64,000 bases of DNA, from positions 124,001 through 188,000 of the forward strand of contig NZ_JAUDCO010000003.1 in assembly GCF_030373545.1 (NCBI RefSeq). Direction: 5' to 3'. Under the pieces are notes generated by a model. That model was not told where the DNA came from, made no database searches, and was given only the letters and a program-made list of their open reading frames with translations. Below, piece by piece: positions 1 through 64,000 of this stretch (positions are counted from its first letter, which is position 1; each line of letters opens with the position of its first letter). The stretch is from Collinsella tanakaei. GTDB lineage: Bacteria > Actinomycetota > Coriobacteriia > Coriobacteriales > Coriobacteriaceae. The translations under genes were made by a program, and so were the position numbers.

Positions 1-594
1 CCCCGCCGGCGCCTGCGAGCCGCCCACGTCGAGCCGTGCCGCAAGCACAGCGGCCGTGGCGAACAGCGCGCCCGCGACATCGAGCGCGATCATGGCTGTC
101 AGGCCCCACAGCGGATAGACCACCGCCGCGATGGCCGTGCCCAGGATGTAGCCGCCCGACTGCACCGCCTGCGTGACGCCCGCCAGGCGAGTCAGGTGCT
201 CGGCCGGCGCCACGAGCGGCGTCAACGTCTGGAACGCTGGAGTGTGGAAGGCACTGCCGATAGCACGGAAGAACAGCGCCGCGATGACCACCCAGACAGG
301 CAGCGCGCCCGTCATCGACACGAGCGCCACGACAGCGCTCACCGCGGCAATGAACAGATCGGCGCCGATGAGCACCCGCTTGAGCGGCAACCGGTCCACG
401 ATGGCGCCGGCGAAGGTGCCGAACAGCGCCAACGGTAAAAAGCCCGCGAGCGACGCCAGCGACAGCATGCTCGCGGAGTTCGTAGCGAGCGTGATATGCC
501 AGATGAAGCCCATCTGCAGAATGGAGCTCGTGAGCACTGAGACGAGCTCACCGCCCCACACGCAGGCGAGCTTGGCCTGCCACGACCGTTCCAT
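1..594 (-). CDS. MFS transporter, N-terminal part (runs off left edge)
   Basis: First 198 residues of a major facilitator superfamily permease, probably an exporter in the cytoplasmic membrane; the C-terminal half lies outside the window. The start at 594 follows a GGGGAG ribosome site and the frame stays open to position 1. Hydrophobic segments recur from about residue 12, and the loop GAIVDRLPLKR at residues 63-73 matches the family's cytoplasmic motif A (G-x3-D-R-x-x-x-R). The overall look is that of the MFS_3/EntS-like exporters. Substrate cannot be inferred. It is divergent from the nitroreductase gene, with a family A repeat between them. Confidence 0.8.
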   Translation of the reverse strand, partial: MERSWQAKLACVWGGELVSVLTSSILQMGFIWHITLATNSASMLSLASLAGFLPLALFGTFAGAIVDRLPLKRVLIGADLFIAAVSAVVALVSMTGALPVWVVIAALFFRAIGSAFHTPAFQTLTPLVAPAEHLTRLAGVTQAVQSGGYILGTAIAAVVYPLWGLTAMIALDVAGALFATAAVLAARLDVGGSQAPAG

Positions 595-662
595 CCACTC
601 CCCTATCACTCATTTCCCGTTCATCTTATCCGATGCAAGCGGGTATCCGATGTGCGGCAGCC

Positions 663-692
663 GACAAGATTGAACCCGGCCCCATCTTGTCG
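663..692. repeat. Family A hairpin repeat, copy 1
   Basis: A 30-base unit beginning GACAAGATTG and ending CATCTTGTC, so its ends can pair; the centre reads AACCCGGCCCC. It lies in the short gap between the divergent MFS and nitroreductase genes. Related copies occur at several other intergenic sites in this window. Confidence 0.7.
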
Positions 693-752
693 CCGGTCGT
701 ACAATCGAGGAGAACCGTTGCGCCCGCGGGCGCCCAGAGGAAGGAAGCGCAT

Positions 753-1268
753 ATGGAGTTCAGCGATGTGATCAAGAGCCGGTATTCCTGCAAGAAGTAC
801 GACGCCACACGCCAGGTGGCGCCCGAGCAGCTCGCGGCCATCCTCGAGGCGGGTCGCGTGGCGCCCACCGCCAAGAACCTGCAGGAGCAGCATGTCTACG
901 TGCTGCAGAGCGAGGCGGACCTCGCCCTGGTCGACGAGCTCACCCCGTGCCGCTACGGCGCGCCGACGGTGCTCGTCGTGGCGTTCGACACCGAAAACGT
1001 CTACACCTATCCGGGCGACGAGCGCGATTCGGGCATCGAGGACGCGACGATCGTGGCGACGCACATGATCCTCGCCGCCACGAACGAGGGCGTGGACAAC
1101 TGCTGGGTCAACCGTGTGGATCCCGCCAAGGCCAAGGCGAAGCTCGGGCTGCCCGACAACGAGGAGATCCTCATGTTCATGGATCTGGGCTTTGCCGCCG
1201 AGGGTGCGGGCCCGCTCGCGAACCACGCCAGTCGCAAGCCGCTCGAGGACACCGTCACCTACCGCTAG
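753..1268 (+). CDS. Nitroreductase family protein
   Basis: 171-residue flavoprotein of the nitroreductase superfamily, expected to bind FMN as a dimer in the cytoplasm and reduce nitro, quinone or similar acceptors with NAD(P)H. The N-terminus MEFSDVIKSRYSCKKYD (residues 1-17) matches the family's phosphate-binding R-x-S-x-R/K-x-Y/F motif, and a Gly-rich segment follows near residue 150. The length is that of the short single-domain forms. An in-frame start at 633 exists, but 753 is preferred because AGGAAGGA lies just upstream and homology begins there. Substrate unknown. Confidence 0.85.
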   Translation: MEFSDVIKSRYSCKKYDATRQVAPEQLAAILEAGRVAPTAKNLQEQHVYVLQSEADLALVDELTPCRYGAPTVLVVAFDTENVYTYPGDERDSGIEDATIVATHMILAATNEGVDNCWVNRVDPAKAKAKLGLPDNEEILMFMDLGFAAEGAGPLANHASRKPLEDTVTYR

Positions 1269-1290
1269 GCAACGGGACGAAACCCGCCAA

Positions 1291-1357
1291 AATGGGGCCA
1301 GGTCCAAACGCGTCGCGACAAGTTTGGACCTGGTACCATCTTGCCGCCATCTTGTCA
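1291..1357. repeat. Family A repeat, composite copy 2
   Basis: Contains one inverted and one direct version of the family A unit: GGGGCCAGGTCCAAAC, then GACAAGTTTGGACCTGG, ending in two CATCTTG motifs. The final TCA (1355-1357) is the complement of the TGA stop of the minus-strand gene, so the repeat edge supplies that stop codon. Confidence 0.7.
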
Positions 1358-2221
1358 GCGCGGATGGCGGCCGATGCGGAAGCGGAGTTCGTCGTCGCGG
1401 CGCTCGACAAGACGTCCGGTCGCCGACAGCGCAAGCCACAACCCCATGACCAGCAGGCATAGGCACACCAAGCTGCCAAGCGAGCCCTCGACGACATCAC
1501 GCGAGATGCCGTCAGGAAGCAGCTCCCATGCCACGCGCGAAAGCAGCACCGTCTGCAGGGCAAAGATCGACGTCAGCGCGCCGGCAAGGTTGAGGGCACG
1601 CACGCCCTTCACCGCGAGCGTCTCGAGCCTGCGGGCGCGCGCCAGGTTGACGATGGCGAGCACGATCATGATGAACGCGTAGCCTGCATACCCGTAGACG
1701 AGCGCACCGGGATAGGCCGCCCCGCTCCCCTGCAGCACAAGGCGCGCCACCGTGCTCGACATCGCCATGACCGCAAGCACGAGCGCCACGCCGACCCGAC
1801 GGCAGCGCCTGAGGGAGTCGACGGTCTCGGGCCGATCCTCGACAGCGACGCTCATGAGCGCGCCTGACGCCAGATAGGATTTGCACGTGTTGAGCACGGC
1901 GATGACAACGCCCACCGAGATCGTCCAGATCGAGCGCGCAAGCAGGCCGGCAACGATGCTCACCACGGCAAACGCCACGTGAAGCGCGCCGATCAGCAGC
2001 CCGAGGGTCATCGCCCGCGCCTCGGGATTGTCGATAAGCGAATGGGGAACCACGCTGCGCACGACGGTGCCGACGCGCGAAACCCGACGGAACGTGACCC
2101 CACCGCCCTCCGCGGCGACCGGCACGCCGGCAAGCCTATTGAGCGCGCGAAACATCCTGCGCTTGATTCGCGTGCGAAGACGGGCGCGCACGCGGCTTTG
2201 CGTCTCGACGATGATTCGCAT
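1355..2221 (-). CDS. Membrane protein of unknown function
   Basis: 288-residue protein I do not recognise. The first 60 residues are strongly basic (several Arg-rich turns such as RIKRRMFRALNR), then about five or six hydrophobic segments follow: roughly residues 72-95, 96-115, 143-165, 170-195, 210-235 and 250-270. The C-terminus is charged (RRDDELRFRIGRHPR). This suggests an integral membrane protein with a basic cytoplasmic N-terminus. The stop codon is made from the TGACAAG edge of a family A repeat, so the native C-terminus may have differed. It stands alone, with repeats on both sides. Confidence 0.6.
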   Translation of the reverse strand: MRIIVETQSRVRARLRTRIKRRMFRALNRLAGVPVAAEGGGVTFRRVSRVGTVVRSVVPHSLIDNPEARAMTLGLLIGALHVAFAVVSIVAGLLARSIWTISVGVVIAVLNTCKSYLASGALMSVAVEDRPETVDSLRRCRRVGVALVLAVMAMSSTVARLVLQGSGAAYPGALVYGYAGYAFIMIVLAIVNLARARRLETLAVKGVRALNLAGALTSIFALQTVLLSRVAWELLPDGISRDVVEGSLGSLVCLCLLVMGLWLALSATGRLVERRDDELRFRIGRHPR

Positions 2222-2248
2222 GCCGCACCTCCCCGCCTATCGCCACTA

Positions 2249-2318
2249 TGGGTTGGTTGGGGACGTGTTCGTTTCATCCCCTTCAGCCCCTCGGGACGTG
2301 TTCGTTCCAGCCCCTCCC
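2249..2318. repeat. Family B repeat, degenerate double copy
   Basis: TGGGTTGGTTGGGGACGTG is followed by a second partial unit, GGGACGTGTTCGTTCCAGCC. The closing CCAACCCA arm is degenerate (CATCCC and CAGCCCC). It sits in the gap upstream of the preceding minus-strand membrane protein gene. Confidence 0.65.
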
Positions 2319-2402
2319 GTTTCCATCATACCCGTAACGAATAGGCAGGCAGGGCAGCCTCGCCGAAGGCAATCGGACAGTAGGCGCTATAGGGCAGACG
2401 CC

Positions 2403-3539
2403 CTATCGAGACGGCCCGATGCCGTACACGTCGTTGCGCAGCAGGCGATAGGCCGCGGCGGCGAGCGGCACGCCCACGAACATGCCCGCGATACCGAACG
2501 CGCCGCCGCCGATCGTTACCGCGGCAAGCACCCAGATGCCGGGCAGCTGGATGGACGAGCCCACCACGTGCGGGTAGATCAGGTCGCCCTCGAGCTGCTG
2601 GAGCACCACGATAAAGATGAGGAAGATGAGCGCCTGCACCGGCGAAACCATGAGAATCAAAAACGCGCCGATCGCCCCGCTGATGAGCGCTCCCACGATG
2701 GGGATGAGCGCCATGAACGCCGTGAGCGCCCCGATCATGAGCGGGTACGGAAGCCCCAGGATGAGCATGCCCACCGCGCACAGCGCGCCGAGCACCACGG
2801 CCTCGGTGCACTGACCCACGAGGAACCGATGGAAGCAATCGTCCGCGATACCGAGGACATAGCGGACGCGCAGCAAAAGATCAGCCCTCAGATAGCGCTC
2901 CATGATCAGGTCGCGCTGAACGGCGAGGCGCTCCTTGTTGAGCAGCACGAAGAGGGCGAAGATGAACCCGAGGAAAAACGTCGCCGTCCCGGAGACCACA
3001 CCCGACACCGCGCCGACCACGCCCGACATGACGACACCGGCAAGGTCGCTCACATGCGATTTCCAATCGAACGCCTCGAGGGATGCGCTCACGCTGTTCA
3101 CCAGATCGGGCGTGATGAGGTCGCTCTCCTCGAGCCAGTCGAACAGCGCGACCGTTGCCACGGGGACTTCGTCGATCAACAGGCGCACGCAGTCGATGAG
3201 CTGGGGCACCACAAGCCACAGCACCGCCGTCGCCACGACGACGAGCGTGAGCAGCGCTGCGACGAGGCTGATCGCCGGGCGCAGGCGGCAAACGAGGCGG
3301 TTGTCGCTTGCGGGCAAGAAGTGCCGCTCGAAAAAGCTCATGAGGATGTTGAGCGGGTAGGCGAGCACGAGGCCGAGCGCAAGCGGAGCCACCGCCGATG
3401 CGATGAGCCCGACGAAGCCGGCGATATTCGGCCAGTAGTAGATGCCGAGATACACCGCGAAGGCGGCGAGGGCGATCAGGGCGATCGTACGCGGGCTGGG
3501 CTGGTTCATGGATGTTCCCCTCAAGAGGCCATCGGACAC
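2403..3539 (-). CDS. AI-2E family transporter (PerM-like)
   Basis: 378-residue multi-spanning membrane protein of the AI-2E/PerM family, whose members export autoinducer-2 or act as Na+/H+ antiporters; the substrate here is not shown by the sequence. Typical layout: two N-terminal membrane helices (about residues 15-60), a helix near 80-105, a long extracytoplasmic stretch at about 110-180, then a hydrophobic C-terminal block with the family-like segments PYPLMIGALTAFMALIPIVG and PGIWVLAAVTIGG. Length is normal. It is monocistronic, with a family A foldback upstream and family B copies downstream. Confidence 0.85.
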   Translation of the reverse strand: MSDGLLRGTSMNQPSPRTIALIALAAFAVYLGIYYWPNIAGFVGLIASAVAPLALGLVLAYPLNILMSFFERHFLPASDNRLVCRLRPAISLVAALLTLVVVATAVLWLVVPQLIDCVRLLIDEVPVATVALFDWLEESDLITPDLVNSVSASLEAFDWKSHVSDLAGVVMSGVVGAVSGVVSGTATFFLGFIFALFVLLNKERLAVQRDLIMERYLRADLLLRVRYVLGIADDCFHRFLVGQCTEAVVLGALCAVGMLILGLPYPLMIGALTAFMALIPIVGALISGAIGAFLILMVSPVQALIFLIFIVVLQQLEGDLIYPHVVGSSIQLPGIWVLAAVTIGGGAFGIAGMFVGVPLAAAAYRLLRNDVYGIGPSR

Positions 3540-3580
3540 TTCGCTCCATCATACCCGCTTCGTCGCGTGACGGGATGGCG

Positions 3581-3643
3581 ACGGGATGGGGCCGGGTTCA
3601 ATCTTGTCGATGCCGGCAAGATTGAACCCGGCCCCGTCCTGTC
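3581..3643. repeat. Family A repeat, inverted pair (copy 3)
   Basis: Two family A units face each other: GGGGCCGGGTTCAATCTTG and its exact complement CAAGATTGAACCCGGCCCC, separated by about ten bases. The pair can form a 19-bp perfect stem. It lies between two genes pointing away from each other. Confidence 0.75.
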
Positions 3644-3760
3644 ATGAAAGCCGTGCGCGATACAAGACGGCACATAGGCCGAACAGCTGCGACCGGAACC
3701 ATCCTGAACCGCCGCAATGCCGCTATCATGCAGGCAGGCTATGAGACTCGCGGGGGCATC

Positions 3761-4885
3761 ATGAACGAACACGTCACCAGAAACGAGCGGTTGCTCATCC
3801 AGTGGTACTACGCCATGGTGCCGTTCGCGCAGCGCGCCTTCAGGTACATGATCATCGTGATGGTCGAATACCTCTTCCTCAGCATGCTCGACGACCTCGT
3901 GTTCCACAACCCGGGCCTGTACCCCGGCGGACTCTTCGCCATGCTCGCCATCGTGATCGCATTTACCTTCGTGAAGTGCTACGCCTTGCTCGCCTCCCGC
4001 GTGGACCTCAACAGGAAAACGTGGAACTCCGTCGCCAGCAAGGCGCGAGCGGCAAAGCGTCGCAAGGCGGAAACCGTCCAAGACGACGACTTGGACGACA
4101 GCAAACGCCGCGCAGAGATCGGCCGGCGCGGGATGCAATCGGTCTTCACCTTCCGCGAGGACACCGACGGCCTCATGCGCGCCGCGTGGAGGGTTGCCGA
4201 ACCTCTCGGCATACCGCTGCCCAATCCCAAACACTTCCGCCGGGCCGTCCTCGCCGTGGCCCTCGTCCTGCTCGCGGCCGTCTACGTGCCCCATTACATC
4301 GGACGCGCCGCGACCATGCAACAGCAGACCGAGGTCGCAGCCCAGACGACGCGCGAGCTCGCGGCGTCGTTCGAGGAAGCAGGGCTCAACACCTTCGTGC
4401 CCGACCCCACCGACGAACATGAAAAGGTCAGCTACTACGTCACCGGCGATATCGTTGACGAGGCGGGCACCGAGACCGGCTCCGTGCGCGTGGACGTCGA
4501 TAACGCGGGTCGCGTGATTGAGGTCTGGTACTCAATCGACCTTGACCCCGCGGTGAGCGCGGCCGACAACCTCGCGTACATCGAGAGCAACCTTGCGCTT
4601 ATGCACGGCGCGGTTGAGGCGGCCGAACCGCCCGCCCTTGTTCCCGGACTCGTGACCGCTGGCGAGCTGCCCCAGGAATTCAAGGACGCCTTCCTCGCGG
4701 CCGACATGAAGGAGGGCTTCTCCCTCGACCGCTACGACGTCGATTCCGCCATCGTCGACGACGCCGAGCTGCGATTTATGTTCGTCGCCGGCGCCGAAGA
4801 CACCTGGGATGGAAGCGATGAGTGCTACGTCTCGCTCACCGTCGAGGTTGACGACGAGCTTCTTGTGGAGTCGCTTCCCCGGTAG
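3761..4885 (+). CDS. Membrane-anchored protein of unknown function
   Basis: 374 residues, not recognised. Two membrane segments lie near residues 25-75 (AFRYMIIVMVEYLFLSM, then GGLFAMLAIVIAFTFVKCY), followed by a basic cytoplasmic stretch of about 80 residues rich in Lys, Arg and Asp. A third membrane helix is at about 163-182 (AVLAVALVLLAAVYV). The remaining 190 residues are acidic and soluble and probably lie outside the membrane. Start 3761 is preferred over in-frame ATGs at 3644 and 3728 because GCGGGGGC precedes it. No operon partner. Confidence 0.6.
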   Translation: MNEHVTRNERLLIQWYYAMVPFAQRAFRYMIIVMVEYLFLSMLDDLVFHNPGLYPGGLFAMLAIVIAFTFVKCYALLASRVDLNRKTWNSVASKARAAKRRKAETVQDDDLDDSKRRAEIGRRGMQSVFTFREDTDGLMRAAWRVAEPLGIPLPNPKHFRRAVLAVALVLLAAVYVPHYIGRAATMQQQTEVAAQTTRELAASFEEAGLNTFVPDPTDEHEKVSYYVTGDIVDEAGTETGSVRVDVDNAGRVIEVWYSIDLDPAVSAADNLAYIESNLALMHGAVEAAEPPALVPGLVTAGELPQEFKDAFLAADMKEGFSLDRYDVDSAIVDDAELRFMFVAGAEDTWDGSDECYVSLTVEVDDELLVESLPR

Positions 4886-4912
4886 CGGGCACCGGATACG
4901 CGTTGCCGGGCG

Positions 4913-5818
4913 CTACCGGGATGCGCGCATGGCAAGCGCGATGGCGAGAACGTCACCCTTCACCTCGGCTGCGATATCCATCCCCATGGCCCGGGCCAGG
5001 TTCGCACAGATCGCAAGTCCCAGGCCGCTGCCAGCGGCGGCGCGCGTCGCATCCGCTTGGTAGAATCGATCGAACAGCCGCGCCGCGTCGATGGACCCTG
5101 GATTCGCGATGGCGTTTGAAACAATCAGCAGAACGCGATCGCCCTCCTGGCGCGCCGAGATTCTCGGGGCCGCCGAGCCGTGCCGGAGCGCATTCACCAC
5201 GAGATTCGTGAGGATGCGAGCGAGCGCATCACGGTCGGCGTCGACGGTAAGGGCATCGTCCTCAAAAGCGACCTGCGGTTCCCATCCGCGCTCTTCGAAG
5301 ACAGGATACTGACCCAACAGGATTTCCTCCGCGAAGGGCTTGAGCGCCACGGGCTCCACCGTGAGTGCCAGGTCCGGGTCAGTCGACTTTGTATACGCGA
5401 AGAGCTGATCGAGCAGCTCCGTCGTGGCGTCGATGCGCGCCGCCGCAGCGTCCAGGTGCTGCTCGCGCTGATCGGGGTCCGCCTCATCGCGCGCAAGCTG
5501 TAGATAGCCTTTAGCACCCATCAGCGGCGTGCGGATGTCATGAGAAAGCGACGAGAGGTCGCGCTGAAACTCCTGCTGATGGCGCAGCGCCTCGACGCGC
5601 GCCTGCGCGCCGCGATCGAGCTCGGCGTTGACAGCGTCCGCCAGGTCCGTGACACCCGGAGCTCCGCCCGCCGTCACGCGCATGTTGCTCTGCGGGTCGC
5701 GTTCACGCAGGAAGTGCGCGATACGGCGCAGCTCGCCCAGGTAACGAGCTCCGGCGAGCAGCAAGCCCATACCCAGCCCGATCACGAACAAGACGATGGC
5801 CAGTACGCTGGTGTCCAT
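4913..5818 (-). CDS. Sensor histidine kinase
   Basis: 301-residue two-component sensor kinase. One membrane helix (residues 4-24) is followed directly by a HAMP-like linker and a HisKA domain with phospho-accepting His93 in SLSHDIRTPLMG. The C-terminal ATPase domain shows an N box (NLVVNALRHG), an F box (DRFYQAD) and the Gly-rich GSGLGLAICANL. With almost no extracytoplasmic part it resembles kinases that sense through partner membrane proteins such as ABC permeases. The start at 5818 is set by AGGAGGG. It probably works with the response regulator at 8454-9179, the ABC genes lying between them, but an inverted-repeat element separates it from the permease. Confidence 0.85.
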   Translation of the reverse strand: MDTSVLAIVLFVIGLGMGLLLAGARYLGELRRIAHFLRERDPQSNMRVTAGGAPGVTDLADAVNAELDRGAQARVEALRHQQEFQRDLSSLSHDIRTPLMGAKGYLQLARDEADPDQREQHLDAAAARIDATTELLDQLFAYTKSTDPDLALTVEPVALKPFAEEILLGQYPVFEERGWEPQVAFEDDALTVDADRDALARILTNLVVNALRHGSAAPRISARQEGDRVLLIVSNAIANPGSIDAARLFDRFYQADATRAAAGSGLGLAICANLARAMGMDIAAEVKGDVLAIALAMRASR

Positions 5819-5988
5819 GGGCCCTCCTAACACGCCACCCTCTCACTGCCCTTAGCGCTATTGTGCCGAAAATGATCGGTTAAGGCCATCTGCCGACATA
5901 TTGGCACGTCAAACGCGCGGACGTTCCCGTATCCGCTTGGCGGTCTTACGTAGTTCACGCGACTCAAATCGTGCCTCGTCATCTCAAA

Positions 5989-6203
5989 CTGGACAATTTG
6001 TTCAGATATGAAGGTCTTGGCGCGCAAATAGCCGCATCTGATCGGCAAACAAGCCGACGGATTCCGTCATACGTTCGCATGATTTGGCCGTTTTGAATAA
6101 AATCCCCTTGGATTCATCTCGTTTCGTATATAAACGCCTGCGACTCGTACGTGAAACTCCGTTGGAGGCAAAAACAACCTTCATATCTGAACAAATTGTC
6201 CAG
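5989..6203. repeat. 215-bp element with perfect 27-bp inverted ends
   Basis: The left end (5989-6015, starting CTGGACAATTTGTTCAGAT) is repeated exactly in inverted orientation at 6177-6203. The 161-bp centre is clearly more AT-rich than its surroundings (GTATATAAACG, TTTTGAATAAAATCC) and includes the small palindrome GACGGATTCCGTC. It separates the ABC permease from the histidine kinase on the same strand. It could be an invertible regulatory segment or a non-autonomous mobile element; no recombinase or target duplication is visible. A 60-codon frame spans the centre, but no ribosome site supports it. Confidence 0.75.
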
Positions 6204-6314
6204 GTTCAGCGGGCAACCATCCTGCGTCTCCCAGATATACGGCAACGATCGCCCCGCAGACGTCACGTAGACCGCGGGGCTCGTTGCCCGGCACACGACT
6301 AGCGCGCACGCCAC

Positions 6315-7199
6315 CTAGATATCGCGCTTGCGGGAGATGAGAAGCACGACAGCGCCGGCGAGAACGATCCAGATAATGCCTGTGAGAACCGTCTGGATGC
6401 CGGGGGCGATGGTGAAGGCGTAACCTGCCTCTCCCCAGATGCCGAGCGACGCGTTGAGGAACAGCTGCCCGCCCTGGCTCAGGTTGTTGAGCGCCGTGGA
6501 GGGCATCCAAGCGGCAAGGGTCTCGAGCACCGGGCGGATCGGCTGCAGCGCGCTCAGGATCCCGCCGGTGGAATACGCCAGGCCCATGAGTGTCTGCGGC
6601 ACCATCGAAGCGGCAAAGCAGAAAACGCCGATGTAGCTCACCGGGCTCACGCGAGTCGCGTACACGAGGATGAGGGAACACGCGGAAAGCGCCCAGGTGT
6701 TGAGCCAAAAGCCCACGAACCAGCCGATGACCTCGACGGGGCCCTCCGACACGGCGAACTCCGGATGGCCCGCCGTCATGATCGGCAGAAACGCCAGCAC
6801 GACAACGGTAGCGAACAGGATGACCAACGCGGACAGGACACCTGCGAACAGCAGTTTGCCGACGATATACGAAAGCCTGCCCGCACGCGCCGAGAGCACG
6901 GATTTGATGTAGCCTCCCTTGAACTCGGCGAGGGAATGCTCAACGACCATGAATGCGACGCAGAGCGGTACCAGGCCGTTCAGCATGTCGGCGAAATAGA
7001 CCGTGAGCGAGGTCTTCGTCACCACGTTACCGATGGTGCCGCCCGTCATGTCATGGAACATCGGGCTGTTCGCGAAAGCCACCAGGGCCATGACGATGCC
7101 ATAGGCGGCAAGGATCGCGATGCCGTATTGCCAGAAGCTACCGCGGAGACCGCGCGGACGCGTGATGCGGTACAGGTCGGATTTGATGAGGTTCAACAT
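6315..7199 (-). CDS. ABC transporter permease (ABC-2 type)
   Basis: 294-residue membrane subunit for the ATPase just upstream. About six hydrophobic segments are visible (roughly residues 25-48, 70-90, 105-140, 150-180, 185-205, 265-285), and the N-terminus MLNLIKSDLYRITR is typical of permeases of the bacitracin/lantibiotic self-protection and EcsB-like type. The ribosome site AAGGAAGG overlaps the end of the 23-residue peptide gene, suggesting coupled translation. The setting (response regulator, ATPase, permease, histidine kinase) suggests export of, or resistance to, a cell-envelope-active peptide; that role is an inference. Confidence 0.85.
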   Translation of the reverse strand: MLNLIKSDLYRITRPRGLRGSFWQYGIAILAAYGIVMALVAFANSPMFHDMTGGTIGNVVTKTSLTVYFADMLNGLVPLCVAFMVVEHSLAEFKGGYIKSVLSARAGRLSYIVGKLLFAGVLSALVILFATVVVLAFLPIMTAGHPEFAVSEGPVEVIGWFVGFWLNTWALSACSLILVYATRVSPVSYIGVFCFAASMVPQTLMGLAYSTGGILSALQPIRPVLETLAAWMPSTALNNLSQGGQLFLNASLGIWGEAGYAFTIAPGIQTVLTGIIWIVLAGAVVLLISRKRDI

Positions 7200-7203
7200 G
7201 GTC

Positions 7204-7275
7204 TTACCTTCCTTTGCGGCGGGAGAAGAGAGCGGGAACGAGTTCGACGAGGGCGTCGATCAGGCAATCGAGCAT
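7204..7275 (-). CDS. 23-residue peptide between ABC ATPase and permease
   Basis: MLDCLIDALVELVPALFSRR begins this 23-residue frame, which ends KGR. A strong GGGAGGTAGG ribosome site lies four bases before the ATG, inside the end of the ATPase gene. The stop codon lies within the ribosome site of the permease. The peptide is an amphipathic or hydrophobic helix with a basic tail, so it may sit at the membrane or simply couple translation of the two ABC genes. It matches no family I know. The good ribosome site and tight fit support it as real. Confidence 0.5.
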   Translation of the reverse strand: MLDCLIDALVELVPALFSRRKGR

Positions 7276-7279
7276 CGTC

Positions 7280-8308
7280 CTACCTCCCACTTCGCATATG
7301 CGATGGCGTGTAGGCAGCCTGGCCGGCGCCGCCGTCCATGAGCTCCACGAAGTAATCCTCGATATCGCGTTCGAGCACCGAAAGCTCCAACACCACCTGA
7401 TCGGCTTCGTGCAGGATGCGGGATACGTCCTCGACCGCTGGCGCACCGGATGCCGCAGGGTCGGTCGCCGCGCCACCGAAAGCTGCGGCAGCGTGGCGCG
7501 CTCCCCCACTGACCACGATGGCCTGGTCGGGCTCCACGCGGAAGGTCGCCCCTGGCAGACGCTCCTCAAGGATCGCGAGCGCGCGGGCGGGGTCGGCGGT
7601 CTTCACGCGCACCGAGCTTCCGCAGGTGGCGTGCAGCTCCTCGTCGGTGAACTCGCGCACCATGCGGCCGGCCGCGATGACGCCGAAGCGCGTGCACACG
7701 CGCATGAGCTGGTCGAGCACGTGGCTCGAGATGACGATGGTCACGCCGCGTTCCTGATTGAGCCGCACGAGCGCCCGGCGCAGGTCGCGCGTCGTCTCGG
7801 GGTCCATACCGTTGAACGGCTCGTCGAGCAGCAGCAAGTCGGGCGATCCCACGAGCGCAAGCGCAAGGCCCAGGCGCTGCTTCATGCCCTGCGAGAACTT
7901 CTTGACCTTGCGCGTGCCGGCTGCCTCAAGGCCTACGAGCTGAAGCAGCTCGTCCACCTGCTCGCGCGGACGCACCACACCCATGGCGAGCGCCTTCATC
8001 ATGAGGTTCTCGCCCGCCGAGAAGTTGGGCATGACACCCGGTTCCTCGATAAGCGCGCCGATGCGCGAAGGCGCGGCCGAGAAGCTGCCGGCGCGGCCGG
8101 CGCCCGCCTCGCCGCTGCCGAACAGCGCGAGCTCGCCTGAGGTCGGGGTCGTCAGCCCGGCGATCATCTTCATGGTCGTCGACTTGCCGGCGCCGTTTTT
8201 GCCGACGAAGCCGTAGATGTCTCCTGAGGCCACCCGCATGTTCAGGTGGTCGACGGCAAAGGCCTTTCCGTATCGCTTGGTGAGACCGCGAATATCAATC
8301 ACGTTCAT
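7280..8308 (-). CDS. ABC transporter ATP-binding protein
   Basis: 342-residue ATPase. Walker A is GKNGAGKST (about residues 36-44), the signature is FSQGMKQR, and Walker B is LLLLDEPFNGMDP followed by the H-loop in VISSHVL. A C-terminal extension of about 110 residues after the catalytic core is typical of ATPases paired with ABC-2 permeases that move peptides or drugs. The start at 8308 is set by GGGAGC; an ATG four codons earlier is poorly placed. It is the first gene of the ATPase-peptide-permease unit, downstream of direct repeats that look like response regulator sites. Confidence 0.9.
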   Translation of the reverse strand: MNVIDIRGLTKRYGKAFAVDHLNMRVASGDIYGFVGKNGAGKSTTMKMIAGLTTPTSGELALFGSGEAGAGRAGSFSAAPSRIGALIEEPGVMPNFSAGENLMMKALAMGVVRPREQVDELLQLVGLEAAGTRKVKKFSQGMKQRLGLALALVGSPDLLLLDEPFNGMDPETTRDLRRALVRLNQERGVTIVISSHVLDQLMRVCTRFGVIAAGRMVREFTDEELHATCGSSVRVKTADPARALAILEERLPGATFRVEPDQAIVVSGGARHAAAAFGGAATDPAASGAPAVEDVSRILHEADQVVLELSVLERDIEDYFVELMDGGAGQAAYTPSHMRSGR

Positions 8309-8378
8309 GGTTGCTCCCATCTGCTGTGTCCAGCGGGCGCGCCGCCTTTGTCGGCGCCTGCCCCGCTTGTTGACTACG

Positions 8379-8434
8379 AGTATGGAAGGCGACCTTTGAG
8401 CGCGTCTTATCCAAGGTTTAAGAAAGGTTAAAGA
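8379..8434 (-). promoter_or_regulatory. Likely response regulator boxes and promoter for the ABC genes
   Basis: Two adjacent 11-base direct repeats, AAGGTTTAAGA (8413-8423) and AAGGTTAAAGA (8424-8434), have the one-turn spacing used by OmpR-family regulators. A possible -10, CATACT on the minus strand (8379-8384), lies about 30 bases downstream. They precede the ABC ATPase gene and follow the response regulator gene, so regulation by that protein is likely. Confidence 0.5.
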
Positions 8435-8453
8435 AGGGGCCGGATTTCTAAGA

Positions 8454-9179
8454 TCAGCTCTCCTGCAGCTTGAAGCCCATGCCCCACACGGTCTTGATGT
8501 AGCTGTCGGTGCCGCTCGCCTTGAGCTTGGCGCGTATATTGGACACGTGCACGTTCACCGTGTTGTCGTCAGCCGCATAGGGCTCGCCCCACGCCCGCTC
8601 GAACAGCTCCTGCTTGGAGAAGACGCGCTTGGGATGGGAGATGAGCGCCTGGAGGATGTTGAACTCGATGCGCGTGAGCTCCACCGGCTCGTTTGCCACC
8701 ATGAACGTGCGCGCCTCCGGATCAAGCTCCCACGTGCGAAAGCGCAACGTATCCGGAGTCTCGCCGCTCGCCGTGCCGACGGCTCCGTCGCCTGCGCCGA
8801 CAAGTCCGCGATGCCGCAGCTGCACCTCGATGCGCGCCACGAGCTCGTCGAGATCGAACGGCTTGGTGAGGTAGTCGTCTGCCCCGAGCTTTAGTAGGTC
8901 GATGCGGTCGGACGTCGCCGTACGCGCCGAGATGACGATGATGGGCACGCGAGCGTCGCGTTCGCGGATAAGGGCGACGAGCTCCTCACCGCTCAGGCCC
9001 GGCAGCATGAGGTCGGAGATTGCGATATCGAACGGAAAGGCATCGCCGCCGATGAGCAGACGCGCCTCGCTACCAGAAAACGCCTGGGTGCACTCCATGC
9101 CGCGCCGCGCCAGATGTGTGGCGACGATCTGGTTGATATCGGCATCGTCCTCGACGATCAGCACGCGTACCGCGCCCAT
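8454..9179 (-). CDS. OmpR-family response regulator
   Basis: 241 residues: an N-terminal receiver domain (acidic pair EDD at 10-12, phospho-accepting Asp56 in ISDLMLPG, conserved Lys in DDYLTKPFD) and a C-terminal winged-helix DNA-binding domain ending DSYIKTVWGMGFKLQES. The length is normal. The start follows GAGGGGGG. It heads the minus-strand group with the ABC transporter genes and, further on, the histidine kinase at 4913-5818, which is its most likely partner. Its probable targets are the AAGGTT repeats just downstream of its own gene. Confidence 0.92.
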   Translation of the reverse strand: MGAVRVLIVEDDADINQIVATHLARRGMECTQAFSGSEARLLIGGDAFPFDIAISDLMLPGLSGEELVALIRERDARVPIIVISARTATSDRIDLLKLGADDYLTKPFDLDELVARIEVQLRHRGLVGAGDGAVGTASGETPDTLRFRTWELDPEARTFMVANEPVELTRIEFNILQALISHPKRVFSKQELFERAWGEPYAADDNTVNVHVSNIRAKLKASGTDSYIKTVWGMGFKLQES

Positions 9180-9201
9180 ACCCAGCCCCCCTCATAACCA
9201 T

Positions 9202-9324
9202 TAGGACGGTTCAGCTGTCACCATTCTGCCCCATGGCACGAAGTTATGACAGATGAACCTGTCCTAATTATCATGCCCGTGGGACAATGGGGTGGTTGGC
9301 ACAGGTGCGATAGGTGAACCTATC
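9202..9324. promoter_or_regulatory. Three related TGAACC operator-like boxes
   Basis: Three similar sites lie in the gap between divergent genes. TGACAGCTGAACCGTCCTA is on the minus strand at 9202-9220, TGACAGATGAACCTGTCCTA is at 9247-9266, and the near-perfect palindrome GATAGGTGAACCTATC is at 9309-9324. The shared core is AGNTGAACC. They are well placed to control either the response regulator gene or the small membrane protein gene. Confidence 0.5.
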
Positions 9325-9342
9325 TGATCGTCATAAGGGGGC

Positions 9343-9744
9343 ATGATGGGCGGCAAGGCATATACAAGAATCGTGTTGCTGGCAGCCGCCGCGGCGTTTG
9401 CCTCCCCCACATGCGCATGGGCAGACATGGGCCTTGTGCAGAAGACCACGTCGGAGGGCACGATCGTCTACTTCGACTTCGACGGCATCGGCTACGCGCT
9501 CATCATCGTCATCGCACTCGTCTTGATCTTCCGCGGGCAGCGGAAAGCACTGAAGCGCATGGCTGCAGGCAAGCGGCGCACCCGACGGAGCGGCTCGACC
9601 ACAAGCGAACCCACCGACCCCGGCGCCGAGGCCCTCGCCGCCGTCGAACGTCTCAAGCAAGCCGAGCAGGCCGCCCGCGCGCCCAAGAAGCGCGTCATGC
9701 GACAGCGGCAATCGTCTGGACAGGCGCGCTCCGACATTAGGTAG
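9343..9744 (+). CDS. Small secreted or membrane protein of unknown function
   Basis: 133 residues. A signal peptide (residues 1-28, ending TCAWA) is followed by a short external stretch (DMGLVQKTTSEGTIVYFDFD), a single membrane helix at about 52-66 (YALIIVIALVLIF), and a basic cytoplasmic tail rich in Arg, Lys and Ala. That gives an N-out single-span topology. AAGGGGGC precedes tandem ATG codons. It is divergent from the response regulator gene and shares a control region with three operator-like boxes, so it may belong to the same regulon. Function unknown. Confidence 0.65.
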   Translation: MMGGKAYTRIVLLAAAAAFASPTCAWADMGLVQKTTSEGTIVYFDFDGIGYALIIVIALVLIFRGQRKALKRMAAGKRRTRRSGSTTSEPTDPGAEALAAVERLKQAEQAARAPKKRVMRQRQSSGQARSDIR

Positions 9745-9780
9745 GAAGCGCAGCGGTCATTCGTCCAGCAGCGCCGCTTG

Positions 9781-10590
9781 TTACCCGATATCCGCGGCGA
9801 ATCGCTCGATCAGTCTGTTCACATACTCCGGCGCGTCAGTGTTGGAGTTGTGGCCCGCACCTTCGATCCACCTCATGGGAAGGCCCGCACGCCTTTCCCA
9901 TGCTCGATTGTAGCGCTTGGCCGAACCCGCAGCGTCGCGGTCTCCGCAGAGGAGAAGCGCGGGACAGTCGATGTGGTACGGCCGGTCCGCAAGCACGGCT
10001 TCCGCGAGTGCCCGGTAGCCGCAAACGGCAAGATCGATGTACTCCCGTTTAGAGTAATCGCTCATCATCTGACGCATAAGTTCCTGCCCGTACGAACTGG
10101 TCGCGCAGCCGCGCGAGCCGATGTCAAGCAGCATCTTCCAGGGAATCGACTGGTAGATTGCGCGCGTGTGCTTGAGTGCCCACAGCTCCGCCGCCGTGTA
10201 GTACGCGCGCTGCAACGGACAGGAATCGATGGAGATGAACCCGGCGGCCTCACCTGGATACAAATCGAGATATGCTTGCGCCACGTAGCCGCCCATCGAC
10301 TGCCCGATAAGCACGGGTCGTGTGAACCCTTCACGCTGCAGGATCGCATGCAGCAGCCGGGCAAGATCGGCCATGCTCCATCCGAGCTTGAATGGTCGCG
10401 ATAATCCATGCGAGGGAGGGTCCCACACCAAGCAACTCGCACGCGATTCGAAATGCTCGATCTGCCTGTCGAACAGCCGATGGTCCGCCGTAAGCCCCGG
10501 AAGGAACACGAGTTGCGGCGCTTTCGCACAGCCGCATGATATCCAATAGCGGATGACCCCGCCGTCGGTTGAGAACTCCTGCCCGACCAT
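9781..10590 (-). CDS. Alpha/beta hydrolase
   Basis: 269-residue alpha/beta-fold hydrolase. The nucleophile elbow is GQSMGGY (Ser at about residue 100), an oxyanion-type motif LPGLTADHRLFDRQ is near residue 30, the acid is probably the Asp in LLCGDRDAAG, and the catalytic His lies in IEGAGHNSNTD. Length and layout suit esterases, lactonases or C-C hydrolases of this fold; the substrate is unknown. The start at 10590 follows GGGAGAGG. It is divergent from the GNAT gene, with about 60 bases between them that include a partial family A motif (GGGACAGGCACCATTTTCCC). Confidence 0.88.
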   Translation of the reverse strand: MVGQEFSTDGGVIRYWISCGCAKAPQLVFLPGLTADHRLFDRQIEHFESRASCLVWDPPSHGLSRPFKLGWSMADLARLLHAILQREGFTRPVLIGQSMGGYVAQAYLDLYPGEAAGFISIDSCPLQRAYYTAAELWALKHTRAIYQSIPWKMLLDIGSRGCATSSYGQELMRQMMSDYSKREYIDLAVCGYRALAEAVLADRPYHIDCPALLLCGDRDAAGSAKRYNRAWERRAGLPMRWIEGAGHNSNTDAPEYVNRLIERFAADIG

Positions 10591-10650
10591 GAACCTCTCC
10601 CATCGTGGGATAATAGGGACAGGCACCATTTTCCCACACAGGAGCGCATC

Positions 10651-11139
10651 GTGAGCGACATCATCATCCGACCGATCACAGCTGACGACGACGCGGCGAT
10701 CGCCGCCATCATCCGCGCGAATCTTGAGGCCTACCAGCTGGATATTCCCGGGACCGCGTACTTCGACCCGGAGCTCGATCATCTGAGCGCCCACTACGAT
10801 GCCGCCCCTGACCGCCGCGCCTATTTCATACTCACCGATGCCGCCGGCACCGTGCTGGGCGGCGCCGGCCTGGCGGAGTTCCCCGGGCTGGACGCATGCG
10901 CCGAACTTCAGAAGATCTACCTGACAGATTTCGCCAAGGGCAAGGGACTGGGGGCCGCCCTCGCCCGCGCGGTGGAAACGCACGCTCGCAAGCTCGGCTA
11001 CCGTCGACTGTATCTGGAGACCCACACCGCGCTCGGCGCAGCCATCCGACTCTACGAACACCTCGGCTACCAGCGCATCGAGCAGCCCGTTCCCACCGCC
11101 CACACCACCATGGATCGCTTCTACCTCAAGGAGCTGTAG
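10651..11139 (+). CDS. GNAT family N-acetyltransferase
   Basis: 162-residue GCN5-related acetyltransferase using acetyl-CoA. The fold's markers are present: the N-terminal strand MSDIIIRPIT, a central beta strand LQKIYLTDFAKGKGLGAALA in which the Q/R-x-x-G-x-G/A pyrophosphate loop is read as KGKGLGAAL, and the final block AAIRLYEHLGYQRIE. The start is GTG, preceded by CAGGAGCG. The substrate cannot be told from the sequence. It is followed by a family A hairpin that may act as a terminator. Confidence 0.85.
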   Translation: MSDIIIRPITADDDAAIAAIIRANLEAYQLDIPGTAYFDPELDHLSAHYDAAPDRRAYFILTDAAGTVLGGAGLAEFPGLDACAELQKIYLTDFAKGKGLGAALARAVETHARKLGYRRLYLETHTALGAAIRLYEHLGYQRIEQPVPTAHTTMDRFYLKEL

Positions 11140-11144
11140 CGGCC

Positions 11145-11180
11145 AACCGACAACTTGGACCTTGCCCCAAGTTGTCGGTT
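11145..11180. repeat. Family A-like hairpin
   Basis: AACCGACAACTTGG and CCAAGTTGTCGGTT are perfect inverted arms around CCTTGCC. It lies directly after the GNAT gene and overlaps the -35 of the next operon. It probably serves as a terminator and belongs to the GACAAG/CTTGTC repeat family. Confidence 0.6.
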
Positions 11181-11235
11181 GCAACTGTGTATAGGTGAGT
11201 ATATACTGTGCTTGTCGGGTATATACACTATACCC
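11179..11235 (+). promoter_or_regulatory. Promoter and operator of the ytrA-type operon
   Basis: -35 TTGCAA (11179-11184), 17-base spacer and -10 TATACT (11202-11207). The -10 overlaps the palindrome AGTATATACT (11198-11207), and a second palindrome, GGGTATA-TACAC-TATACCC (11217-11235), covers the expected transcription start. This is the arrangement expected for autorepression by the GntR-type regulator encoded just downstream. Confidence 0.75.
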
Positions 11236-11348
11236 AAGGGGATGCGGCGCCGACGTCAGCCGCCTCCCTGCCGCGCGCACGGGGACGCCCGCGAGCGCGG
11301 CACCCCGACGAGGGACGCCTTGCCGGGCGGCACGAAAGGAAACCGATT

Positions 11349-11717
11349 TTGGAAATCATCATCTCGAACGCCAGCAGCAAGCCCATCTACGAGCAGATCA
11401 CGGACAGCATCAAAACCGCGATCCTCTCGGGCGAGCTCGCTGAAGGCGAGCAGCTCCCCAGTATCCGGGCGCTCGCCAACAGCCTGCGCGTGAGCGCTAT
11501 CACCACCAAGCGCGCCTACGCCGACCTCGAAGCCGCGGGCTTCATCGAGACGGTGCAGGGCAAGGGCAGCTTCGTCGCCGGCGGCAACGCCGAGCTCATC
11601 CGCGAGGAGCAGCTCCGCCAGGTGGAGGCGCATATGGCCCGCGCAATCGACGCCGGCCGCGCCATGGGGCTCACCGACACCGAACTCACCGAGATGTTCG
11701 CGCTCGAACTGGAATAG
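11349..11717 (+). CDS. GntR family regulator, YtrA subfamily
   Basis: 122-residue repressor. The N-terminal winged helix of the GntR family (SSKPIYEQITDSIKTAILSG, then EGEQLPSIRALANSLRVSAI and the recognition-helix region) is followed by only about 45 residues, as in the short YtrA subfamily that controls ABC transporter operons. The start is read as TTG at 11349, preceded by GAAAGGAAA; no ATG in frame is better placed. It is the first gene of an operon with the ABC ATPase and permease. Its likely operator is the palindrome at the promoter. Confidence 0.88.
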   Translation: MEIIISNASSKPIYEQITDSIKTAILSGELAEGEQLPSIRALANSLRVSAITTKRAYADLEAAGFIETVQGKGSFVAGGNAELIREEQLRQVEAHMARAIDAGRAMGLTDTELTEMFALELE

Positions 11718-11756
11718 GCGCCCGCCGCAGGCAGACGCCGCAAGAAAGGACCGGCC

Positions 11757-12677
11757 ATGTCAGCTATGGCATCCGATATCACCTCCGGCGCACCCCTCAT
11801 CGAGGCGCACGGACTCACCAAGCATTACCAGGACTTCTCACTCCAAGGCGTTGACCTCACCGTGGACGAGGGCGAGATCGTCGGCTTCGTCGGCCAAAAC
11901 GGCGCCGGCAAGTCCACGACCATCAAGGCGCTCCTGGGTCTCACCACCCTCGACGGAGGCACCGCGCACATCCTGGGCACCGACGTCGCGGACCTCGCGC
12001 GCGGCACCGCCGCCGCACGCGTCAAGGAACAGATCGGCGTCGTCTTCGACACCGTGTCGATGCCCGGTCACCTGCGCGTGGCCGATGTGGGCCGCGTGCA
12101 CGCCCGCGCGTTCGGCCAGTGGAGCCAGCACCTGTTCGACCAGCTCGTGCGCGAATTCGGCCTCGGCCCCAACAAGCAGGTCAAGGACCTGTCGCGCGGC
12201 ATGGGTATGAAACTCAGCCTTGCCTGCGCCCTTTCCCACGGCGCCCGCCTGCTCGTGCTCGACGAGGCCACGGCGGGCCTTGACCCCATGGCGCGCGACG
12301 AGATCCTCGACCGACTGCGCGCCTTCGTGGAGGAACCCGGTCGTGCCGTTCTCATGAGCAGCCACATCACGAGCGATCTCGAGAAGATCGCAGACCGCGT
12401 TCTGTGCATCGAGAGCGGCCGCATCGTCTTCGACCTCGCCAAAGACGAGATCACCGACGAGATGGGCATCGCCCGCTGCCGCGTAGCCGACTTCGAGGCG
12501 ATCGCCGCCTCGGGCATCATCCCCGAGCGCGAGCTGCGCTACCGCAGGCACGACTACGGCATCGACCTGCTCGTGCCCGACCGCTTCGCATTCGCGCGGC
12601 AGTTCCCCAACATCCCCGTCGACCATATGACCATCGACGACTACATGGCACTGACCTTGAAAGGTGGTGTGCGATAG
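11757..12677 (+). CDS. ABC transporter ATP-binding protein
   Basis: 306-residue ATPase, second gene of the YtrA-type operon. Walker A is GQNGAGKST (about residues 46-54), the signature is LSRGMGMK, Walker B is LLVLDEATAGLDP, and the H-loop is in LMSSHIT. A C-terminal extension of about 80 residues follows. The start follows AGAAAGGA. The next gene begins with no gap, so the ATPase and permease are translationally coupled. By analogy with ytr-type loci it may be induced by envelope stress; the substrate is unknown. Confidence 0.9.
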   Translation: MSAMASDITSGAPLIEAHGLTKHYQDFSLQGVDLTVDEGEIVGFVGQNGAGKSTTIKALLGLTTLDGGTAHILGTDVADLARGTAAARVKEQIGVVFDTVSMPGHLRVADVGRVHARAFGQWSQHLFDQLVREFGLGPNKQVKDLSRGMGMKLSLACALSHGARLLVLDEATAGLDPMARDEILDRLRAFVEEPGRAVLMSSHITSDLEKIADRVLCIESGRIVFDLAKDEITDEMGIARCRVADFEAIAASGIIPERELRYRRHDYGIDLLVPDRFAFARQFPNIPVDHMTIDDYMALTLKGGVR

Positions 12678-13403
12678 ATGAAGCGCGCATACCTCATTGA
12701 GATGACCGTCATCCGCGACTACGCCCGCCAGCTTTTCGCCCTCGGCGTCTTCGTCGCCGCGTGCACCTGTGTCGGCATGCAGAGCGTCGCCGCTGCGCCC
12801 GGCGTGCTCACCTGCATGTACTTCATCATGGGCGCGCTTGCCACCTCGGCCTACGACGAGCAGAACAACTGGGGGCTCTACCGCCTCACCATGCCCATCA
12901 GCCGCCGCGATGTCGTGCTTGGTCGCTACGGCGTCATCGCCACGCTCGGTATCATGGGAATGGCGGCAGGGCTCATCGGTGCCGTCGCGCTCTCCGCGAT
13001 CGCGACCGTGGCGCCGCTGCCCGGCGACCTTAAGACGGCGCTCGGCCTTTCGCCCGACAACGTCCAGGCCATGGTGTTCTCCTGCGCGCTGTGCGCCGTT
13101 GTCGGCTCTGGCGTGGCCGCCATCGAGGAGCCGGTCTACTTCCGCTTCGGCCAGACGAAGGCGACCCAGTGGATCCCTATGATCTCCGCGTTCCTGTTCA
13201 TCGGCCCCATGGTGATCCTGGGCGCCACCGGCGGGCTCGACAACTTCGCCGGCATCGCCGACACGATTCGGGACATCTTCGCCTTTATCGAAACCCCCGT
13301 CGGCGTGACCGTGAGCCTCGTCGTCGCGCTCGGCGTCGCCGCTCTCTTCCTCGGCATCTCCGCCGCCGTCTCGCTCAAGCTCTACGAGCAGCGCGAGCTG
13401 TAG
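12678..13403 (+). CDS. ABC-2 type transporter permease
   Basis: 241-residue membrane subunit with about six hydrophobic segments (roughly residues 15-35, 40-60, 85-115, 130-150, 168-190 and 210-235). Its ATG follows the ATPase stop codon immediately. The segment YDEQNNWGLYRLTMPISRRD after the second helix is a feature of ABC-2 permeases of the YtrC/YtrD or ABC2_membrane type. It ends the operon; a family B repeat and a GC-rich hairpin follow. Confidence 0.85.
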   Translation: MKRAYLIEMTVIRDYARQLFALGVFVAACTCVGMQSVAAAPGVLTCMYFIMGALATSAYDEQNNWGLYRLTMPISRRDVVLGRYGVIATLGIMGMAAGLIGAVALSAIATVAPLPGDLKTALGLSPDNVQAMVFSCALCAVVGSGVAAIEEPVYFRFGQTKATQWIPMISAFLFIGPMVILGATGGLDNFAGIADTIRDIFAFIETPVGVTVSLVVALGVAALFLGISAAVSLKLYEQREL

Positions 13404-13406
13404 CCA

Positions 13407-13442
13407 TGGGTCGGTTGGGGACGTGTTCCGTCCAACCCATTT
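13407..13442. repeat. Family B repeat
   Basis: Full-length unit starting TGGGTCGGTTGGGGACGTG and ending TCCAACCCATTT. The ends pair (GGGT..GG with CCAACCC). It lies three bases after the permease stop codon. Confidence 0.7.
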
Positions 13443-13457
13443 AATTCAGATAATACC

Positions 13458-13492
13458 GTCCGCCGTGCAGCCACCCGGCAAGCACGGCGGAC
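13458..13492 (+). terminator. Hairpin, probable terminator of the ytrA-type operon
   Basis: GTCCGCCGTGC (13458-13468) pairs perfectly with GCACGGCGGAC (13482-13492) across a 13-base loop. No clear T run follows, so the termination role rests on stem strength and position after the last gene of the operon. Confidence 0.5.
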
Positions 13493-13497
13493 GCCTC

Positions 13498-13527
13498 TGA
13501 CAAATTGGCCAGGCTCAGACTTGTCGC
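13498..13527. repeat. Family A-like repeat
   Basis: TGACAAATTGGCCAGGCTC followed by AGACTTGTCG; the ends GACAA and TTGTC pair. A degenerate family member close to the end of the truncated XRE gene. Confidence 0.5.
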
Positions 13528-13549
13528 CTCCGAAACTTCACCCGATGCC

Positions 13550-13762
13550 CTATGAATTCGATGCTGTCGAGACCGCCAACGGCAGTCGGTCCCCGACCGA
13601 TTCCAGCCTGAGCAATTTGCAGAAAATGCAAATTACCCAAACTGACCAGCCATTCTCCCAGCGACTCACGGCCTGGCGCGTGACGAAGAGCCGTCGCGCC
13701 ATCTCCTCCTGCGTGATACCCGCCTCCTTGCGGATGGCGGCGATGACGTCCTTCATGGGCAT
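13550..13762 (-). pseudogene. Truncated XRE family regulator
   Basis: The first 38 residues (MPMKDVIAAIRKEAGITQEE, then MARRLFVTRQAVSRWENG) are a normal XRE helix-turn-helix start behind a strong AAGGAGG site. After ENG the sequence changes to an unrelated run (WSVWVICIFCKLLRLES) and stops at 70 residues, without the last helices or any C-terminal domain. At the point of change lies an 8-bp inverted repeat, AATTTGCA-GAAAA-TGCAAATT (13614-13634), so a small insertion or rearrangement probably broke the gene. A comparable intact protein is encoded at 24280-25104. Confidence 0.6.
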
Positions 13763-13813
13763 GGGGTTCCTCCTTGATCGGACCCGTCTTGCAGGTTCAT
13801 TGTCATCGAGCCC

Positions 13814-14059
13814 CTACCGCTGCACAAGAAACAGCCCGTTGCGCGGGCGCCCGCCGGCGGACATCCGCCATACGCGCTCGAAGCTTTGCGAGAATTCCCA
13901 AGAGCCCGTGACGCGGAAACCGTACGCGGTCTTTTCGAGATAGCCGGTCTCGAGGTAAATCGAAGTCGACGGACCGGCGTCGCCTTCCATCCAGTATGGG
14001 TCGAGATAACGGCTCCGGACAAAACCCTGTTCCGACTCGGCATCTACATATCCCTGCAC
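13814..14059 (-). CDS. Possible small protein or gene fragment, unrecognised
   Basis: Open frame of 81 residues with a GTG start at 14059, the codon GGA and GAGGATGC just before it. The frame is open for another 50 bases upstream but holds no ATG. The middle part (STSIYLETGYLEKTAYGFRV, then TGSWEFSQSFERVWRM) has the balanced composition of a real beta-rich protein. It may be the 3' part of a decayed gene upstream of the truncated XRE regulator. No family recognised. Confidence 0.3.
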   Translation of the reverse strand: MQGYVDAESEQGFVRSRYLDPYWMEGDAGPSTSIYLETGYLEKTAYGFRVTGSWEFSQSFERVWRMSAGGRPRNGLFLVQR

Positions 14060-14121
14060 GCATCCTCGCGGAGAAATCCGTTCCCAGAAAACCCCTTTCT
14101 TTCTCAGAAAAGTGAGCTAAA

Positions 14122-14162
14122 GTAAACTTGAATTTGTTTACATCAGTGTACTTTTGGTACAC
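14122..14162 (+). promoter_or_regulatory. Two palindromes upstream of the metal ATPase operon
   Basis: GTAAAC-TTGAATTT-GTTTAC (14122-14141) and GTGTAC-TTTTG-GTACAC (14146-14162) are both perfect inverted repeats, placed 16-56 bases before the first gene. Between them, TACATCAGTGTA has the TACA..TGTA form seen in metal-repressor boxes. They are probably operators of a metal-sensing repressor that is not encoded nearby. Confidence 0.55.
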
Positions 14163-14177
14163 ACGAAGGGAGCCGCA

Positions 14178-14468
14178 ATGAGCGCATTGAAATTGCTCAA
14201 GGGGACGCATGGTCTGTTGCTGGGGGCAGGCGTGGTTATCGGATCGGTCGGCATCAAGATGCTGACGAGCGACTCCGCCAAACGCGTCTACGTCAAAGCC
14301 GTCGCCGCAGGCATGCGCGCCAAGCACGCATGCGAGGACACATTCGAGAGTGCACGCGCCGAGGTGGACGACATCGTCGCCGAAGCGGCCTACCTCAACG
14401 AGACCGCCTACGGCTCCGAAGCGGAGCCGGACGTCGAATCCGGCGAGCCTGCCTCTACGGAAGCGTAG
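14178..14468 (+). CDS. Small membrane-anchored protein preceding a P-type ATPase (DUF6110-like)
   Basis: 96 residues. A hydrophobic N-terminus (about residues 10-30, GLLLGAGVVIGSVGIKML) is followed by an amphipathic stretch (SDSAKRVYVKAVAAGMRAKH) and an acidic tail. This pattern and the position before a P1B-type ATPase match the short DUF6110-type proteins found next to such pumps in anaerobic Gram-positives; the family assignment is from memory. The start at 14178 follows AGGGAGCC. The ATPase start lies eight bases after the stop, so the two are co-transcribed. Its role is unknown, perhaps assembly or regulation of the pump. Confidence 0.65.
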   Translation: MSALKLLKGTHGLLLGAGVVIGSVGIKMLTSDSAKRVYVKAVAAGMRAKHACEDTFESARAEVDDIVAEAAYLNETAYGSEAEPDVESGEPASTEA

Positions 14469-14476
14469 AGCAGACC

Positions 14477-16552
14477 GTGAAGTACACCATAGACCACGAG
14501 CTGCCGCGACGAGTACGGCTGACCCTTGTCGGCCGCATCTCCGTATCCGACGCTGCCGTCCTGGAGCCAATGCTCGCGTCTTGGGCCGGCGTTGAGCGCG
14601 TTCGCGTCTATCCGCGCATACGCTCCGTTGCCATCTGGTGCCGCAGCGAACTAGCAAAAGCCGCCCTGCTCGGAAGGCTTGATGCGCTCACGCCCGCGCA
14701 GCTTGACGCCGTACGTGCCCAGACGACGGGCACCTTGGCACCCGTCGATACGCCCGTCGTCCGCAACATCGCCCGCCTTGCCGGTGCCCACCTCTTGCGA
14801 CGCTGGTTCATGCCTCCCGCGCTCCGGACAATCTGGGCAGCCATGCACTACCTTGGGTTTTTGCGCGCGGGACTGGCGTCACTCGCTCGCGGCAAGCTCG
14901 ACGTACCGGTGCTCGACGCCTCGGCGATAGGCCTCTCGTTCGTCAAGCGAGACCCCAAGACCGCCGCGAGCACCATGTTCCTGCTTGATCTGGGCGATGC
15001 GCTCGAGGAGGCAACCCGCACGAAGTCCGAGCACGAGCTCATCCGCTCGCTTATGGCGATTCCCCAGAGCGCACGGCGTCTGGAGGACGGTGATGAGGTC
15101 ATCGTACCCGCGCAGAACCTTCGCGCGGGAGACCTCGTCGTAGCCCGCACCGGCATGCCCGTATGCGTAGACGGCGTGGTGGAGCGCGGTGTCGCTCTCG
15201 TCAACCAAGCAGCGCTCACCGGAGAACCGCTCGCTGTGGAGCGCACCATCGGTGATGACGTCTTCGCCGGCACCGCGGTGGAAGAGGGCGAGATCGTCAT
15301 CCGTGTGGGCGCCGAGCCCGCCTCGACCAAGCTCCGCTCCATCGTGAACCTCGTCGAGGCGTCCGAAGCACTCAAAAGCGAGGTGCAGGCGCGCCGCGAA
15401 AGCCTCGCCGACCGCTTCGTGCCCTGGAACTTCCTGCTCGCAGGCATCGTCGCGGCAACGACCCGCAGCCTCACCAAGTCTTCCGCCGCCCTCATGGTCG
15501 ACTACTCCTGCGCGCTCAAGCTGACCTCATCCATCAGCGTGCTCGCCGCTATGCGGCAGAGCGCTCATGAGGGCATGACCGTGAAGGGAGCCAAGCATTT
15601 CGAGGCGATTGCCGCCGCCGACACCATCGTGTTCGATAAGACGGGCACGCTCACCGAAGCGACGCCGCGCGTGGCACGGGTGCTTGCCGTGGCGCCCGAT
15701 TGGACGGAAGACGAGGTCTTGCGCACCTCCGCTTGCCTGGAAGAGCATTTCCCCCACCCCGTGGCGCGTGCCGTTGTGGCAGCTGCGGCGGCACGCGGCC
15801 TCGAACATCGCGAGCGCCATGCCGAAGTGGCCTACATCGTGGCACACGGCATTGCCTCCGAGCTCGACGGCAAACGCATCGTCATCGGAAGCCGTCACTT
15901 CGTGATGGAAGACGAGCGCATCGACGTTACCCCCGGGACACAGGAGTTCATCGAGCGCGAGCTCGAGGGCCTCTCCCCGCTCTACCTTGCTCAAGACGGA
16001 AAGCTCGTGGGAGCCATCGGCATCGAGGACCCCCTGAAGCCCGGCGCATCCGAGGCGGTTGCCTCACTGCGCGCGCAGGGAATACGAAATATCGTCATGC
16101 TCACCGGCGACAACGGGCGCACCGCCGCCCGCATCTCCGCCGAAGCGGGCATCACGGAATTCCGTGCGGACCTCCTCCCCGAGGACAAGCACGCCTATGT
16201 GGAGGAGCTCGTGCGAACGGGACGGCGCGTGATCATGGTGGGCGACGGCGTCAACGACGCCCCGGCGCTTTCCGCCGCCGACGTCGGCATCGCCATGGGT
16301 ACGGGCACCGCCATCGCCCAGGAGGTGGCCGACATCACGCTCGCGACGGGCGACCTTGGCGCGGTCGTGCGACTACGTGAGTTGAGCTGTGCCCTCATGG
16401 GCCGCCTCGACCGCTCGTTCGCCGCCATCATGGGGATCAACTCCGCCCTGCTTGCAGCGGGCATCGCCGGCATCATCCAGCCCCAGACCTCGGCGTTGCT
16501 GCATAACGGGAGCACCATCGCGCTCGCTGCGGAAAGCGCCCGCCGGCTTTAA
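14477..16552 (+). CDS. P1B-type metal-transporting ATPase
   Basis: 691-residue cation pump. A degenerate ferredoxin-like N-terminal domain (residues 1-80, no CxxC metal site) is followed by membrane helices, the actuator motif LTGEPL, the phosphorylation site DKTGTLT with Asp387, the nucleotide-domain HP dipeptide (HFPHPVAR) and the hinge GDGVNDAPALS. The intramembrane metal motif, normally CPC, SPC or similar, reads YSCALK here, so specificity is atypical; iron, manganese or zinc export are possible. The start is GTG 14477. It is co-transcribed with the small protein upstream and probably controlled by the palindromes at 14122-14162. Confidence 0.88.
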   Translation: MKYTIDHELPRRVRLTLVGRISVSDAAVLEPMLASWAGVERVRVYPRIRSVAIWCRSELAKAALLGRLDALTPAQLDAVRAQTTGTLAPVDTPVVRNIARLAGAHLLRRWFMPPALRTIWAAMHYLGFLRAGLASLARGKLDVPVLDASAIGLSFVKRDPKTAASTMFLLDLGDALEEATRTKSEHELIRSLMAIPQSARRLEDGDEVIVPAQNLRAGDLVVARTGMPVCVDGVVERGVALVNQAALTGEPLAVERTIGDDVFAGTAVEEGEIVIRVGAEPASTKLRSIVNLVEASEALKSEVQARRESLADRFVPWNFLLAGIVAATTRSLTKSSAALMVDYSCALKLTSSISVLAAMRQSAHEGMTVKGAKHFEAIAAADTIVFDKTGTLTEATPRVARVLAVAPDWTEDEVLRTSACLEEHFPHPVARAVVAAAAARGLEHRERHAEVAYIVAHGIASELDGKRIVIGSRHFVMEDERIDVTPGTQEFIERELEGLSPLYLAQDGKLVGAIGIEDPLKPGASEAVASLRAQGIRNIVMLTGDNGRTAARISAEAGITEFRADLLPEDKHAYVEELVRTGRRVIMVGDGVNDAPALSAADVGIAMGTGTAIAQEVADITLATGDLGAVVRLRELSCALMGRLDRSFAAIMGINSALLAAGIAGIIQPQTSALLHNGSTIALAAESARRL

Positions 16553-16582
16553 CGCACCCGATACCCCGCCCCAATAACCGGC

Positions 16583-16640
16583 CGCCACGCACATGCCGCA
16601 ACATGTGCGTGGCGAACTTTTCCGAGATCTCTCGGAAAGC
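16583..16640. terminator. Strong hairpin terminator, probably bidirectional
   Basis: CGCCACGCACATG (16583-16595) pairs perfectly with CATGTGCGTGGCG (16602-16614) and is followed by AACTTTT. A second hairpin, CTTTTCCGAGA with TCTCGGAAAG, follows at once. It sits between the convergent ATPase and ABC exporter genes. Confidence 0.85.
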
Positions 16641-16726
16641 AACCCGATGAGGAATCTGGCTTCTGGCAAAGGGCGGGCATGGCGCAAACGCCTGAGACCG
16701 CCTGCTCCTGTTATCGGAGCACCCTT

Positions 16727-18460
16727 CTACAGCGCCCAGCTCGCGCTCTCGGTCTGCAGGCGCACCATGCGGGCGAAAAGACCGTCGCGTGCCATGAGCT
16801 CTGCGGGACTCCCCTGCTCGGCCACGCGGCCGCCGTCGAGCACCACGATCTTGTCCGCCGCCTGCACCGTGCGCATGCGGTGGGCAATCACGATGACGGT
16901 CTTGCCGACGAGCAATCGGGAAAGCGCCTCCTGGACCTTCGTCTCGTTCTCCACATCCAGGCTCGCTGTCGCCTCGTCGAGCAGCACGACGGGCGCATCC
17001 TTGAGGAGCGCGCGGGCGATGGAGATGCGCTGCCGCTCGCCGCCGGACAGCTTGGAGCCGTTCTCACCGATCATCGTGTCGTAACCCTGCGGCAGCCTGC
17101 TCACGAACTCATCGCAGTTGGCAGCGCGCGCGGCGGCCAGCACCTCCTCGTCGGTGGCGCCGCGCCTGCCCAAGCGGATGTTCCCCATCACCGTATCGTC
17201 AAAGAGCAGCACATCCTGGAAGACTACGGCGAAATCACGCAGCAGGACCTCCGGATCCACGGTCGCCACGTCCACGCCGCCCACGGTGACACGGCCCGTA
17301 TCCGCATCCCACAGGCGCGCCGCCAGGCGCGCGCAGGTGGACTTGCCAGAGCCGGAGGGCCCCACGAGCGCCGTGACCTCGTCCTCGCGGGCCGTAAACG
17401 TCACGCCGTCGAGCACCCTCTCGCCGCCGCCGTAGGAGAACGACACGCCCTCGAAGCGGATATCATGGCCTGCCGGAGCATAGGCCCCTGAACCCTGCGC
17501 GAGCGGCTCCTCGAAAAAGCCCTTCATGCGCGCTGCGGCCGTTTTCGCCGAGAAGAGCTCCGCGATGAGCATGAGGCACTGGTCGAAGGGCGCGTAGATG
17601 CGGCTCACCACGATAAGGAAGGCGAACAGCGTCATAAAGGTGCAGGAGCCCTCCAAGATGAAGGCGGCGCCGGCGAGGACCGTCGTCGCGAGGCCCAAGC
17701 GCAACACGATCTGCGCGCCGTTCACGCAGACGCCGCAGGCGATCTCGGAACGAGCCGCCTGGCGCTCTGCGGCGTCCACGTCGGCGTGGATATGCTCGAG
17801 GTAGCGGTCCTCCTGGTTGGTGGCGCGCACCTCGCGCACGCACTCGAGTGCCTCCTGGATGTCCTCCGAGGTGGCAAGGCCGCGCATGCGCGTCTTCTCC
17901 ATCATGGGCTGAAGCGTGCGGCGCGCGCCGAACAGGATTGCCAGACCCACCGGACAGCTCCACAGCGACGCCGCCGCGAGCCGCCAATCGAATGCGAAGA
18001 GCCCCACCGCGGCCACAGCGAGCGTAACGTAGGCTCCGTAGAGCTCGGGCAGCACGTGGCTGTAGGCGTGCTCGGTGGTCTTGACGTCGGTCATGAGGGT
18101 CTCGGTGAGATCGGCAAGATCGCGCCTGCCGAAAAACGACAGGGGCAACTTGCGCAGACGCTCGGCAAGGCCGATACGCTGCCGGCCGCTCTCCTTGTAG
18201 ATGACACCGTACTGGTAGTAATAGGCCCAGTACTCGGTCACGAAGAGCACGACGGCGAAAACCGCGATGGCAAGCGCGTACGGAGCCGGCGCGGGCAACG
18301 GCGCGGCATGCGTGAGGTGTGCTATGAACGCCTCCATGAGCTTGTAGATGATGCCCACCCCGCCGAAGATGACGAGGTTCGAGGCAGCCGTCCACACAGT
18401 GCCGAGCTTGACGTTGCGCATGCCCTCATCAGTGAGGGCGTACTTCTCCTGGATACCCAT
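16727..18460 (-). CDS. ABC exporter half-transporter (membrane plus ATPase), second subunit
   Basis: 577 residues: six membrane helices in the first 300 residues, then an ATPase with Walker A GPSGSGKST, Q-loop VVFQDVLLF, signature LSGGERQR, Walker B VVLLDEATASLD and H-loop IAHRM. The ATG follows the stop codon of the upstream ABC gene directly, so the two are translationally coupled and probably form a heterodimer. With a divergent AraC regulator the layout resembles siderophore-associated ABC pairs such as YbtPQ or IrtAB; this is only an analogy. The motifs look intact. Confidence 0.9.
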   Translation of the reverse strand: MGIQEKYALTDEGMRNVKLGTVWTAASNLVIFGGVGIIYKLMEAFIAHLTHAAPLPAPAPYALAIAVFAVVLFVTEYWAYYYQYGVIYKESGRQRIGLAERLRKLPLSFFGRRDLADLTETLMTDVKTTEHAYSHVLPELYGAYVTLAVAAVGLFAFDWRLAAASLWSCPVGLAILFGARRTLQPMMEKTRMRGLATSEDIQEALECVREVRATNQEDRYLEHIHADVDAAERQAARSEIACGVCVNGAQIVLRLGLATTVLAGAAFILEGSCTFMTLFAFLIVVSRIYAPFDQCLMLIAELFSAKTAAARMKGFFEEPLAQGSGAYAPAGHDIRFEGVSFSYGGGERVLDGVTFTAREDEVTALVGPSGSGKSTCARLAARLWDADTGRVTVGGVDVATVDPEVLLRDFAVVFQDVLLFDDTVMGNIRLGRRGATDEEVLAAARAANCDEFVSRLPQGYDTMIGENGSKLSGGERQRISIARALLKDAPVVLLDEATASLDVENETKVQEALSRLLVGKTVIVIAHRMRTVQAADKIVVLDGGRVAEQGSPAELMARDGLFARMVRLQTESASWAL

Positions 18461-20395
18461 CTACTCCACCTCCTGGGAATGGGTTGGTTGGGGACGTGTT
18501 CCGTCCAACCCATTGGGACATGATTCATCCGAATCAAAATGGGTTGGACGGAACACGTCCCCAACCAACCCATTCCCGCTCGTGATGCGCCAGCTCACGG
18601 ACTTCTCGTAGTCGGCCCACATGCGGGCGTACAGACCACCTGCAGCAAGCAGCTCGTCGTGCGCACCCTGCTCGACCACGCGACCGGCATCCAGCACCAC
18701 GATCTTGTCGGCGTTCCGCACCGTGGAGAGACGGTGCGCGATCATGAGGACCGTACGGGGCTCGCCATCGCGCCCACGGGCAAGCCGCCTGAAAGCCGCC
18801 TGGATCTTGACCTCGTTTTCCGGATCGGCGAAGGCCGTGGCCTCGTCGAGCACCACCACCGGCGCATCCTTCAGGATGGCGCGGGCGATCATCAGGCGCT
18901 GGACCTCGCCGCCGGAAAGGTGCGCCCCGCCGGTGCCCACAAGCGTGTCGACACCCTGCGGCAGCTTGTCCAAAATGTCGGAGCACTGGGCGGCCTCGAG
19001 GGCGGCAAGCACCTCATCGTACGTCGCATCGGGACGCGCGGCGCGAACGTTCTCCAGCACCGTCTGCTTGAACGGCCTGTTCGCCTGAAATACGAACGCC
19101 ACGCGGTCCATGAGGTCGTGCGGGTCCATATCGCGCACATCCACGCCTCCGAGCTCCACGCGCCCCGAGCCGACATCCCAGAAGCGCGGCACGAGACTCG
19201 CCGCCGTGGTCTTGCCGCCACCGGAGGGCCCCACGAGCGCCACGGTGGCGCCCGCCGGAACATCGAAGCTCACACGGTCGAGCGCAGGCGCCTCCGCGCC
19301 CTCGTAGGTGAAGGAAACGTCCGCGAAACGGATGGCGTTGCCCTGGGGCGTGCGGGGGCGCGCAGGCGCCGAGATGACGGGAGCGGCGAGCACATCCTCA
19401 ACGCGTGAGACCGCGTCCGCCGCGGACTGGAAGGCCTCGGACATGAACATCACACGCGTGACCGCAGTGGGAATCACGGCCGCGAAGATCGCGTAGAACG
19501 CGAAGTTGGCGACGAAGCGCGCGAAGTCCCCCTCACCCGGCGCCAGCAGAATCGCTGCGGGCACAAGAAAGATCGCGACGCCGTTGATGACCGTGAGCGA
19601 AAGCGACTGCGGCGTCTGGCACCATTTGACCGCGTAGTCCTGCGCAAGGCGCGTGAACTCGTCAATGGCGTCGTGGAACGCCTTGAACGAATAGACCGTC
19701 TGCTGGAAGACCTTGACCACGGGGATGCCGCGCACGTACTCGGTGCCGGTCTTGTTCATCTTGACGAGCGATTCCATGTAGCGCGTCATGAAGTCCATGC
19801 CGCGACCGCCCATCATGTAGAAGATGCAGCCGAGCGAGACGACCACCGACACCAGGCACGCGAGACCAAGCCGCCAATCGAACACGAAGAACAGCGTGAG
19901 CATACCGAGGATCATGGCCACGGACCCCGCCGTATCCGGCAGCTTATGAGCGAGCAGCCCCTCGGTCTCCGCGGCGCAACCGTCCACGACGCGGCGCAGC
20001 GCGCCGCTCGCATGCGTGTCGAAGTATCCCAGACTCGCGTGCATAAGGTGATCCGTAGTGCTCTTGCGCATGTTGGACGCGCAGCGAAACGCCGCGAGGT
20101 GCGTGCACATGAGGCCCGCGAAGTACAGCAGAATGCTCGCAACCGAAAGCCCAAATGCCCACCAGCCGTAGACGGCGACTCCCGTGGCGGCACTCCAGTC
20201 GGGCGCGACGGCGATCAGGTCGCGCGCTACGAGCCAGATGCAGATATACGGGCCGAAACTTATGAGCATCGACACCGCCGAGAGCGCGCACCCGATGTAG
20301 GTGAGCACCCGTCGCGGGCCTGCGAATGAAAGCAGCCGTCCTATGGCGCCTTTGCTGCGCGCGTTGCCTGCGGCGGACGTTTGCGAATCAGACAT
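18461..20395 (-). CDS. ABC exporter half-transporter, first subunit, with repeat-derived C-terminal tail
   Basis: 644 residues: a six-helix membrane domain (about residues 25-320) and an ATPase with Walker A GPSGGGKTT, signature LSGGEVQR, Walker B VVVLDEATAFADP and H-loop IAHRLS. The native end is near residue 606 (YEKSVSWRIT); after that about 38 residues are encoded by two inverted family B repeats (GLVGDVFRPTH, then GLDGTRPQPTH) before the stop that touches the next ATG. The frame survived the insertion, so coupling to the partner gene is preserved. Divergent from the AraC gene. Confidence 0.9.
   Translation of the reverse strand: MSDSQTSAAGNARSKGAIGRLLSFAGPRRVLTYIGCALSAVSMLISFGPYICIWLVARDLIAVAPDWSAATGVAVYGWWAFGLSVASILLYFAGLMCTHLAAFRCASNMRKSTTDHLMHASLGYFDTHASGALRRVVDGCAAETEGLLAHKLPDTAGSVAMILGMLTLFFVFDWRLGLACLVSVVVSLGCIFYMMGGRGMDFMTRYMESLVKMNKTGTEYVRGIPVVKVFQQTVYSFKAFHDAIDEFTRLAQDYAVKWCQTPQSLSLTVINGVAIFLVPAAILLAPGEGDFARFVANFAFYAIFAAVIPTAVTRVMFMSEAFQSAADAVSRVEDVLAAPVISAPARPRTPQGNAIRFADVSFTYEGAEAPALDRVSFDVPAGATVALVGPSGGGKTTAASLVPRFWDVGSGRVELGGVDVRDMDPHDLMDRVAFVFQANRPFKQTVLENVRAARPDATYDEVLAALEAAQCSDILDKLPQGVDTLVGTGGAHLSGGEVQRLMIARAILKDAPVVVLDEATAFADPENEVKIQAAFRRLARGRDGEPRTVLMIAHRLSTVRNADKIVVLDAGRVVEQGAHDELLAAGGLYARMWADYEKSVSWRITSGNGLVGDVFRPTHFDSDESCPNGLDGTRPQPTHSQEVE
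18478..18574. repeat. Family B inverted pair inside the 3' end of an ABC gene
   Basis: Two identical 37-base family B units (18478-18514 and 18538-18574) in opposite orientation, separated by 23 bases. Each starts or ends with AATGGGTTGG / CCAACCCATT. Together they form a 37-bp perfect stem. They lie within the translated end of the first ABC gene and just before the second gene's ribosome site (CCAGGAGG). Confidence 0.85.
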
Positions 20396-20483
20396 ATCGT
20401 CCTCCTAACCTATCGAACTCTTGATTGGCTATCCCGCGCACCGTATCATGTTGTGCATAATGTGTTAGTCTTGGTTAACTGTA

Positions 20484-21512
20484 ATGAGACGAACTCGCAA
20501 AAGGGGTGGACGTTTCCTCAAGATGATCGGTGTGAAGGACATGCCCCGCGAGCTCGTGGCACTCTTCGAGCCGCAGGCGGAACAACTCGGCATACGGCTC
20601 GAACAGCATGGCGGCATCTGGACGGGAACCGCCATGGGCAGTGCCGCACGCGGGACGATGTGGCTCCACGCACCGTCACCGTACTGCCTTGTACTCACCC
20701 ACGACGTCACGCCATGCAACGACATGCCCTTGTTCGAGGGGTCGTTAGGGCCCTACGCCTGCGTCTGCACGCTCGGTGAGGACGCGCTCGCCTGCTCGAA
20801 GGACTGCGGTCTTGCCATCAGGCCTATCGGGCATGGGCGCCGCGATCGCCGGGCGCAGACCGAGCTCGCCACGTTCGTCGAGCGCAAGCCCCGCTCGCTA
20901 TCCAGCAGCCTTGTCGCGGGGCATACGTATCGCTCGCAATCCATCATCATGCTGCCCGAGTTCTTCGACGAGCTGGACCGGCGCTACCCCGGAGAGTACC
21001 GGGGCCTCTTCCCTTTGTTCGACGGGGCATGGGGCGCGGCCGCCGAGCGCGCCATCAGGCGCGCCCTCGCCGGCATACCCGCACGACCTCCCCTTCATCC
21101 CGGTGGCGAGCTGGGAATTCTTTCGACCGTCATCGCCCTGATGGCCTCGCTTTCAGCGGACCGCTCCCCTGCTGCCGCCGAACCAGAAGCAGAAGCGCTC
21201 GCGTCTCGCGCACGGGAGCTCGTATCCGAGGCTATCGAAGCGGGAGCCGCTCCCCCGTCCATCGACGACGTTGCCAGAAAGCTCTATATCAGCCGCTCGC
21301 GGCTGTGCGCGACGTTCAAGCATGCGACCGGGCAGAGTGTGGGCGCATACGGACGGCAGCTGAGGCTGGAGCGCGCTTGCCGCCTCCTCGAGGACGAAAG
21401 CCTCACCATCGGTGAGGTCGCAGGGCTTCTCGGTTACCCGACTCCGTCTGCGTTCTGTCACGCATTCTCGAGTGCCATGGGAACATCTCCGCAAAAGTGG
21501 AGGGATTCCTGA
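20484..21512 (+). CDS. AraC family transcriptional regulator
   Basis: 342 residues with a C-terminal AraC/XylS DNA-binding domain of two helix-turn-helix units: ARKLYISRSRLCATFKHATG (about 270-290) and the second unit ending LLGYPTPSAFCHAFSSAMG plus TSPQKW. The N-terminal 250 residues, probably the ligand-sensing part, have no recognisable motif apart from several Cys residues (about 74, 91, 100 and 105). The start is uncertain: ATG at 20484 or 20523, neither with a good ribosome site. It is divergent from the ABC pair, which it most likely controls. Confidence 0.85.
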   Translation: MRRTRKRGGRFLKMIGVKDMPRELVALFEPQAEQLGIRLEQHGGIWTGTAMGSAARGTMWLHAPSPYCLVLTHDVTPCNDMPLFEGSLGPYACVCTLGEDALACSKDCGLAIRPIGHGRRDRRAQTELATFVERKPRSLSSSLVAGHTYRSQSIIMLPEFFDELDRRYPGEYRGLFPLFDGAWGAAAERAIRRALAGIPARPPLHPGGELGILSTVIALMASLSADRSPAAAEPEAEALASRARELVSEAIEAGAAPPSIDDVARKLYISRSRLCATFKHATGQSVGAYGRQLRLERACRLLEDESLTIGEVAGLLGYPTPSAFCHAFSSAMGTSPQKWRDS

Positions 21513-21528
21513 ACCCCGTCCAGACAGG

Positions 21529-21557
21529 GACGGGTCGGTGGGGACGTGTTTTCATCT
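21529..21557. repeat. Degenerate family B repeat
   Basis: CGGGTCGGTGGGGACGTGTT is recognisable as the left two-thirds of a family B unit; the closing arm has decayed to TTCATCTCCG. It lies between the convergent AraC and methyltransferase genes. Confidence 0.5.
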
Positions 21558-21581
21558 CCGATACGCCGATTCTACCGTGCC

Positions 21582-22235
21582 TCAGACCCCCTTGCGCGCG
21601 ACGGCGACGCAGGCGGTCTGCCCCACGCGGCGCCACGAGACCTCGCTGAACCAGGTGCCGAGTATGCAGCGCAACTCTGCCTCGGAGTAAATGCGGACAT
21701 CACCCTCGCGCGAATACGGCATCCACGCGTTCATGATCGCGCGGGCGGGTGCCGGCTGCCACGCGTCACCGATGATAAGGGTGCTGCCGGGCGCGAGCAC
21801 GCGCCACACCTGGAAGGCCGCACGCTCCGGATCCGGGTAGTGGTGGAAGGAGTCGTTGCACCAGGCGGCGTCGAACGAACCGTCGCGAAAGGGAAGGCGC
21901 TCGGCGTCGCAGAGGAGGACATCGGCACGGTCGCCCAGGCGTTCCCGTGCGACCTCGGTCATCTTCGGCGACAAGTCCACGCAGCTGAGGCGCGCGCCCG
22001 GAATCCCCTCGAGCACCAGCTCGGCAAGGGCGCCCGTGCCGCAGCCCAGGTCGAGCAGGCGCGGGGCGGGCCTCCCGGCCACGGCGCGCCTCACCTCCGC
22101 GAGCACATCTGGGTAGAGCCGGCGCGCGTGCTCGCCCTCCATCCCGGTGTCATAGGTCGGCGCTTGCGCATCGAAGGCGGCGCGGGAGCGGGAGCGCAGC
22201 AGCTCGGCGCTCTTCTCGTCCATCCTGGTGTCCAT
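21582..22235 (-). CDS. SAM-dependent methyltransferase (class I)
   Basis: 217 residues with the class I methyltransferase fold of the UbiE/Methyltransf_11 kind. Motif I is LLDLGCGTGALAE (about residues 58-70), the acidic end of strand 2 is CVDLSP, then DAERLPFRDGSFDAAWC and the post-motif HHYPDPERA. The substrate is unknown. AGAAAGGAC precedes the ATG at 22235. It lies 75 bases downstream of the TetR gene on the same strand, and a sequence like the TetR operator (22251-22265) overlaps its leader, so it is probably a TetR target. Confidence 0.85.
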   Translation of the reverse strand: MDTRMDEKSAELLRSRSRAAFDAQAPTYDTGMEGEHARRLYPDVLAEVRRAVAGRPAPRLLDLGCGTGALAELVLEGIPGARLSCVDLSPKMTEVARERLGDRADVLLCDAERLPFRDGSFDAAWCNDSFHHYPDPERAAFQVWRVLAPGSTLIIGDAWQPAPARAIMNAWMPYSREGDVRIYSEAELRCILGTWFSEVSWRRVGQTACVAVARKGV

Positions 22236-22250
22236 CTTGCGTCCTTTCTG

Positions 22251-22265
22251 TTAAACAATGTTCAA
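22251..22265 (-). promoter_or_regulatory. TetR operator-like site before the methyltransferase
   Basis: TTAAACAATGTTCAA resembles the complement of the site TTGAACATTGGTCAA before the TetR gene (22935-22949); both contain TTGAACATTG. This suggests shared control of the two genes. Confidence 0.45.
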
Positions 22266-22310
22266 TACAATCGGCCGAAAAGAGCCCCGGCAGCCGCCGG
22301 GGCAGGATCC

Positions 22311-22898
22311 CTAATCCGCGGTGCCCGCCGAGCGGAACTCGGCAAGAAGCGCGCAAAGGTAGCGGCGGGCAGCTTTGATGGCCGCCTCGTCCGGCATGCC
22401 CGGACCCGAGGCGAGGCCCACCGCGCCGTAAGTCATGATCGCGGCGAGTTCATCGGCGTCGGGCACCGTCGCGCCGCGCGAGGCGGCGTCGTCCTCAAGC
22501 GCGGCGCGCAGGTGCGGCCGCACCGCCTCGCACATGGCAAGCGAAAGCCGGTCGTGTAGGGCACCGTGGCCCTCTGCATGAAAGTACGCCGCATGCGGAT
22601 AATCATCGCTCGCGCCGAGCTCAAGAGCTTGCTCGAGCTTCTCGTCCAACGAGAGATTATTGTCGTCCAGCAACTCGCAGATGCTTTCGGCGCAGCGGCG
22701 TGCGTAATCCTCGATGGCCTCGGCGAACATCTTCTCCTTGGAGTCGAAGTAGTGGTAGGCGAGCCCCGGAGCCACACCAGCTGCACGCGCTACAGCGCGC
22801 ACGGACACGTTGTCGTAACCCTCTTCTGCGAAAAGCTTCATGGCGCACACGAGAAGCTCGCGCCTGCGCTCCTCGGGATTCATCACGGTTCTGGTCAC
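22311..22898 (-). CDS. TetR family transcriptional regulator
   Basis: 195 residues. The N-terminal TetR helix-turn-helix is clear: AMKLFAEEGYDNVSVRAVAR followed by AAGVAPGLAYHYFDSKEKMF. The C-terminal ligand domain is variable and acidic. The start is read as GTG at 22898 because GAGGAGGTGG stands eight bases upstream; the ATG five codons later lacks such spacing. It is probably autoregulated through the palindrome at 22935-22949 and may also repress the methyltransferase gene downstream. Confidence 0.88.
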   Translation of the reverse strand: MTRTVMNPEERRRELLVCAMKLFAEEGYDNVSVRAVARAAGVAPGLAYHYFDSKEKMFAEAIEDYARRCAESICELLDDNNLSLDEKLEQALELGASDDYPHAAYFHAEGHGALHDRLSLAMCEAVRPHLRAALEDDAASRGATVPDADELAAIMTYGAVGLASGPGMPDEAAIKAARRYLCALLAEFRSAGTAD

Positions 22899-22934
22899 GG
22901 CTGCCACCTCCTCGTGACGGATGGTACACCCTGA

Positions 22935-22949
22935 TTGAACATTGGTCAA
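22935..22949 (-). promoter_or_regulatory. Probable TetR operator
   Basis: TTGAACATTGGTCAA, an imperfect palindrome with TTGA/TCAA ends, lies about 40 bases before the TetR start codon, where an autorepression site would be expected. Confidence 0.5.
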
Positions 22950-23157
22950 TATCAGTCACCACCAACACTAACAATGGCTTACCGTCGCATGCGCGCGAAG
23001 AGTCAATGGGATCGGGGCTATTGACCTCTCGGCATCTTTGTTATACAAAAGAGTTAGACAAGGTTATCTTTTGAGAATCACGCGGCAATCGTTCGCCAAC
23101 TCGGAATCTTCCCCGCCAAAATCGATGACATCGTGAACCGAAGCAAGGTAAAGCAAC

Positions 23158-23382
23158 ATGAACATGAAGAGACATATGAGAATGTCCGGCACCATGGCAG
23201 GCGTTGTCGGCATCGGGGCAATCGCCTGCGGTGCTTTTGCTCATGCATGCCTCACAGTGGGCGCTGAAGCCATTCTCATCTTCGGCGGATTCGCCTTCAT
23301 TGCGCTCGGTTTCAAATTGATTCGTCTTGGATCAAATTGGCGCGGCGACACGTGCTGCCCCACCAACATACGACCTCGATAG
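23158..23382 (+). CDS. Small membrane protein of unknown function
   Basis: 74 residues with a basic N-terminus (MNMKRHMRMSG) and two hydrophobic segments at about 12-32 and 36-58 separated by a tight turn (CLTVGAE), so a two-helix membrane hairpin. CAAGGTAAAG precedes the ATG. It ends eight bases before the next membrane protein gene and is probably co-transcribed with it. No family recognised. The 250 bases upstream, back to the TetR gene, are AT-rich near 23040-23080 (TTATACAAAAGAG) and probably hold its promoter. Confidence 0.5.
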   Translation: MNMKRHMRMSGTMAGVVGIGAIACGAFAHACLTVGAEAILIFGGFAFIALGFKLIRLGSNWRGDTCCPTNIRPR

Positions 23383-23389
23383 GAGAATC

Positions 23390-24031
23390 ATGCCGTTCAC
23401 CCTTGCGCTCGCCACCCTCGGCCTCGTCGGCTCAATCCTCATGTTCGCCGGGGACATGCTGCTCTACTTCACGCCCGGCGCCTATGACATGGACGGTACG
23501 CTCAAGCCGTACCTGCACATCATGCGCGACCTTCCCGCTGCGCGCGTGCGCCTGGGTGGGGTGCTGGGACCCGTCGCCGCCTTCCTCTACGTGCTCGGTT
23601 TTCTGGCACTTCTCCTTATGGCGCGCGGCGACTTCGCCTGGCTTGTCTGGCTTGCAGCGGCACTCCTTGCCTTCGCGCTCATCTGCGGCGGCGCCTACCA
23701 CGCGCAGTACGCCTACCTCTCCATCATCGCCAAGGCGGGGCACGAGGATCTCTACGAGGAGGTCTCCGCCAACATCATGCTTCTCATGCGCCTGGCAACG
23801 ACCCCCATGTACGCCGGGTTCATCCTGTTCACCATCGCCATCGTGCTCGGGCAGACCGTCTTCCCCGTCTGGTTTGTCGTCTTCACGCCCATCGTGACGA
23901 GCTTTTTAGGTCTCGTGTGGATGCGCGTGCCGCAGCCAGCGCGGTGCATTCTCTTCGGCGGGTGGAGCAACCTCGTGTTCACGATCATGTTCACTGCGAT
24001 GCTTGTCTGCCTGCTTATGGGAATCGCTTAA
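23390..24031 (+). CDS. Multi-spanning membrane protein, DUF6796-like
   Basis: 213 residues with about six membrane segments (residues 4-24, 50-75, 82-103, 134-155, 160-180 and 190-211). The first loop (YFTPGAYDMDGTLKPYLHIM) and a polar, possibly functional His/Tyr patch (GGAYHAQYAY) stand out. It resembles the family I know as DUF6796, from memory and with limited certainty. The start at 23390 follows GATAGGAGAA. Its stop overlaps a remnant of an XRE regulator, a type of gene often found beside such membrane proteins. Confidence 0.6.
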   Translation: MPFTLALATLGLVGSILMFAGDMLLYFTPGAYDMDGTLKPYLHIMRDLPAARVRLGGVLGPVAAFLYVLGFLALLLMARGDFAWLVWLAAALLAFALICGGAYHAQYAYLSIIAKAGHEDLYEEVSANIMLLMRLATTPMYAGFILFTIAIVLGQTVFPVWFVVFTPIVTSFLGLVWMRVPQPARCILFGGWSNLVFTIMFTAMLVCLLMGIA

Positions 24032-24125
24032 GCAGCGCGTCAATAACCCCACGCTCGAGCTCGCGATGAAGATCGCAAGGCTGCTGGGGCTTCACGTGGA
24101 CGAGATTTTCTTTCTGGACGACTGA
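24030..24125 (+). pseudogene. C-terminal remnant of a small XRE (YgzD-like) regulator
   Basis: The 31-residue frame KQRVNNPTLELAMKIARLLG followed by LHVDEIFFLDD and a stop is the C-terminal half of the short YgzD-type helix-turn-helix proteins (consensus NPSLxLAxKIAxxFGxSIEDIF). The N-terminal recognition part is missing and no start codon or ribosome site exists. It overlaps the stop of the membrane protein gene upstream, so a deletion fused the two ends. Confidence 0.7.
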
Positions 24126-24180
24126 TAGATGGCAAAGCCGGCCGGCGGTCAAAAGACACTGGCTCATCCCGCCTCTTTAT

Positions 24181-24228
24181 GATGCAGATGTATCCGTTAC
24201 GCATCTTGCAAACGGATAAATCTGCATC
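24181..24228. other. Long stem-loop of unknown role
   Basis: GATGCAGAT-g-TATCCGTT pairs with AACGGATA-a-ATCTGCATC, giving 17 paired positions with one mismatch around a 12-base loop. It lies between the regulator remnant and the convergent XRE gene. It could be a terminator, although no T run follows, or a mobile-element end. Confidence 0.55.
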
Positions 24229-24279
24229 GTGAATGGCACCCGACGCCACAAAACTTAAAATCTAGCAGCGGTTACCTTC

Positions 24280-25104
24280 TTACACGCACGCATGGATCGC
24301 ATCGCGCAGGAACTGCGCCGCCCCCGGCGCAACCTTTTCGTAATAGGCTTGGAACCGCTCGTCGGCAACATAGCTGTCCGCCAGACCCTTGTGCGCCTCA
24401 GGCGTGTAAGTACCATCTGGCCAGTACATGCGCAGCCAGCGGGCGTGCATCACCACGAGCTTGCGCGCCTCGGGGCCGGTCGGATCGCCCGCCTCCATCG
24501 CACGGCGCAGCTGCTCGTTGATGGCGACCGCCAGTTCTTCCGCCTGCAGGTGCGCCGCCTCGCCCATCGCCAGATATTTCTTGTTGGCGGCATCCACCAC
24601 CTCGTCGCCGTATGCCGCGCGGGTCTCCTCGCCGTAGGCCTTCTCGTTCTCGGCCACCTCACGCCAGCGGCGAAGCGTCGGCAGCACCGCGCCCAGAAGC
24701 GACGCCGCCTCGTCCACAGTCCAACCCATCGCCTCGGCCATGCGCGGGGCGCAGTCCTCGATCATCTCGTCCATCGAAGTCTCGTACGTGTAGACGCCGT
24801 TCTCGTAGCACCAGCGACAGAAATCCTCGGCCTCGGAACCGTCCGCCTCATGACCGTGCTGACCGGGAGCGGTGAACATCATGCCGCAGCTCTGGCAGTA
24901 GCGTTCGGGCATGTCGAGGAGCTCCGTCACGGGGACGTCCAGCTCGCGAGCGATGAGCTTGAGCATGTCGATGCTGGGCTCGGTGGCTCCGGTCTCCCAA
25001 CGACTCACGGCCTGCCTCGTGATGTAGAGCCGGCGCGCCAGCTCCTCCTGGGTGAGCCCGCGCTCGCGGCGCAGGCGGGACAGGGCATCTTTCAGCATGA
25101 TCAT
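24280..25104 (-). CDS. XRE regulator with zinc-ribbon and TipAS-like domain
   Basis: 274 residues in three parts. A helix-turn-helix is at about 4-58 (GLTQEELARRLYITRQAVSR). A zinc ribbon with two Cys pairs follows at about 70-105 (YCQSCGMMF and DFCRWCYENG). An all-helical C-terminal domain at about 125-270 resembles the TipAS antibiotic-recognition fold. That order is seen in other Gram-positive regulators and suggests ligand-controlled transcription; the ligand is unknown. The start at 25104 follows GAGAGGAGC. Confidence 0.85.
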   Translation of the reverse strand: MIMLKDALSRLRRERGLTQEELARRLYITRQAVSRWETGATEPSIDMLKLIARELDVPVTELLDMPERYCQSCGMMFTAPGQHGHEADGSEAEDFCRWCYENGVYTYETSMDEMIEDCAPRMAEAMGWTVDEAASLLGAVLPTLRRWREVAENEKAYGEETRAAYGDEVVDAANKKYLAMGEAAHLQAEELAVAINEQLRRAMEAGDPTGPEARKLVVMHARWLRMYWPDGTYTPEAHKGLADSYVADERFQAYYEKVAPGAAQFLRDAIHACV

Positions 25105-25184
25105 CGGGGCTCCTCTCGTACGGGTCCTTCTCGCCCATTGTCCCTGAGGCCGGGCCGCCCGTCGAGAAACAGATCGTTTCGCGG

Positions 25185-25568
25185 CTACCCACCGGAGACC
25201 TCCCGCTGAACGCGCTTCGGCAGCTTGGAGAAGACGAGGTCGTAGCTCATGTCGCAGAGGTCGAGCACGAGCCCCTCGGAAAGGTCGGCGTCCAGGTCGA
25301 CGGAGACCCATGTGCGACCGTCGGAATAGTAGCCGGGCAGCACCGCGCCCGGGTGCTCGGCGCGCAGCTCCAGGATGCGGTCGGGGTCGCACTTGAGCGA
25401 CAGCAGGTGGCGCCCCGCGTAGGGCGCCTTGGCGTCGGGCGATGCCACGAACTCGCAGGCGAACTGCCTGCCGCCCACCCAGTAGACCATCCAGCCCCAC
25501 TTCTCATGGAGAGCTTTCGTGGCACCGGGATGCGCAAGCAGTTGCTTATCGATAACGGAAACGTCCAT
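25185..25568 (-). CDS. MmcQ/YjbR family protein
   Basis: 127-residue protein of the MmcQ/YjbR (DUF419) family, small alpha/beta proteins with a CyaY-like fold and a proposed but unproven DNA-binding role. Family markers are HEKWGWMVYWVGGRQFACEF near the start, LLSLKCDPDRILELR in the middle and PGYYSDGRTWVSVDLD near the end. The length is normal. It lies 80 bases downstream of the XRE gene and 12 bases after the kinase-like gene on the same strand. Confidence 0.85.
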   Translation of the reverse strand: MDVSVIDKQLLAHPGATKALHEKWGWMVYWVGGRQFACEFVASPDAKAPYAGRHLLSLKCDPDRILELRAEHPGAVLPGYYSDGRTWVSVDLDADLSEGLVLDLCDMSYDLVFSKLPKRVQREVSGG

Positions 25569-25580
25569 ATGCCCCGCCCC

Positions 25581-26360
25581 CTACGACACGCCGTCCCGCC
25601 GGCACGCACGCCCGATCAGGTCGCTCGCGATCGTAAAGGCCGCTACACGGTGCGTCGCCAGCGTGATCTGCGATTTGTACCGTCGCGGCTCCTCTTTGGC
25701 CTCGAGCGTCCTCAGCGTTTCGCGAATCTTATGCACTGTCGAGTCAATTTGGCGTTTGGCTTCCTTCAGCTCGGTGTCGGAGTATGAGGGGCTCGAAGCG
25801 GCGCCCTCAACAGGCCCGCACAGCAGCGTGGCGTCATCCTCAAGCGCTTGTTGCACCTGCCGCACGGTCGTATCGACGGAAAGCCCCGTCGTGTCCACCG
25901 CGCAGCGCTCGTACTCCCCCAGGTCGCAGAACTGACCCCACATGGCTTCGACAAGCTCCGCATTCGTCTTCTCGTCGAGCTTCGCGCGAGCGATGGCGCG
26001 CCGCAGCGTTTCGTCGCGGTCGGCGCGAAGCACGACGTAGCGGACCTCAAGTCCCATGCTGGCAAGATCAAGCCACGGCCCCAAGAACCAGGGCCCGACA
26101 ATGCCGTCCACGATGACGTCATAACCCTCACGGGCGAATCGGCATGCGGCATCCCGGATCGCCTCGATCACCACGCGGTTCTGGTCGTCCGACGCCGGAA
26201 GATGCGGCGCGATTGCACCTTTGCTCAGATAATGGTAGAAGTCATCGGTATGGAGATGCACCGACCTGTCCCAGGCCGACTCGCGCGCCAGCTGCTCCGC
26301 CACCGTGGTCTTCCCCGTCCCCGGCGCGCCGGTGACGATAACGATTCTTCCCCGCTTCAT
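25581..26360 (-). CDS. P-loop ATPase/kinase-like protein
   Basis: 259 residues. The first 170 form a P-loop kinase fold with Walker A GAPGTGKTT (about residues 11-19), a substrate-site-like HTDDFYHYL and a lid-like Arg-rich stretch (RADRDETLRRAIARAK), as in small phosphotransferases of the AAA_33 and shikimate/chloramphenicol kinase type. The last 60 residues (about 195-255) form a separate helical, basic segment that I do not recognise. The substrate is unknown. It probably shares an operon with the MmcQ gene, 12 bases downstream. Confidence 0.75.
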   Translation of the reverse strand: MKRGRIVIVTGAPGTGKTTVAEQLARESAWDRSVHLHTDDFYHYLSKGAIAPHLPASDDQNRVVIEAIRDAACRFAREGYDVIVDGIVGPWFLGPWLDLASMGLEVRYVVLRADRDETLRRAIARAKLDEKTNAELVEAMWGQFCDLGEYERCAVDTTGLSVDTTVRQVQQALEDDATLLCGPVEGAASSPSYSDTELKEAKRQIDSTVHKIRETLRTLEAKEEPRRYKSQITLATHRVAAFTIASDLIGRACRRDGVS

Positions 26361-26404
26361 GTGCGTACCCTCCCGAGTCTGGCGTCAACCCTAAATGTCC
26401 TCGA

Positions 26405-26686
26405 TCAAGCAGCATCGACGTCATACACCGCTTGCGCACGCAGCCAGTATCCGTCGGAAAGGCCGAAAAATCGACACAGGCGAAAATCGATATCCGCCGT
26501 GACGGGGCACTGGCTAAGCACCATCCGATTGATGCGCCGCTCAGGTATGCCAGCTTCTTGTGCCAAGCGGTGCTGGGAGACTCCCATAGGAACAAGAAGC
26601 TCCTCCACAAGAGGCTCTCCTGGGGTTACGGGAGCAAGCTGACTATCGCCTCTTTGCAACTGAGCGGAAATCGACAAGCCAGACAT
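26405..26686 (-). CDS. higA: HigA family antitoxin (orphan)
   Basis: 93-residue XRE-type antitoxin of the HigA family. Typical order: TPGEPLVEELLVPMGVSQHR near residues 21-40, helix-turn-helix (LAQEAGIPERRINRMV), ITAD-like PVTADIDFRLCRFFGLS and the C-terminal WLRAQAVYDVDAA. The start at 26686 follows GTGGAGGTGG. Upstream on the same strand, 25 bases away, is a broken YoeB-type toxin gene, not a HigB gene, so this antitoxin has no functional toxin here. It may still bind DNA or neutralise a related toxin encoded elsewhere. Confidence 0.85.
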   Translation of the reverse strand: MSGLSISAQLQRGDSQLAPVTPGEPLVEELLVPMGVSQHRLAQEAGIPERRINRMVLSQCPVTADIDFRLCRFFGLSDGYWLRAQAVYDVDAA

Positions 26687-26711
26687 CTTCGCCACCTCCA
26701 CGAAACGGCAC

Positions 26712-26971
26712 CTACGCGTAATGATCCTTAACGGAATAGATGATGAGCTGGCCGTCCGCAACCTCGTATACCAAGCGGTCGTCCTGATTGATGCGGCACG
26801 ACCGCATGTCGGACAACTCGCCACGAAAGGGTCCGGGCTTCCCGATGCCGTCGAACGAATCACGCTCGACGTCTCGAATGAGTTGGTTGAGCATTTTAAC
26901 GTCTTCTTATCATGCCGCTGCCACTAAATATAAGCGTCCTGCGCATCGTCCGTCCAGACCTTACGCGTCAT
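26712..26971 (-). pseudogene. yoeB: Broken YoeB-type toxin
   Basis: Read from 26971, MTRKVWTDDAQDAYI is followed by an in-frame TAG (26926-26924), then WQRHDKKTLK, then a one-base deletion shifts the frame into LNQLIRDVERDSFDGIGKPG and on to DRLVYEV and VKDHY. Put together this is a full-length YoeB mRNA interferase, missing only function: a stop replaces a codon in the normal Y-x-x-WQ motif, and the frameshift comes ten codons later. The usual SRRI segment also reads RSCRI. The downstream 60-codon piece retains an ATG but lacks the N-terminal half. Confidence 0.8.
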
Positions 26972-27074
26972 CAGTCTCCACCAGCTCATACTCGGAAACC
27001 GCGCCTTCTTCTTTGCGGACGTGGTCGCACGCCCACAAAAGTGGAGCTGCCGCGAGCTTGCACGCCGACTTCAT
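26961..27074 (-). pseudogene. Possible remnant of the antitoxin partner of YoeB
   Basis: A 37-residue frame beginning MKSACKLAAAPLLW and ending GAVSEYELVETDDA overlaps the first bases of the broken toxin gene, the layout of an antitoxin-toxin operon. It has no recognisable DNA-binding domain and no clear ribosome site. The assignment rests on position alone. Confidence 0.25.
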
Positions 27075-27112
27075 TTCATACCGATCTGATGGCCGCGACA
27101 GCGACACGAGGA

Positions 27113-27166
27113 TATGCGTACGAATAAAACCGTCCCGATATCCGATTGTCTTATGCGTACGCATAA
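27113..27166 (+). promoter_or_regulatory. HipB operators
   Basis: TTATGCGTACGCATAA (27151-27166) is a perfect 16-bp palindrome, and TATGCGTACGAATA (27113-27126) is a copy with one mismatch, 39 bases away centre to centre. The second site lies just before the ribosome site of the HipB-like gene. The arrangement suggests cooperative autorepression. Confidence 0.7.
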
Positions 27167-27183
27167 CCGTCGAAGGAGAGTCT

Positions 27184-27396
27184 ATGCGCGTCACCACTAT
27201 GGCAGAACTCGGCTTCCTCATCCGGGAGGAACGCCTGGGCAAGAAGCTCACGCAAACCGATCTCGCGGAGATCTCGGGCGTTGGCATCACTTTCATATCG
27301 CAGCTCGAGCACGGCAAGGAAACCGTCGAGATGGGACGCGTGGTCAGGGTCCTCACCATGCGCGGCATCGACCTCTATGCAGAACGGAGGGGCTGA
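27184..27396 (+). CDS. HipB-like XRE antitoxin (orphan)
   Basis: 70-residue helix-turn-helix protein: ELGFLIREERLGKKLTQTDL, then AEISGVGITFISQLEHGKET and a C-terminal strand GIDLYAERRG. This is the form of HipB, the antitoxin and autorepressor of HipA kinases. CGAAGGAGAG precedes the ATG. The stop overlaps an ATG, as in hipBA operons, but the following frame shows no HipA sequence beyond its first few codons. The palindromes upstream are its probable binding sites. Confidence 0.8.
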   Translation: MRVTTMAELGFLIREERLGKKLTQTDLAEISGVGITFISQLEHGKETVEMGRVVRVLTMRGIDLYAERRG

Positions 27397-27515
27397 TGGC
27401 CGATATCGTTGTCGCGCGGCCCTTGCGCCATGCGACGCACGTGTTTGCCCCTATGCCTCGGTCTGGCAGACCCGCACGCACAGCAGGCAGTAGGCAGCCA
27501 AGATGCACAGAGTGA
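27396..27515 (+). pseudogene. Possible truncated hipA start
   Basis: The ATG at 27396 overlaps the HipB stop and begins MADIVVARPL, acceptable as a HipA start. The frame then turns into Arg/Pro-rich sequence antisense to the end of the FtsX-like gene and stops at 39 residues. The rest of a hipA gene, normally over 400 codons, is absent. Confidence 0.35.
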
Positions 27516-28800
27516 AGGCCAGGGTGCCCCCAGCAAGAGGCAGGAAACCCTCCGCCCCGAACATGGCCGAGAGCACGGCGATGAGGACGAAACCGAAGAT
27601 GCAGTGCGTGCATGCGATCGCCGTCGGCAGCGCGAAGCTTGCTCCCACCTGGACGCGCACCGAGGCGCGGCGCATGCCCTCCGGCGCCCCGAGCACCGCA
27701 AGCGTCCGGTATGAGCGCCCGGCTTCGGATGCCTGGGCAAGCTGCTGCAGGGCAAGCACCGCAGCCGCGGCGACGAGAAACGCCGCGCCGTAGAACACGC
27801 AGGAGTAGGCGACGGGCAGCAGCGCCTGGGCGCTCTGCTCGAGAGAGCCGGCGCGCATGCCGACGCTGAACGCGAGCCCCGCGAGCGTCATGCACATCGA
27901 TGCCGCCAGAAGCACGCACTCGGCCGCCATGGCCATGGCGCCGCTTTCGGCACGGGCCTCGAGCTGGCGCACCGTGAACGGCGTGACGCCTGCCCAGTAG
28001 CGCTCGGGACGCCGCCGCAGCCGTTCGGGCACAGTCGCATACAGGACGCGGATGAGGAAGTAGGACCCGAACAGCGCGATGAAGCCCATAGGGATGATGA
28101 AGACGATGAAGTAACCGGGCTGGAGCAGACACACGCCCCATACGAGCGCGAGAAGGATCGCGGCGGCGATCTTCTGAACGCGAAGCGACCGGACGCCGGC
28201 AAGGCGCCGCTTTTCGGGAACCCTGTCGGCGTGAATCAACTCGACGATCGGACGCTTACACACGCCGCGCACCGATGCCAGCGCAGCGATGACGCTGATG
28301 ACGAGAAACGAGCAGGCGCACTGAATCGCCGAAGCGGCAGAGAACACGAGGGCGGGGCGCCAGGGCACCCCGAACACGAACGCTGCCACAAGCGAGAACA
28401 CCGGCGAGAGCGCCCAGCCCAGAAGAAGCCCGCATGCGAGCGCGACCGTCCCGACGAGCGCGCACTCGATAGCGAGCACGGCGGCCATGCCGCGGGATTC
28501 GAGGCCCACGATCAGGTAGAGCCCGAACTCCCGCTTGCGCCTGCGCAGCAAAAACATGTTGGCGTAGCCCAGAAGGAAGCAGAAGATGACGTCGATGAAC
28601 ACGGCGAACGCCTGGAGCACCTCCCCTGCCTTTGCAAACGAGGCACGCTGGTCGGGCGTGAGGTCGAGGGCAAGCAGGTAGTCGGTCGACGCCAGAAACG
28701 AATACAGCAAACAGGCGGCGAACGCAAGCGTGACGAAGTAGATCGAGAAATCGCGAACACTGCGCCGAACATTGCCGCAGGCGAGCTTGATGGTGAGCAT
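27451..28800 (-). CDS. FtsX-like ABC permease (orphan)
   Basis: 449-residue membrane protein of the FtsX/MacB-like permease class, closest in feel to BceB-type peptide-sensing permeases. A first helix at about 18-38 is followed by a loop and three helices at about 60-165, a second set near 205-255, and a last block near 290-445. The basic loop RRRKREFGLYLIVGLESRGM after the second helix is the conserved cytoplasmic segment of these permeases. No ATPase gene is adjacent, and BceB proteins are usually about 200 residues longer. Its start and stop look normal. Confidence 0.75.
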   Translation of the reverse strand: MLTIKLACGNVRRSVRDFSIYFVTLAFAACLLYSFLASTDYLLALDLTPDQRASFAKAGEVLQAFAVFIDVIFCFLLGYANMFLLRRRKREFGLYLIVGLESRGMAAVLAIECALVGTVALACGLLLGWALSPVFSLVAAFVFGVPWRPALVFSAASAIQCACSFLVISVIAALASVRGVCKRPIVELIHADRVPEKRRLAGVRSLRVQKIAAAILLALVWGVCLLQPGYFIVFIIPMGFIALFGSYFLIRVLYATVPERLRRRPERYWAGVTPFTVRQLEARAESGAMAMAAECVLLAASMCMTLAGLAFSVGMRAGSLEQSAQALLPVAYSCVFYGAAFLVAAAAVLALQQLAQASEAGRSYRTLAVLGAPEGMRRASVRVQVGASFALPTAIACTHCIFGFVLIAVLSAMFGAEGFLPLAGGTLAFTLCILAAYCLLCVRVCQTEA

Positions 28801-28912
28801 GGAACCCTTCCGTCGTACGGAACATTGCCACCATTTTCCGCAGCGGCCAAAGGGCGTGCCATCGATTCGGCTTACATGTGGCTTACGCCTGTGTAAGGTT
28901 GGTCTCCGTTGG

Positions 28913-28948
28913 AATGGGTTGAACGGAACACGTCCCCAACCAATCCAT
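28913..28948. repeat. Family B repeat
   Basis: AATGGGTTGAACGGAACACG followed by TCCCCAACCAATCCATC; a near-complete unit in inverted orientation relative to the copy at 13407. It lies upstream of the FtsX-like gene in a gap of about 270 bases that contains nothing else I recognise. Confidence 0.7.
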
Positions 28949-29074
28949 CTTCAGTATGCAGTCGCGCGCCGGTTGAATCAAAGGAGCGCTGGTGACCTAT
29001 TGGCACGACGCGTCAACCGACGCGTGACCGTATCGACAGGAAGGAGGCTCGATCGATTAACCCCACCCGCGGAA

Positions 29075-29956
29075 TCAGCCCTCCCGCGGAGCGACAAGCC
29101 ACGTGCCGAGCAGCATGAGGATGAGCGCAAAAACGAACGATGGCGCAAGCGGCGTGCGGAACAGCACGAACGCCAATGCGCTGCCTATGAACGGGTTCAC
29201 CGCGTAAAACGCGCTCGTGCGCGCCGCACCCAGATCGCGCTGGGCACGCACGTAACAGGCAATCGACAGTCCGTATGCGACGAATCCCAACAGGAGCGCA
29301 AGTCCCGCGTCGGCGAGCGTCGGCACCGCATCGCCTACGCCAAGCGCCACGATGAGCGCACCTGCACCGGAGCCCCAGCCCTTGATGATGACGATGTGGG
29401 CGGGGTCGCACCCCGACAATCTGTTCGTGCAGTTGTTCTCGATGCCCCAGCACACGCATGCCGCGAGCGTCAGGAGGGGGCCGACGGAGAACCCCCATGC
29501 ATCCGCATCCCACGACAAAAGGACGCACGCCAGGGTAATGGCGCCGATGCCCGCCGCCGTGCGCGCCGCCACTCGCTCACCGAACGCCAGGCGGGCGATA
29601 AGGGCGGTCGCGACGATCTCGAAGTTGTTCAGCAGCGACACGCTTTCCGCCGATGAGCGGGAGAGGCCCGCCATGAGCAGCAAAGGGGCAGCGATGTCGA
29701 GCGCGACCATCGCCGCCGCATACGGGATATCGGCACGCTCAAGCGGTCTCCCACGCGCTGCCGCCTTATCACCTCGCATGGCACGCGCAAACGCCAACAC
29801 CGTCATGCCGGCACCTGCCCCCAGATACAACAGCGCCGCCAGCATGTTCGGCGCGATATCCGCAAGCAGCACTTTGGAAAACGGCGTGCTCAGCGCATAG
29901 AGCACCGCGGCGGCGAGGGCGGCAGCAACGCTTCGTCCCGCGCGGCCAGCTCCCAT
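29075..29956 (-). CDS. EamA/DMT family transporter
   Basis: 293 residues with ten hydrophobic segments arranged as two EamA repeats, the drug/metabolite transporter fold. The first repeat ends with LNNFEIVATALIARLAFGER and the second with YAVNPFIGSALAFVLFRTPL, the conserved helix 4 to 5 signature in each half. The substrate may be a metabolite or drug. The start at 29956 follows GGGGGG rather than the ATG nine codons earlier. Divergent from the TetR gene at 30100, which probably controls it. Confidence 0.88.
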   Translation of the reverse strand: MGAGRAGRSVAAALAAAVLYALSTPFSKVLLADIAPNMLAALLYLGAGAGMTVLAFARAMRGDKAAARGRPLERADIPYAAAMVALDIAAPLLLMAGLSRSSAESVSLLNNFEIVATALIARLAFGERVAARTAAGIGAITLACVLLSWDADAWGFSVGPLLTLAACVCWGIENNCTNRLSGCDPAHIVIIKGWGSGAGALIVALGVGDAVPTLADAGLALLLGFVAYGLSIACYVRAQRDLGAARTSAFYAVNPFIGSALAFVLFRTPLAPSFVFALILMLLGTWLVAPREG

Positions 29957-29977
29957 ATGCCACCCCCCCCTGTTTCC

Positions 29978-29990
29978 GAACAAACTGTTC
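29978..29990. promoter_or_regulatory. Candidate operator between DMT transporter and TetR genes
   Basis: GAACA-AAC-TGTTC is a perfect short palindrome 22 bases before the transporter start and 110 bases before the TetR start. It resembles an SOS box but the spacing is one base too long, so a TetR-type site is more likely. Confidence 0.4.
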
Positions 29991-30099
29991 TATAGTTACG
30001 ATACCGTCCGATAGCGACGGCGCTGCGGGACACCTCGCCGTGGGTGTCCCGTACTGAACAATTCGCCCGATATGTACCGTATCGTCGTAAGGACCGCCT

Positions 30100-30663
30100 A
30101 TGGATCGCAGATTCGACCGAACCGAACGTGCTATCGCGAAAGCCTTTACCGAGCTCCTTTGCACCTCGAGCTACGCATCGATCACCACCTCTGAGATCAT
30201 CGAACGCGCAGGTATAGGACGAAGCACGTTCTATGCGCACTACCACGGCAAAGACGACGTCCTGCGCGCCGTCGTCCAATCGATCTGCGACCATGTCCTC
30301 TCGCCGGTCGGTCCGGAGTCCGGACACGACTTCAGCGGCCACCATACAAGCGAGGCGCTCATCGAGCACACGCTCCTCCACCTTCGCGAACGCGAATCGG
30401 GCATACGCGCCCTCGTCTTCAGCGATAGCGCCGACGTGCTCGCGCGCTGCCTGCGCGAGCAGCTCGTCGTGCATATCGAGGACATGCTCCCCCACGCGCT
30501 TTCAGGAAACGCGGGAAGGATGGATCGGACATTCGTGGTGAAGTTCCTGGCAGGCAGCTTCCTCGATACCGCCCTGCGGTGGGCGCGCGACGGATTCGCC
30601 GAGAGCCCGCTGCGCATCGCCGAGCAATACCTGCTGGCGGTGCGGCCGATGTTTCGGGAATGA
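30100..30663 (+). CDS. TetR/AcrR family regulator
   Basis: 187 residues. N-terminal TetR helix-turn-helix: TERAIAKAFTELLCTSSYAS, then ITTSEIIERAGIGRSTFYAH and YHGKDDVL. The C-terminal domain carries a TetR_C-like helix pair near the end (FLAGSFLDTALRWARDGF), as in DhaS-type regulators. GTAAGGA precedes the ATG. It is divergent from the DMT transporter, its likely target. Confidence 0.88.
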   Translation: MDRRFDRTERAIAKAFTELLCTSSYASITTSEIIERAGIGRSTFYAHYHGKDDVLRAVVQSICDHVLSPVGPESGHDFSGHHTSEALIEHTLLHLRERESGIRALVFSDSADVLARCLREQLVVHIEDMLPHALSGNAGRMDRTFVVKFLAGSFLDTALRWARDGFAESPLRIAEQYLLAVRPMFRE

Positions 30664-30703
30664 CAACAGCGAGGCATGCTAAGATGGCTTCGACCCAACG
30701 GGG

Positions 30704-30745
30704 TCTCTGACGAGGGCAGCCGTACCAGAATCGCAAAGACGGCGC
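30704..30745 (+). ncRNA. Guanidine-III riboswitch
   Basis: CTGACGAGG, then GCCGTACCAG, then AAGACGGCGC reproduce in order the conserved core of the guanidine-III (ykkC-III) class: the ACGAGG bulge, the GCCGTACC strand and the AAGACGGC strand that forms the pseudoknot with it. CTG/CAG closes the first stem. It ends six bases before GGGAGG, the ribosome site of the SMR exporter gene, so it probably acts on translation. Guanidine exporters are the classic gene partner of this riboswitch. Confidence 0.88.
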
Positions 30746-30763
30746 ACGATCTGGGAGGTTGCC

Positions 30764-31087
30764 ATGGATTGGGTCATTCTTGTTGTGTCGGGTGCGATGG
30801 AAGCCGTGTGGGCCCAAGCGCTCGACCGCTCCGAGGGCTTCTCGCAGCCCGTCCCCACGGTCATATTCCTTATCGCGGTCGCGGCGAGCATGTTCGGACT
30901 CAGCCACGCCGTCCGCACGATCCCGCTGGGCACCGCCTACGCCGTCTGGGTCGCCATCGGGGCCGCACTCACGGTCGCGTGGAGCGTCCTTACGGGAGCC
31001 GAGCCGTTCTCGTGGGCAAAGCTCCTGCTCATCACGGGCCTCGTTGCGTGCGTCATCGGCCTCAAGCTGGTCGGCGAGGCGTACTGA
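30764..31087 (+). CDS. gdx: Guanidinium exporter, SMR family (Gdx/SugE type)
   Basis: 107-residue small multidrug resistance protein with four membrane helices. The proton/substrate-coupling Glu13 (SGAMEAVWA) and Trp16 are present, and the helix 2 to 3 segment HAVRTIPLGTAYAVWVAIGA is the Gdx signature, not that of the EmrE drug exporters. These dimers exchange guanidinium for protons. A guanidine-III riboswitch stands directly upstream, so both protein and leader point to guanidine detoxification. A family B repeat follows after ten bases. Confidence 0.92.
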   Translation: MDWVILVVSGAMEAVWAQALDRSEGFSQPVPTVIFLIAVAASMFGLSHAVRTIPLGTAYAVWVAIGAALTVAWSVLTGAEPFSWAKLLLITGLVACVIGLKLVGEAY

Positions 31088-31096
31088 AACGACGGG

Positions 31097-31134
31097 AATG
31101 GGTTGAACGGAACACGTCCCCAACCAACCCATTT
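31097..31134. repeat. Family B repeat
   Basis: Unit starting AATGGGTTGAACGGAACACG and ending CAACCAACCCATTTT, with 10-bp pairing ends. It lies between the convergent Gdx and PH-domain genes and may act as a terminator because it ends in a T run. Confidence 0.7.
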
Positions 31135-31141
31135 TTGTCGG

Positions 31142-32830
31142 CTACCCGCGCGGACGATACCAGGTGAGAAGCTCGTCCGCGGCATCGGCCGGCAGGTCGC
31201 GCAGAGAGAGACCGCCGACTTCACTTGCCGCGGTGCGCGCGGAGAGCGTCGCCACACCGGAGCGGCGCTGGAAGGGATTGGCGCGAACCTCCATGTGCTG
31301 CAGACGGGTGCGCGGGGCGATCACGGTGAGCCGCGTGAGCCCGCCGGTGACGAGCACCAGCTCGCGAGCGGTATACCCGTAGCGTGCCGCACCCCAGGCG
31401 CGCAGCGCATCGAACACAAGGCCCGCAAGCAACGCCACGCTCAGCAGCACCGCTGCCACGAGCAATGGCTCCAGCAGCCACTCCACACTCGCAAGCAGTT
31501 CGGAGAGACCGAACAGCCAGTGCACACCGAAAAAGATCGCCGTCGCGAACGGCCACCAAATCGCGGCGCGCACCACGGCGCGGCGGCGCGCGACGGGTCC
31601 CAAGCGCTCCAGCTTCACGCCGTCCAGCACGCCCGCGTACTCCGGAAGCACCTGAGCAAGAAACGCATCGATCTCGTCCATGCGGATGAACGGATGCAGA
31701 AGCGTGGCGCCGGCGGGCTCGCCATCTGTCTCCCCCGGAGCGGAGACCACCTGCGCCGAGACCTCGGCATACCCGATGAGCTGGCGAATGATGCCCTGCC
31801 GCACTATCACGTACTGCACGCGCCCCGTCGCGAGCGCGCGCGACGAGCGGGAGAGCAAGCCGTGCTCCACCACAACGCGGTCGGCATAGCGCTCGACGCG
31901 ATACCCCGCGTACCGCACGAGGTTGGCGGCAAACGAGACGGCTGCGCCCAAAAGCAGCGCGATGACGAGAAACGCCAGGACCACGGGCACAGCCACCGGG
32001 GCGATGCCCGCCACGAGCTCGTTGCCCCTGCCGACGACGTCGAGCAGCCCCCACTCGATCAGCTGGTTGGCCCCGTTGACGAGAAGGACCACGAGCGCGA
32101 CGGCCTGGCCGCCCGCGCTCATCTGGGACGCCGCGGCAAGCGCGAGATCGCGGCTCGTAAGCGAGAAGGTGGCAAGCGGGCGCTCCGTGGCGGACGCGCT
32201 CTCGATTGCAGCTTCCTTTTCGCCCTCCCCGCCTTGATCGGCGGCGGCGCGCTTACGGCGGAAGAGCTCCGCGCGCAGGGCATCGGCCTCCCCCGCGCGA
32301 AGACCGGAGATCTCGGAGGCATCGCCCTCCGAGGCGGCAGCGCCCGTGTCGAGGTCGAGGGACATAAGGCCGAAGACGCGGTCGACTAGCGACGAGTTCA
32401 TCGAAACCGTGTGGATATGCTCGTAGGGAATCGTAAGGCTGTGCCGATTGAGGATGCCCCGGCACAGGCGAACGCCCTCCGCCCTGAGCTCCCACGTTCT
32501 CGCACGCCAGATGACAAAGCTCACCAGCAGGCACACCACGAAGATGCCCGCGGCGGCCAAGACAAGCTTGAGGGTGACGGAAAAGTCTCCGGCAAAGAGG
32601 TCACCTGCCAGACCGAACGCCGCGAGCATGACCAGGCCGGACGCCATCTTGAACGCCTCAACAGGCACCGAGAGCGGATTTGCGCGATGCACGCCGAGAA
32701 GCGCTTCCGGAGTGGTATCCGTCTCTTCGAAGAGCGAGCGCCCCGGAACGGCAAGCTGCTCAAGCTCCCTCTCCAAGCTATCGACGTCAACACCCGGCGA
32801 GCACGGCGCATCCTTCTTGTCCACGCTCAC
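31142..32830 (-). CDS. PH domain-containing membrane protein (YdbT-like)
   Basis: 562-residue membrane protein with several bacterial PH (bPH2) domains. Paired helices near residues 65-105, 245-310 and 385-440 precede PH-like modules; each module shows a pattern such as GILNRHSLTIPYEHIHTVSM or GHLLSR-like GLLSRSSRALATGRVQYVIV and LTVIAPRTRLQHMEVRANPF. This is the build of B. subtilis YdbT, which works with YdbS, a single-domain partner; the same pair occurs here, with the start overlapping the YdbS-like stop by four bases. The start is GTG. Confidence 0.85.
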   Translation of the reverse strand: MSVDKKDAPCSPGVDVDSLERELEQLAVPGRSLFEETDTTPEALLGVHRANPLSVPVEAFKMASGLVMLAAFGLAGDLFAGDFSVTLKLVLAAAGIFVVCLLVSFVIWRARTWELRAEGVRLCRGILNRHSLTIPYEHIHTVSMNSSLVDRVFGLMSLDLDTGAAASEGDASEISGLRAGEADALRAELFRRKRAAADQGGEGEKEAAIESASATERPLATFSLTSRDLALAAASQMSAGGQAVALVVLLVNGANQLIEWGLLDVVGRGNELVAGIAPVAVPVVLAFLVIALLLGAAVSFAANLVRYAGYRVERYADRVVVEHGLLSRSSRALATGRVQYVIVRQGIIRQLIGYAEVSAQVVSAPGETDGEPAGATLLHPFIRMDEIDAFLAQVLPEYAGVLDGVKLERLGPVARRRAVVRAAIWWPFATAIFFGVHWLFGLSELLASVEWLLEPLLVAAVLLSVALLAGLVFDALRAWGAARYGYTARELVLVTGGLTRLTVIAPRTRLQHMEVRANPFQRRSGVATLSARTAASEVGGLSLRDLPADAADELLTWYRPRG

Positions 32831-33306
32831 ACGTCCTCCTTGGCGAGGCGCGCGAGCTCGGCCACGCGGTCGCGCAGCTCGTTGGCGTCTGTCTCCGCAA
32901 GGCCGGGGATCTCGAAGCTCTCGCCGGCGGTGGAGATGGTCACCGTGGCCAGGCCGTGCGCACGAAGGATGGGACCCTGCTTGGTCTGCACGTGCTGGAC
33001 GCGCACGAGGGGCACGAGCACGCGCTTCTTGGTGAAGACGCCGTGGTAGAGGTCCACGTCGGTGGGTGTGACGTCGTAGCGCCAGGTGGCCATCTCCACG
33101 CGCGGGGAGATAAGAAGGTCGCCCACGCAGATCAGCTCGACGATACCGGCAACCAAGTAGACCCAGAAGACGTCTCCGCCCAGATGGCGCACGATGAACC
33201 AGGCGGCAACCGCCAGCACGGCGACCACGGCGATACCGATGATGTCAGAGATGCACCATACGCGCATCATGCGCGGATCGAGACGGTGCGAGGGCAGGCT
33301 GCTCAC
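32827..33306 (-). CDS. PH domain-containing membrane protein (YdbS-like)
   Basis: 159 residues: two membrane helices (about 20-40 and 46-65) and one bPH2 domain whose core reads TWRYDVTPTDVDLYHGVFTK and LVPLVRVQHVQTKQGPILRA, with the C-terminal FEIPGLAETDANELRDRVAE found in YdbS-like proteins. The start is read as GTG 33306 because GAAGGAGT stands just upstream; tandem ATGs lie 12 codons later. Overlaps the YdbT-like gene by four bases, so the two are coupled and probably form one membrane complex of unknown role. Confidence 0.85.
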   Translation of the reverse strand: MSSLPSHRLDPRMMRVWCISDIIGIAVVAVLAVAAWFIVRHLGGDVFWVYLVAGIVELICVGDLLISPRVEMATWRYDVTPTDVDLYHGVFTKKRVLVPLVRVQHVQTKQGPILRAHGLATVTISTAGESFEIPGLAETDANELRDRVAELARLAKEDV

Positions 33307-33465
33307 AAGACTCCTTCGGTCGTATGGATGGAACCATTCTCGCACACACTGCCGCACAGACCAACGGATGGGATGTCCGCCCCCAGCGCCTCCGACGGCC
33401 GATTGCCCGGAACGCAGGCGGCGCATCAACGTACAATAACCCCAGAAGTTTTCGACATGCTGGAC

Positions 33466-33496
33466 GGGTTGAACGGAGCACGTCCCCAACCAACCC
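33466..33496. repeat. Family B repeat (short)
   Basis: GGGTTGAACGGAGCACGTCC followed by CCAACCAACCC. It lies 16 bases before the YbaK-type gene, almost touching its ribosome site (AGAGGGGAGG). Confidence 0.7.
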
Positions 33497-33512
33497 TTAG
33501 AGGGGAGGCGCC

Positions 33513-34001
33513 ATGTACGGAAAAGCGGAAACGCTGCAGCTGCTCGATCGAGAAGACATCGGCTACGAGTTCTACGAGCACGCCGCGGTCTTCACCGTGG
33601 CGGAAGCCATTGCCGCGGATATCCCCCACAGCGAGTTCGGCGCCAAGAACCTGTTCCTACGCGATGATAAGCACCGCGCGTACTACCTCGTCGTCTTACC
33701 GGATCAGAAAGGCGTTTCCCTCCGCGAAATCCAAGAGCGCCTGAGATCACGGCGCCTCTCGTTTGCGAGCGACCGAGACCTGGCAACGATGCTCGGCCTC
33801 ATCCCCGGGTCGGTCACGCCGCTCGGCGTACTCAACGATGTCGAACACCGCGTGGAAGTCATCATCGATCGGGAGCTCGTCAACACTGGACGCGTGGCCG
33901 TGCACCCCTGCGATAACACCGCAACGGTTCTTCTTGCCACGAGTGATCTCATCAAGCTGCTGCGGCGGCACGGCTCCACGGTGCGCGTGGTAGCCCTGTA
34001 G
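33513..34001 (+). CDS. Prolyl-tRNA editing protein (YbaK/ProX type)
   Basis: 162-residue YbaK/EbsC-family deacylase, which removes wrongly attached amino acids, typically alanine, from tRNA(Pro) in trans. Markers: EHAAVFTVAEAIAADIPHSE near residues 22-41, GAKNLFLRDDKHRAYYLVVL with the catalytic-type Lys, and the late GSVTPLGVLND and HPCDNTATVLL motifs that define the ProX/PrdX subgroup. The length is normal for the single-domain form. AGGGGAGG precedes the ATG. Monocistronic. Confidence 0.9.
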   Translation: MYGKAETLQLLDREDIGYEFYEHAAVFTVAEAIAADIPHSEFGAKNLFLRDDKHRAYYLVVLPDQKGVSLREIQERLRSRRLSFASDRDLATMLGLIPGSVTPLGVLNDVEHRVEVIIDRELVNTGRVAVHPCDNTATVLLATSDLIKLLRRHGSTVRVVAL

Positions 34002-34127
34002 CCGCTCGGTCTACTATCCCAGGAGTTTCGGCTAAAGCCTCTGGCATCGTGAATAAACGCCAGACGCTTTTTCACATGCTTGAACGGGGTATCCTCCAAC
34101 TAAGCACGCTTTTAGGAGGTGGCCACG

Positions 34128-34547
34128 ATGAAGATGGGGATGTGGATTGAACGCGCCGGTCGGGCACTGTCGATCGCGATTGTTATCTATCTGCTTCTTT
34201 GGCTGGCATGCATCCTCTGGTTCTGGTTGGGCATACCGTTTTCCGGCGGTGGGATCTTCGCCTACACGCTGCTCGTATACTACATCACGCTGCCCGCAGC
34301 CTCCGCCGTTGTCTGCTCGCTCGCGGGCTGGCGCACAGAGGCTGGAAAGGTACGCCTCCTCGCGCCGCTTGCCGGTGCATTGCTCTACGTTGCCGCTCTG
34401 TTGCTCACGTTCAGTTTATCTTCCGCCCTGGGTCTCGCAAACATAGCGCCCGTCGGTCTCGCGGCTTTCCTCGCGGGCCTTGCGCCCGGCATGATCGGCT
34501 TCGCTTGCGGGTGGGCACTGCGGCGACTCCGGGATAGCCGGCGCTGA
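34128..34547 (+). CDS. Small membrane protein of unknown function
   Basis: 139 residues with four hydrophobic segments at about 11-35, 45-67, 78-100 and 107-128 and a short basic end (RRLRDSRR). The start at 34128 follows TTAGGAGGTGG; a GTG three codons earlier is too close to that site. No motif or family recognised. It stands alone between the YbaK-type gene and an XRE gene, with family A repeats right after the stop. Confidence 0.55.
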   Translation: MKMGMWIERAGRALSIAIVIYLLLWLACILWFWLGIPFSGGGIFAYTLLVYYITLPAASAVVCSLAGWRTEAGKVRLLAPLAGALLYVAALLLTFSLSSALGLANIAPVGLAAFLAGLAPGMIGFACGWALRRLRDSRR

Positions 34548-34550
34548 TGG

Positions 34551-34610
34551 CGACAAGTTTGTACCTGGTACCAACTTGTCACCTGACAGCATCTTGTCGC
34601 ACCATTTTGC
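34551..34610. repeat. Family A repeat, composite
   Basis: GACAAGTTTGTACCTGGTACC followed by AACTTGTC forms a complete hairpin. A second, partial unit (TGACAGCATCTTGTCG, then CACCATTTTG) follows. It starts four bases after the membrane protein stop. Confidence 0.7.
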
Positions 34611-34725
34611 CGCTCAACTGGGACTCTACTGGCGGTCGAGTAAACTAAACCAGCTGTCGGTTGAGTGCGCTGCCCTCCCGTGAAACGATGGGCTCGCCAC
34701 ACACGCCACCGGGAAAGGACCGATC

Positions 34726-35145
34726 ATGACCGCACAGAGCTTCGGCGCCACCATCGCAGCCCTTCGCAAGCAGAAGGGCATGACGCAGCTTGAACTCGCC
34801 CGCCAGATGGGCGTGACCGACAAGGCCGTCTCCAAGTGGGAACGCGACCTCTCGTTTCCGGACGTCGCCTCACTGCCCAAGCTGGCAGAGGTGCTCGACA
34901 CCTCCGTCGACGAGCTGCTTGAAGTAAAAAGCGCCGCGCAGGAGGAGCCCGAGAACTCGACCGCAAAGGTCCCCGCCCTCGTCGAGCTTGTGCTCAAAGC
35001 CGTCGCACTCGCCATGGGCGTCGGCGTCACCGCCCTCACCATCATGGACGAGATCGAGCCGCGTCACGCGTTCTGCCTGCTCGGCATCGGCCTTGCCTGC
35101 CTTGCGCTCGTTTTGCTGTCCCACACCGACCAGACGGACGTGTGA
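34726..35145 (+). CDS. XRE family regulator with membrane anchor
   Basis: 139 residues. A helix-turn-helix at about 6-62 (MTQLELARQMGVTDKAVSKW is the core) is followed by a short acidic linker and two hydrophobic helices at about 88-105 and 112-130, so the regulator is probably membrane-bound. This build is common among Gram-positive XRE proteins that sense membrane state or a partner. GGGAAAGGA precedes the ATG. Its TGA stop is the start of a family A repeat (GTGTGACAAG), so its C-terminus was fixed by the repeat. The TVP38-like gene downstream may be a target. Confidence 0.8.
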   Translation: MTAQSFGATIAALRKQKGMTQLELARQMGVTDKAVSKWERDLSFPDVASLPKLAEVLDTSVDELLEVKSAAQEEPENSTAKVPALVELVLKAVALAMGVGVTALTIMDEIEPRHAFCLLGIGLACLALVLLSHTDQTDV

Positions 35146-35184
35146 CAAGTTTGCACCTGGCACCATCTTGTCACCATCTTGTCA
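35143..35184. repeat. Family A repeat, with stop codon of the XRE gene
   Basis: TGACAAGTTTGCACCTGGCA, then CCATCTTGTC, plus a duplicated ACCATCTTGTCA. The first three bases are the stop codon of the preceding gene. Confidence 0.7.
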
Positions 35185-35250
35185 AAACGTTGACGGATTG
35201 TAGATTTCCGCTCCCTACCCTCTTGGAATAACCAGGAAGGGAGCGAATCC

Positions 35251-35988
35251 ATGTCCAGCCCGAACGACTGCACTACCACGATCGGTGGCAACACGCCCCG
35301 CAGCAGCGCCGAATCCAACGCCGCCGCACGCAAGAGGCCCATGCTCGCCATCGCCCTCGTAGCAACGGCAGTCATCGCAGCCGCCGTCGTGCTCGGTCCC
35401 TCCGTCTGGACGTTTTTCTCCAACGGAGAAGCCGTCCGCACTTGGGTCGACGCACAGGGCGCTCTCGCTCCCGCCGCCATGGCCGCGCTCGTCGTGGCGC
35501 AGATCGTGATCGCCATCCTGCCCGGCGAGCCAGTCGAACTCGCCGCCGGCTACCTGTTCGGATTCTTCGAGGGCACCGCCATCTGCCTTATCGGAGGCCT
35601 TATCGGCACCCTCGGTGTGACCGCACTCGTCAAGGCGTTCGGCATGCGTGCAGCACGGACGTTCTTCTCGCAGGAAAAGCTCGAGAGCATCTCGTGGCTG
35701 CGCGATGCGAAGCGCTTCGAGCTCATCATGTTCATCGTGTTTCTGATTCCCGGTACGCCCAAAGACGTGCTCACCTATGCTGCGGGGCTCACCACGTGCC
35801 CCTGGCGGCGCATCGCGGTCATCGGTACGGTGGGCAGGATCCCCTCGATCGTGACCTCGACGCTCGCCGCCGGTTTCGCATCCGAAGGATCCTGGGTCGC
35901 TGCCGGCATCACGCTGCTCGTCACCGGCGTCATCATCGCGGTCGGTGCGGTAGCGTACCGCGCGCTCAGCCAGCGCGTGGCGCGGTGA
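35251..35988 (+). CDS. TVP38/TMEM64 (VTT domain) membrane protein
   Basis: 245 residues of the VTT/SNARE-associated family related to DedA, proposed lipid scramblases or transporters. A membrane helix at about 30-50 is followed by the VTT core: PGEPVELAAGYLFGFFEGTA, GGLIGTLGVTALVKAFG, the re-entrant-loop motif FIVFLIPGTPKDVLTYAAGL and GRIPSIVTSTLAAGF, with a final helix at about 215-235. GGAAGGGAGC precedes the ATG. Bounded on both sides by family A repeats. Confidence 0.88.
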   Translation: MSSPNDCTTTIGGNTPRSSAESNAAARKRPMLAIALVATAVIAAAVVLGPSVWTFFSNGEAVRTWVDAQGALAPAAMAALVVAQIVIAILPGEPVELAAGYLFGFFEGTAICLIGGLIGTLGVTALVKAFGMRAARTFFSQEKLESISWLRDAKRFELIMFIVFLIPGTPKDVLTYAAGLTTCPWRRIAVIGTVGRIPSIVTSTLAAGFASEGSWVAAGITLLVTGVIIAVGAVAYRALSQRVAR

Positions 35989-36009
35989 CCCGGCGACGCC
36001 CCATCTGCT

Positions 36010-36092
36010 TTGACAAGTTTGCACCTGGCGCCACCTGTCACCTGGCGCCACCTGTCACCTGGCGCCATCCTTGCACCTGGCGCCATCTTGTC
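36010..36092. repeat. Family A repeat, tandemly expanded
   Basis: TGACAAGTTTGCACCTGGCG opens the array; CACCTGGCGCCA then recurs four times, with CCTGTCA or CCTTG spacers, before the closing CATCTTGTC. The internal TGGCGCCA is itself palindromic. It lies between convergent genes. Confidence 0.75.
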
Positions 36093-36117
36093 CTCGGCAT
36101 GAAATCGACGCAGGAAG

Positions 36118-36753
36118 CTATGAGGCACTCTTCCCCGGAATACGCCCGCCCACGGCTCGCTCGCGTCGCGGCGTGCGGATGCGGAACAGCCCGTGCCGGT
36201 TGCAATACGCAAAGATCGCGCCCGACATTCCCATGCGGATGCGCGCGGCGGCCTCCTGCTCCGGATAGAGCTTCACGAGCGTGATGCCGCCCGTGCTCAC
36301 GTAGGCGATAAAGCTGATGTGGTGCTCTTTGGTCATGGGATGGTCGAGTGCGATGTACCACTCGTCCTCGATACGCTCCACCGCAATCGCATGGGCGTCA
36401 TCCGGCTCCTCCGCCTCGCAGGGCGCCAGTTGCACGCCGCAGCACGAAAACGACCCCTCGCCCAACGCATGGATCACGTTGCCGCACACGGGGCACACGT
36501 AGAACTTGGAGCGCATGAGGTTCGCCGCCCGGTTGGCGTTTTGGCGCACATCGCCCGTCAGCAGCTCGGCAACAGAGACGCCGAGCGCGGCGGACAGCTG
36601 CTCCACAAGCGAGATATCGGGCAGGCCGCGTCCGGATTCCCATTTTGATATCGCCTTGTCCGTCACGCCGACGGCGTCGGCAAGCGCGCGCTGGGTGAGC
36701 CCGCGCTGCTCGCGCAGGGCCTTGATGGTCTCAGCGGTCAGATACGATGCCAT
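36118..36753 (-). CDS. XRE regulator fused to a superoxide-reductase-like domain
   Basis: 211 residues. A helix-turn-helix is at about 8-64 (GLTQRALADAVGVTDKAISK), then a CPVCGNVI knuckle near 92, SCC and C at about 104-112, and a neelaredoxin-like domain at about 120-195: DAHAIAV, LDHPMTKEHHISFIAYV and FAYCNRHGLFRI. The His, His, His and Cys-His positions of the SOR iron site (compare the stand-alone protein at 56942-57301) appear to be present, so the regulator may bind iron and sense superoxide or oxygen. The final 18 residues (RTPRRERAVGG...) are an unusual extension. Confidence 0.8.
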   Translation of the reverse strand: MASYLTAETIKALREQRGLTQRALADAVGVTDKAISKWESGRGLPDISLVEQLSAALGVSVAELLTGDVRQNANRAANLMRSKFYVCPVCGNVIHALGEGSFSCCGVQLAPCEAEEPDDAHAIAVERIEDEWYIALDHPMTKEHHISFIAYVSTGGITLVKLYPEQEAAARIRMGMSGAIFAYCNRHGLFRIRTPRRERAVGGRIPGKSAS

Positions 36754-37015
36754 GGAGCCCGTCTCCTTTCAGCCGGCGCCTTATGCGCCGCGTCGTTCAT
36801 TCGTGCCCCAGTATGCCCCGCCGATTGGGAGCGCGCCACCTACGGACCGTAGAGTCGCCCGCGTCGTAATTCACTCGCGTGCGCACGGCATCCGTCCGCC
36901 GACCATGCACGCCGGATCGCGCATGCCACCATCGACAAGTACGACGTTGGGTACACTTTGCCTCAGACCAGCACGGACGCCCCGTTTATCCCACGCACTG
37001 AGAAAGGCACCCGCT

Positions 37016-37525
37016 ATGAACGTACGCATCATCGCCGCCGGCGCGCTCGCAGCGACGCTCACCCTCCCCCTGTCGGGCTGCTTCGGCATATTTGGTGACA
37101 CGGCGGATAGCCCCGTCGACTCACTCACCAACCTTGTCGAAAACGCCGTGGAGGCCGCCGACCAGCTCCAAGACGTCGAATGGGGCAAGCTCAGCCGCGC
37201 CGTGGTGCGCGATGCCGCCACGGGCGATGTGGTCGCCGAGGTCACCGACCAGCCAACGATCGAGGCCGCATTCGCATCGTTCAGCTCGGAAAACGGCCTG
37301 ACATCCAAACCGGAGAACGCTGAAGAATACCTGATTGAGGTCTGGCAGCCGACGACCGTAAAGCTGGGTGAAGATGCCGCCGATGCCGAAGAGATCCAAA
37401 TCCTCGAGGCAATCACCTATCGCGACTCGAATGTGGTGACCCTCACGGTGACGCCCCTCGATCTCACACTCCATCTCGACACGTCTGCCGGCACTGCTGA
37501 CGCATTGCGCGCGCTTGCCGAGTGA
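37016..37525 (+). CDS. Lipoprotein of unknown function
   Basis: 169 residues. A lipoprotein signal peptide with lipobox LSGC (Cys at residue 22) is preceded by a positively charged start (MNVR) and a hydrophobic core, so the mature protein is anchored by lipid on the outer face of the membrane. The remainder is acidic and soluble with alternating strands (YLIEVWQPTTVKLG, VVTLTVTPLDLTLHL). No family recognised. TGAGAAAGG precedes the ATG. Divergent from the XRE-SOR gene; the gap of about 260 bases holds no motif I recognise. Confidence 0.7.
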   Translation: MNVRIIAAGALAATLTLPLSGCFGIFGDTADSPVDSLTNLVENAVEAADQLQDVEWGKLSRAVVRDAATGDVVAEVTDQPTIEAAFASFSSENGLTSKPENAEEYLIEVWQPTTVKLGEDAADAEEIQILEAITYRDSNVVTLTVTPLDLTLHLDTSAGTADALRALAE

Positions 37526-37552
37526 CAAACCCCACAGCAAGAGGAGGCCACC

Positions 37553-37915
37553 ATGCCACGCAAGCCCATCGCCCAGCTCTCGTTCACCCAAATCTACCCC
37601 CTCCTCGTACAGAAGGCCGAGCGCAAAGGCCGCACGCGCGAGGACGTCGATACCGTCACCCGTTGGCTCACCGGCTACAGCCGCGACGACCTTGAGCGTC
37701 AGCTTGCGCGCGATGTGACCTACGAGGCCTTCTTTGCCGAGGCGCCCTGTCTGAATCCCAACCGCACGCTTATCACCGGTAAGATCTGCGGGGTCGACGT
37801 GGCGACCATCGAGGATCCCATCGAGCAGAACGCCCGCTATCTCGACAAACTCGTGGACGAGCTTGCACGCGGGCGCGCGATGGATAAGATTTTGCGCCAA
37901 CCCCCGAAGTCATAA
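37553..37915 (+). CDS. DUF2200 family protein
   Basis: 120-residue cytoplasmic protein of the DUF2200 family, function unknown. Family hallmarks are the N-terminal FTQIYPLLVQKAERKGRTRE, VTRWLTGYS near residues 40-50, TYEAFFAEAPCLNPNRTLI and the C-terminal DKLVDELARGRAMDKIL. The length matches the family. CAAGAGGAGG stands before the ATG. It may share a transcript with the lipoprotein gene 27 bases upstream. Confidence 0.88.
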   Translation: MPRKPIAQLSFTQIYPLLVQKAERKGRTREDVDTVTRWLTGYSRDDLERQLARDVTYEAFFAEAPCLNPNRTLITGKICGVDVATIEDPIEQNARYLDKLVDELARGRAMDKILRQPPKS

Positions 37916-37996
37916 AGGCAACCGAGGCGGCCCGCTGCTTCAACTGCCGCAACGGACATGGACCTGACACCGATGCTTTGCGAAGGGAGGGCCGAG

Positions 37997-38330
37997 ATGC
38001 CCGACGCACCGATTCGAATCAAACGTGAACTCGAGGCGATCGCCGACCCCGCATACCGGGCGTTCCAGGCTAAGCTTGTGCCCACCGTCGACACCGAGCG
38101 CATCCTCGGCGTGCGCACGCCGGCGATTCGCGCGTACGCCAAGCGACTCGTCCGCGAGCGCGCAGACGACATTCGCGCTCATCAAGCAGCCCTGCGCGAC
38201 ACTACCGCTCTTTGAGCACAAACCGACACGCCTCGACGCCTGGACGCACAACAAGGCGCTCCAAAAGGCGCGCGAGAGCCGTCGCATCTCCCCTGAGCAG
38301 AAGGCCTATCTGCAGTCGCTCAAGGTCTAG
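37997..38330 (+). pseudogene. DNA alkylation repair gene (AlkD-like) with large internal deletion
   Basis: GGAGGGCCGAG and ATG 37997 open a normal AlkD-like N-terminus (LEAIADPAYRAFQAKLVPTV, then DTERILGVRTPAIRAYAKRL). After about 60 codons the frame runs to a stop at 38215. In the next frame the family's C-terminal end appears: LFEH, RLDAWTHNKALQKARESRRI and SPEQKAYLQSLKV. Some 130 to 150 codons of the HEAT-repeat core are missing and the ends are out of frame, so base-excision activity is lost. Confidence 0.8.
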
Positions 38331-38338
38331 CAGGTGCG

Positions 38339-39010
38339 CTACGCCAGAAACGATTCGAGCGCGGCAAGCCCGGTCTCGAACCGCTCGCGATGGTGCTGCA
38401 TGTGATTGCCCGGGCCGATCGAGCACGCCACCTCACAACCCCGATCGCGCAGGATGTCGGCGCACTGCTCCATGTTGTCCAGCACGCTGTGCATGATGGG
38501 CGCGCCGGCCTTGGGCTCCTTTTTGCCCAACGAGAAGAAGGCGTATTTCCCGGCGCCTTCAAACGGGAGCTCGCGCAGATAGTCGACCCAGCCCTCGTAC
38601 CACAGCGAACCCGACAGGCACGCGCATGCCGAGAAGATGCGGTCGTGCGTGAACGCGTACAGCGCGAACAGGCCGCCGAGCGAATATCCGCAAATCGCAC
38701 GGTGCGCGGGGCGGCGCGCCCCCGTCTGCGCCTCGACGAGCGGCACCACGGTCTCCCGCAGCTCGGCCAAGGTCGCCGCGGCATCGCCGGCGAAACGCGG
38801 GGTCCCGCGGCGCAGCGGCGCTGCCTCCCAGGGCGTAAGGGCGGCGCTCCACGTGCGGACGGGCACGCCCACGACCGTCGCCGCGCGGCCGGTCGCTATG
38901 GCCGCCAAGCCGGCGGGATGCTCGGGGGAATCGATTACGTAGATAACCGGCGAGGTGTCGCCCGCGCTACCGCGGTAGACCTCGACGCCCGTGATGTCGA
39001 TGTAACCCAT
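38339..39010 (-). CDS. Esterase-type alpha/beta hydrolase (IroE/YbbA-like)
   Basis: 223 residues of the esterase D/IroE-like group of alpha/beta hydrolases. The nucleophile elbow is ICGYSLGGLFALYAF (Ser near residue 110), the acid/His region includes GPGNHMQHHRERFETGL near the end, and the N-terminal segment PVIYVIDSPEHPAGL is the first strand and turn. Such enzymes cleave siderophore or other esters; the substrate is unknown. It overlaps nothing, and is three bases from the upstream gene, so an operon is likely. Confidence 0.82.
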   Translation of the reverse strand: MGYIDITGVEVYRGSAGDTSPVIYVIDSPEHPAGLAAIATGRAATVVGVPVRTWSAALTPWEAAPLRRGTPRFAGDAAATLAELRETVVPLVEAQTGARRPAHRAICGYSLGGLFALYAFTHDRIFSACACLSGSLWYEGWVDYLRELPFEGAGKYAFFSLGKKEPKAGAPIMHSVLDNMEQCADILRDRGCEVACSIGPGNHMQHHRERFETGLAALESFLA

Positions 39011-39013
39011 GCG

Positions 39014-39454
39014 CTATCCTCTCGCCCGCATCCGCGCAGCTCGCACGGCGTTTGCGACAAGACTGCCGCCCGCCTTTGCCGCACCGACAAGCCCGCGCCC
39101 CGCTGCGACGGCAACCGAGTGAGCAACCTCCGGCGCCTTGCGAGCAGCGACGCGCGCTGCCTTTGCCGCCTGCTCCTTTGCCACCGCCCCCATTTTCTCG
39201 GCAGTGCTGTCGAGGCGCTCCTCAAGGCGAGTCGCCGCACGTCCGGAAAAGTTCCGCTGTCCCTTGCTTGCCAACGCGGCACCGCCCGCGATTGCAGCGA
39301 TACCCGGCCCGGGCAGCACGCACAGGGGAACACCCACGATGGCAAGCGCCGTACCGGCGGACATCTGTGCGGCGCCTATGACCTTCCTGCCCATCGGAAC
39401 CAGCACGCCGGCATTTCCTTGGCTGGAAGAGGAACGATTTTTTCTCCGATTCAT
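39014..39454 (-). CDS. Ala-rich membrane-associated protein of unknown function
   Basis: 146 residues. A basic start (MNRRKNR) is followed by a hydrophobic hairpin at about 30-62 built around GVPLCVLPGPGIAAIAGGAA, a PGPG turn as in PGPGW-type membrane proteins. A long Ala/Arg/Lys-rich amphipathic helix makes up the rest. It may lie on the membrane with a helical tail. The start at 39454 follows CGGAGATG. Three bases separate it from the esterase gene. No function known. Confidence 0.55.
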   Translation of the reverse strand: MNRRKNRSSSSQGNAGVLVPMGRKVIGAAQMSAGTALAIVGVPLCVLPGPGIAAIAGGAALASKGQRNFSGRAATRLEERLDSTAEKMGAVAKEQAAKAARVAARKAPEVAHSVAVAAGRGLVGAAKAGGSLVANAVRAARMRARG

Positions 39455-39592
39455 GGCACATCTCCGCACGGGCAAGCTGGCTGTCGTTGCATCACCTATA
39501 CCCACGAACAGGCGTGTTCGAGCGGGTGCGGGCAAAATCGGGAAAGACGGAACATTCGGGAAACACACTCCCGCGCTCCGAGCGGCAGCGCC

Positions 39593-40180
39593 CTAATCCT
39601 CCCGATGCTTCGCCGCGCGACGCTCGTCGCGCAGGCGGATGCGGTCGAGTGCCGCCTCGGCTGCCGAGAAGCGGCATCCGCAGTAGTTCTGCCGGTACAT
39701 CCCCAGCTCGCGCGAACGACGCGTGGCTTCGGGATACCAGGGGCGAAAATCGCGGATGACCGGGGTGAGCCCACGCGCCCTCGCCAGGCGCTCGAGCACG
39801 TCATTGCAGGTTTCGAACAGCTGGTAAGGAGACACCGCGAGCGTCGTGGCGACATGGTCGAACCCCTCCGCCTCGGCTACGCGCACGGCCTCGGCAAGCC
39901 GCAGCGCATAGCAGGCGCGGCACCTCCGCTCACGGTCGCGCGCGCCGATGGGCGACACGCCGCGCTCCCATGCCGCGTAGTCCTCTCTCGCTTCGATAAG
40001 CGGAATGTCGTTGCCTGCGCACCAGCGTCGCAGTTCAGCCAAGCGCCGATCGTGCTCATCGGCAGGCTGGATGTTCGGATTCGTCCAGCAGATCGTAGGC
40101 TCGAACCCCTCTTCTGTCAGCAGGCGCATCGGCTCGAGCGAGCACGGCGCGCAGCAGGCGTGCAGCAACAAGCGGGTCAT
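39593..40180 (-). CDS. queH: Epoxyqueuosine reductase QueH
   Basis: 195-residue DUF208/QueH protein, the non-cobalamin enzyme that reduces epoxyqueuosine to queuosine in tRNA. Metal/cluster cysteines are all visible: HACCAPC near residues 7-13, CRACYALRL at about 98-106 and YCGCRF near 172. The WTNPNIQP segment is a further family hallmark. The length is normal. The ATG overlaps the stop of the DUF3267 gene upstream (TGATG-type overlap), so translation is coupled even though a family B repeat pair lies in the end of that upstream gene. Confidence 0.92.
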   Translation of the reverse strand: MTRLLLHACCAPCSLEPMRLLTEEGFEPTICWTNPNIQPADEHDRRLAELRRWCAGNDIPLIEAREDYAAWERGVSPIGARDRERRCRACYALRLAEAVRVAEAEGFDHVATTLAVSPYQLFETCNDVLERLARARGLTPVIRDFRPWYPEATRRSRELGMYRQNYCGCRFSAAEAALDRIRLRDERRAAKHRED

Positions 40181-40962
40181 CGAGACCCCCTCTCCATCGG
40201 ATTTGCCGGGTTGGTTGGGGACGTGTTCCTTTCAACCCGTTCAGCAGATTCATCTTGGCAAGCGGGCAAATGGGTTGGAAGGAACACGTCCCCAACCAAC
40301 CCGCGGCGGGCTTCCTCCCCTTCCGACTCATCGCCCTCGCCGAAAAACGAGACGCCCCATTCGGTATCCTCGCAGTACACAATGCGCGCGTCGCGCACAA
40401 TGGCCCGCACATACTCCCAATCTCCCGTGCAGCCTGAAAGATGCAGCACGGCCACCAGGTAGAACACGAGCGGCCAGCCGGTTGTCGCGCCGAGCACGAG
40501 TAGAAGGGCAGTCACGACCACCGTGGGCGCGAGCGCGATTACGAGATACTGGCGACGCGTGTACACGATGTCCTTGGCGCAGGCGTACAGCATGCCCGCC
40601 TTCCAGTTGGCGCCGAACGTCACGCGGGTGCCGGCGGGCGCGAACAGCTTAAAGAAGACGGCGTGCACGACCTCGTGCGCGGCAAGGGATGCGAAGCAGC
40701 CGACAGAGCAGATCGCGAGCCACCAAAACGACGGCGGCATGCCCTCGGCGCCCTCCCCGGCAAAGACGGCGCGAAGCTCCATGCCGGGCAGCCCCAACAG
40801 CTGCGGAATCCCGGCGGCAAACCACACGATGCCGAGGACCGCTCCGACCGCGATCACCGCGGCCGATGCGCGCAGCATGCGCCTCTGAAATCCCCTGTCC
40901 TCGAAGGTTCGTATGTCGGCGATCTTTCTCATGTGCCCAAGGATAGCATGCGCGGCATCCAT
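40177..40962 (-). CDS. DUF3267 metalloprotease-like membrane protein with repeat-derived tail
   Basis: About 261 residues. Two membrane helices at about 30-50 and 75-95 are followed by HEVVHAVFF, an HExxH zinc site within a membrane segment as in DUF3267 and site-2-protease-like proteins, then helices near 145-185. The natural domain ends about WGVSFFGEGDESEGEE; the remaining 35 or so residues (RRGLVGDVFLPTHLPA, then VERNTSPTNPANP) are read through two inverted family B repeats. The stop overlaps the queH start. An alternative start ten codons later (40932) follows a -10-like TATCCT. Confidence 0.75.
   Translation of the reverse strand: MDAAHAILGHMRKIADIRTFEDRGFQRRMLRASAAVIAVGAVLGIVWFAAGIPQLLGLPGMELRAVFAGEGAEGMPPSFWWLAICSVGCFASLAAHEVVHAVFFKLFAPAGTRVTFGANWKAGMLYACAKDIVYTRRQYLVIALAPTVVVTALLLVLGATTGWPLVFYLVAVLHLSGCTGDWEYVRAIVRDARIVYCEDTEWGVSFFGEGDESEGEEARRGLVGDVFLPTHLPACQDESAERVERNTSPTNPANPMERGSR
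40207..40302. repeat. Family B inverted pair inside the 3' end of the DUF3267 gene
   Basis: CGGGTTGGTTGGGGACGTG at the left (40207-40239, closing TTCAACCCG) and its inverted partner at 40271-40302 (GGGTTGGAAGGAACACGTCC, CCAACCAACCC), separated by about 31 bases. Both lie in the translated end of the gene. Confidence 0.8.
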
Positions 40963-41134
40963 CACCGTCCCGCCCCCGAAGCTCGCGGCATTCCGGCACA
41001 CCCTCGAGGCCTCCCCGTCGGCCGTCTCTGTCGTTTTTTGCGGGTTGCGACGCAGGGGTGCCACGCTGCGTGCATGTGCGATAATGGGTGCCCGAATACG
41101 CAACGACCCCCATCAGGAGCGACAAGGAGCCCTC

Positions 41135-43198
41135 ATGGCACACAAGCTCAGCAAAGATACCCGCCCGTCGTGGCCGCACCGCGCCGTCGTCACCGCCGGC
41201 ATGCCGTACGGCAACAAGAACCTGCACTTCGGGCACGTGGGCGGCGTGTTTGTCCCCGCGGACTTCTTCGCGCGCTTCTTGCGCGACCGCCTGGGCAAGC
41301 AGAACGTGATCTTCGTCTCGGGCACCGACTGCTACGGCTCCCCCATCATGGAGGGTCACCGCAAACTCGTCGAGTCGTGCGGATCGGACTGCACCCTGAC
41401 CGATTATGTGCAGGCCAACCACGACCTCCAGCAGGCCACCATCGATGGCTTCGAGATGCAGCTCGATCTGTTCGGCGGCTCGGCGCTCCCGCCCGCGGCC
41501 CCCATCCACAACCAGACGACCGCCGAGGTCATCGAGCGCCTGAACGAACAGGGCGTGCTTCACAAGCGCGCGACCAAGCAGTTCTTTGACGTCAAGGCCG
41601 GCCAGTTCCTGAACGGCCGTCAGGTCATCGGCCGCTGCCCCATCCAGGGTTGCAAGTCCGAGAAGGCCTACGCCGACGAGTGCGACCTCGGCCATCAGTA
41701 CGAGCCCGAGGAGCTCATCGCACCCAAGTCCGCCCTTACCGGCGAGACCCCCGAGCTGCGCCCCGTGGATAACATCTACTTCGATCTGCCGGCCTACCTC
41801 GACTTCCTGAAGGACTACACCGCCAAGCTCGAAGCTGACGAGACCGTGCGCCCCGTGGTATCCAAGACCATGGAGGAATGGCTGCTGCCCGCGCAGATCT
41901 ACATCCAGACCAAGTTCCGCGAGGCCTTCGACGCCATCGAGGACCAGCTGCCCGACCACACCGTGACCGAGGCGGAAGGCAACAAGAGCTCCTTCACCGT
42001 CACCTTCCCCAGCTGGGAGGAGCGCGACGCGGCGCATGCCGTGCTCGCCGCCGGCGGGGTGCGCTTCCGCTCCGGCAAGGCGCTCGTGCCGTTCCGTATC
42101 ACCGGCAATATCGAGTGGGGCGTGCCCGTGCCCGACGAGTGCGGCTGCCATGGCCTCACCTGCTGGGTGTGGCCCGAGAGCCTGTGGGCGCCCATCAGCT
42201 TCACGCGTACGGTGCTCGCCGAGGCCGAGGCCGCCGGCATGACGGATCGCTACGCCAGCGCCGACTGGCACGACTGGTGGTGCAGCCCCGAGGCGCACGC
42301 CTACCAGTTCATCGGCCAGGACAACATCTACTTCTACGGCATCGCGCAGACGGCGCTGTGGGAAGCGCTCGGCTGCCACATGGAGCAGTCGACGCTCGTG
42401 GCCAACTACCACGTGCTCTACATGGGCAAAAAAGCGAGCTCCAGCTCCCAGACCCCGCCCCCGCCCGCCTCGGAGCTCCTCGACCACTACACCGCCGAGC
42501 AACTGCGCGCGCACTTCCTGTCGCTCGGCCTGGGCGAAAAGCCGGTGAGCTTCTCGCCGAAGGCCTACGACACGCGCGAGACCGGCAAGAACGCCGACGG
42601 CACGCCGCTGCTCGCCCGAGACGACAAGCGCGTCATCGACCCGGTCCTCAAGGAGGGCGCGTTGCTCACCGGCGTGTTCAACCGCCTGGCGCGCTCCTGC
42701 TTCTACGGCGTGGCGCCCAAGGAGGGCGACGAGGCAGCATACCGCAGCGGCTGCATCCCCACAGGAGCTCCCGATACCGAGGTGATCGATGCCTCCGAGC
42801 AGGCTATCCTCGCGTTCGAACAGGCCATGCACACCTTTGAGTTCCACCATGCGCTCGGCGTGTGCGACGCCTACCTGCGCACCGCCAACAAGCGTTGGAG
42901 CGATGCGAGCAAGGCCGCCAAGAACGCCGAGGACGACGCCGCGATGGCGCAGGCGCTCGTCAACGCCTTCCATGAGCTGCGCGTGGCGACCGTCCTCATG
43001 CACGGCATCGTGCCTGCGGGCTGCGAGCTCATCTGCGAGCACTTTGCCATCGAGCCGGATACGTTCTTCTCGTGGGACCACATCTTCGACACCTGCGACG
43101 AGCTCGTGGCGAGCTTGGGCGAGCAGCCCGGATGCCACCGCGTGGTCCCGCTGCCGCCGCGCTTCGACTTCTTCGAGAAGCACCCGAGCCAGCAGTAG
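41135..43198 (+). CDS. Methionyl-tRNA synthetase-like class I tRNA ligase lacking KMSKS
   Basis: 687 residues with the MetRS layout: HIGH motif HFGH (31-34) in YGNKNLHFGHVGG, a CP domain with a Cys knuckle (CPIQGC and a following Cys), the WPESLWAPI and FIGQDNIYFYG segments of the active site, and an anticodon-binding domain. Where KMSKS is expected the sequence is KKASSSSQTPPPP (432-444), so the loop's second Lys is missing. In gut Gram-positives such proteins are annotated as class I tRNA ligase family, from memory. A -10 GATAAT lies at 41080-41085; the start follows AAGGAGC. It may be a divergent MetRS or have another role. Confidence 0.8.
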   Translation: MAHKLSKDTRPSWPHRAVVTAGMPYGNKNLHFGHVGGVFVPADFFARFLRDRLGKQNVIFVSGTDCYGSPIMEGHRKLVESCGSDCTLTDYVQANHDLQQATIDGFEMQLDLFGGSALPPAAPIHNQTTAEVIERLNEQGVLHKRATKQFFDVKAGQFLNGRQVIGRCPIQGCKSEKAYADECDLGHQYEPEELIAPKSALTGETPELRPVDNIYFDLPAYLDFLKDYTAKLEADETVRPVVSKTMEEWLLPAQIYIQTKFREAFDAIEDQLPDHTVTEAEGNKSSFTVTFPSWEERDAAHAVLAAGGVRFRSGKALVPFRITGNIEWGVPVPDECGCHGLTCWVWPESLWAPISFTRTVLAEAEAAGMTDRYASADWHDWWCSPEAHAYQFIGQDNIYFYGIAQTALWEALGCHMEQSTLVANYHVLYMGKKASSSSQTPPPPASELLDHYTAEQLRAHFLSLGLGEKPVSFSPKAYDTRETGKNADGTPLLARDDKRVIDPVLKEGALLTGVFNRLARSCFYGVAPKEGDEAAYRSGCIPTGAPDTEVIDASEQAILAFEQAMHTFEFHHALGVCDAYLRTANKRWSDASKAAKNAEDDAAMAQALVNAFHELRVATVLMHGIVPAGCELICEHFAIEPDTFFSWDHIFDTCDELVASLGEQPGCHRVVPLPPRFDFFEKHPSQQ

Positions 43199-43320
43199 CG
43201 CCCCTGCCGCCGCGCTCCCAGCCAGCAACGGCGCGCTCCCCTATCCGGCCTCAACAGACCGCCCCGCCGCGACATGCCATCATGGCAGCCGCTGCGGGGC
43301 GATCCGCTTAGAGGTATCCG

Positions 43321-44163
43321 TCATGCGTCGGCATGCCCCGCACGGGCGACGAGCAGCTCTGCGTCGACGGTGACACGGCGGATCCGGTCGTGCGGCAGCT
43401 GCGTGTCGTCCACCCCGAAGAGCAGCGGGGTCATGCGCAGCAGATCGGCCACCTGGTCGGGCGCAACATCGCAGGTGGCGCAGGCGCGCACGCGCCGTTC
43501 GAGGACCATATGGCGCTCGAGATGCTCGACGACCCGCCGGTTCGAATGGTGCGCATGGCGCAGGCGCTCGCCCGCGAGCTCACGCAGCTCGATCATGTGC
43601 CTGGGGCCCGGCACGATCTTGACGAGCATCCCATCCGCGGAAAGCGCACGCGTGAACTCGGCGTAGTTTGCCGGCGTGAAGATGTTGAGGATGCACCCGA
43701 GCGCGCCGTCGCGCACAGGAAGGTTCGCCACGTCCGAGACGAACCAGCACACGCGATTGCCCCCACGCGCGGCGCGAAGAATCGCATCGCGGGAGGTGTC
43801 GAGTCCGATGATGGACACGTCGACGCCTTCAGCCAGGGCCTTAGCATAGTACCCCTCACCGCAACCCGCATCGAGCATGGGGCCGGCAAGGTTCGTTGAG
43901 GCGAGCACGTCCTCGAGCGCCTCGAGAACGTGGCCGTAGAATCCCGCCGCAAGGATCTTCGACCGGGCATCGAAGAAGCCCGCATCGTACTCGTCGCGCA
44001 CGGCACGGCGCATGAGGTTGACATAGCCCTTGGCGGCGATATCGAAGCCATGGCCCTCCTCGCACCGAAGGCTCGCGTCGCGCACGTGCATCCGCGCGCC
44101 GCACAGCGGGCAGCGCAGCAACTCGGCGACACCGACGAACTTCTCGATACGCGCGGGATTCAT
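43321..44163 (-). CDS. RlmA-type 23S rRNA methyltransferase
   Basis: 280 residues resembling RlmA(I/II), which methylates N1 of a guanine in 23S rRNA helix 35. N-terminal zinc site: LLRCPLCGARM and LRCEEGHGFD (residues 15-45), then GYVNLM, a family mark. The SAM domain has motif I MLDAGCGEGYYAKAL and GLDTSRDAILRAAR, and later NIFTPANYAEFTRAL and KIVPGPRHMIELR. The start at 44163 follows AAAGGTTGG at some distance. The subclass cannot be decided by eye. Confidence 0.85.
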   Translation of the reverse strand: MNPARIEKFVGVAELLRCPLCGARMHVRDASLRCEEGHGFDIAAKGYVNLMRRAVRDEYDAGFFDARSKILAAGFYGHVLEALEDVLASTNLAGPMLDAGCGEGYYAKALAEGVDVSIIGLDTSRDAILRAARGGNRVCWFVSDVANLPVRDGALGCILNIFTPANYAEFTRALSADGMLVKIVPGPRHMIELRELAGERLRHAHHSNRRVVEHLERHMVLERRVRACATCDVAPDQVADLLRMTPLLFGVDDTQLPHDRIRRVTVDAELLVARAGHADA

Positions 44164-44464
44164 CGGACGCACCAACCTTTCGCATGCGATATGAAACGAA
44201 AACGGTCTCGCCGCGTCTGGGCCATAAGACCGAACAGTCCCTCCCAACCAAGGGCCACCTGTCGATTATGGCATGAAACGAAACGGACGGACGGGGCCGG
44301 CGAGCGCCCGCACGAGCGCGTCATGCCGCAGGCCCCCACGTCGCGCGTGTCGAGGTTTTGCGGGGACAGGCGCGCTCTGGTCCCGTGCGGGCGCTTGGGG
44401 CATAATCGAGAAGTTTTGTTGGCAACAAGATGTCGGTTTCGTCCGGCGGGTGGAAGGATCAGGT
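44164..44464. other. Divergent intergenic region
   Basis: About 300 bases between the RlmA-type and GNAT genes. The only signal I see is a -10-like GCATAAT at 44400-44406, about 60 bases before the GNAT start, with TTGGGG just ahead. The rest shows no gene, repeat or hairpin that I can support. Confidence 0.4.
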
Positions 44465-45022
44465 ATGGCGAGCATGCTGCAGGTACGCCCAGCGCGCGCG
44501 GAGGAGGCCGAGCGCGTGGCGGAGATTCTCGAGGACGGTAAGCGCACAATCGCCCAATTCGGCATCGAGCAGTGGCAGCATGGCTACCCGAACATCGAGA
44601 GCGTGAAGGCCGATATCGCCACCGGCTCGTGCTATGTGGCAGAGGACGCCGATGGTGCGCTCGTGGGAACGCTGGCGCTGCTTTCCGGCATCGATCCGGA
44701 ATACTGCCGCGCACGCATCGCCTGGCTGACGGACAACCCGTGCGAGCAGGACGGCGAGACCCCGTATCTTGCCATCCACCGCAGCGCCACCGCCGCCGAG
44801 GCGCTCGGGCGCGGCGTCATGGGCGCCATGTTCACCGCAGCCGAGCAGATCGCCCACGACCGCGGCGCCTTGAGCATCCGCATCGACACCCATCCGGGCA
44901 ACCGCGCCATGCGCGCGTTCCTTGCCAAACAGGGCTACACCGAGCTTTCCGCCTTCGAACTCACGCAAAAGGGCGGCGCCGAGACCGACCTGACCCGCAT
45001 CGCTTACGAAAAGCTCGTATAG
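44465..45022 (+). CDS. GNAT family N-acetyltransferase
   Basis: 185 residues. N-terminal MLQVRPARAEEAERVAEI is the usual GNAT opening. The central acetyl-CoA site reads YLAIHRSATAAEALGRGVMG, the loop being less Gly-rich than usual, and the end is GNRAMRAFLAKQGYTEL. The segment EQWQHGYPNIESVKADIATG near 30-50 marks a GNAT subgroup common in Gram-positives; substrate unknown. The start at 44465 follows TGGAAGGATC. Convergent with the UbiB-family gene. Confidence 0.85.
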   Translation: MASMLQVRPARAEEAERVAEILEDGKRTIAQFGIEQWQHGYPNIESVKADIATGSCYVAEDADGALVGTLALLSGIDPEYCRARIAWLTDNPCEQDGETPYLAIHRSATAAEALGRGVMGAMFTAAEQIAHDRGALSIRIDTHPGNRAMRAFLAKQGYTELSAFELTQKGGAETDLTRIAYEKLV

Positions 45023-45046
45023 GCACCAAGCGGCCGCGCGGCTCCC

Positions 45047-46816
45047 CTACTCGTGCTTACCGTGGGAGTTGCGCCAGATCTCGCGGCCGAGGGCCAGCGC
45101 GAGCACGAGCGCGGACAGGTACCCCAAAAACCCGATGACCGGAATGCCGAAGATGACCGGTTCGATCTTGGCGTAGTACACCACCGACGAACCGATGAAC
45201 AGGCCCGCGATCACGATGGCCATGGACATGCGGTCCACGATGCCGCCCACGCGGCGCAAGACGCGCTCGCTGCCGAGCACCTGCGTGTTGATCTTGAGCT
45301 GGCCGCGCGTGAGCATACGCGAGGCGAGCCCCAGCTGGTCAGCCGCCTCGAGCAGGCCCTTTGCCGCCCGCACCGAGGCATGGGCCATCTCGCCAGCGGT
45401 GTCGGCCGCGCGCGCAAACGAGCTCTTCTCGTTTTTGATATGGGCGGAGATGATCTCGACCATGTTCACGTCGGGCATGTACTCGGAAAGCAGGCCCTCG
45501 AGCGTCACCATGCCGCGGGCGAACATCGTCACCACGCTCGGCAGCTCGACGTCGTTTTTGCGCGCCAAACTCACCAGCGAGGTCAAGAACTCGCCGATAT
45601 CAAGGTCCTTCAAGTCCAAGCCGGCGAAATCGGCGACGATGAAGTCCAAGTCGGACAGAAACGTCGAATGGTCGAGCTCCGAGGAGTCGCCGCGCGTCAC
45701 CGCGAAGCGCATGAGCGAGTCCTTGAGCTTGGGAACGTCGTTTTCCGCCACGGAGAAGATGATGTCCTTCACGATCGAGCGGTCATGGTTGGACATGCGC
45801 CCGACCATACCCAAGTCGATGAAGTAGATGACGTTCTCCTTGCAGATGATGTTGCCCGCATGCGGATCGGCGTGGAAAAAACCATCGTCGAGCACCTGCG
45901 TGGAGTAGTCTTCCACGATGCGAGCGCCGAGCTTCTCCAGGTCGTAGCCAGCCGCAACGAGCGCCTCGGGGTCGGCGATGGAGATGCCGTCGACGTAGTC
46001 CATGACGACGATGTGCTCGGTGCACAGCTCCTGATACGAACGCGGGCACGAAATCCCCCGCGTGTCCTTATGGAACTCATGGAAGTCGCTTAAGTTGCGC
46101 GCTTCCATGATGAAGTTGGTCTCCTCGCGGAAGGACTGCCACAGCTCCTCAACGACCCCGTGCAGATCCACGAACTGGTCGGTCTTGACGAAGCGCGAGG
46201 CGGTCCGCACGATGGACCGCATGATGTCGATGTCCTGCGCCATCACCTGCTGGGCGCCGGGGCGCTGGACCTTGATGGCCACCTCCTCGCCCGAAAGAAG
46301 GCGCGCGCGATGGACCTGTGCGAGCGAGGCGCTGCCGAGCGGCTTGCGATCGATCCACTCGAACACCTCGGACACCTTGCGGCCGTACTCTGCCTCGAGG
46401 CAGTCGCGAATGACCCAGAACGGCACGGGCTCCACGTCAGTGCGCAGGCGGCGCAGCTCGTCGCAGAAGCGCTGGGGCAGAATCTCGGACCGGTTGGCCA
46501 GGATCTGCCCCATCTTGACGAACATGGGGCCGAGCTCCTCGAGCATGCGGCGCAGGCGCACCGGCGTCAGGTCGTGCCACGCCTCGTACTTGCGCACGAT
46601 GGCGAAGATCTCGGCGATGCGCTTGCGGCGGCCCTTCGCCGTGAGCTGGTACTCCTCGGTGGGAGCCATGACCTCGGGTTCGTCCGGGACGACGTCTTTG
46701 GCGCGCGGGCGGCGGTGAAGGCCGTGCGCGATGAGCTCCTCCTCGTTGTCGAAGACGAGCGTGTCATCGGGATCGAGGCGATCGCGGCGCGTGCTGTTCG
46801 GGGTATCGGCTGCCAT
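45047..46816 (-). CDS. UbiB/AarF/ABC1 family kinase-like protein
   Basis: 589-residue atypical kinase of the UbiB/ABC1 family. The N-terminal KxGQ-type extension (LGPMFVKMGQILANR), Ala-rich nucleotide loop (GSASLAQVHRA), Lys of VAIKVQRPG, catalytic DPHAGNI and metal-binding IDLGMVG are all present. The C-terminus holds two membrane helices (about 525-580). Members act on or extract quinones and other membrane lipids. It lies ten bases after the phasin-like gene, an association seen elsewhere. Confidence 0.92.
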   Translation of the reverse strand: MAADTPNSTRRDRLDPDDTLVFDNEEELIAHGLHRRPRAKDVVPDEPEVMAPTEEYQLTAKGRRKRIAEIFAIVRKYEAWHDLTPVRLRRMLEELGPMFVKMGQILANRSEILPQRFCDELRRLRTDVEPVPFWVIRDCLEAEYGRKVSEVFEWIDRKPLGSASLAQVHRARLLSGEEVAIKVQRPGAQQVMAQDIDIMRSIVRTASRFVKTDQFVDLHGVVEELWQSFREETNFIMEARNLSDFHEFHKDTRGISCPRSYQELCTEHIVVMDYVDGISIADPEALVAAGYDLEKLGARIVEDYSTQVLDDGFFHADPHAGNIICKENVIYFIDLGMVGRMSNHDRSIVKDIIFSVAENDVPKLKDSLMRFAVTRGDSSELDHSTFLSDLDFIVADFAGLDLKDLDIGEFLTSLVSLARKNDVELPSVVTMFARGMVTLEGLLSEYMPDVNMVEIISAHIKNEKSSFARAADTAGEMAHASVRAAKGLLEAADQLGLASRMLTRGQLKINTQVLGSERVLRRVGGIVDRMSMAIVIAGLFIGSSVVYYAKIEPVIFGIPVIGFLGYLSALVLALALGREIWRNSHGKHE

Positions 46817-46825
46817 GATTCGGTG

Positions 46826-47269
46826 CTACTCGGCCGTCTGCTCGCCCTCGGCAGCGGGCTCGGCGTCGGCGTCGGCATCAGTCTCGACCTCGACGGCTTC
46901 CACCTTAACGCTGACCGTCGCATCGTCGACCTTGCTCACGAGCTCGGTCACATGGTTCACGAACTCGCTGCGCTCAGCAGCGGTCATGGGGCGGACGCGG
47001 GCCAAGATCAGCTCGTCCAGGATGCGCTCGGCGACGGACTCGCCCTGGTTGCTCAGGCGGTCGGTCACGTCGCTGAACATGCCGCCGGCGCGCTCGAACA
47101 CGTCGGACATGGAGCGCGCGAAATCCGGCGTCTCGGCGTCGGCGCGGACCTCCTCGCCCTTGGCGGAGAGGCTGTCGAGCACCTCCTTGCCCTTCTCGGC
47201 GGTGAGCGCCGCGGCGCCGAAGCCGATGTTGACCATGTTGTTGACGATCTTCTCAAAAGACGTGGCCAT
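46826..47269 (-). CDS. Phasin-like coiled-coil protein
   Basis: 147 residues: an amphipathic N-terminal helix (FEKIVNNMVNIGFGAAALTA), a heptad-like middle segment up to about residue 110 including ERILDELILARVRPMTAAER, and a highly acidic tail (Asp/Glu/Ala). The pattern is that of phasin family proteins and related PhaI-like small helical proteins often encoded before ubiB genes. The start is 47269, with AAGGAGCAAG upstream. Co-transcribed with the UbiB-family gene. Role unknown, perhaps a regulatory or scaffold partner. Confidence 0.7.
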   Translation of the reverse strand: MATSFEKIVNNMVNIGFGAAALTAEKGKEVLDSLSAKGEEVRADAETPDFARSMSDVFERAGGMFSDVTDRLSNQGESVAERILDELILARVRPMTAAERSEFVNHVTELVSKVDDATVSVKVEAVEVETDADADAEPAAEGEQTAE

Positions 47270-47358
47270 CACTTGCTCCTTAGAACGAGGGTTTCAGACA
47301 ACATTTCTACCCTTGTACCCACATCCTAGCATGTCGCCCCCGATAGCGCCGACATGCG

Positions 47359-47394
47359 CCGAGGGGCCCGGGCAACGCGGCCCGGGCCCCTCGG
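47359..47394 (-). terminator. GC-rich 14-bp hairpin after the C69 dipeptidase gene
   Basis: CCGAGGGGCCCGGG (47359-47372) and CCCGGGCCCCTCGG (47381-47394) are exact inverted arms around an 8-base loop. It lies between the dipeptidase stop and the phasin-like start. There is no T run, so it may attenuate or protect mRNA ends rather than terminate efficiently. Confidence 0.55.
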
Positions 47395-47420
47395 AATCGG
47401 TGACGCATGAAGCGGCAGCT

Positions 47421-49058
47421 CTAGTTGTCCGACATCGAGAAGGCGTTTTTCATCGCGAGGCTCGTGGTGTACAGCACACGGCCGAGCAGCGCATCGGTCT
47501 CGCGACGCAGGTCATCGGCCATGTGCTCGTTGGCGGCCGTAAGCGCGGCGGGCACCTCGGAGACGGGCAGATCGGCCACGGAGGCATCGGTCTCGCGCAG
47601 CATCCGATGGGCAAGGGAGCCCATCTTGAGCTGATAGCGGTCGATATGCGCCGCGTTGTCATGGAAGCGGGCGTCGGCGAGCGCGGCGATGATGCGGTTC
47701 TCCCAGTAGAAGCTCTCGCTCGTCACGCGGTCGGTCGTGTTCTCCAGATATTCGGGCATCGCATCCACGTTCGCGTAGAGCGGCACGAGCGCGTTGAACG
47801 GGTTGGAACCGAACGCCATCCACTGGATGCAGGCGCATTCCGGTGCGACATAGGGGCGGATCTGCAGCACGGCGAGCTGGCCGTTGCGGTTGATGCCGAT
47901 CGGACGGTACGCGTTGCGCGACGCTTCGGTACCGCGCCGTCCATAGCAATCGTAGGGCGTGCCCTGGTAGTGGGCGGACAGCACGTACTTGACGTCCTCG
48001 ATGGTCACCTTCCGCTCGGGCACGCGGCTCCAGGGGATGTCGTCGGACTCGGGGCTGTAGGCGGCGTGCGGGCCGTCCCATCCGTCGTGCGGATTCAGGC
48101 AGCGCTGCATGTACCAGGCGCGCGGCGTGTTGTACACGTGATCGGAATCAGAGTGCGAGCCGAACGCCTCGCGCGGATTGAAGACATCGCCCGCGAGCAA
48201 GCTTGCTCGCACGTCCTCGATCAGCTCATCGAGCTCGTTGAAGTACTCCTGGTCCTCATCGTCGTCGCACGCGTCTGCAGGCGCGCCCGCGTACAGCTCA
48301 TCGATGACATCATCGAGCGCATCGCCTCGATACATCGTGAGATCGAGGTGGTTCTCCTCCATCCACGTGCGCAGATCGGCGCTCGCCATATGCTCGACCT
48401 GCTCGCCCTCGGCATCAGCCAGGTCGAAGTAATCGATGCCCAGCTGGTTGGGCATGGTGACGTAGGCGTCATCGGGTACGCGCTTGGCGATCCAATGGTG
48501 CCCGCCGATGGTCTCGAGCCACCAGATCTCGTCCGCGTCGGAAAACGCGATGCCGTTCATCTCGTAGGTGCCATAGCGCTCGAGCAGCGCGCCCAGACGC
48601 TCGACACCCTCACGGGCAGAGCGGATATAGGGCAACACGACGGTCACGAAATCCTCTTCGCCCAAGCCGCCGGGTACCGCGGGCGCGTAGCCCTCTTCTC
48701 CCTCTTTGCCCTGGGCGGGAACGTACTCCACGAGCGGATCGGCGCCCAGCACGCGCTCGTTGCTCGTGATGGTCTCGGTGGCGGACATGCCCACGTTCGC
48801 GGTGTTGAAGCCGGCGGCCGCCCAGATGCCATGGCCGGGCAGGGCATCGGGCACGCTCGTGTAGCGCATGGGGTCGTCAGGAAGCTCGATGGTCAGGTGC
48901 GTCTCAACGCTCGTGTAGGTACGCGGCTGATCCTCGGGCTTGATCACGGCCATCCGCTTGGGCTCGAACTGCCCGCCGGGGGAATCCTCGTTGCGCGCCA
49001 CGATCGTCGACCCATCGTAGCTCGCGTTCTTGCCCACCAGAATCGTCGTGCAGGGCAT
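47421..49058 (-). CDS. pepD: C69 family dipeptidase
   Basis: 545 residues of peptidase family C69 (PepD-like). The sequence opens MPCTTILVGKNASYDGSTIV with the likely nucleophile Cys3 exposed after N-terminal processing, then ARNEDS and the Gly/Ala loop HGIWAAAGFNTANVGMSATE. Later segments EIWWLETIGGHHWIAKRVPD and WYMQRCLNPH are typical of the family. The length is normal. The start at 49058 follows AAGGAGGAGC; an upstream in-frame extension lacks support. Cytoplasmic hydrolysis of dipeptides fits a peptide-fermenting anaerobe. Confidence 0.9.
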   Translation of the reverse strand: MPCTTILVGKNASYDGSTIVARNEDSPGGQFEPKRMAVIKPEDQPRTYTSVETHLTIELPDDPMRYTSVPDALPGHGIWAAAGFNTANVGMSATETITSNERVLGADPLVEYVPAQGKEGEEGYAPAVPGGLGEEDFVTVVLPYIRSAREGVERLGALLERYGTYEMNGIAFSDADEIWWLETIGGHHWIAKRVPDDAYVTMPNQLGIDYFDLADAEGEQVEHMASADLRTWMEENHLDLTMYRGDALDDVIDELYAGAPADACDDDEDQEYFNELDELIEDVRASLLAGDVFNPREAFGSHSDSDHVYNTPRAWYMQRCLNPHDGWDGPHAAYSPESDDIPWSRVPERKVTIEDVKYVLSAHYQGTPYDCYGRRGTEASRNAYRPIGINRNGQLAVLQIRPYVAPECACIQWMAFGSNPFNALVPLYANVDAMPEYLENTTDRVTSESFYWENRIIAALADARFHDNAAHIDRYQLKMGSLAHRMLRETDASVADLPVSEVPAALTAANEHMADDLRRETDALLGRVLYTTSLAMKNAFSMSDN

Positions 49059-49254
49059 GTGCTCCTCCTTCTCGCATCGCGCCCAAGGCGCACCGATAAG
49101 ACGTCCGCCCCTCAGTGTACCCGTTTGGTCACTCACCACGCACCCGCGCCAGACATCGTGCGCCCAAAGCGTCCGGAGCATGTACACCGCACCGCGCGAA
49201 TGCGCCACATGAGCCCCAACCAAAGTCCCTAGCCAGAGCACCCCACGTGACCCT

Positions 49255-49400
49255 TCGGCCTTCGAGCCGCGAAACGGGCTGCAAGCGCTTGGCCCCGATA
49301 CGCCGAAGGCCCTCACCTTCCCGAGCGATTCCACAGCGAAGCGAGGACCAGCGAGGGAGGGTGAGGGCCTTCGGCGTATCGGGCGAGGCCGGGGGGCTTA
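49255..49400. repeat. Large inverted repeat after folD
   Basis: CCCGATACGCCGAAGGCCCT plus CACC (49294-49317) recurs exactly inverted at 49360-49383 with a 42-base loop. Outside it, GCGAAACGGGCTGCAAG (49269 on) is a near copy, inverted, of the last codons of folD (CTTACAGCCCGTTTCGC on the plus strand near 49398). The whole 130-base structure could fold into one long hairpin and terminate folD. The rest of the gap of about 340 bases holds no gene. Confidence 0.65.
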
Positions 49401-50255
49401 CAGCCCGTTTCGCAGCTTCGCGGCCAGGACCACGTTGCTCATCAACATGGCGCGCGTCATGGGGCCCACGCCGCCGGGCACGGGCGTGATGGCGCCAGCG
49501 ACCGGCTCAGCCGAGGCGAAGTCGACGTCGCCGCAGAGCTTGCCGTCCTCGTCGCGGTCCATACCCACGTCGATGACCGTGGCGCCCGGCTTCAGCCACG
49601 TGCCCTTGATCATCTTCGGCACGCCGCAGGCCGCCACCAGGATGTCGGCACTCTGGCAGATGCGTGCGAGCTCGTGCGGATCGGTGCGGGAATGGGCCAC
49701 CGAGATCGTCGCATGGCGTGCGAGCAGCATGAGGCTCATGGGTTTGCCCACGATGGAGGAGCGCCCGACGATCACGGCGTTCTTGCCCGCCGGGTCGATG
49801 CCGTACTCGTCGAGCATCTCCATGATGCCCGCCGGCGTGCAAGGACGAAGGCCCGGCAGGCCGCGCACGAGGCGACCCATATTCATCGGGTGGAAGCCGT
49901 CGACGTCTTTGTCCGGGTCGATAGCAGCCACGACCTCCTCGGTATCGAGGTGTGCAGGCAGCGGCATCTGTACGAGAATGCCCGCAACCTCGGGATCCTC
50001 GTTCAGGCGGAAGACGAGCTCCATGAGCTCATCCTGCGAGGTCTCGGCAGGCAGCTTGTAGTCGAAGGAACGAATGCCGCATTGCTCGCAGTCGCGCAGC
50101 TTGGAGCGGACATAGGTGGCTGATGCCTGGTCGTCGCCCACGAGGACCACCGCAAGACCGCATGAGATGCCCTGCTCGGCCAACGCTGCCACATCGGCCG
50201 CGGCGCGCTCTCGCACCTTTGCCGCCAACGCCTTGCCATCGATAATCGTCGCCAT
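49398..50255 (-). CDS. folD: Bifunctional methylenetetrahydrofolate dehydrogenase/cyclohydrolase FolD
   Basis: 285 residues catalysing oxidation of methylene-THF to methenyl-THF and its hydrolysis to 10-formyl-THF. Clear motifs: [17 protein letters not shown] with catalytic Tyr and Lys of the family's Yxxx[28 protein letters not shown], the [10 protein letters not shown] segment, the NADP site [12 protein letters not shown] and the final [14 protein letters not shown]. The length is normal. GGAAGGGAAC precedes the ATG. It lies downstream of Fhs, the enzyme feeding the same one-carbon pool, with large hairpins in between. Confidence 0.96.
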
Positions 50256-50427
50256 GCCGCCGTTCCCTTCCAAAAGTCCTTTGATTCGTACAGGCTACTA
50301 CAAAACCGCCGATACGGCGCCAATCGTAACAAGAATGAGTCCGCCCCACCGTCCCGCATGCAGCGCAATGCCAGCTTGACCGGCACGTTCGAAACGATTC
50401 CGCTGAATCGCTTCGTCCATCTTGATG

Positions 50428-50495
50428 AAGGGTTTACCCGGTCGGTTGTGACAGGTTCCGGGCGAAAACTGTCACAACCGACCGGGTAAACCCTT
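50428..50495. repeat. Perfect 27-bp inverted repeat between fhs and folD
   Basis: AAGGGTTTACCCGGTCGGTT followed by GTGACAG (50428-50454) and its exact complement (50469-50495), with a 14-base loop GTTCCGGGCGAAAA. It is not part of families A or B by sequence. Stem strength suggests a terminator or a mobile palindrome. The remaining part of the gap of about 390 bases, apart from the fhs terminator, holds nothing I recognise. Confidence 0.75.
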
Positions 50496-50584
50496 TACCG
50501 CCGTGCGCGGGGAGGTGCGCAGGGAAGCCGGCCGCCTCCCTGTGCGTCGCGAGAGCGAAACGTCGGCCGCAACCGCCACAAAAT

Positions 50585-50617
50585 CAGCCCGCACCCTCCC
50601 CTGGAGAACGCGGGCTG
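50585..50617 (-). terminator. Terminator of fhs
   Basis: CAGCCCGC and GCGGGCTG (50585-50592 and 50610-50617) form an 8-bp GC-rich stem followed, on the minus strand, by ATTTTGT. It lies 32 bases after the fhs stop. Confidence 0.7.
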
Positions 50618-50648
50618 CAAGGCACGCTGATCGGAATAACCCGAAAGC

Positions 50649-52316
50649 CTAGAACAGGCCGGTGATCACGCCGTTATCGTCGACGTCGATGTTCTCGGCA
50701 GCCGGCACCTTGGGCAGACCCGGCATGGTGAGGACCTGACCGGTGAGCGCGACCACGAAGTGCGCACCGGCGGACACCTTCACCTCGCGCACCGTGATGC
50801 GGAAGCCCGTCGGCGCGCCGAGGACCTTGTCCTGATCGGTGAACGAGTACTGGGTCTTGGCGATGCACACGGGCAGGTTGCCGAAACCGTTCTCGCGCAG
50901 CCGCGCGATCTGCTTCTTGGCCGCCGGGGTGAAGTCGACGCCGTCTGCGTGGTAGACCTTCGTGGCCACGGCCTCGATGGCCTCGGCGATGTCGGTGCCG
51001 TCCTCATAGGAGTAGCGGAAGTCGTTGGGCTCGTTCACGAGGCGCATGACCTCGTCGGCGAGCTCGAGCGCGCCCTCGCCGCCCTTGGCCCAGACCTCGG
51101 ACAGCTTGACGTTCACGCCGAGCTTCTTGCACTCGTCCTCGATGAGCGCCAGCTCGGCCTCGGTATCGGACGGGAAGCGGTTGATGGCCACGACGCACGG
51201 CAGGCCGTAGACATCCTGGATGTTGCCCACGTGGCGCAGCAGGTTGGGCAGGCCGGCGCGCAGGGCGTCAAGGTTCTCCTCGTTGAGGTCCGCCTTGGCC
51301 ACGCCGCCGTTGTACTTAAGGGCGCGGGCGGTGGCGACAATGACGACGGCATCGGGCCTGAGGCCGGTCATGCGGCACTTGATGTCGAGGAACTTCTCGG
51401 CACCCAGGTCGGCGCCGAAGCCCGCCTCGGTGATGGCGATGTCGCCGAAACGCATGGCCATGCGGGTGGCCATGATGGAGTTGCAGCCGTGCGCGATGTT
51501 GGCGAAAGGACCGCCGTGCACGAACGCGGGGGTGTGCTCGAGCGTCTGCACGAGGTTGGGCTTCAACGCGTCCTTGAGCAGGGCGGCCATGGCGCCCTGG
51601 GCCTTGAGCTCGGCGGCGCGCACGGGACGCCCGTCGTAGGTGTAGCCGACCACGATCTCGCCCAGGCGGTTCTTAAGGTCGGTGACCGACGTGGACAGGC
51701 AGAAGATCGCCATGATCTCGGAGGCGACGGTGATGTCGAAGCCGTCCTCGCGCGGCACGCCCTGGGCGCGGCCGCCCAGGCCGTCCACGATGTGGCGCAG
51801 CTGGCGGTCGTTCATGTCCACAGCGCGCTTCCAGGTGATGCGCTTGGGGTCGATACCCAGGGCGTTGCCCTGCTGGATGTGGTTGTCGAGCATGGCTGCG
51901 AGCAGGTTGTTCGCCGCGCCGATGGCGTGGAAGTCACCCGTGAAGTGCAGGTTGATGTCCTCCATGGGAATAACCTGGGCCCAGCCGCCGCCCGCGGCGC
52001 CGCCCTTCACGCCGAACACCGGGCCGAGCGAAGGCTCGCGCAGCGCAACGGTGCTCTTGATGCCGCGACGGCGCAGACCGTCAGCGAGGCCGATGGTGGT
52101 CGTGGTCTTGCCCTCGCCCGCGGGCGTGGGATTGATGGCCGTCACGAGGACGAGCTTGGCGGTATGATCGGTCGGCTCGCTCAGCAGCGAGTAGTCGACT
52201 TTCGCCTTGTCGTAACCGTACGGGATCAGGTACTTCTCGTCGACGCCGGCATTCCGGGCGACCTCGGTGATGGGCAAGGGCTTGACGGAATGTGCGATCT
52301 CGATGTCTGTCATCAT
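50649..52316 (-). CDS. fhs: Formate-tetrahydrofolate ligase
   Basis: 555-residue ATP-dependent ligase making 10-formyl-THF from formate and THF. P-loop [18 protein letters not shown] near residues 64-81, [37 protein letters not shown], the [11 protein letters not shown] region and the final [19 protein letters not shown] are hallmark segments. The length is normal. The start is read as the first of tandem ATGs at 52316, after GGGAGG. Together with FolD it gives the methyl-branch steps used by anaerobes for purines and serine or formate metabolism. Confidence 0.97.
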
Positions 52317-52369
52317 GGCGAACCTCCCAAACGCGCATGGCAAAACAGACCTTTAGCATACAACGAATA

Positions 52370-52404
52370 GGGCCGGTCGCGGGGATATCGTCCGCGACCG
52401 GCCC
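52370..52404 (-). terminator. Hairpin after ruvB
   Basis: GGGCCGGTCGCGG (52370-52382) and CCGCGACCGGCCC (52392-52404) form a perfect 13-bp stem with a 9-base loop, 75 bases after the ruvB stop and before the fhs start region. Confidence 0.65.
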
Positions 52405-52479
52405 GAAAGGCCATCTATGCAAACGGTGCGAAACCTCGAGGCGCCCTGCCCGCACGACACCTCCACATTCCAACGCAGC

Positions 52480-53565
52480 CTACGCGTTGGTCGGCGGCTC
52501 CATACCGAGATGATCGAAGGCCACCGGTGTCGCGACGCGCCCCTGCGGCGTGCGCACGATGAGACCGCGCTGCAGCAGATAGGGCTCGTACACATCCTCG
52601 AGCGTGTTGGGGTCCTCGCCCACCGCGCTCGCCAGCGTCGTGAGTCCGACAGGGCGACCGCGGAAGGTCTTGACGAGCGTCTCGAGGATGCGGATGTCCA
52701 TCCAGTCGAGACCGAGCTCGTCGATCTCGAAGAACTCGAGCGCCTCGCGCGCGATGCCGTATTCGATCGGGCCGCTACCCCGCACCTGCGCGTAGTCGCG
52801 CACGCGCTTGAGCAGGCGGTTGGCCAGACGCGGCGTACCACGGGACCGGGAGGCGATCTCGCGCGCCGAATCGCGATCGATCTGCACGCCCAGAATCGTC
52901 GCGGAGCGAATCACGATCTCCGCCAGGTCCTCGATGGAGTAGTAATCGAGGCGGAACGAGATGCCGAAGCGGTCGCGCAGAGGACCGGTGAGCATGCCCG
53001 AGCGCGTCGTGGCGCCCACGAGCGTGAAGCGCGGGATGTCGAGGCGAATCGAGCGCGCAGCCGGACCCTTCCCGATCACGATGTCGAGCGCGAAATCCTC
53101 CATCGCCGGATAGAGAATCTCTTCGACCGAACGGTTGAGGCGATGGATCTCATCGATGAAGAGCACGTCGCCGGGCTGAAGGTTCGTAAGGATTGCGGCG
53201 AGGTCGCCGGTGCGCGCAATCGCCGGACCGGACGTCGTCTTGATCTGAGCGCCCATCTCGTTGGCGACAACGGCGGCGAGCGTCGTCTTGCCCAGACCCG
53301 GAGGGCCGGAGAAGATCACGTGATCGAGGCACTCGCCACGACTCTGCGCCGCCTGGATCAGGATGCGCAGGCTCTGGCGGATATGATCTTGGCCGCAATA
53401 GTCATCCAAGCGCTGCGGGCGCAACGTCCGCTCGACGTCGAGGTCCTCGGAGGTCAGGTCGCCGGTGACGAAGCGGTCCGTCTCGCGGCCGGATCCCGGT
53501 GCGGGGCGATGCGTGCGGGTGGCATCCGCCCACAGGTCGACCGAATCATCTGCTTCCCACATCAT
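52480..53565 (-). CDS. ruvB: Holliday junction helicase subunit RuvB
   Basis: 361-residue AAA+ motor of the RuvAB branch-migration complex. [19 protein letters not shown] opens the domain. Walker A is [10 protein letters not shown] (about residue 86), Walker B is [11 protein letters not shown], sensor 1 is [11 protein letters not shown] with LRDRFG as the Arg finger region, and the C-terminal winged helix ends with [20 protein letters not shown]. The N-terminus is about 25 residues longer than E. coli RuvB. The ATG overlaps the ruvA stop by four bases. Third gene of ruvCAB. Confidence 0.97.
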
Positions 53566-54182
53566 GCATCCATCCCGAGTCGCTTAAGCGCCGCGGCAAG
53601 CAGCTCCTCGACGCGCATACCGCTCCCATCATACCCGTCGAGCGCCAGCTCCGCCTCCTGCGGACTGAAGCCCATGGAGAGCAGCGCCGTGCGGGCATCG
53701 TCCAGCGCGGAGGGCGCAGGCGCTGCGGCCAGGGGAAGCTGACCGGCGGCGGGAACGTCCGCGGCAAGCAGGCCGTGGTCTTTGGCGAACACGCTCTTCA
53801 GCTCAAGGATGAGGCGCTGGGCGGTCTTCTTGCCCACGCCGGGCACCTTCGCCATGCCCTTGTCATCCTCTGCCATCACCACGGTATAGAGCTGGGACAC
53901 GGTAAACGTGGAGAGGACGGCGAGCGCCAGGCGCGGTCCCACGCCCGATACGGCGACAAGGCGATCGAACATCGTCCGTTCCTCCTTGGTGGAGAACCCG
54001 AACAGCGTCATCGCGTCCTCGCGCACCTGCAGGCGGCAAAACAGCCGGCAGTCGCCTCCGAGTGCGGGGAGCGATGCGGCCGTCGTGCCGGAGATGCCGA
54101 CCTCGAAGCCGACACCGCCGACATCGAGAACGGCGACGCTCGGCGTGGCCTCTACCAGTGTTCCATGGAGCAAGGTGATCAT
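53562..54182 (-). CDS. ruvA: Holliday junction helicase subunit RuvA
   Basis: 206-residue RuvA, the tetrameric junction-binding subunit. Domain I starts [20 protein letters not shown]; the paired helix-hairpin-helix motifs read [17 protein letters not shown] and [18 protein letters not shown], and the C-terminal RuvB-binding three-helix bundle is at about 155-206 ([20 protein letters not shown]). Starts within the stop of ruvC and overlaps ruvB, so the three are translated as a coupled set. Confidence 0.96.
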
Positions 54183-54703
54183 CAGTAGCCGTTTCCTCTC
54201 CTCTGGACGAATGCGCCCCCGCTCAGCGCCCCGGTGCGTCGCAGGTGGGCATGGCAGATTGCGCACGCAAGCGCATCGGCGGCATGATCGGGGCGCGGGT
54301 CGTGATCGAGGTGCAAAAGGTTGCGCACCATGTAGATGACCTGCCCTTTGTCAGCCGCGCCCGTGCCTACCACGGACTGCTTGATCTGCATGGGCGTGTA
54401 CTCGCCCACCTCGACGCCCGCTAGGGACACAGCGACCAGCGCTGCGCCGCGCGCATGCGCCGTCGGGATTGCCGAGCGCGCGTTGGCGCCGAAATAGATG
54501 CTCTCGATCGCCGCCTCCTGGGGACGGTAGCGCTCGACCACCGCCGTCAGATCGTCGGCGATATGGCGAAGGCGGACGGGCAGGTCGCTGCCGGCGGATG
54601 TCTGAATGCATCCATAGGCACGGCAGCGAACCTCGCCGCCGCGCTCCTCGACGATCCCCCATCCGGTATTCGCCAGACCGGGATCTATGCCCAGGATGAC
54701 CAT
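54182..54703 (-). CDS. ruvC: Holliday junction resolvase RuvC
   Basis: 173-residue endonuclease that cuts Holliday junctions. The four acidic catalytic residues are visible: Asp7 in ILGIDPGLANTGWG, the Glu in AAIESIYFG, and Asp residues near the end in DHDPRPDHAADALACAICH. The start at 54703 (MVILGIDPG) is preferred over the ATG three codons earlier because of GGAAGGGGG. First gene of ruvCAB, under an SOS box at 54728-54743. Confidence 0.96.
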   Translation of the reverse strand: MVILGIDPGLANTGWGIVEERGGEVRCRAYGCIQTSAGSDLPVRLRHIADDLTAVVERYRPQEAAIESIYFGANARSAIPTAHARGAALVAVSLAGVEVGEYTPMQIKQSVVGTGAADKGQVIYMVRNLLHLDHDPRPDHAADALACAICHAHLRRTGALSGGAFVQRRGNGY

Positions 54704-54727
54704 GCAGCGCACCCCCTTCCGCCGATT

Positions 54728-54743
54728 TCGAACATTTGTTCTA
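54728..54743 (-). promoter_or_regulatory. LexA (SOS) box upstream of ruvCAB
   Basis: TCGAACATTTGTTCTA matches the Gram-positive/actinobacterial LexA site CGAAC-N4-GTTC. It lies 25 bases upstream of the ruvC start, so ruvCAB is most likely induced by DNA damage. Confidence 0.8.
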
Positions 54744-54797
54744 CTATATCAGGCGGGGTGCCGTCGCGCAAGCGCGGTGCGACGGCGACGCGGCGAC

Positions 54798-56801
54798 TCA
54801 GTTTTGGGAGAAGTACGGGAAATGGACACCGCCATGGCCTGAGGTCGAAGAGCCCGGGAAGCCCGGCACATGCCCTTCCCCATGATGGTCCGCATCCTCG
54901 GCGGCATGCGAGAGGGCCTCGCGCAGCTGGCTCTCGAAGCGCTCGGCGCTTTCGCGCATCCGCCGCTGACCCTCCTCGCTCGCAAGCTCGGCCTGCTGCT
55001 CGGGCGTGAGCCCAAGCAGGTTGCCCAGCAGGTTCATGATCTCGCCCCGCACGCGCTCGCCGTACTCCGCGCCGCGCGACTCGAAGCGCTCGAGCTCGCC
55101 CTCGACCAGATCGGACACGCGCTCGGCGGCAGCACCCCCGCGCCCCAAGTCGGACCATCCGAGCGACACCGGCCACAGACGCTCCGGAAACGCGCGTGCC
55201 GACACGATCGGCGCCATGGGAAGCGACCTGCGGTACCCCTCCCCCTGGCGAATCAGCAGCAACACGAGCGCGGCGGCAGCGCCGTTGCCGCGCGCGGCGG
55301 GCAGGTCGTCCAACACCGCGTTGCGATCGACATGGCCCTCGATGATGCCGTCGAGTTGCGCCGGCTCGAGTTCGGCGAACAGCGCGGCGGCTGCGGCGGC
55401 GCGCTCCGGCTCATCCTCGAACGCGGACAGCGCCGCGGAGCAGATGGCCTCCATGCGCTCCTCGACGGCGGCCAGCGAGACCGTCTCGAGGGGAATCGCG
55501 GCCGAGCGACGGTTGCGATACCGGGCCAAAAACTCGAGCTCCGTCAGGTACACGTCGCCAAAGGGCGCGCAGAGCGTCCGGGGCGTGCTGGCGGAGAGCA
55601 GCGCCTCGGGAATGAGGGCGGCATCGGTCTTCGTCACGGGCGACAGCACGCACGCGCCGAGTTCATGGGCGACATCGGCCAGATAGATGGCATCGATACC
55701 GACGCGCAGCCGGCCCGCATCGCGCGCGGGCACGTCGCGGTCCATCCAGCGCGAAACATCACCCTGGTCGCGCTCGACCAGCTGAATGTTCAGGTTTGCC
55801 GCGAGTGCGCGAATCCGCTCGACGCGGTCGCGCTCAAGCGCCTCCTGGCGCGGGGTGAACACGTCGGAGCGCGCGAATTCGATACCGACGACGTTACGGG
55901 ACCCCAGCGCGTCGACGGCGAGCGCGGCGAGCAGCGAGGTGGGCAGATCGCCCTCGAGGGGCACGACGGCGCGGGCAAAGCCGCGCGCGGTAACGGTATC
56001 GCGAACATGGATGCGCAGGGCTTCCCAGAGCCACTCCTCGCGGTTGAACCGGGGCAGCTCGTATTGGTCGATGCCCGGCGCCATCACGCCGCGGCACACG
56101 TCTTGGATCAGCAGGCCCTCCTCAAAGCAGGGCGCTGCGGCGACGACGCGGCCGCCGTCGTCCATCACGAACGAACCGCCCGTGAAGACCGTCTCGTCGA
56201 ACCCGCCGATCGGCGCCATGCAGGCGAGCCATACCCCGCTTCGCGCGACGTCGTCGCTAAAATGCCCGTCGGCCACCGACGCAACGGCGCTGGTCTGCTC
56301 GCAGGTCGCATCGAAACCGCTTGCCTGGAAGTAGACGAGCACGTCGCAGCCGCGCGGAACCTGGGTGATATCGCGGGCGAAATCGAAGGTGACGGCGATG
56401 CGGGTGCCCGCGACCTCGAAGACGGCTGGCTCCCACGAGGCGGCGTCGGCGCGGCCGAGGCGCTCCGCCATCATGGCGCGCAGCGGAATCACGCGCCCTT
56501 CGCGAATCAGGAAGCACTCCATGAGGGGAACCTGGTCGATCGAGATGACGGCGGGAACGAGACACGCGATCTGCGAGGCCTCGACGCGCACCGCGAGCTC
56601 GCGCAGATGCACCACGAGGTCGTGCTCGTAGTTGGCGTAATCGATCAGCGTCGTGGGCTGCACGCCCGCGAACAGGGGCGCAGGCGTGCACAGCAGCTGC
56701 GCGCCGCCCGCGGCGGCAAGCGCCGCTTGATCGGCGATACGGGAGCAGATGCCCTCGATGTCGCCGAGGCGCATATCGATCTGCGCAAGCGCCAGTTTCA
56801 T
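54798..56801 (-). CDS. NAD+ synthetase-like protein lacking recognisable catalytic residues
   Basis: 667 residues with the layout of glutamine-dependent NAD+ synthetase. A nitrilase-type domain at about 1-255 lacks the Glu (PAPLF in place of PEL, residues 40-44), the Lys (FLIREGRVIPLRAMM) and the Cys (VTFDFARDI in place of xCEDIW, 137-145). A synthetase-type domain at about 256-540 retains strand and helix patterns (LLAALAVDALGSRNVVGIEF, APFGDVYLTELEFLARYRN), but the PP-loop SGGxDS reads LEGDLPTS (282-289). A Glu-rich helical extension and a His-rich end follow. By eye both active sites are gone; the role is unknown. Confidence 0.75.
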   Translation of the reverse strand: MKLALAQIDMRLGDIEGICSRIADQAALAAAGGAQLLCTPAPLFAGVQPTTLIDYANYEHDLVVHLRELAVRVEASQIACLVPAVISIDQVPLMECFLIREGRVIPLRAMMAERLGRADAASWEPAVFEVAGTRIAVTFDFARDITQVPRGCDVLVYFQASGFDATCEQTSAVASVADGHFSDDVARSGVWLACMAPIGGFDETVFTGGSFVMDDGGRVVAAAPCFEEGLLIQDVCRGVMAPGIDQYELPRFNREEWLWEALRIHVRDTVTARGFARAVVPLEGDLPTSLLAALAVDALGSRNVVGIEFARSDVFTPRQEALERDRVERIRALAANLNIQLVERDQGDVSRWMDRDVPARDAGRLRVGIDAIYLADVAHELGACVLSPVTKTDAALIPEALLSASTPRTLCAPFGDVYLTELEFLARYRNRRSAAIPLETVSLAAVEERMEAICSAALSAFEDEPERAAAAAALFAELEPAQLDGIIEGHVDRNAVLDDLPAARGNGAAAALVLLLIRQGEGYRRSLPMAPIVSARAFPERLWPVSLGWSDLGRGGAAAERVSDLVEGELERFESRGAEYGERVRGEIMNLLGNLLGLTPEQQAELASEEGQRRMRESAERFESQLREALSHAAEDADHHGEGHVPGFPGSSTSGHGGVHFPYFSQN

Positions 56802-56885
56802 CAAAGCGTCCCTTCGGTCGTTCGTTTTCCAGACATGATACCCTTCCCGTCCCCTGCCTCGCGCGCAAACGAGGACACGCAAGCA

Positions 56886-56918
56886 GGAGGGCCGCCCGCA
56901 TCGAGCGGACGACCCTCC
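56886..56918 (-). terminator. Hairpin after the superoxide reductase gene
   Basis: GGAGGGCCGCCCG and CGGACGACCCTCC pair with G-T wobble across CATCGAG, 24 bases after the superoxide reductase stop and ahead of the NAD-synthetase-like gene. Confidence 0.55.
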
Positions 56919-56941
56919 CTACGGACGGCTTTTCGGGCTCC

Positions 56942-57301
56942 CTAGAACTTGGCGCTCCACAGCCCGTGCAGGTTGCAGTAGGCATAGACGGTGCCGGACT
57001 TCGCGACGACCGGGAAGAAGGTCACCGGCTTCTGACCGGGCTTGAAGTGATGGACCTCAAGACGGTCCTCGGTCTCGAGCGCAACCCACTCGATGTAGTG
57101 CGCTTCCTCCATGGGATGCTCCACCTCGCCCACCTGAACGTGGATGACGCGGCCGTCACGCTGAAGCTCGACGGCGGGCACGTGCTTCTCGGTCGCGGCG
57201 TCGACGGTGTTGGCCTCGATAGCCTCGAACCCTGCGGGCACGGACCCGCCGCTCAAAGCCGTCAGGATGGTGCCGTTCTCGTTTTTATAAAAGATAGCCA
57301 T
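56942..57301 (-). CDS. Superoxide reductase (neelaredoxin-type)
   Basis: 119 residues. The Fe(His)4(Cys) active site can be read in order: EKHVPAV, EHPMEEAHYIEW and AYCNLHGLW, giving four His and one Cys. The usual N-terminal desulforedoxin-like CxxC domain of class I enzymes is absent; the first 35 residues carry no Cys. This suggests a class II superoxide reductase that reduces superoxide to peroxide in the cytoplasm of an anaerobe. GCCC and AAGGAGC precede the ATG. Monocistronic, between USP and NAD-synthetase-like genes. Confidence 0.88.
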   Translation of the reverse strand: MAIFYKNENGTILTALSGGSVPAGFEAIEANTVDAATEKHVPAVELQRDGRVIHVQVGEVEHPMEEAHYIEWVALETEDRLEVHHFKPGQKPVTFFPVVAKSGTVYAYCNLHGLWSAKF

Positions 57302-57404
57302 GGGCGCTCCTTACGCTGTTATCGATATCAGACACCACCCTATTATGCCCAACGCCGAACATTGCATACACGGGGCGTTCAGATACAGAATGCACCGCGT
57401 AACG

Positions 57405-57878
57405 CTATTTGACGGTGAGGACCGGGACGTCGACGGAGCGCAGGACGCCGAAGCTCACACTGCCGAGCATGCCGCGCAGGGCGCCCAGGCCGCGGCGACC
57501 CATGACGACCAGGTCGATGCCATGCGTCGTCACGTACTCGGCGATGCCGTCGACGGCGGACCCGGCGAGGACCGCGGCCACCTCGACCTTGCATGCGGCA
57601 TCATCGCGCGCGCCCTCCACCACGCGCTCCATATCGTTGCGCGTGCGCTGGACGATCGAGCTGATCATGGCGTCGTAGCCTTCCATGCTGCCAGAGTTGA
57701 AGGGGTCGTCGAAGGCCCCTCCGGCAAGCGTGGGAACCGGAACCGCCCCCGTCGACACAATCGTCACCACGTGAACCGTGGCATCGGGGTTGTCCCCCAC
57801 CATGCCAAATGCGGCATGCAGCGCGCTGTTGGCATGCTCGGACTCATCGTAGGGGACCATAACGTTTTTGAACAACAT
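57405..57878 (-). CDS. Universal stress protein (UspA family)
   Basis: 157-residue single UspA domain. First strand MLFKNVMVPYDESEHANSAL (residues 1-20) and the C-terminal ATP-binding signature GIDLVVMGRRGLGALRGMLG followed by SVSFGVLRSVDVPVLTVK match the ATP-binding G-x2-G-x9-G-S/T pattern. The start at 57878 follows AAAGGAGCAG. Usually induced by starvation or stress. Monocistronic. Confidence 0.92.
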   Translation of the reverse strand: MLFKNVMVPYDESEHANSALHAAFGMVGDNPDATVHVVTIVSTGAVPVPTLAGGAFDDPFNSGSMEGYDAMISSIVQRTRNDMERVVEGARDDAACKVEVAAVLAGSAVDGIAEYVTTHGIDLVVMGRRGLGALRGMLGSVSFGVLRSVDVPVLTVK

Positions 57879-58004
57879 GGCCTGCTCCTTTCCGATGGCG
57901 GTTGGACTTAGTGCGTATATACCCGTACGCGACGCCGCGCGGCAGGTCCGCAGGTACAACAGTCAAACGGAATGAAAGGGCAGGTGAGCGGATACGGACA
58001 AGCC

Positions 58005-58802
58005 TCAGTACCGACCGCGCAGCGAGTACCAGCCGTCGCGCTCGTCGACCGCGAGCGGCACCCCGAACAGCTCGCTCATGGTCGCGCTGTCGAGCAGCTC
58101 CTCCTTGGGACCGTCGGCGAAGACCTCCGCATCGCGGATGAGCAGCACGCGGCCGATCGCCGGGATGATGTCCTCGGGGTAATGCGTGACGAGGACTACC
58201 GAGCGGCCCTCGTCGGCAAGCATGCGCATCGTGTCGCGCACATGGTACATGCCCTGCGGATCGAGCCCCGTGCAGGGCTCGTCGAAGATGAGCACCCGCG
58301 GATCGCTCATGAGCTCGCGTGCCACGAGCACGCGGCGCACCTGACCGGTCGAAAGCGTCATGATATCGCGGTCGGCAAGCTCGCCGATTCCCAAGCGCAC
58401 GAGAGCGTCGAGGGCGCGGGCGCGCACGTCGGCGGTCGCCTCGACATGGCGCGGAAGACCGAGGGTGCCAAACAGGCCGCCGCACACGATGTCGGTGACC
58501 GGCAGGTGCACGCGGACCTGGTCTTGCATCGTGGCACTCACGATGCCGAGCGCCTGCTTGATGTCGGAGAGCAGCGGGCGCGCCTGCCCGCGAAAGCGCA
58601 CCGGCGGCTCGTCGCGGTGAAGCGGGAACACCTCGCGGGTGAGCAGCTGGATGAACGTCGATTTCCCGGCGCCGTTGGGACCGAGCAGGGCGACGTGTTC
58701 GCCCTCGGCCAGATCGAAGCGGTCCACGTGCAGAATCGTGCGGCCGGCACGGACCACCTGCGCGTCGCGCAGCGAGAACAGCGGCGGGGTCGTTGTTGCC
58801 AA
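58005..58802 (-). CDS. ABC ATPase (ModF/YlmA-like)
   Basis: 265-residue stand-alone ATPase. Walker A GPNGAGKST (about residues 40-48), signature LSTGQVRR (a variant of LSGGQ), Walker B VLIFDEPCTGLDP and H-loop VTHYPEDI are intact. The segment HVDRFDLAEGEHVALLGPNG and the HYPEDIIPAIGRVLLI end resemble YlmA/ModF-like ATPases. No permease gene is adjacent, so it may work with a permease elsewhere or not be a transporter. Divergent from ilvA. Confidence 0.85.
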   Translation of the reverse strand: MATTTPPLFSLRDAQVVRAGRTILHVDRFDLAEGEHVALLGPNGAGKSTFIQLLTREVFPLHRDEPPVRFRGQARPLLSDIKQALGIVSATMQDQVRVHLPVTDIVCGGLFGTLGLPRHVEATADVRARALDALVRLGIGELADRDIMTLSTGQVRRVLVARELMSDPRVLIFDEPCTGLDPQGMYHVRDTMRMLADEGRSVVLVTHYPEDIIPAIGRVLLIRDAEVFADGPKEELLDSATMSELFGVPLAVDERDGWYSLRGRY

Positions 58803-58911
58803 GATATCCTCGATTCCCCGATACCGATGCCCCCGGTATCGTCACCCTCGTTTTTTGCTACGATACTTTACCATGCAAAAGCACGACGGCACACGGGAAA
58901 GAAGGCGCACC

Positions 58912-60132
58912 ATGGCAGACATGCTCACGCTCGACGCGTTCGAGGAGGCCTCCGAGAAGGTCCAGGAGGTCACGCAGAAGACGGAGCTCGTCGAGAGCCC
59001 CCACTTCTCGCAGGCGACCGGCAACCGAGTGTACCTCAAGCCCGAGAACATGCAGCGCACCGGCGCCTACAAGGTGCGCGGCGCGTACTACAAGATCTCG
59101 ACCCTCACGCCCGAGGAGCTCGGTCGCGGCATCATCACCGCGAGCGCCGGCAACCACGCGCAGGGCGTCGCGTTCGCCGCGACACGCGCGGGCGCCAAGT
59201 CGGTCGTCGTCATGCCCACGACCACACCGCTCATCAAGGTGGAGCGCACCAAGGGCTACGGCGCCGAGGTCATCCTGCACGGTGACGTGTACGACGAGGC
59301 GTGCGAGCACGCCATGCGCCTTGCCGAGGAGCGGGGCTACACCTTCATCCACCCCTTCAACGATCCGATCGTCTCCACCGGCCAGGGCACCATCGCCATG
59401 GAGATCGTCCAGGAGCTGCCGCTCGTCGACACGATCTTGGTCCCCGTGGGCGGCGGCGGCCTTGCCTGCGGCGTCGCCACCTTTGCCAAGCTGTACAACC
59501 CCAAGATCCGCGTCATCGGCGTGGAGCCCGCCGGCGCCCCCTCGCTCACCGCCGCGCTCGAGGCGGGACATCCGGTGAAGATCCCGGCCGCCAACACCAT
59601 CGCCGACGGTACGGCGGTGCTCGAGGTCGGCGACAAGGTCTTCCCCTACCTGCAGCAGAACCTCGACGACGTCATCTGCATCCCTGACGACGAGCTCATC
59701 GTGGCGTTCCTCGACATGGTGGAGAACCACAAGATGATCGTCGAGAACTCGGGCCTGCTCACCGTGGCTGCCTTGAAGCACCTGCCCGCCGAGAACCGCC
59801 GCATCGTCTCGATTCTGTCGGGCGGCAACATGGACGTCATCACCATGAGCTCGGTGGTGCAGCACGGCCTGATTCAGCGCGACCGCATCTTCACGGTGAG
59901 CGTGCTTCTGCCCGACCGCCCGGGCATGCTCGTACGCGTGGCCAACGCCATCGCCGAGCAGAACGGCAACGTCATCAAGCTCGAGCACAACCAGTTCGTG
60001 AGCACGAACCGCAACGCGGCGGTGGAGCTGCGCGTGACCATCGAGGCTTACGGCACCGCGCACAAGGAGCAGATCATCGAGGCCCTCCGCGCAGCAGGCT
60101 TCGAGCCCCAGCTTTCGCAGACGATGCTCTAG
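58912..60132 (+). CDS. ilvA: Threonine ammonia-lyase
   Basis: 406-residue PLP enzyme converting threonine to 2-oxobutyrate and ammonia. PLP-binding Lys in QRTGAYKVRGAYYK (about residue 54), phosphate-binding GGGGLACG and SAGNHAQGVA are clear. A C-terminal ACT domain of about 80 residues (FTVSVLLPDRPGMLVRVANA) is that of the single-ACT, catabolic/biosynthetic intermediate form (about 400 residues). GGAAAGAAGG precedes ATG 58912. It is the first step to isoleucine and lies just upstream of ilvD-ilvB, separated by repeats and a long leader. Confidence 0.95.
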   Translation: MADMLTLDAFEEASEKVQEVTQKTELVESPHFSQATGNRVYLKPENMQRTGAYKVRGAYYKISTLTPEELGRGIITASAGNHAQGVAFAATRAGAKSVVVMPTTTPLIKVERTKGYGAEVILHGDVYDEACEHAMRLAEERGYTFIHPFNDPIVSTGQGTIAMEIVQELPLVDTILVPVGGGGLACGVATFAKLYNPKIRVIGVEPAGAPSLTAALEAGHPVKIPAANTIADGTAVLEVGDKVFPYLQQNLDDVICIPDDELIVAFLDMVENHKMIVENSGLLTVAALKHLPAENRRIVSILSGGNMDVITMSSVVQHGLIQRDRIFTVSVLLPDRPGMLVRVANAIAEQNGNVIKLEHNQFVSTNRNAAVELRVTIEAYGTAHKEQIIEALRAAGFEPQLSQTML

Positions 60133-60222
60133 CGACAAGATGGTGCCAGGTACAAACTTGTCGCCCGACAAGATGGTGCCGGGTACAAACTTGTCGGGGT
60201 CCAACCCTGTCGCCCCCCCTGT
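60133..60222. repeat. Family A repeats, tandem pair
   Basis: Two near-identical units, GACAAGATGGTGCCAGGTAC/AAACTTGTC and GACAAGATGGTGCCGGGTAC/AAACTTGTC, followed by decayed CCTGTCGCC units. They start at the ilvA stop codon, where they may act as terminators. Confidence 0.75.
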
Positions 60223-60403
60223 CGCCCTAGCGTGCAGAGCATGTCCCGATCTCCCCTGCTCCCTTTTGGACATTGGGACTCGTCAAGGCCGCTAACCGGC
60301 CGATTTCGCGCTTTTGCCGAGTAAAGTGTTTCCTCTCGATAAACTCCTTGCACAGCGACGCGGCACTGTAGCATAGTGGAGCAACTTGAGGAAATGCGAC
60401 GAC

Positions 60404-60642
60404 AGGGCGAGTACCGGACGGACGCACCACAGCGAGCGGGCAGCGTGAGAACCCGCGGCGGACGGTCGGGAACATACCCTCGAGCAGCCAGGCCGAACAC
60501 GGACGCGGCCCACGGGCGATCCCCGTGACGCGCGTTCGCCAGTACGCCGAGCCGGAAAGCCCCCGTTACGGGCATCCTTGCAGGGCAACTCCCTTGCCGG
60601 CGCATCTCCCAGCACACGACACTGCGAGAGCGAGGGGATCGG
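60404..60642 (+). ncRNA. T-box-like leader of ilvD-ilvB
   Basis: Stem I of a T-box is recognisable in order: AGTA (60410-60413), GAGCGGGCAGCGTGAGAACC (from 60433) and GGGAACATACCCTCGAGC (from 60468), which matches the specifier-loop end GAA-NNN-ACC-N3-GAGC. Read by that alignment the specifier would be CAU, or AUA (Ile) if shifted by one; AUA fits an ilv operon. A hairpin CACGGG/CCCGTG follows. The usual antiterminator (AGGGTGGNACC) is not found, so the tRNA-sensing role is tentative. The rest of the gap upstream (60223-60403) may hold the promoter. Confidence 0.55.
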
Positions 60643-62307
60643 ATGCAACTGCGAAGCGATGCCATCAAGAAGGGGCTGGCCAGAGCGCCCCACCGCAGCC
60701 TGCTCAAGGCTGACGGCCTTACCGACGAGGAGCTCGAACGACCGCTCGTCGCGGTCGTCTCCGCCCAAAACGAGGTCATTCCCGGCCACATCCACCTGCA
60801 GCAGATCGCCGACGCCGTCAAGGCGGGCGTGCGCATGGCCGGCGGCACCCCGTTACAGATCAACACCATCGGCGTGTGCGACGGCATCGCCATGAACCAC
60901 GAGGGCATGCGCTACAGCCTCACGAGCCGCGAGGTCATCGCCGACTCCGTGGAGTGCGCCATCCAGGGCCACCAGTTCGACGCCATGGTCCTCATCCCCT
61001 CCTGCGACAAGATCGTGCCCGGCATGCTCATCGCCGCCGCGCGTCTGAACATCCCCACCATGCTCGTATCGGGCGGCCCCATGCTCGCCGGCCGTGACAA
61101 GAAGGGCTGCCAGACGGACCTGAACAGTCTGTTCGACGCCGTGGGCCAGGTGACCGCCGGCACCATGACGCCCGAGGAGTGCGCATGGCTCGAGAATACC
61201 GCCTGCCCCACCTGCGGCAGCTGCTCGGGCATGTTCACCGCCAACTCCATCTGCTGCCTGGCCGAGGCGCTCGGCTTGGCACTGCCCGGCAACGGCACCG
61301 TGCCGGCCGTCTACTCCGAGCGCATCCGCCTGGCCAAGCAGACGGGCATGAAGGTGATGGACCTCGTGCGCGACAGCGTCTGCGCGCTCGACATCCTGAA
61401 CGAGAAGTCCATCCGCAACGGCATGGTGCTCGACATGGCCTTCGGCGGCTCCACCAACACGATGCTGCACCTCACCGCCATCGCGCACGCCGCGGGCTGC
61501 CCCGTGACCATGGACGACTGGGACCGCGTCTCCGATGAGACCCCCAACATCGTGCGCATCGCGCCGGCGGGCCCCCTGCACATCGAGGACCTGAACGCCG
61601 TGGGCGGCATCTCGGCCATCATGGGCGTGCTCGGACGCGCCGGCCTGCTCGCCGGCGACGCGCTCACCTGCCACGGCACGGTGGACGAATGGGTTGCCGC
61701 CTGCCCCGAGCCCGACGGCGAGATCGTCCGCACCGTCGAGAACGCGTACTCCCCCATCGGCGGCCTCAAGGTCATGCGCGGCAACCTCGCCCCCGATTGC
61801 GGCGTGGTAAAGCGCAGCGCTTGCTCGCCCGAGATGTACCGCCACTCCGGACCCGCCCGCGTCTTCGATTCCGAGGAGGCGGCCTGTGAGGCCATCTTCG
61901 GCGGCAAGATCAACCCCGGCGACGTCGTCGCCATCCGCTACGAGGGACCGGCCGGCGGTCCGGGCATGCGCGAGATGCTCACGCCCACCTCGGCCATCTG
62001 CGGCATGGGGCTCGACCGCTCCGTGGCCCTCATCACCGACGGCCGCTTCTCCGGCGCGAGCAAGGGCCCGTGCATCGGCCACGTGAGCCCCGAGGCGGCG
62101 GCGGGCGGCCCGATCGCCCTTGTCCAGGAGGGCGACGTCATCGATATCGACATCGAGGCGGGCACGCTTGACGTACGCGTGAGCGACGAAGAGATGGCAG
62201 CGAGGCGTGCCGCCTGGCAGCCGCCCGCACCCAAGTACACCACCGGCGTGCTCTCGCGCTACGCGAAGCTCGTCACGAGCGCCGACAAGGGGGCGTACCT
62301 CTCATGA
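60643..62307 (+). CDS. ilvD: Dihydroxy-acid dehydratase
   Basis: 554-residue Fe-S enzyme of valine, isoleucine and leucine synthesis. The cluster Cys residues lie in SCDKIVPGM and [11 protein letters not shown], and the metal/lysine site in [43 protein letters not shown] and [20 protein letters not shown] are further hallmarks. The length is normal. GAGCGAGGGG precedes the ATG at 60643. The stop overlaps the ilvB start (ATGA). Likely controlled by the leader upstream. Confidence 0.97.
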
Positions 62308-64000
62308 CCGACACCACTACCACGGCAGCCGTGCGCGCCGGAAGCCCGCGCACGCCCGACATGCCCGATGACATCCGTCAGCACGTCTGCACCGGCGCCG
62401 CCGGCAAGCGCGCCGCGACCGATATGAGCCGCGAGGCGCGCCTCGAGCGCAAGCGCCGCGCCATATCCGGCGAGCCCTTCGGCCCCGGCAGCCATACCGA
62501 TAAAGAGGGCAAGACCATGACCGGCGCCCAGGCGATCATCGCCAGCCTCGAGGCGGAAGGCGTCGACACGGTCTTCGGCTATCCCGGCGGCCAGGCCATC
62601 AAGATGTACGACGCGCTGTACGACTCCACCAAGATCCGGCACATCCTCGCCCGCCACGAGCAGGGCGCGGTACATGAGGCCGACGGTTACGCGCGCGCCA
62701 CCGGCCGCGTGGGCGTGGTGCTCGTCACGAGCGGACCGGGCGCCACCAACACCGTCACCGGCATCGCCACCGCCTATATGGACTCCGTGCCGCTCGTGGT
62801 CATCTCCGGCCAGGTGACGCGCGGCGTGATCGGCACCGACGCCTTCCAGGAGGCCGATATCGTGGGCATCACCATGCCGGTGGTCAAGCACAGCTTCCTG
62901 CTGCAGTCCAACGACGACCTCACGCGCACGTTCCGTGAGGCGTTCTACATCGCCTCCACAGGACGTCCCGGCCCCGTGCTCATCGACATCCCGAGCGACC
63001 TTGCCGGCGAGGAGATGGTCTTCCACTATCCCGACAAGATCGATATCCCCAGCTACCGTCCCACCTACAAGGGCAACGCCAAGCAGGTCCGCCAGGCCGT
63101 GGAGCTCATCCGCACCTCCACGCGCCCGCTGCTCATGGTCGGCGGCGGCTGCGTGACGAGCCACGCCTGCGACGAGGTGGTCGAGCTCGCCGAGACCATG
63201 CAGATCCCCGTGGTCACCACGCTGATCGGCAAGGCCGCCATCCCCTGCTCCAACCCGCTGAACCTCGGGCCCGTGGGCATGCACGGCTCCAAGTACGCCA
63301 ACATGGCCGTCACGGAGTGCAACCTCATCATCGCCGTTGGCGCGCGCTTCTCCGACCGCGTGACCGGCAAGATCACCGAGTTCGCCCCGCACGCCAAGGT
63401 CATCCACATCGACATCGACCCCGCCGAGATCGGCAAGGTCCGCGACCCGCAGGTGCCCATCGTGGGCGACGCGCGCGCGGTCGTCGCGGCCATCAACGAG
63501 CGCATCGCCAAGACCGGCGCCGAACCGGTGAGTGACGAGTGGGTGAAGACCTGCTACGGGTGGCGCGAGCGCTGGCCGTTCTACACCACCGACTTCGCCG
63601 ACTACCCCGACCGCATCGCGCCCGAGATCGTGCTTGAGCGCCTCTCCGCCAAGCTCGACCCGCACGCGAGCGTCGTGACCACCGAGGTCGGCCAGCACCA
63701 GATGTGGGCGCATCAGCACGTCCACCGCGAGGAGTCCCGCACGTTCATCTCGAGCGGTGGCCTGGGCACCATGGGCTTCGGCTTCCCCGCCGCCATCGGC
63801 GCCAAGATCGGCCGTCCCGACTGCCAGGTCGTCTGCATCGCGGGCGACGGCTCCATCCAGATGAACATCCAGGAGATGGCCACCGCCATCGGCAACGGCG
63901 CCGCCGTGAAGATCCTGCTCATCGACAACAACGCGCTGGGCATGGTGCATCAGTGGCAGCGTCTGTTCTACCGCGAGCGCTACTCGTGCACCGAGTTCAC
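62304..64000 (+). CDS. ilvB: Acetolactate synthase large subunit (runs off right edge)
   Basis: About 565 residues seen; the C-terminus lies outside the window. ThDP enzyme making acetolactate or acetohydroxybutyrate. The catalytic Glu is in [15 protein letters not shown], the Gly-rich [15 protein letters not shown] opens the first domain, and the ThDP motif begins [15 protein letters not shown]. There is an unusual N-terminal extension of 71 residues (Thr- and Arg-rich, no motif) before the normal start [20 protein letters not shown] at 62517. It starts within the stop of ilvD, so translation is coupled. Confidence 0.95.

Follow-up and report, generated by a model that had tools for sequence, protein, structure and literature searches.

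The window, i.e. the whole 64,000-nt stretch of Collinsella tanakaei DNA analysed here, carries a DUF3267 gene immediately upstream of queH, the two being assigned to Pfam families PF11667 and PF02677, respectively. The DUF3267 coding sequence ends in two inverted copies of a short palindromic repeat, called family B, translated in frame as a C-terminal tail. The features of this junction are as follows.

40177..40962, minus strand: DUF3267 gene with the repeat-derived C-terminal tail; start codon uncertain
39593..40180, minus strand: queH, its start overlapping the DUF3267 stop as ATGA
about 40208..40241, plus strand: family B palindromic unit, corresponding to the second half of the tail when translated on the minus strand
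about 40269..40302, minus strand: inverted partner unit, translated as GLVGDVFLPTH
40186..40195, minus strand: purine-rich stretch GGAGAGGGGG, read from the sequence, 3' of the insert and 5' of the queH start

The two units, each about 34 nt long, are 94% complementary, and the DUF3267 stop TGA (40177-40179) overlaps the queH ATG (40178-40180), just as the preliminary description of this DNA had read the junction. On the minus strand the DUF3267 protein ends in ...GEEA-RRGLVGDVFLPTHLPACQDESAERVERNTSPTNPANP-MERGSR*, where MERGSR* is taken as the native end. The purine-rich stretch may act as the ribosome-binding site of queH.

The spacing between the two genes was analyzed in 28 loci of relatives that lack the family core. 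It is -4 in 9 of them, -1 in 2, -14 in 1 and +10 in 11, while for the other 5 the scripted placement gave a distant start or no usable one. Five of the six closest element-free relatives (62-69% identical) are at -4, and one could not be parsed. On this basis the overlap is probably older than the element. Lacking the insert, the DUF3267 protein of the window would stop 6 residues after GEEA, with a tail of about the length found in the relative G020. In the sister genome G036 the insert lies at the same site and carries two extra 36-nt direct units, in frame.

A second junction of this kind is found between two ABC transporter genes.

18461..20395, minus strand: first ABC transporter gene (PF00664/PF00005), with a 33-codon insert; the site is empty in G036, G041 and G020
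16727..18460, minus strand: second ABC transporter gene, its start abutting the stop of the first
18475..18514, plus strand: family B unit in the tail of the first gene, its arm 100% complementary to that of its partner
18538..18577, minus strand: inverted partner unit
18469..18474, minus strand: AGGAGG, resembling a ribosome-binding site for the second gene, directly 3' of the insert and also found at the empty sites

The preliminary description saw the queH arrangement as a repeat of this one. The in-frame pair of units at a coupled junction is indeed the same; stop and start, for their part, do not overlap, and abut as TAGATG. The two cases are independent, as had been proposed: the site at 40207 is shared with G036, and the insertion at 18480 is missing in G036, G041 and G020. 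These three relatives, 96-97% identical to the window at the site, end the first gene in ITSAQEVE*, where the window reads ITSG...HSQEVE* and is 33 codons longer; AGGAGG, stop and start are all kept. Because three relatives have the empty site, the 33 codons have been inserted cleanly in frame, and the junction provides a before-and-after case of a mobile repeat making new protein sequence in a Collinsella operon. Four further aligned relatives (G014, G040, G029 and G042) have other short tails, free of family B, so the end of this gene is variable anyway. The least expected part of the finding comes from another relative, G030, where the same junction holds a unit of a different repeat family (GGGACAGGCACTTTTGTCCC type), translated in frame as 10 codons (L162, C70:6245-6264). 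At up to 3 mismatches, this family has 118 matches in G030, 22 in the window's genome (G000), 35 in G036, 53 in G041 and 60 in G037.

Family B is a REP-like family of short repeats, with the consensus ATGGGTTGGTTGGGGACGTGTTCC.T.CAACCCAT and unconserved flanks. The window contains 9 core matches at up to 3 mismatches, where 0.12 are expected by chance. Outside the two junctions, the following units are present.

2250..2315, plus strand: two units, intergenic
13408..13440, plus strand: unit 3 nt after a stop
28914..28947, minus strand: intergenic unit
31098..31131, minus strand: unit in a convergent gap, with 10 nt to the stop on either side
33464..33497, minus strand: intergenic unit between divergent genes, with one core mismatch

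In G000, 111 places lie within 2 mismatches of the 17-nt core (100 of them listed individually), and reversed controls gave 0 and 1. The exact 14-nt core was found in 6 of the 43 genomes of the genus: 82 times in G000, 51 in G041, 50 in G036, 4 in G014, 2 in G020 and once in G040. When grouped into clusters, the units of G000 form 58. Of these, 45 are intergenic, 8 are located at the edge of a stretch or contig, and 5 fall in called genes, including one spurious gene. Simple pairs of opposite orientation account for 9 of the 58 clusters in G000, 11 of 35 in G041 and 1 of 30 in G036; single units and direct arrays are common. Eight of the 25 G000 contigs (C4, C6, C8, C11, C15, C20, C23 and C24) have family B units no more than about 90 nt from one end. 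These repeats thus seem to interrupt the assembly, and family B may be more numerous than counted. One contig end (L084; C15:3286-3304 in G000) reads CTGTCTCTTATACACATCT, which we take to be the end of a Nextera adapter, perhaps left untrimmed in the assembly.

Other repeats are also present in the window. A second dispersed family (GCGACAAG.TTG..CCTGG..CC..CTTGTCGCC type) has 9 copies at 66% identity or better, located at 661-694, 1315-1348, 3578-3643, 34550-36095 and 60132-60198. At 50428-50495, two 33-nt arms (AAGGGTTTACCCGGTCGG...) form an inverted repeat with 94% complementarity and a gap of 2 nt; it may belong to a further repeat family or act as a terminator.

A search of the genome for further repeat-derived tails at junctions, as suggested in the preliminary description, was positive. 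An ABC gene of G000 (L097, Pfam ABC_tran), presumably LolD-like judging from its sequence, ends in two direct units, and the start of its neighbour follows 2 nt on. The tail consists of one unit in G036, also in frame; G041 has another palindrome at this junction instead. The latter was evaluated as a third repeat family and dropped, since only one further place was found in G041, at 3 mismatches. Two direct units also lie in frame within a G000 gene that we take, again from sequence, to encode PurF (L075; Pfam GATase and Pribosyltran; insert at L075:4397-4464, C4). The corresponding insert is one unit long in G041 and missing in 7 other aligned relatives, with the frame kept throughout (30 of 41 close matches were used as loci), and it falls in a stretch of variable length among relatives. 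In G036, the regulator gene L137 ends in a family B unit, but it faces a convergent neighbour, and the tail is therefore outside any coupled junction. The unit is common to G020 (L349), where the stop comes right after it, and other relatives end differently. A 61-aa ORF of G000 (L071:8314) and three ORFs of G036 (L135, L140 and L148) were judged spurious by eye and discarded.

In G000, three of the four credible genic insertions are located within 32 nt of the stop. The three genes concerned are upstream members of pairs, with the next start at -4, 0 or +2 nt; same-strand pairs with a gap of 5 nt or less amount to 34 of 173, as counted with our own caller, which misses some starts. None of the 35 clusters of G041 lies in a called gene. 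The PurF unit of that genome fell outside the sample: the LolD and PurF units of G036 and G041 read ATGGGG, and the samples from these genomes were seeded from the exact TTGGGG core.

The preliminary description also proposed that selection keeps frames open through the element. Extragenic units turned out to be about as open as their dinucleotide shuffles, and the idea was dropped: of the 6 frames, 5.22 are open in G000 (107 units), 5.18 in G041 (60) and 5.35 in G036 (55), against 5.06, 5.01 and 5.08, respectively, in the shuffles. For whole elements of two or three units, 67% of frames are open in G000 (25 elements), 64% in G041 (18) and 76% in G036 (13), against 59%, 63% and 61% in the shuffles, with the largest departure in G036. 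Direct spacings outside genes are multiples of three in 21 of 28 cases in G000, 6 of 8 in G041 and 14 of 22 in G036. Of these, 15, 3 and 10, respectively, are of exactly 36 nt, the commonest direct spacing outside genes. Since such spacings are already common there, the growth of arrays in frame needs no selection.

Y1_Tnp matches occur at three places in G000, and one of the genes, at C3:33949, has family B units on both sides; from their sequence, its neighbours are presumably gpmI and secG. C. tanakaei ET10 has a transposase of 91% identity with the same neighbours and flanking family B units. Related stretches were searched in GTDB genomes, and the best 80 of 280 were kept. Among these 80, the 13-nt core is found within one mismatch at all 9 loci of at least 59% identity and at 1 of the 71 below, a cut-off picked after seeing the table. 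Beyond Collinsella, the core lies at transposase loci of Enorma, Candidatus Limicola and other Coriobacteriaceae. In G036, which is 87% complete, 50 cores are present, but no transposase match better than 51% identity was found, meaning that the cognate gene is either lost or unassembled. The C-terminus of the transposase gives a weak match to HTH_31 (residues 217-244, E 0.0098), below the curated cut-off.

Taken at a probability of about 0.8, our reading is that family B consists of REP-like non-autonomous repeats, most likely moved by a cognate Y1 transposase of RAYT/TIRYT type, and that insertions survive chiefly at gene junctions. Where genes abut without a spacer, one harmless spot would be left, the last few codons of the upstream gene, ahead of the next ribosome-binding site. 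Being short and G+C-rich, the unit contains few stops whichever frame is read, and insertions of 3n nt would then be translated as a C-terminal tail, with native end, stop and next start remaining in place. As direct copies are mostly 36 nt, or 12 codons, apart, arrays could lengthen without a frame shift. Selection would remove the other insertions, and the tails would have no function of their own.

The same distribution might arise if the transposase itself preferred gene ends or stop-start junctions, through a target-site or strand preference to which selection adds little. We regard this as unlikely, yet as the most serious of the alternatives. The positions of the clusters were compared with those of elements placed at random within the same gaps. 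Genes were predicted by a simple caller of our own, by which the true start of queH was missed; edge clusters (8 of 58 in G000, 8 of 30 in G036) were excluded, and mismatched cores were accepted only with an exact 13-nt core within 150 nt. Three of the 50 places of G036 (contigs C27, C75 and C92) were left out. In G000, the gaps between same-strand genes hold 31 clusters, convergent gaps 8 and divergent gaps 6. Of the same-strand elements, 11 of 31 begin within 10 nt after the upstream stop, where 2.46 are expected, and none of 20,000 draws was as high; no element of the 31 falls in the 10 nt next to a start. If the random elements are kept out of the 40 nt preceding the next start, 5.3 are expected and the p-value is 0.002. 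This spike fits a transposase aiming at gene ends, and so does the presence of a different in-frame repeat family at the ABC junction of G030. The orientation of the elements points the same way: with the three genomes pooled, those of uniform orientation are head-first by 16 to 7 within 20 nt of a stop and by 17 to 31 further away (Fisher p 0.011), a test picked after seeing the data.

Against such targeting, the excess is not robust in G041, where 8 of 25 elements are near a stop (3.27 expected, p 0.006) and the p-value climbs to 0.054, 0.15 and 0.40 with 16, 24 and 40 nt barred, hence depending on the null. It is not detectable in G036 (1 of 9 against 0.48 expected, p 0.39). The excess in convergent gaps is not significant in G000, G041 or G036 (p 0.09, 0.61 and 1.0, respectively). 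No common target motif was identified, and survival alone can yield the same pattern. The target preference for gene ends suggested in the preliminary description is therefore partly supported, by G000, and the lack of enrichment at coding 3' ends that would speak against it is not what the window's own genome shows; targeting and survival are not separated by these data. As a more tentative extension, with odds clearly against it, repeats of several unrelated families may land again and again at coupled stop-start junctions, rewriting C-termini and putting a strong hairpin just ahead of the ribosome-binding site that follows. A single step would then change both the end of a protein and the balance between two coupled genes.

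The tails, or the RNA hairpins, could instead be kept by selection for a role, such as tuning of the downstream coupled gene or mRNA protection; this we consider improbable. The predicted hairpins of the DUF3267 and 18461 inserts, just ahead of the next start region, are strong (-64.9 and -89.4 kcal/mol, with z of -9.3 and -13.6, respectively), but any inverted pair of units gives a hairpin. The DUF3267 insert is identical between G000 and G036 at 94 of 95 sites, compared with 603 of 630 before it (27 differences) and 161 of 175 after it (14 differences); the Fisher value for this comparison derives from counts entered by hand. This low divergence is at best a faint hint of conservation: it amounts to 1 change where about 5 are expected, and may reflect conversion between copies. 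Moreover, the 18461 insert is missing in relatives and the number of units varies between species. That both cases stem from chance or gene-calling artefacts, as two cases in 64 kb and the spurious ORFs mentioned above might suggest, is hardly credible in view of the Pfam domains, the insert-free relatives and the kept reading frames, and for 18461 it is already refuted by the empty sites.

Family B has several parallels in the literature. According to PMC3733652, in the species diagrammed there, most REPs between convergent ORFs are no further than 20 bp from either 3' end, and those between same-strand ORFs are near the 3' end of the upstream one; in-frame intragenic REPs exist, and slightly over 10% are at coding ends. 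REPs near ORF 3' ends and in-frame REPs are thus already published, and the family B tails are a clear example of a known phenomenon. Among the top-ranked search results, judged by title and the start of the abstract, no paper was found on REPs in Collinsella or Coriobacteriia, or on REPs with translational coupling, which is not proof of absence.

Family B resembles the REP/BIME/REPIN elements associated with RAYTs (PMC3116915, PMC3733652; REPINs and TnpA-REP activity are treated in PMC3116915 and PMC8266576) in being made of short high-copy palindromes, some in inverted pairs, mostly intergenic, near ORF 3' ends and flanking a Y1 transposase gene. It differs in that neither GTAG nor CGTC is conserved as a tetranucleotide flanking the palindrome: neither is terminal in the consensus, and CGTC is restricted to the palindrome itself, where it is read on the other strand. 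A further difference is that, in addition to inverted pairs, single units are numerous and direct arrays of 36 nt are found.

A second comparison is with TIRYT, or TnpAY1 subclass 2.1 (PMC3733652, PMC6006769), a subclass described with a C-terminal HTH. Here too a Y1 transposase is flanked by G-rich repeats that are also dispersed in the genome; its C-terminal helix-turn-helix match is weak. TIRYT genes are described as flanked by repeats sharing GGGGWSAS (PMC3733652), whereas the family B core is GGGGACGT. GGGGWSAS itself was found near 36 of the 80 loci (best 80 of 280), a count without chance control that assumes one fixed gene position, wrong at loci cut by contig ends. The survey in PMC6006769 reports no REP-like sequences near subclass 2.1 genes; here, in contrast, a transposase that may have a C-terminal HTH is associated with over 100 dispersed copies of family B, a system that could serve to test whether such transposases target gene ends.

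Three other systems are comparable in part. Rickettsia palindromic elements, as reported in PMC3733652, resemble the PurF insert in being read in frame within protein-coding genes; most family B copies are instead extragenic, and 3 of the 4 credible genic copies of G000 sit at the extreme 3' end. The likeness concerns the way of working. The enterobacterial RU and ERIC repeats (PMC2759123) are small mobile elements that also extend protein C-termini, but they are longer, 103-168 bp, and in one described gene the normal stop is lost, while family B keeps it at coupled junctions. Finally, PMC12306157 cites E. coli REPs within 15 nt of the stop that stall ribosomes. Many family B copies likewise lie just after a stop codon, whereas those at coupled junctions sit before it, a comparison made by position only.
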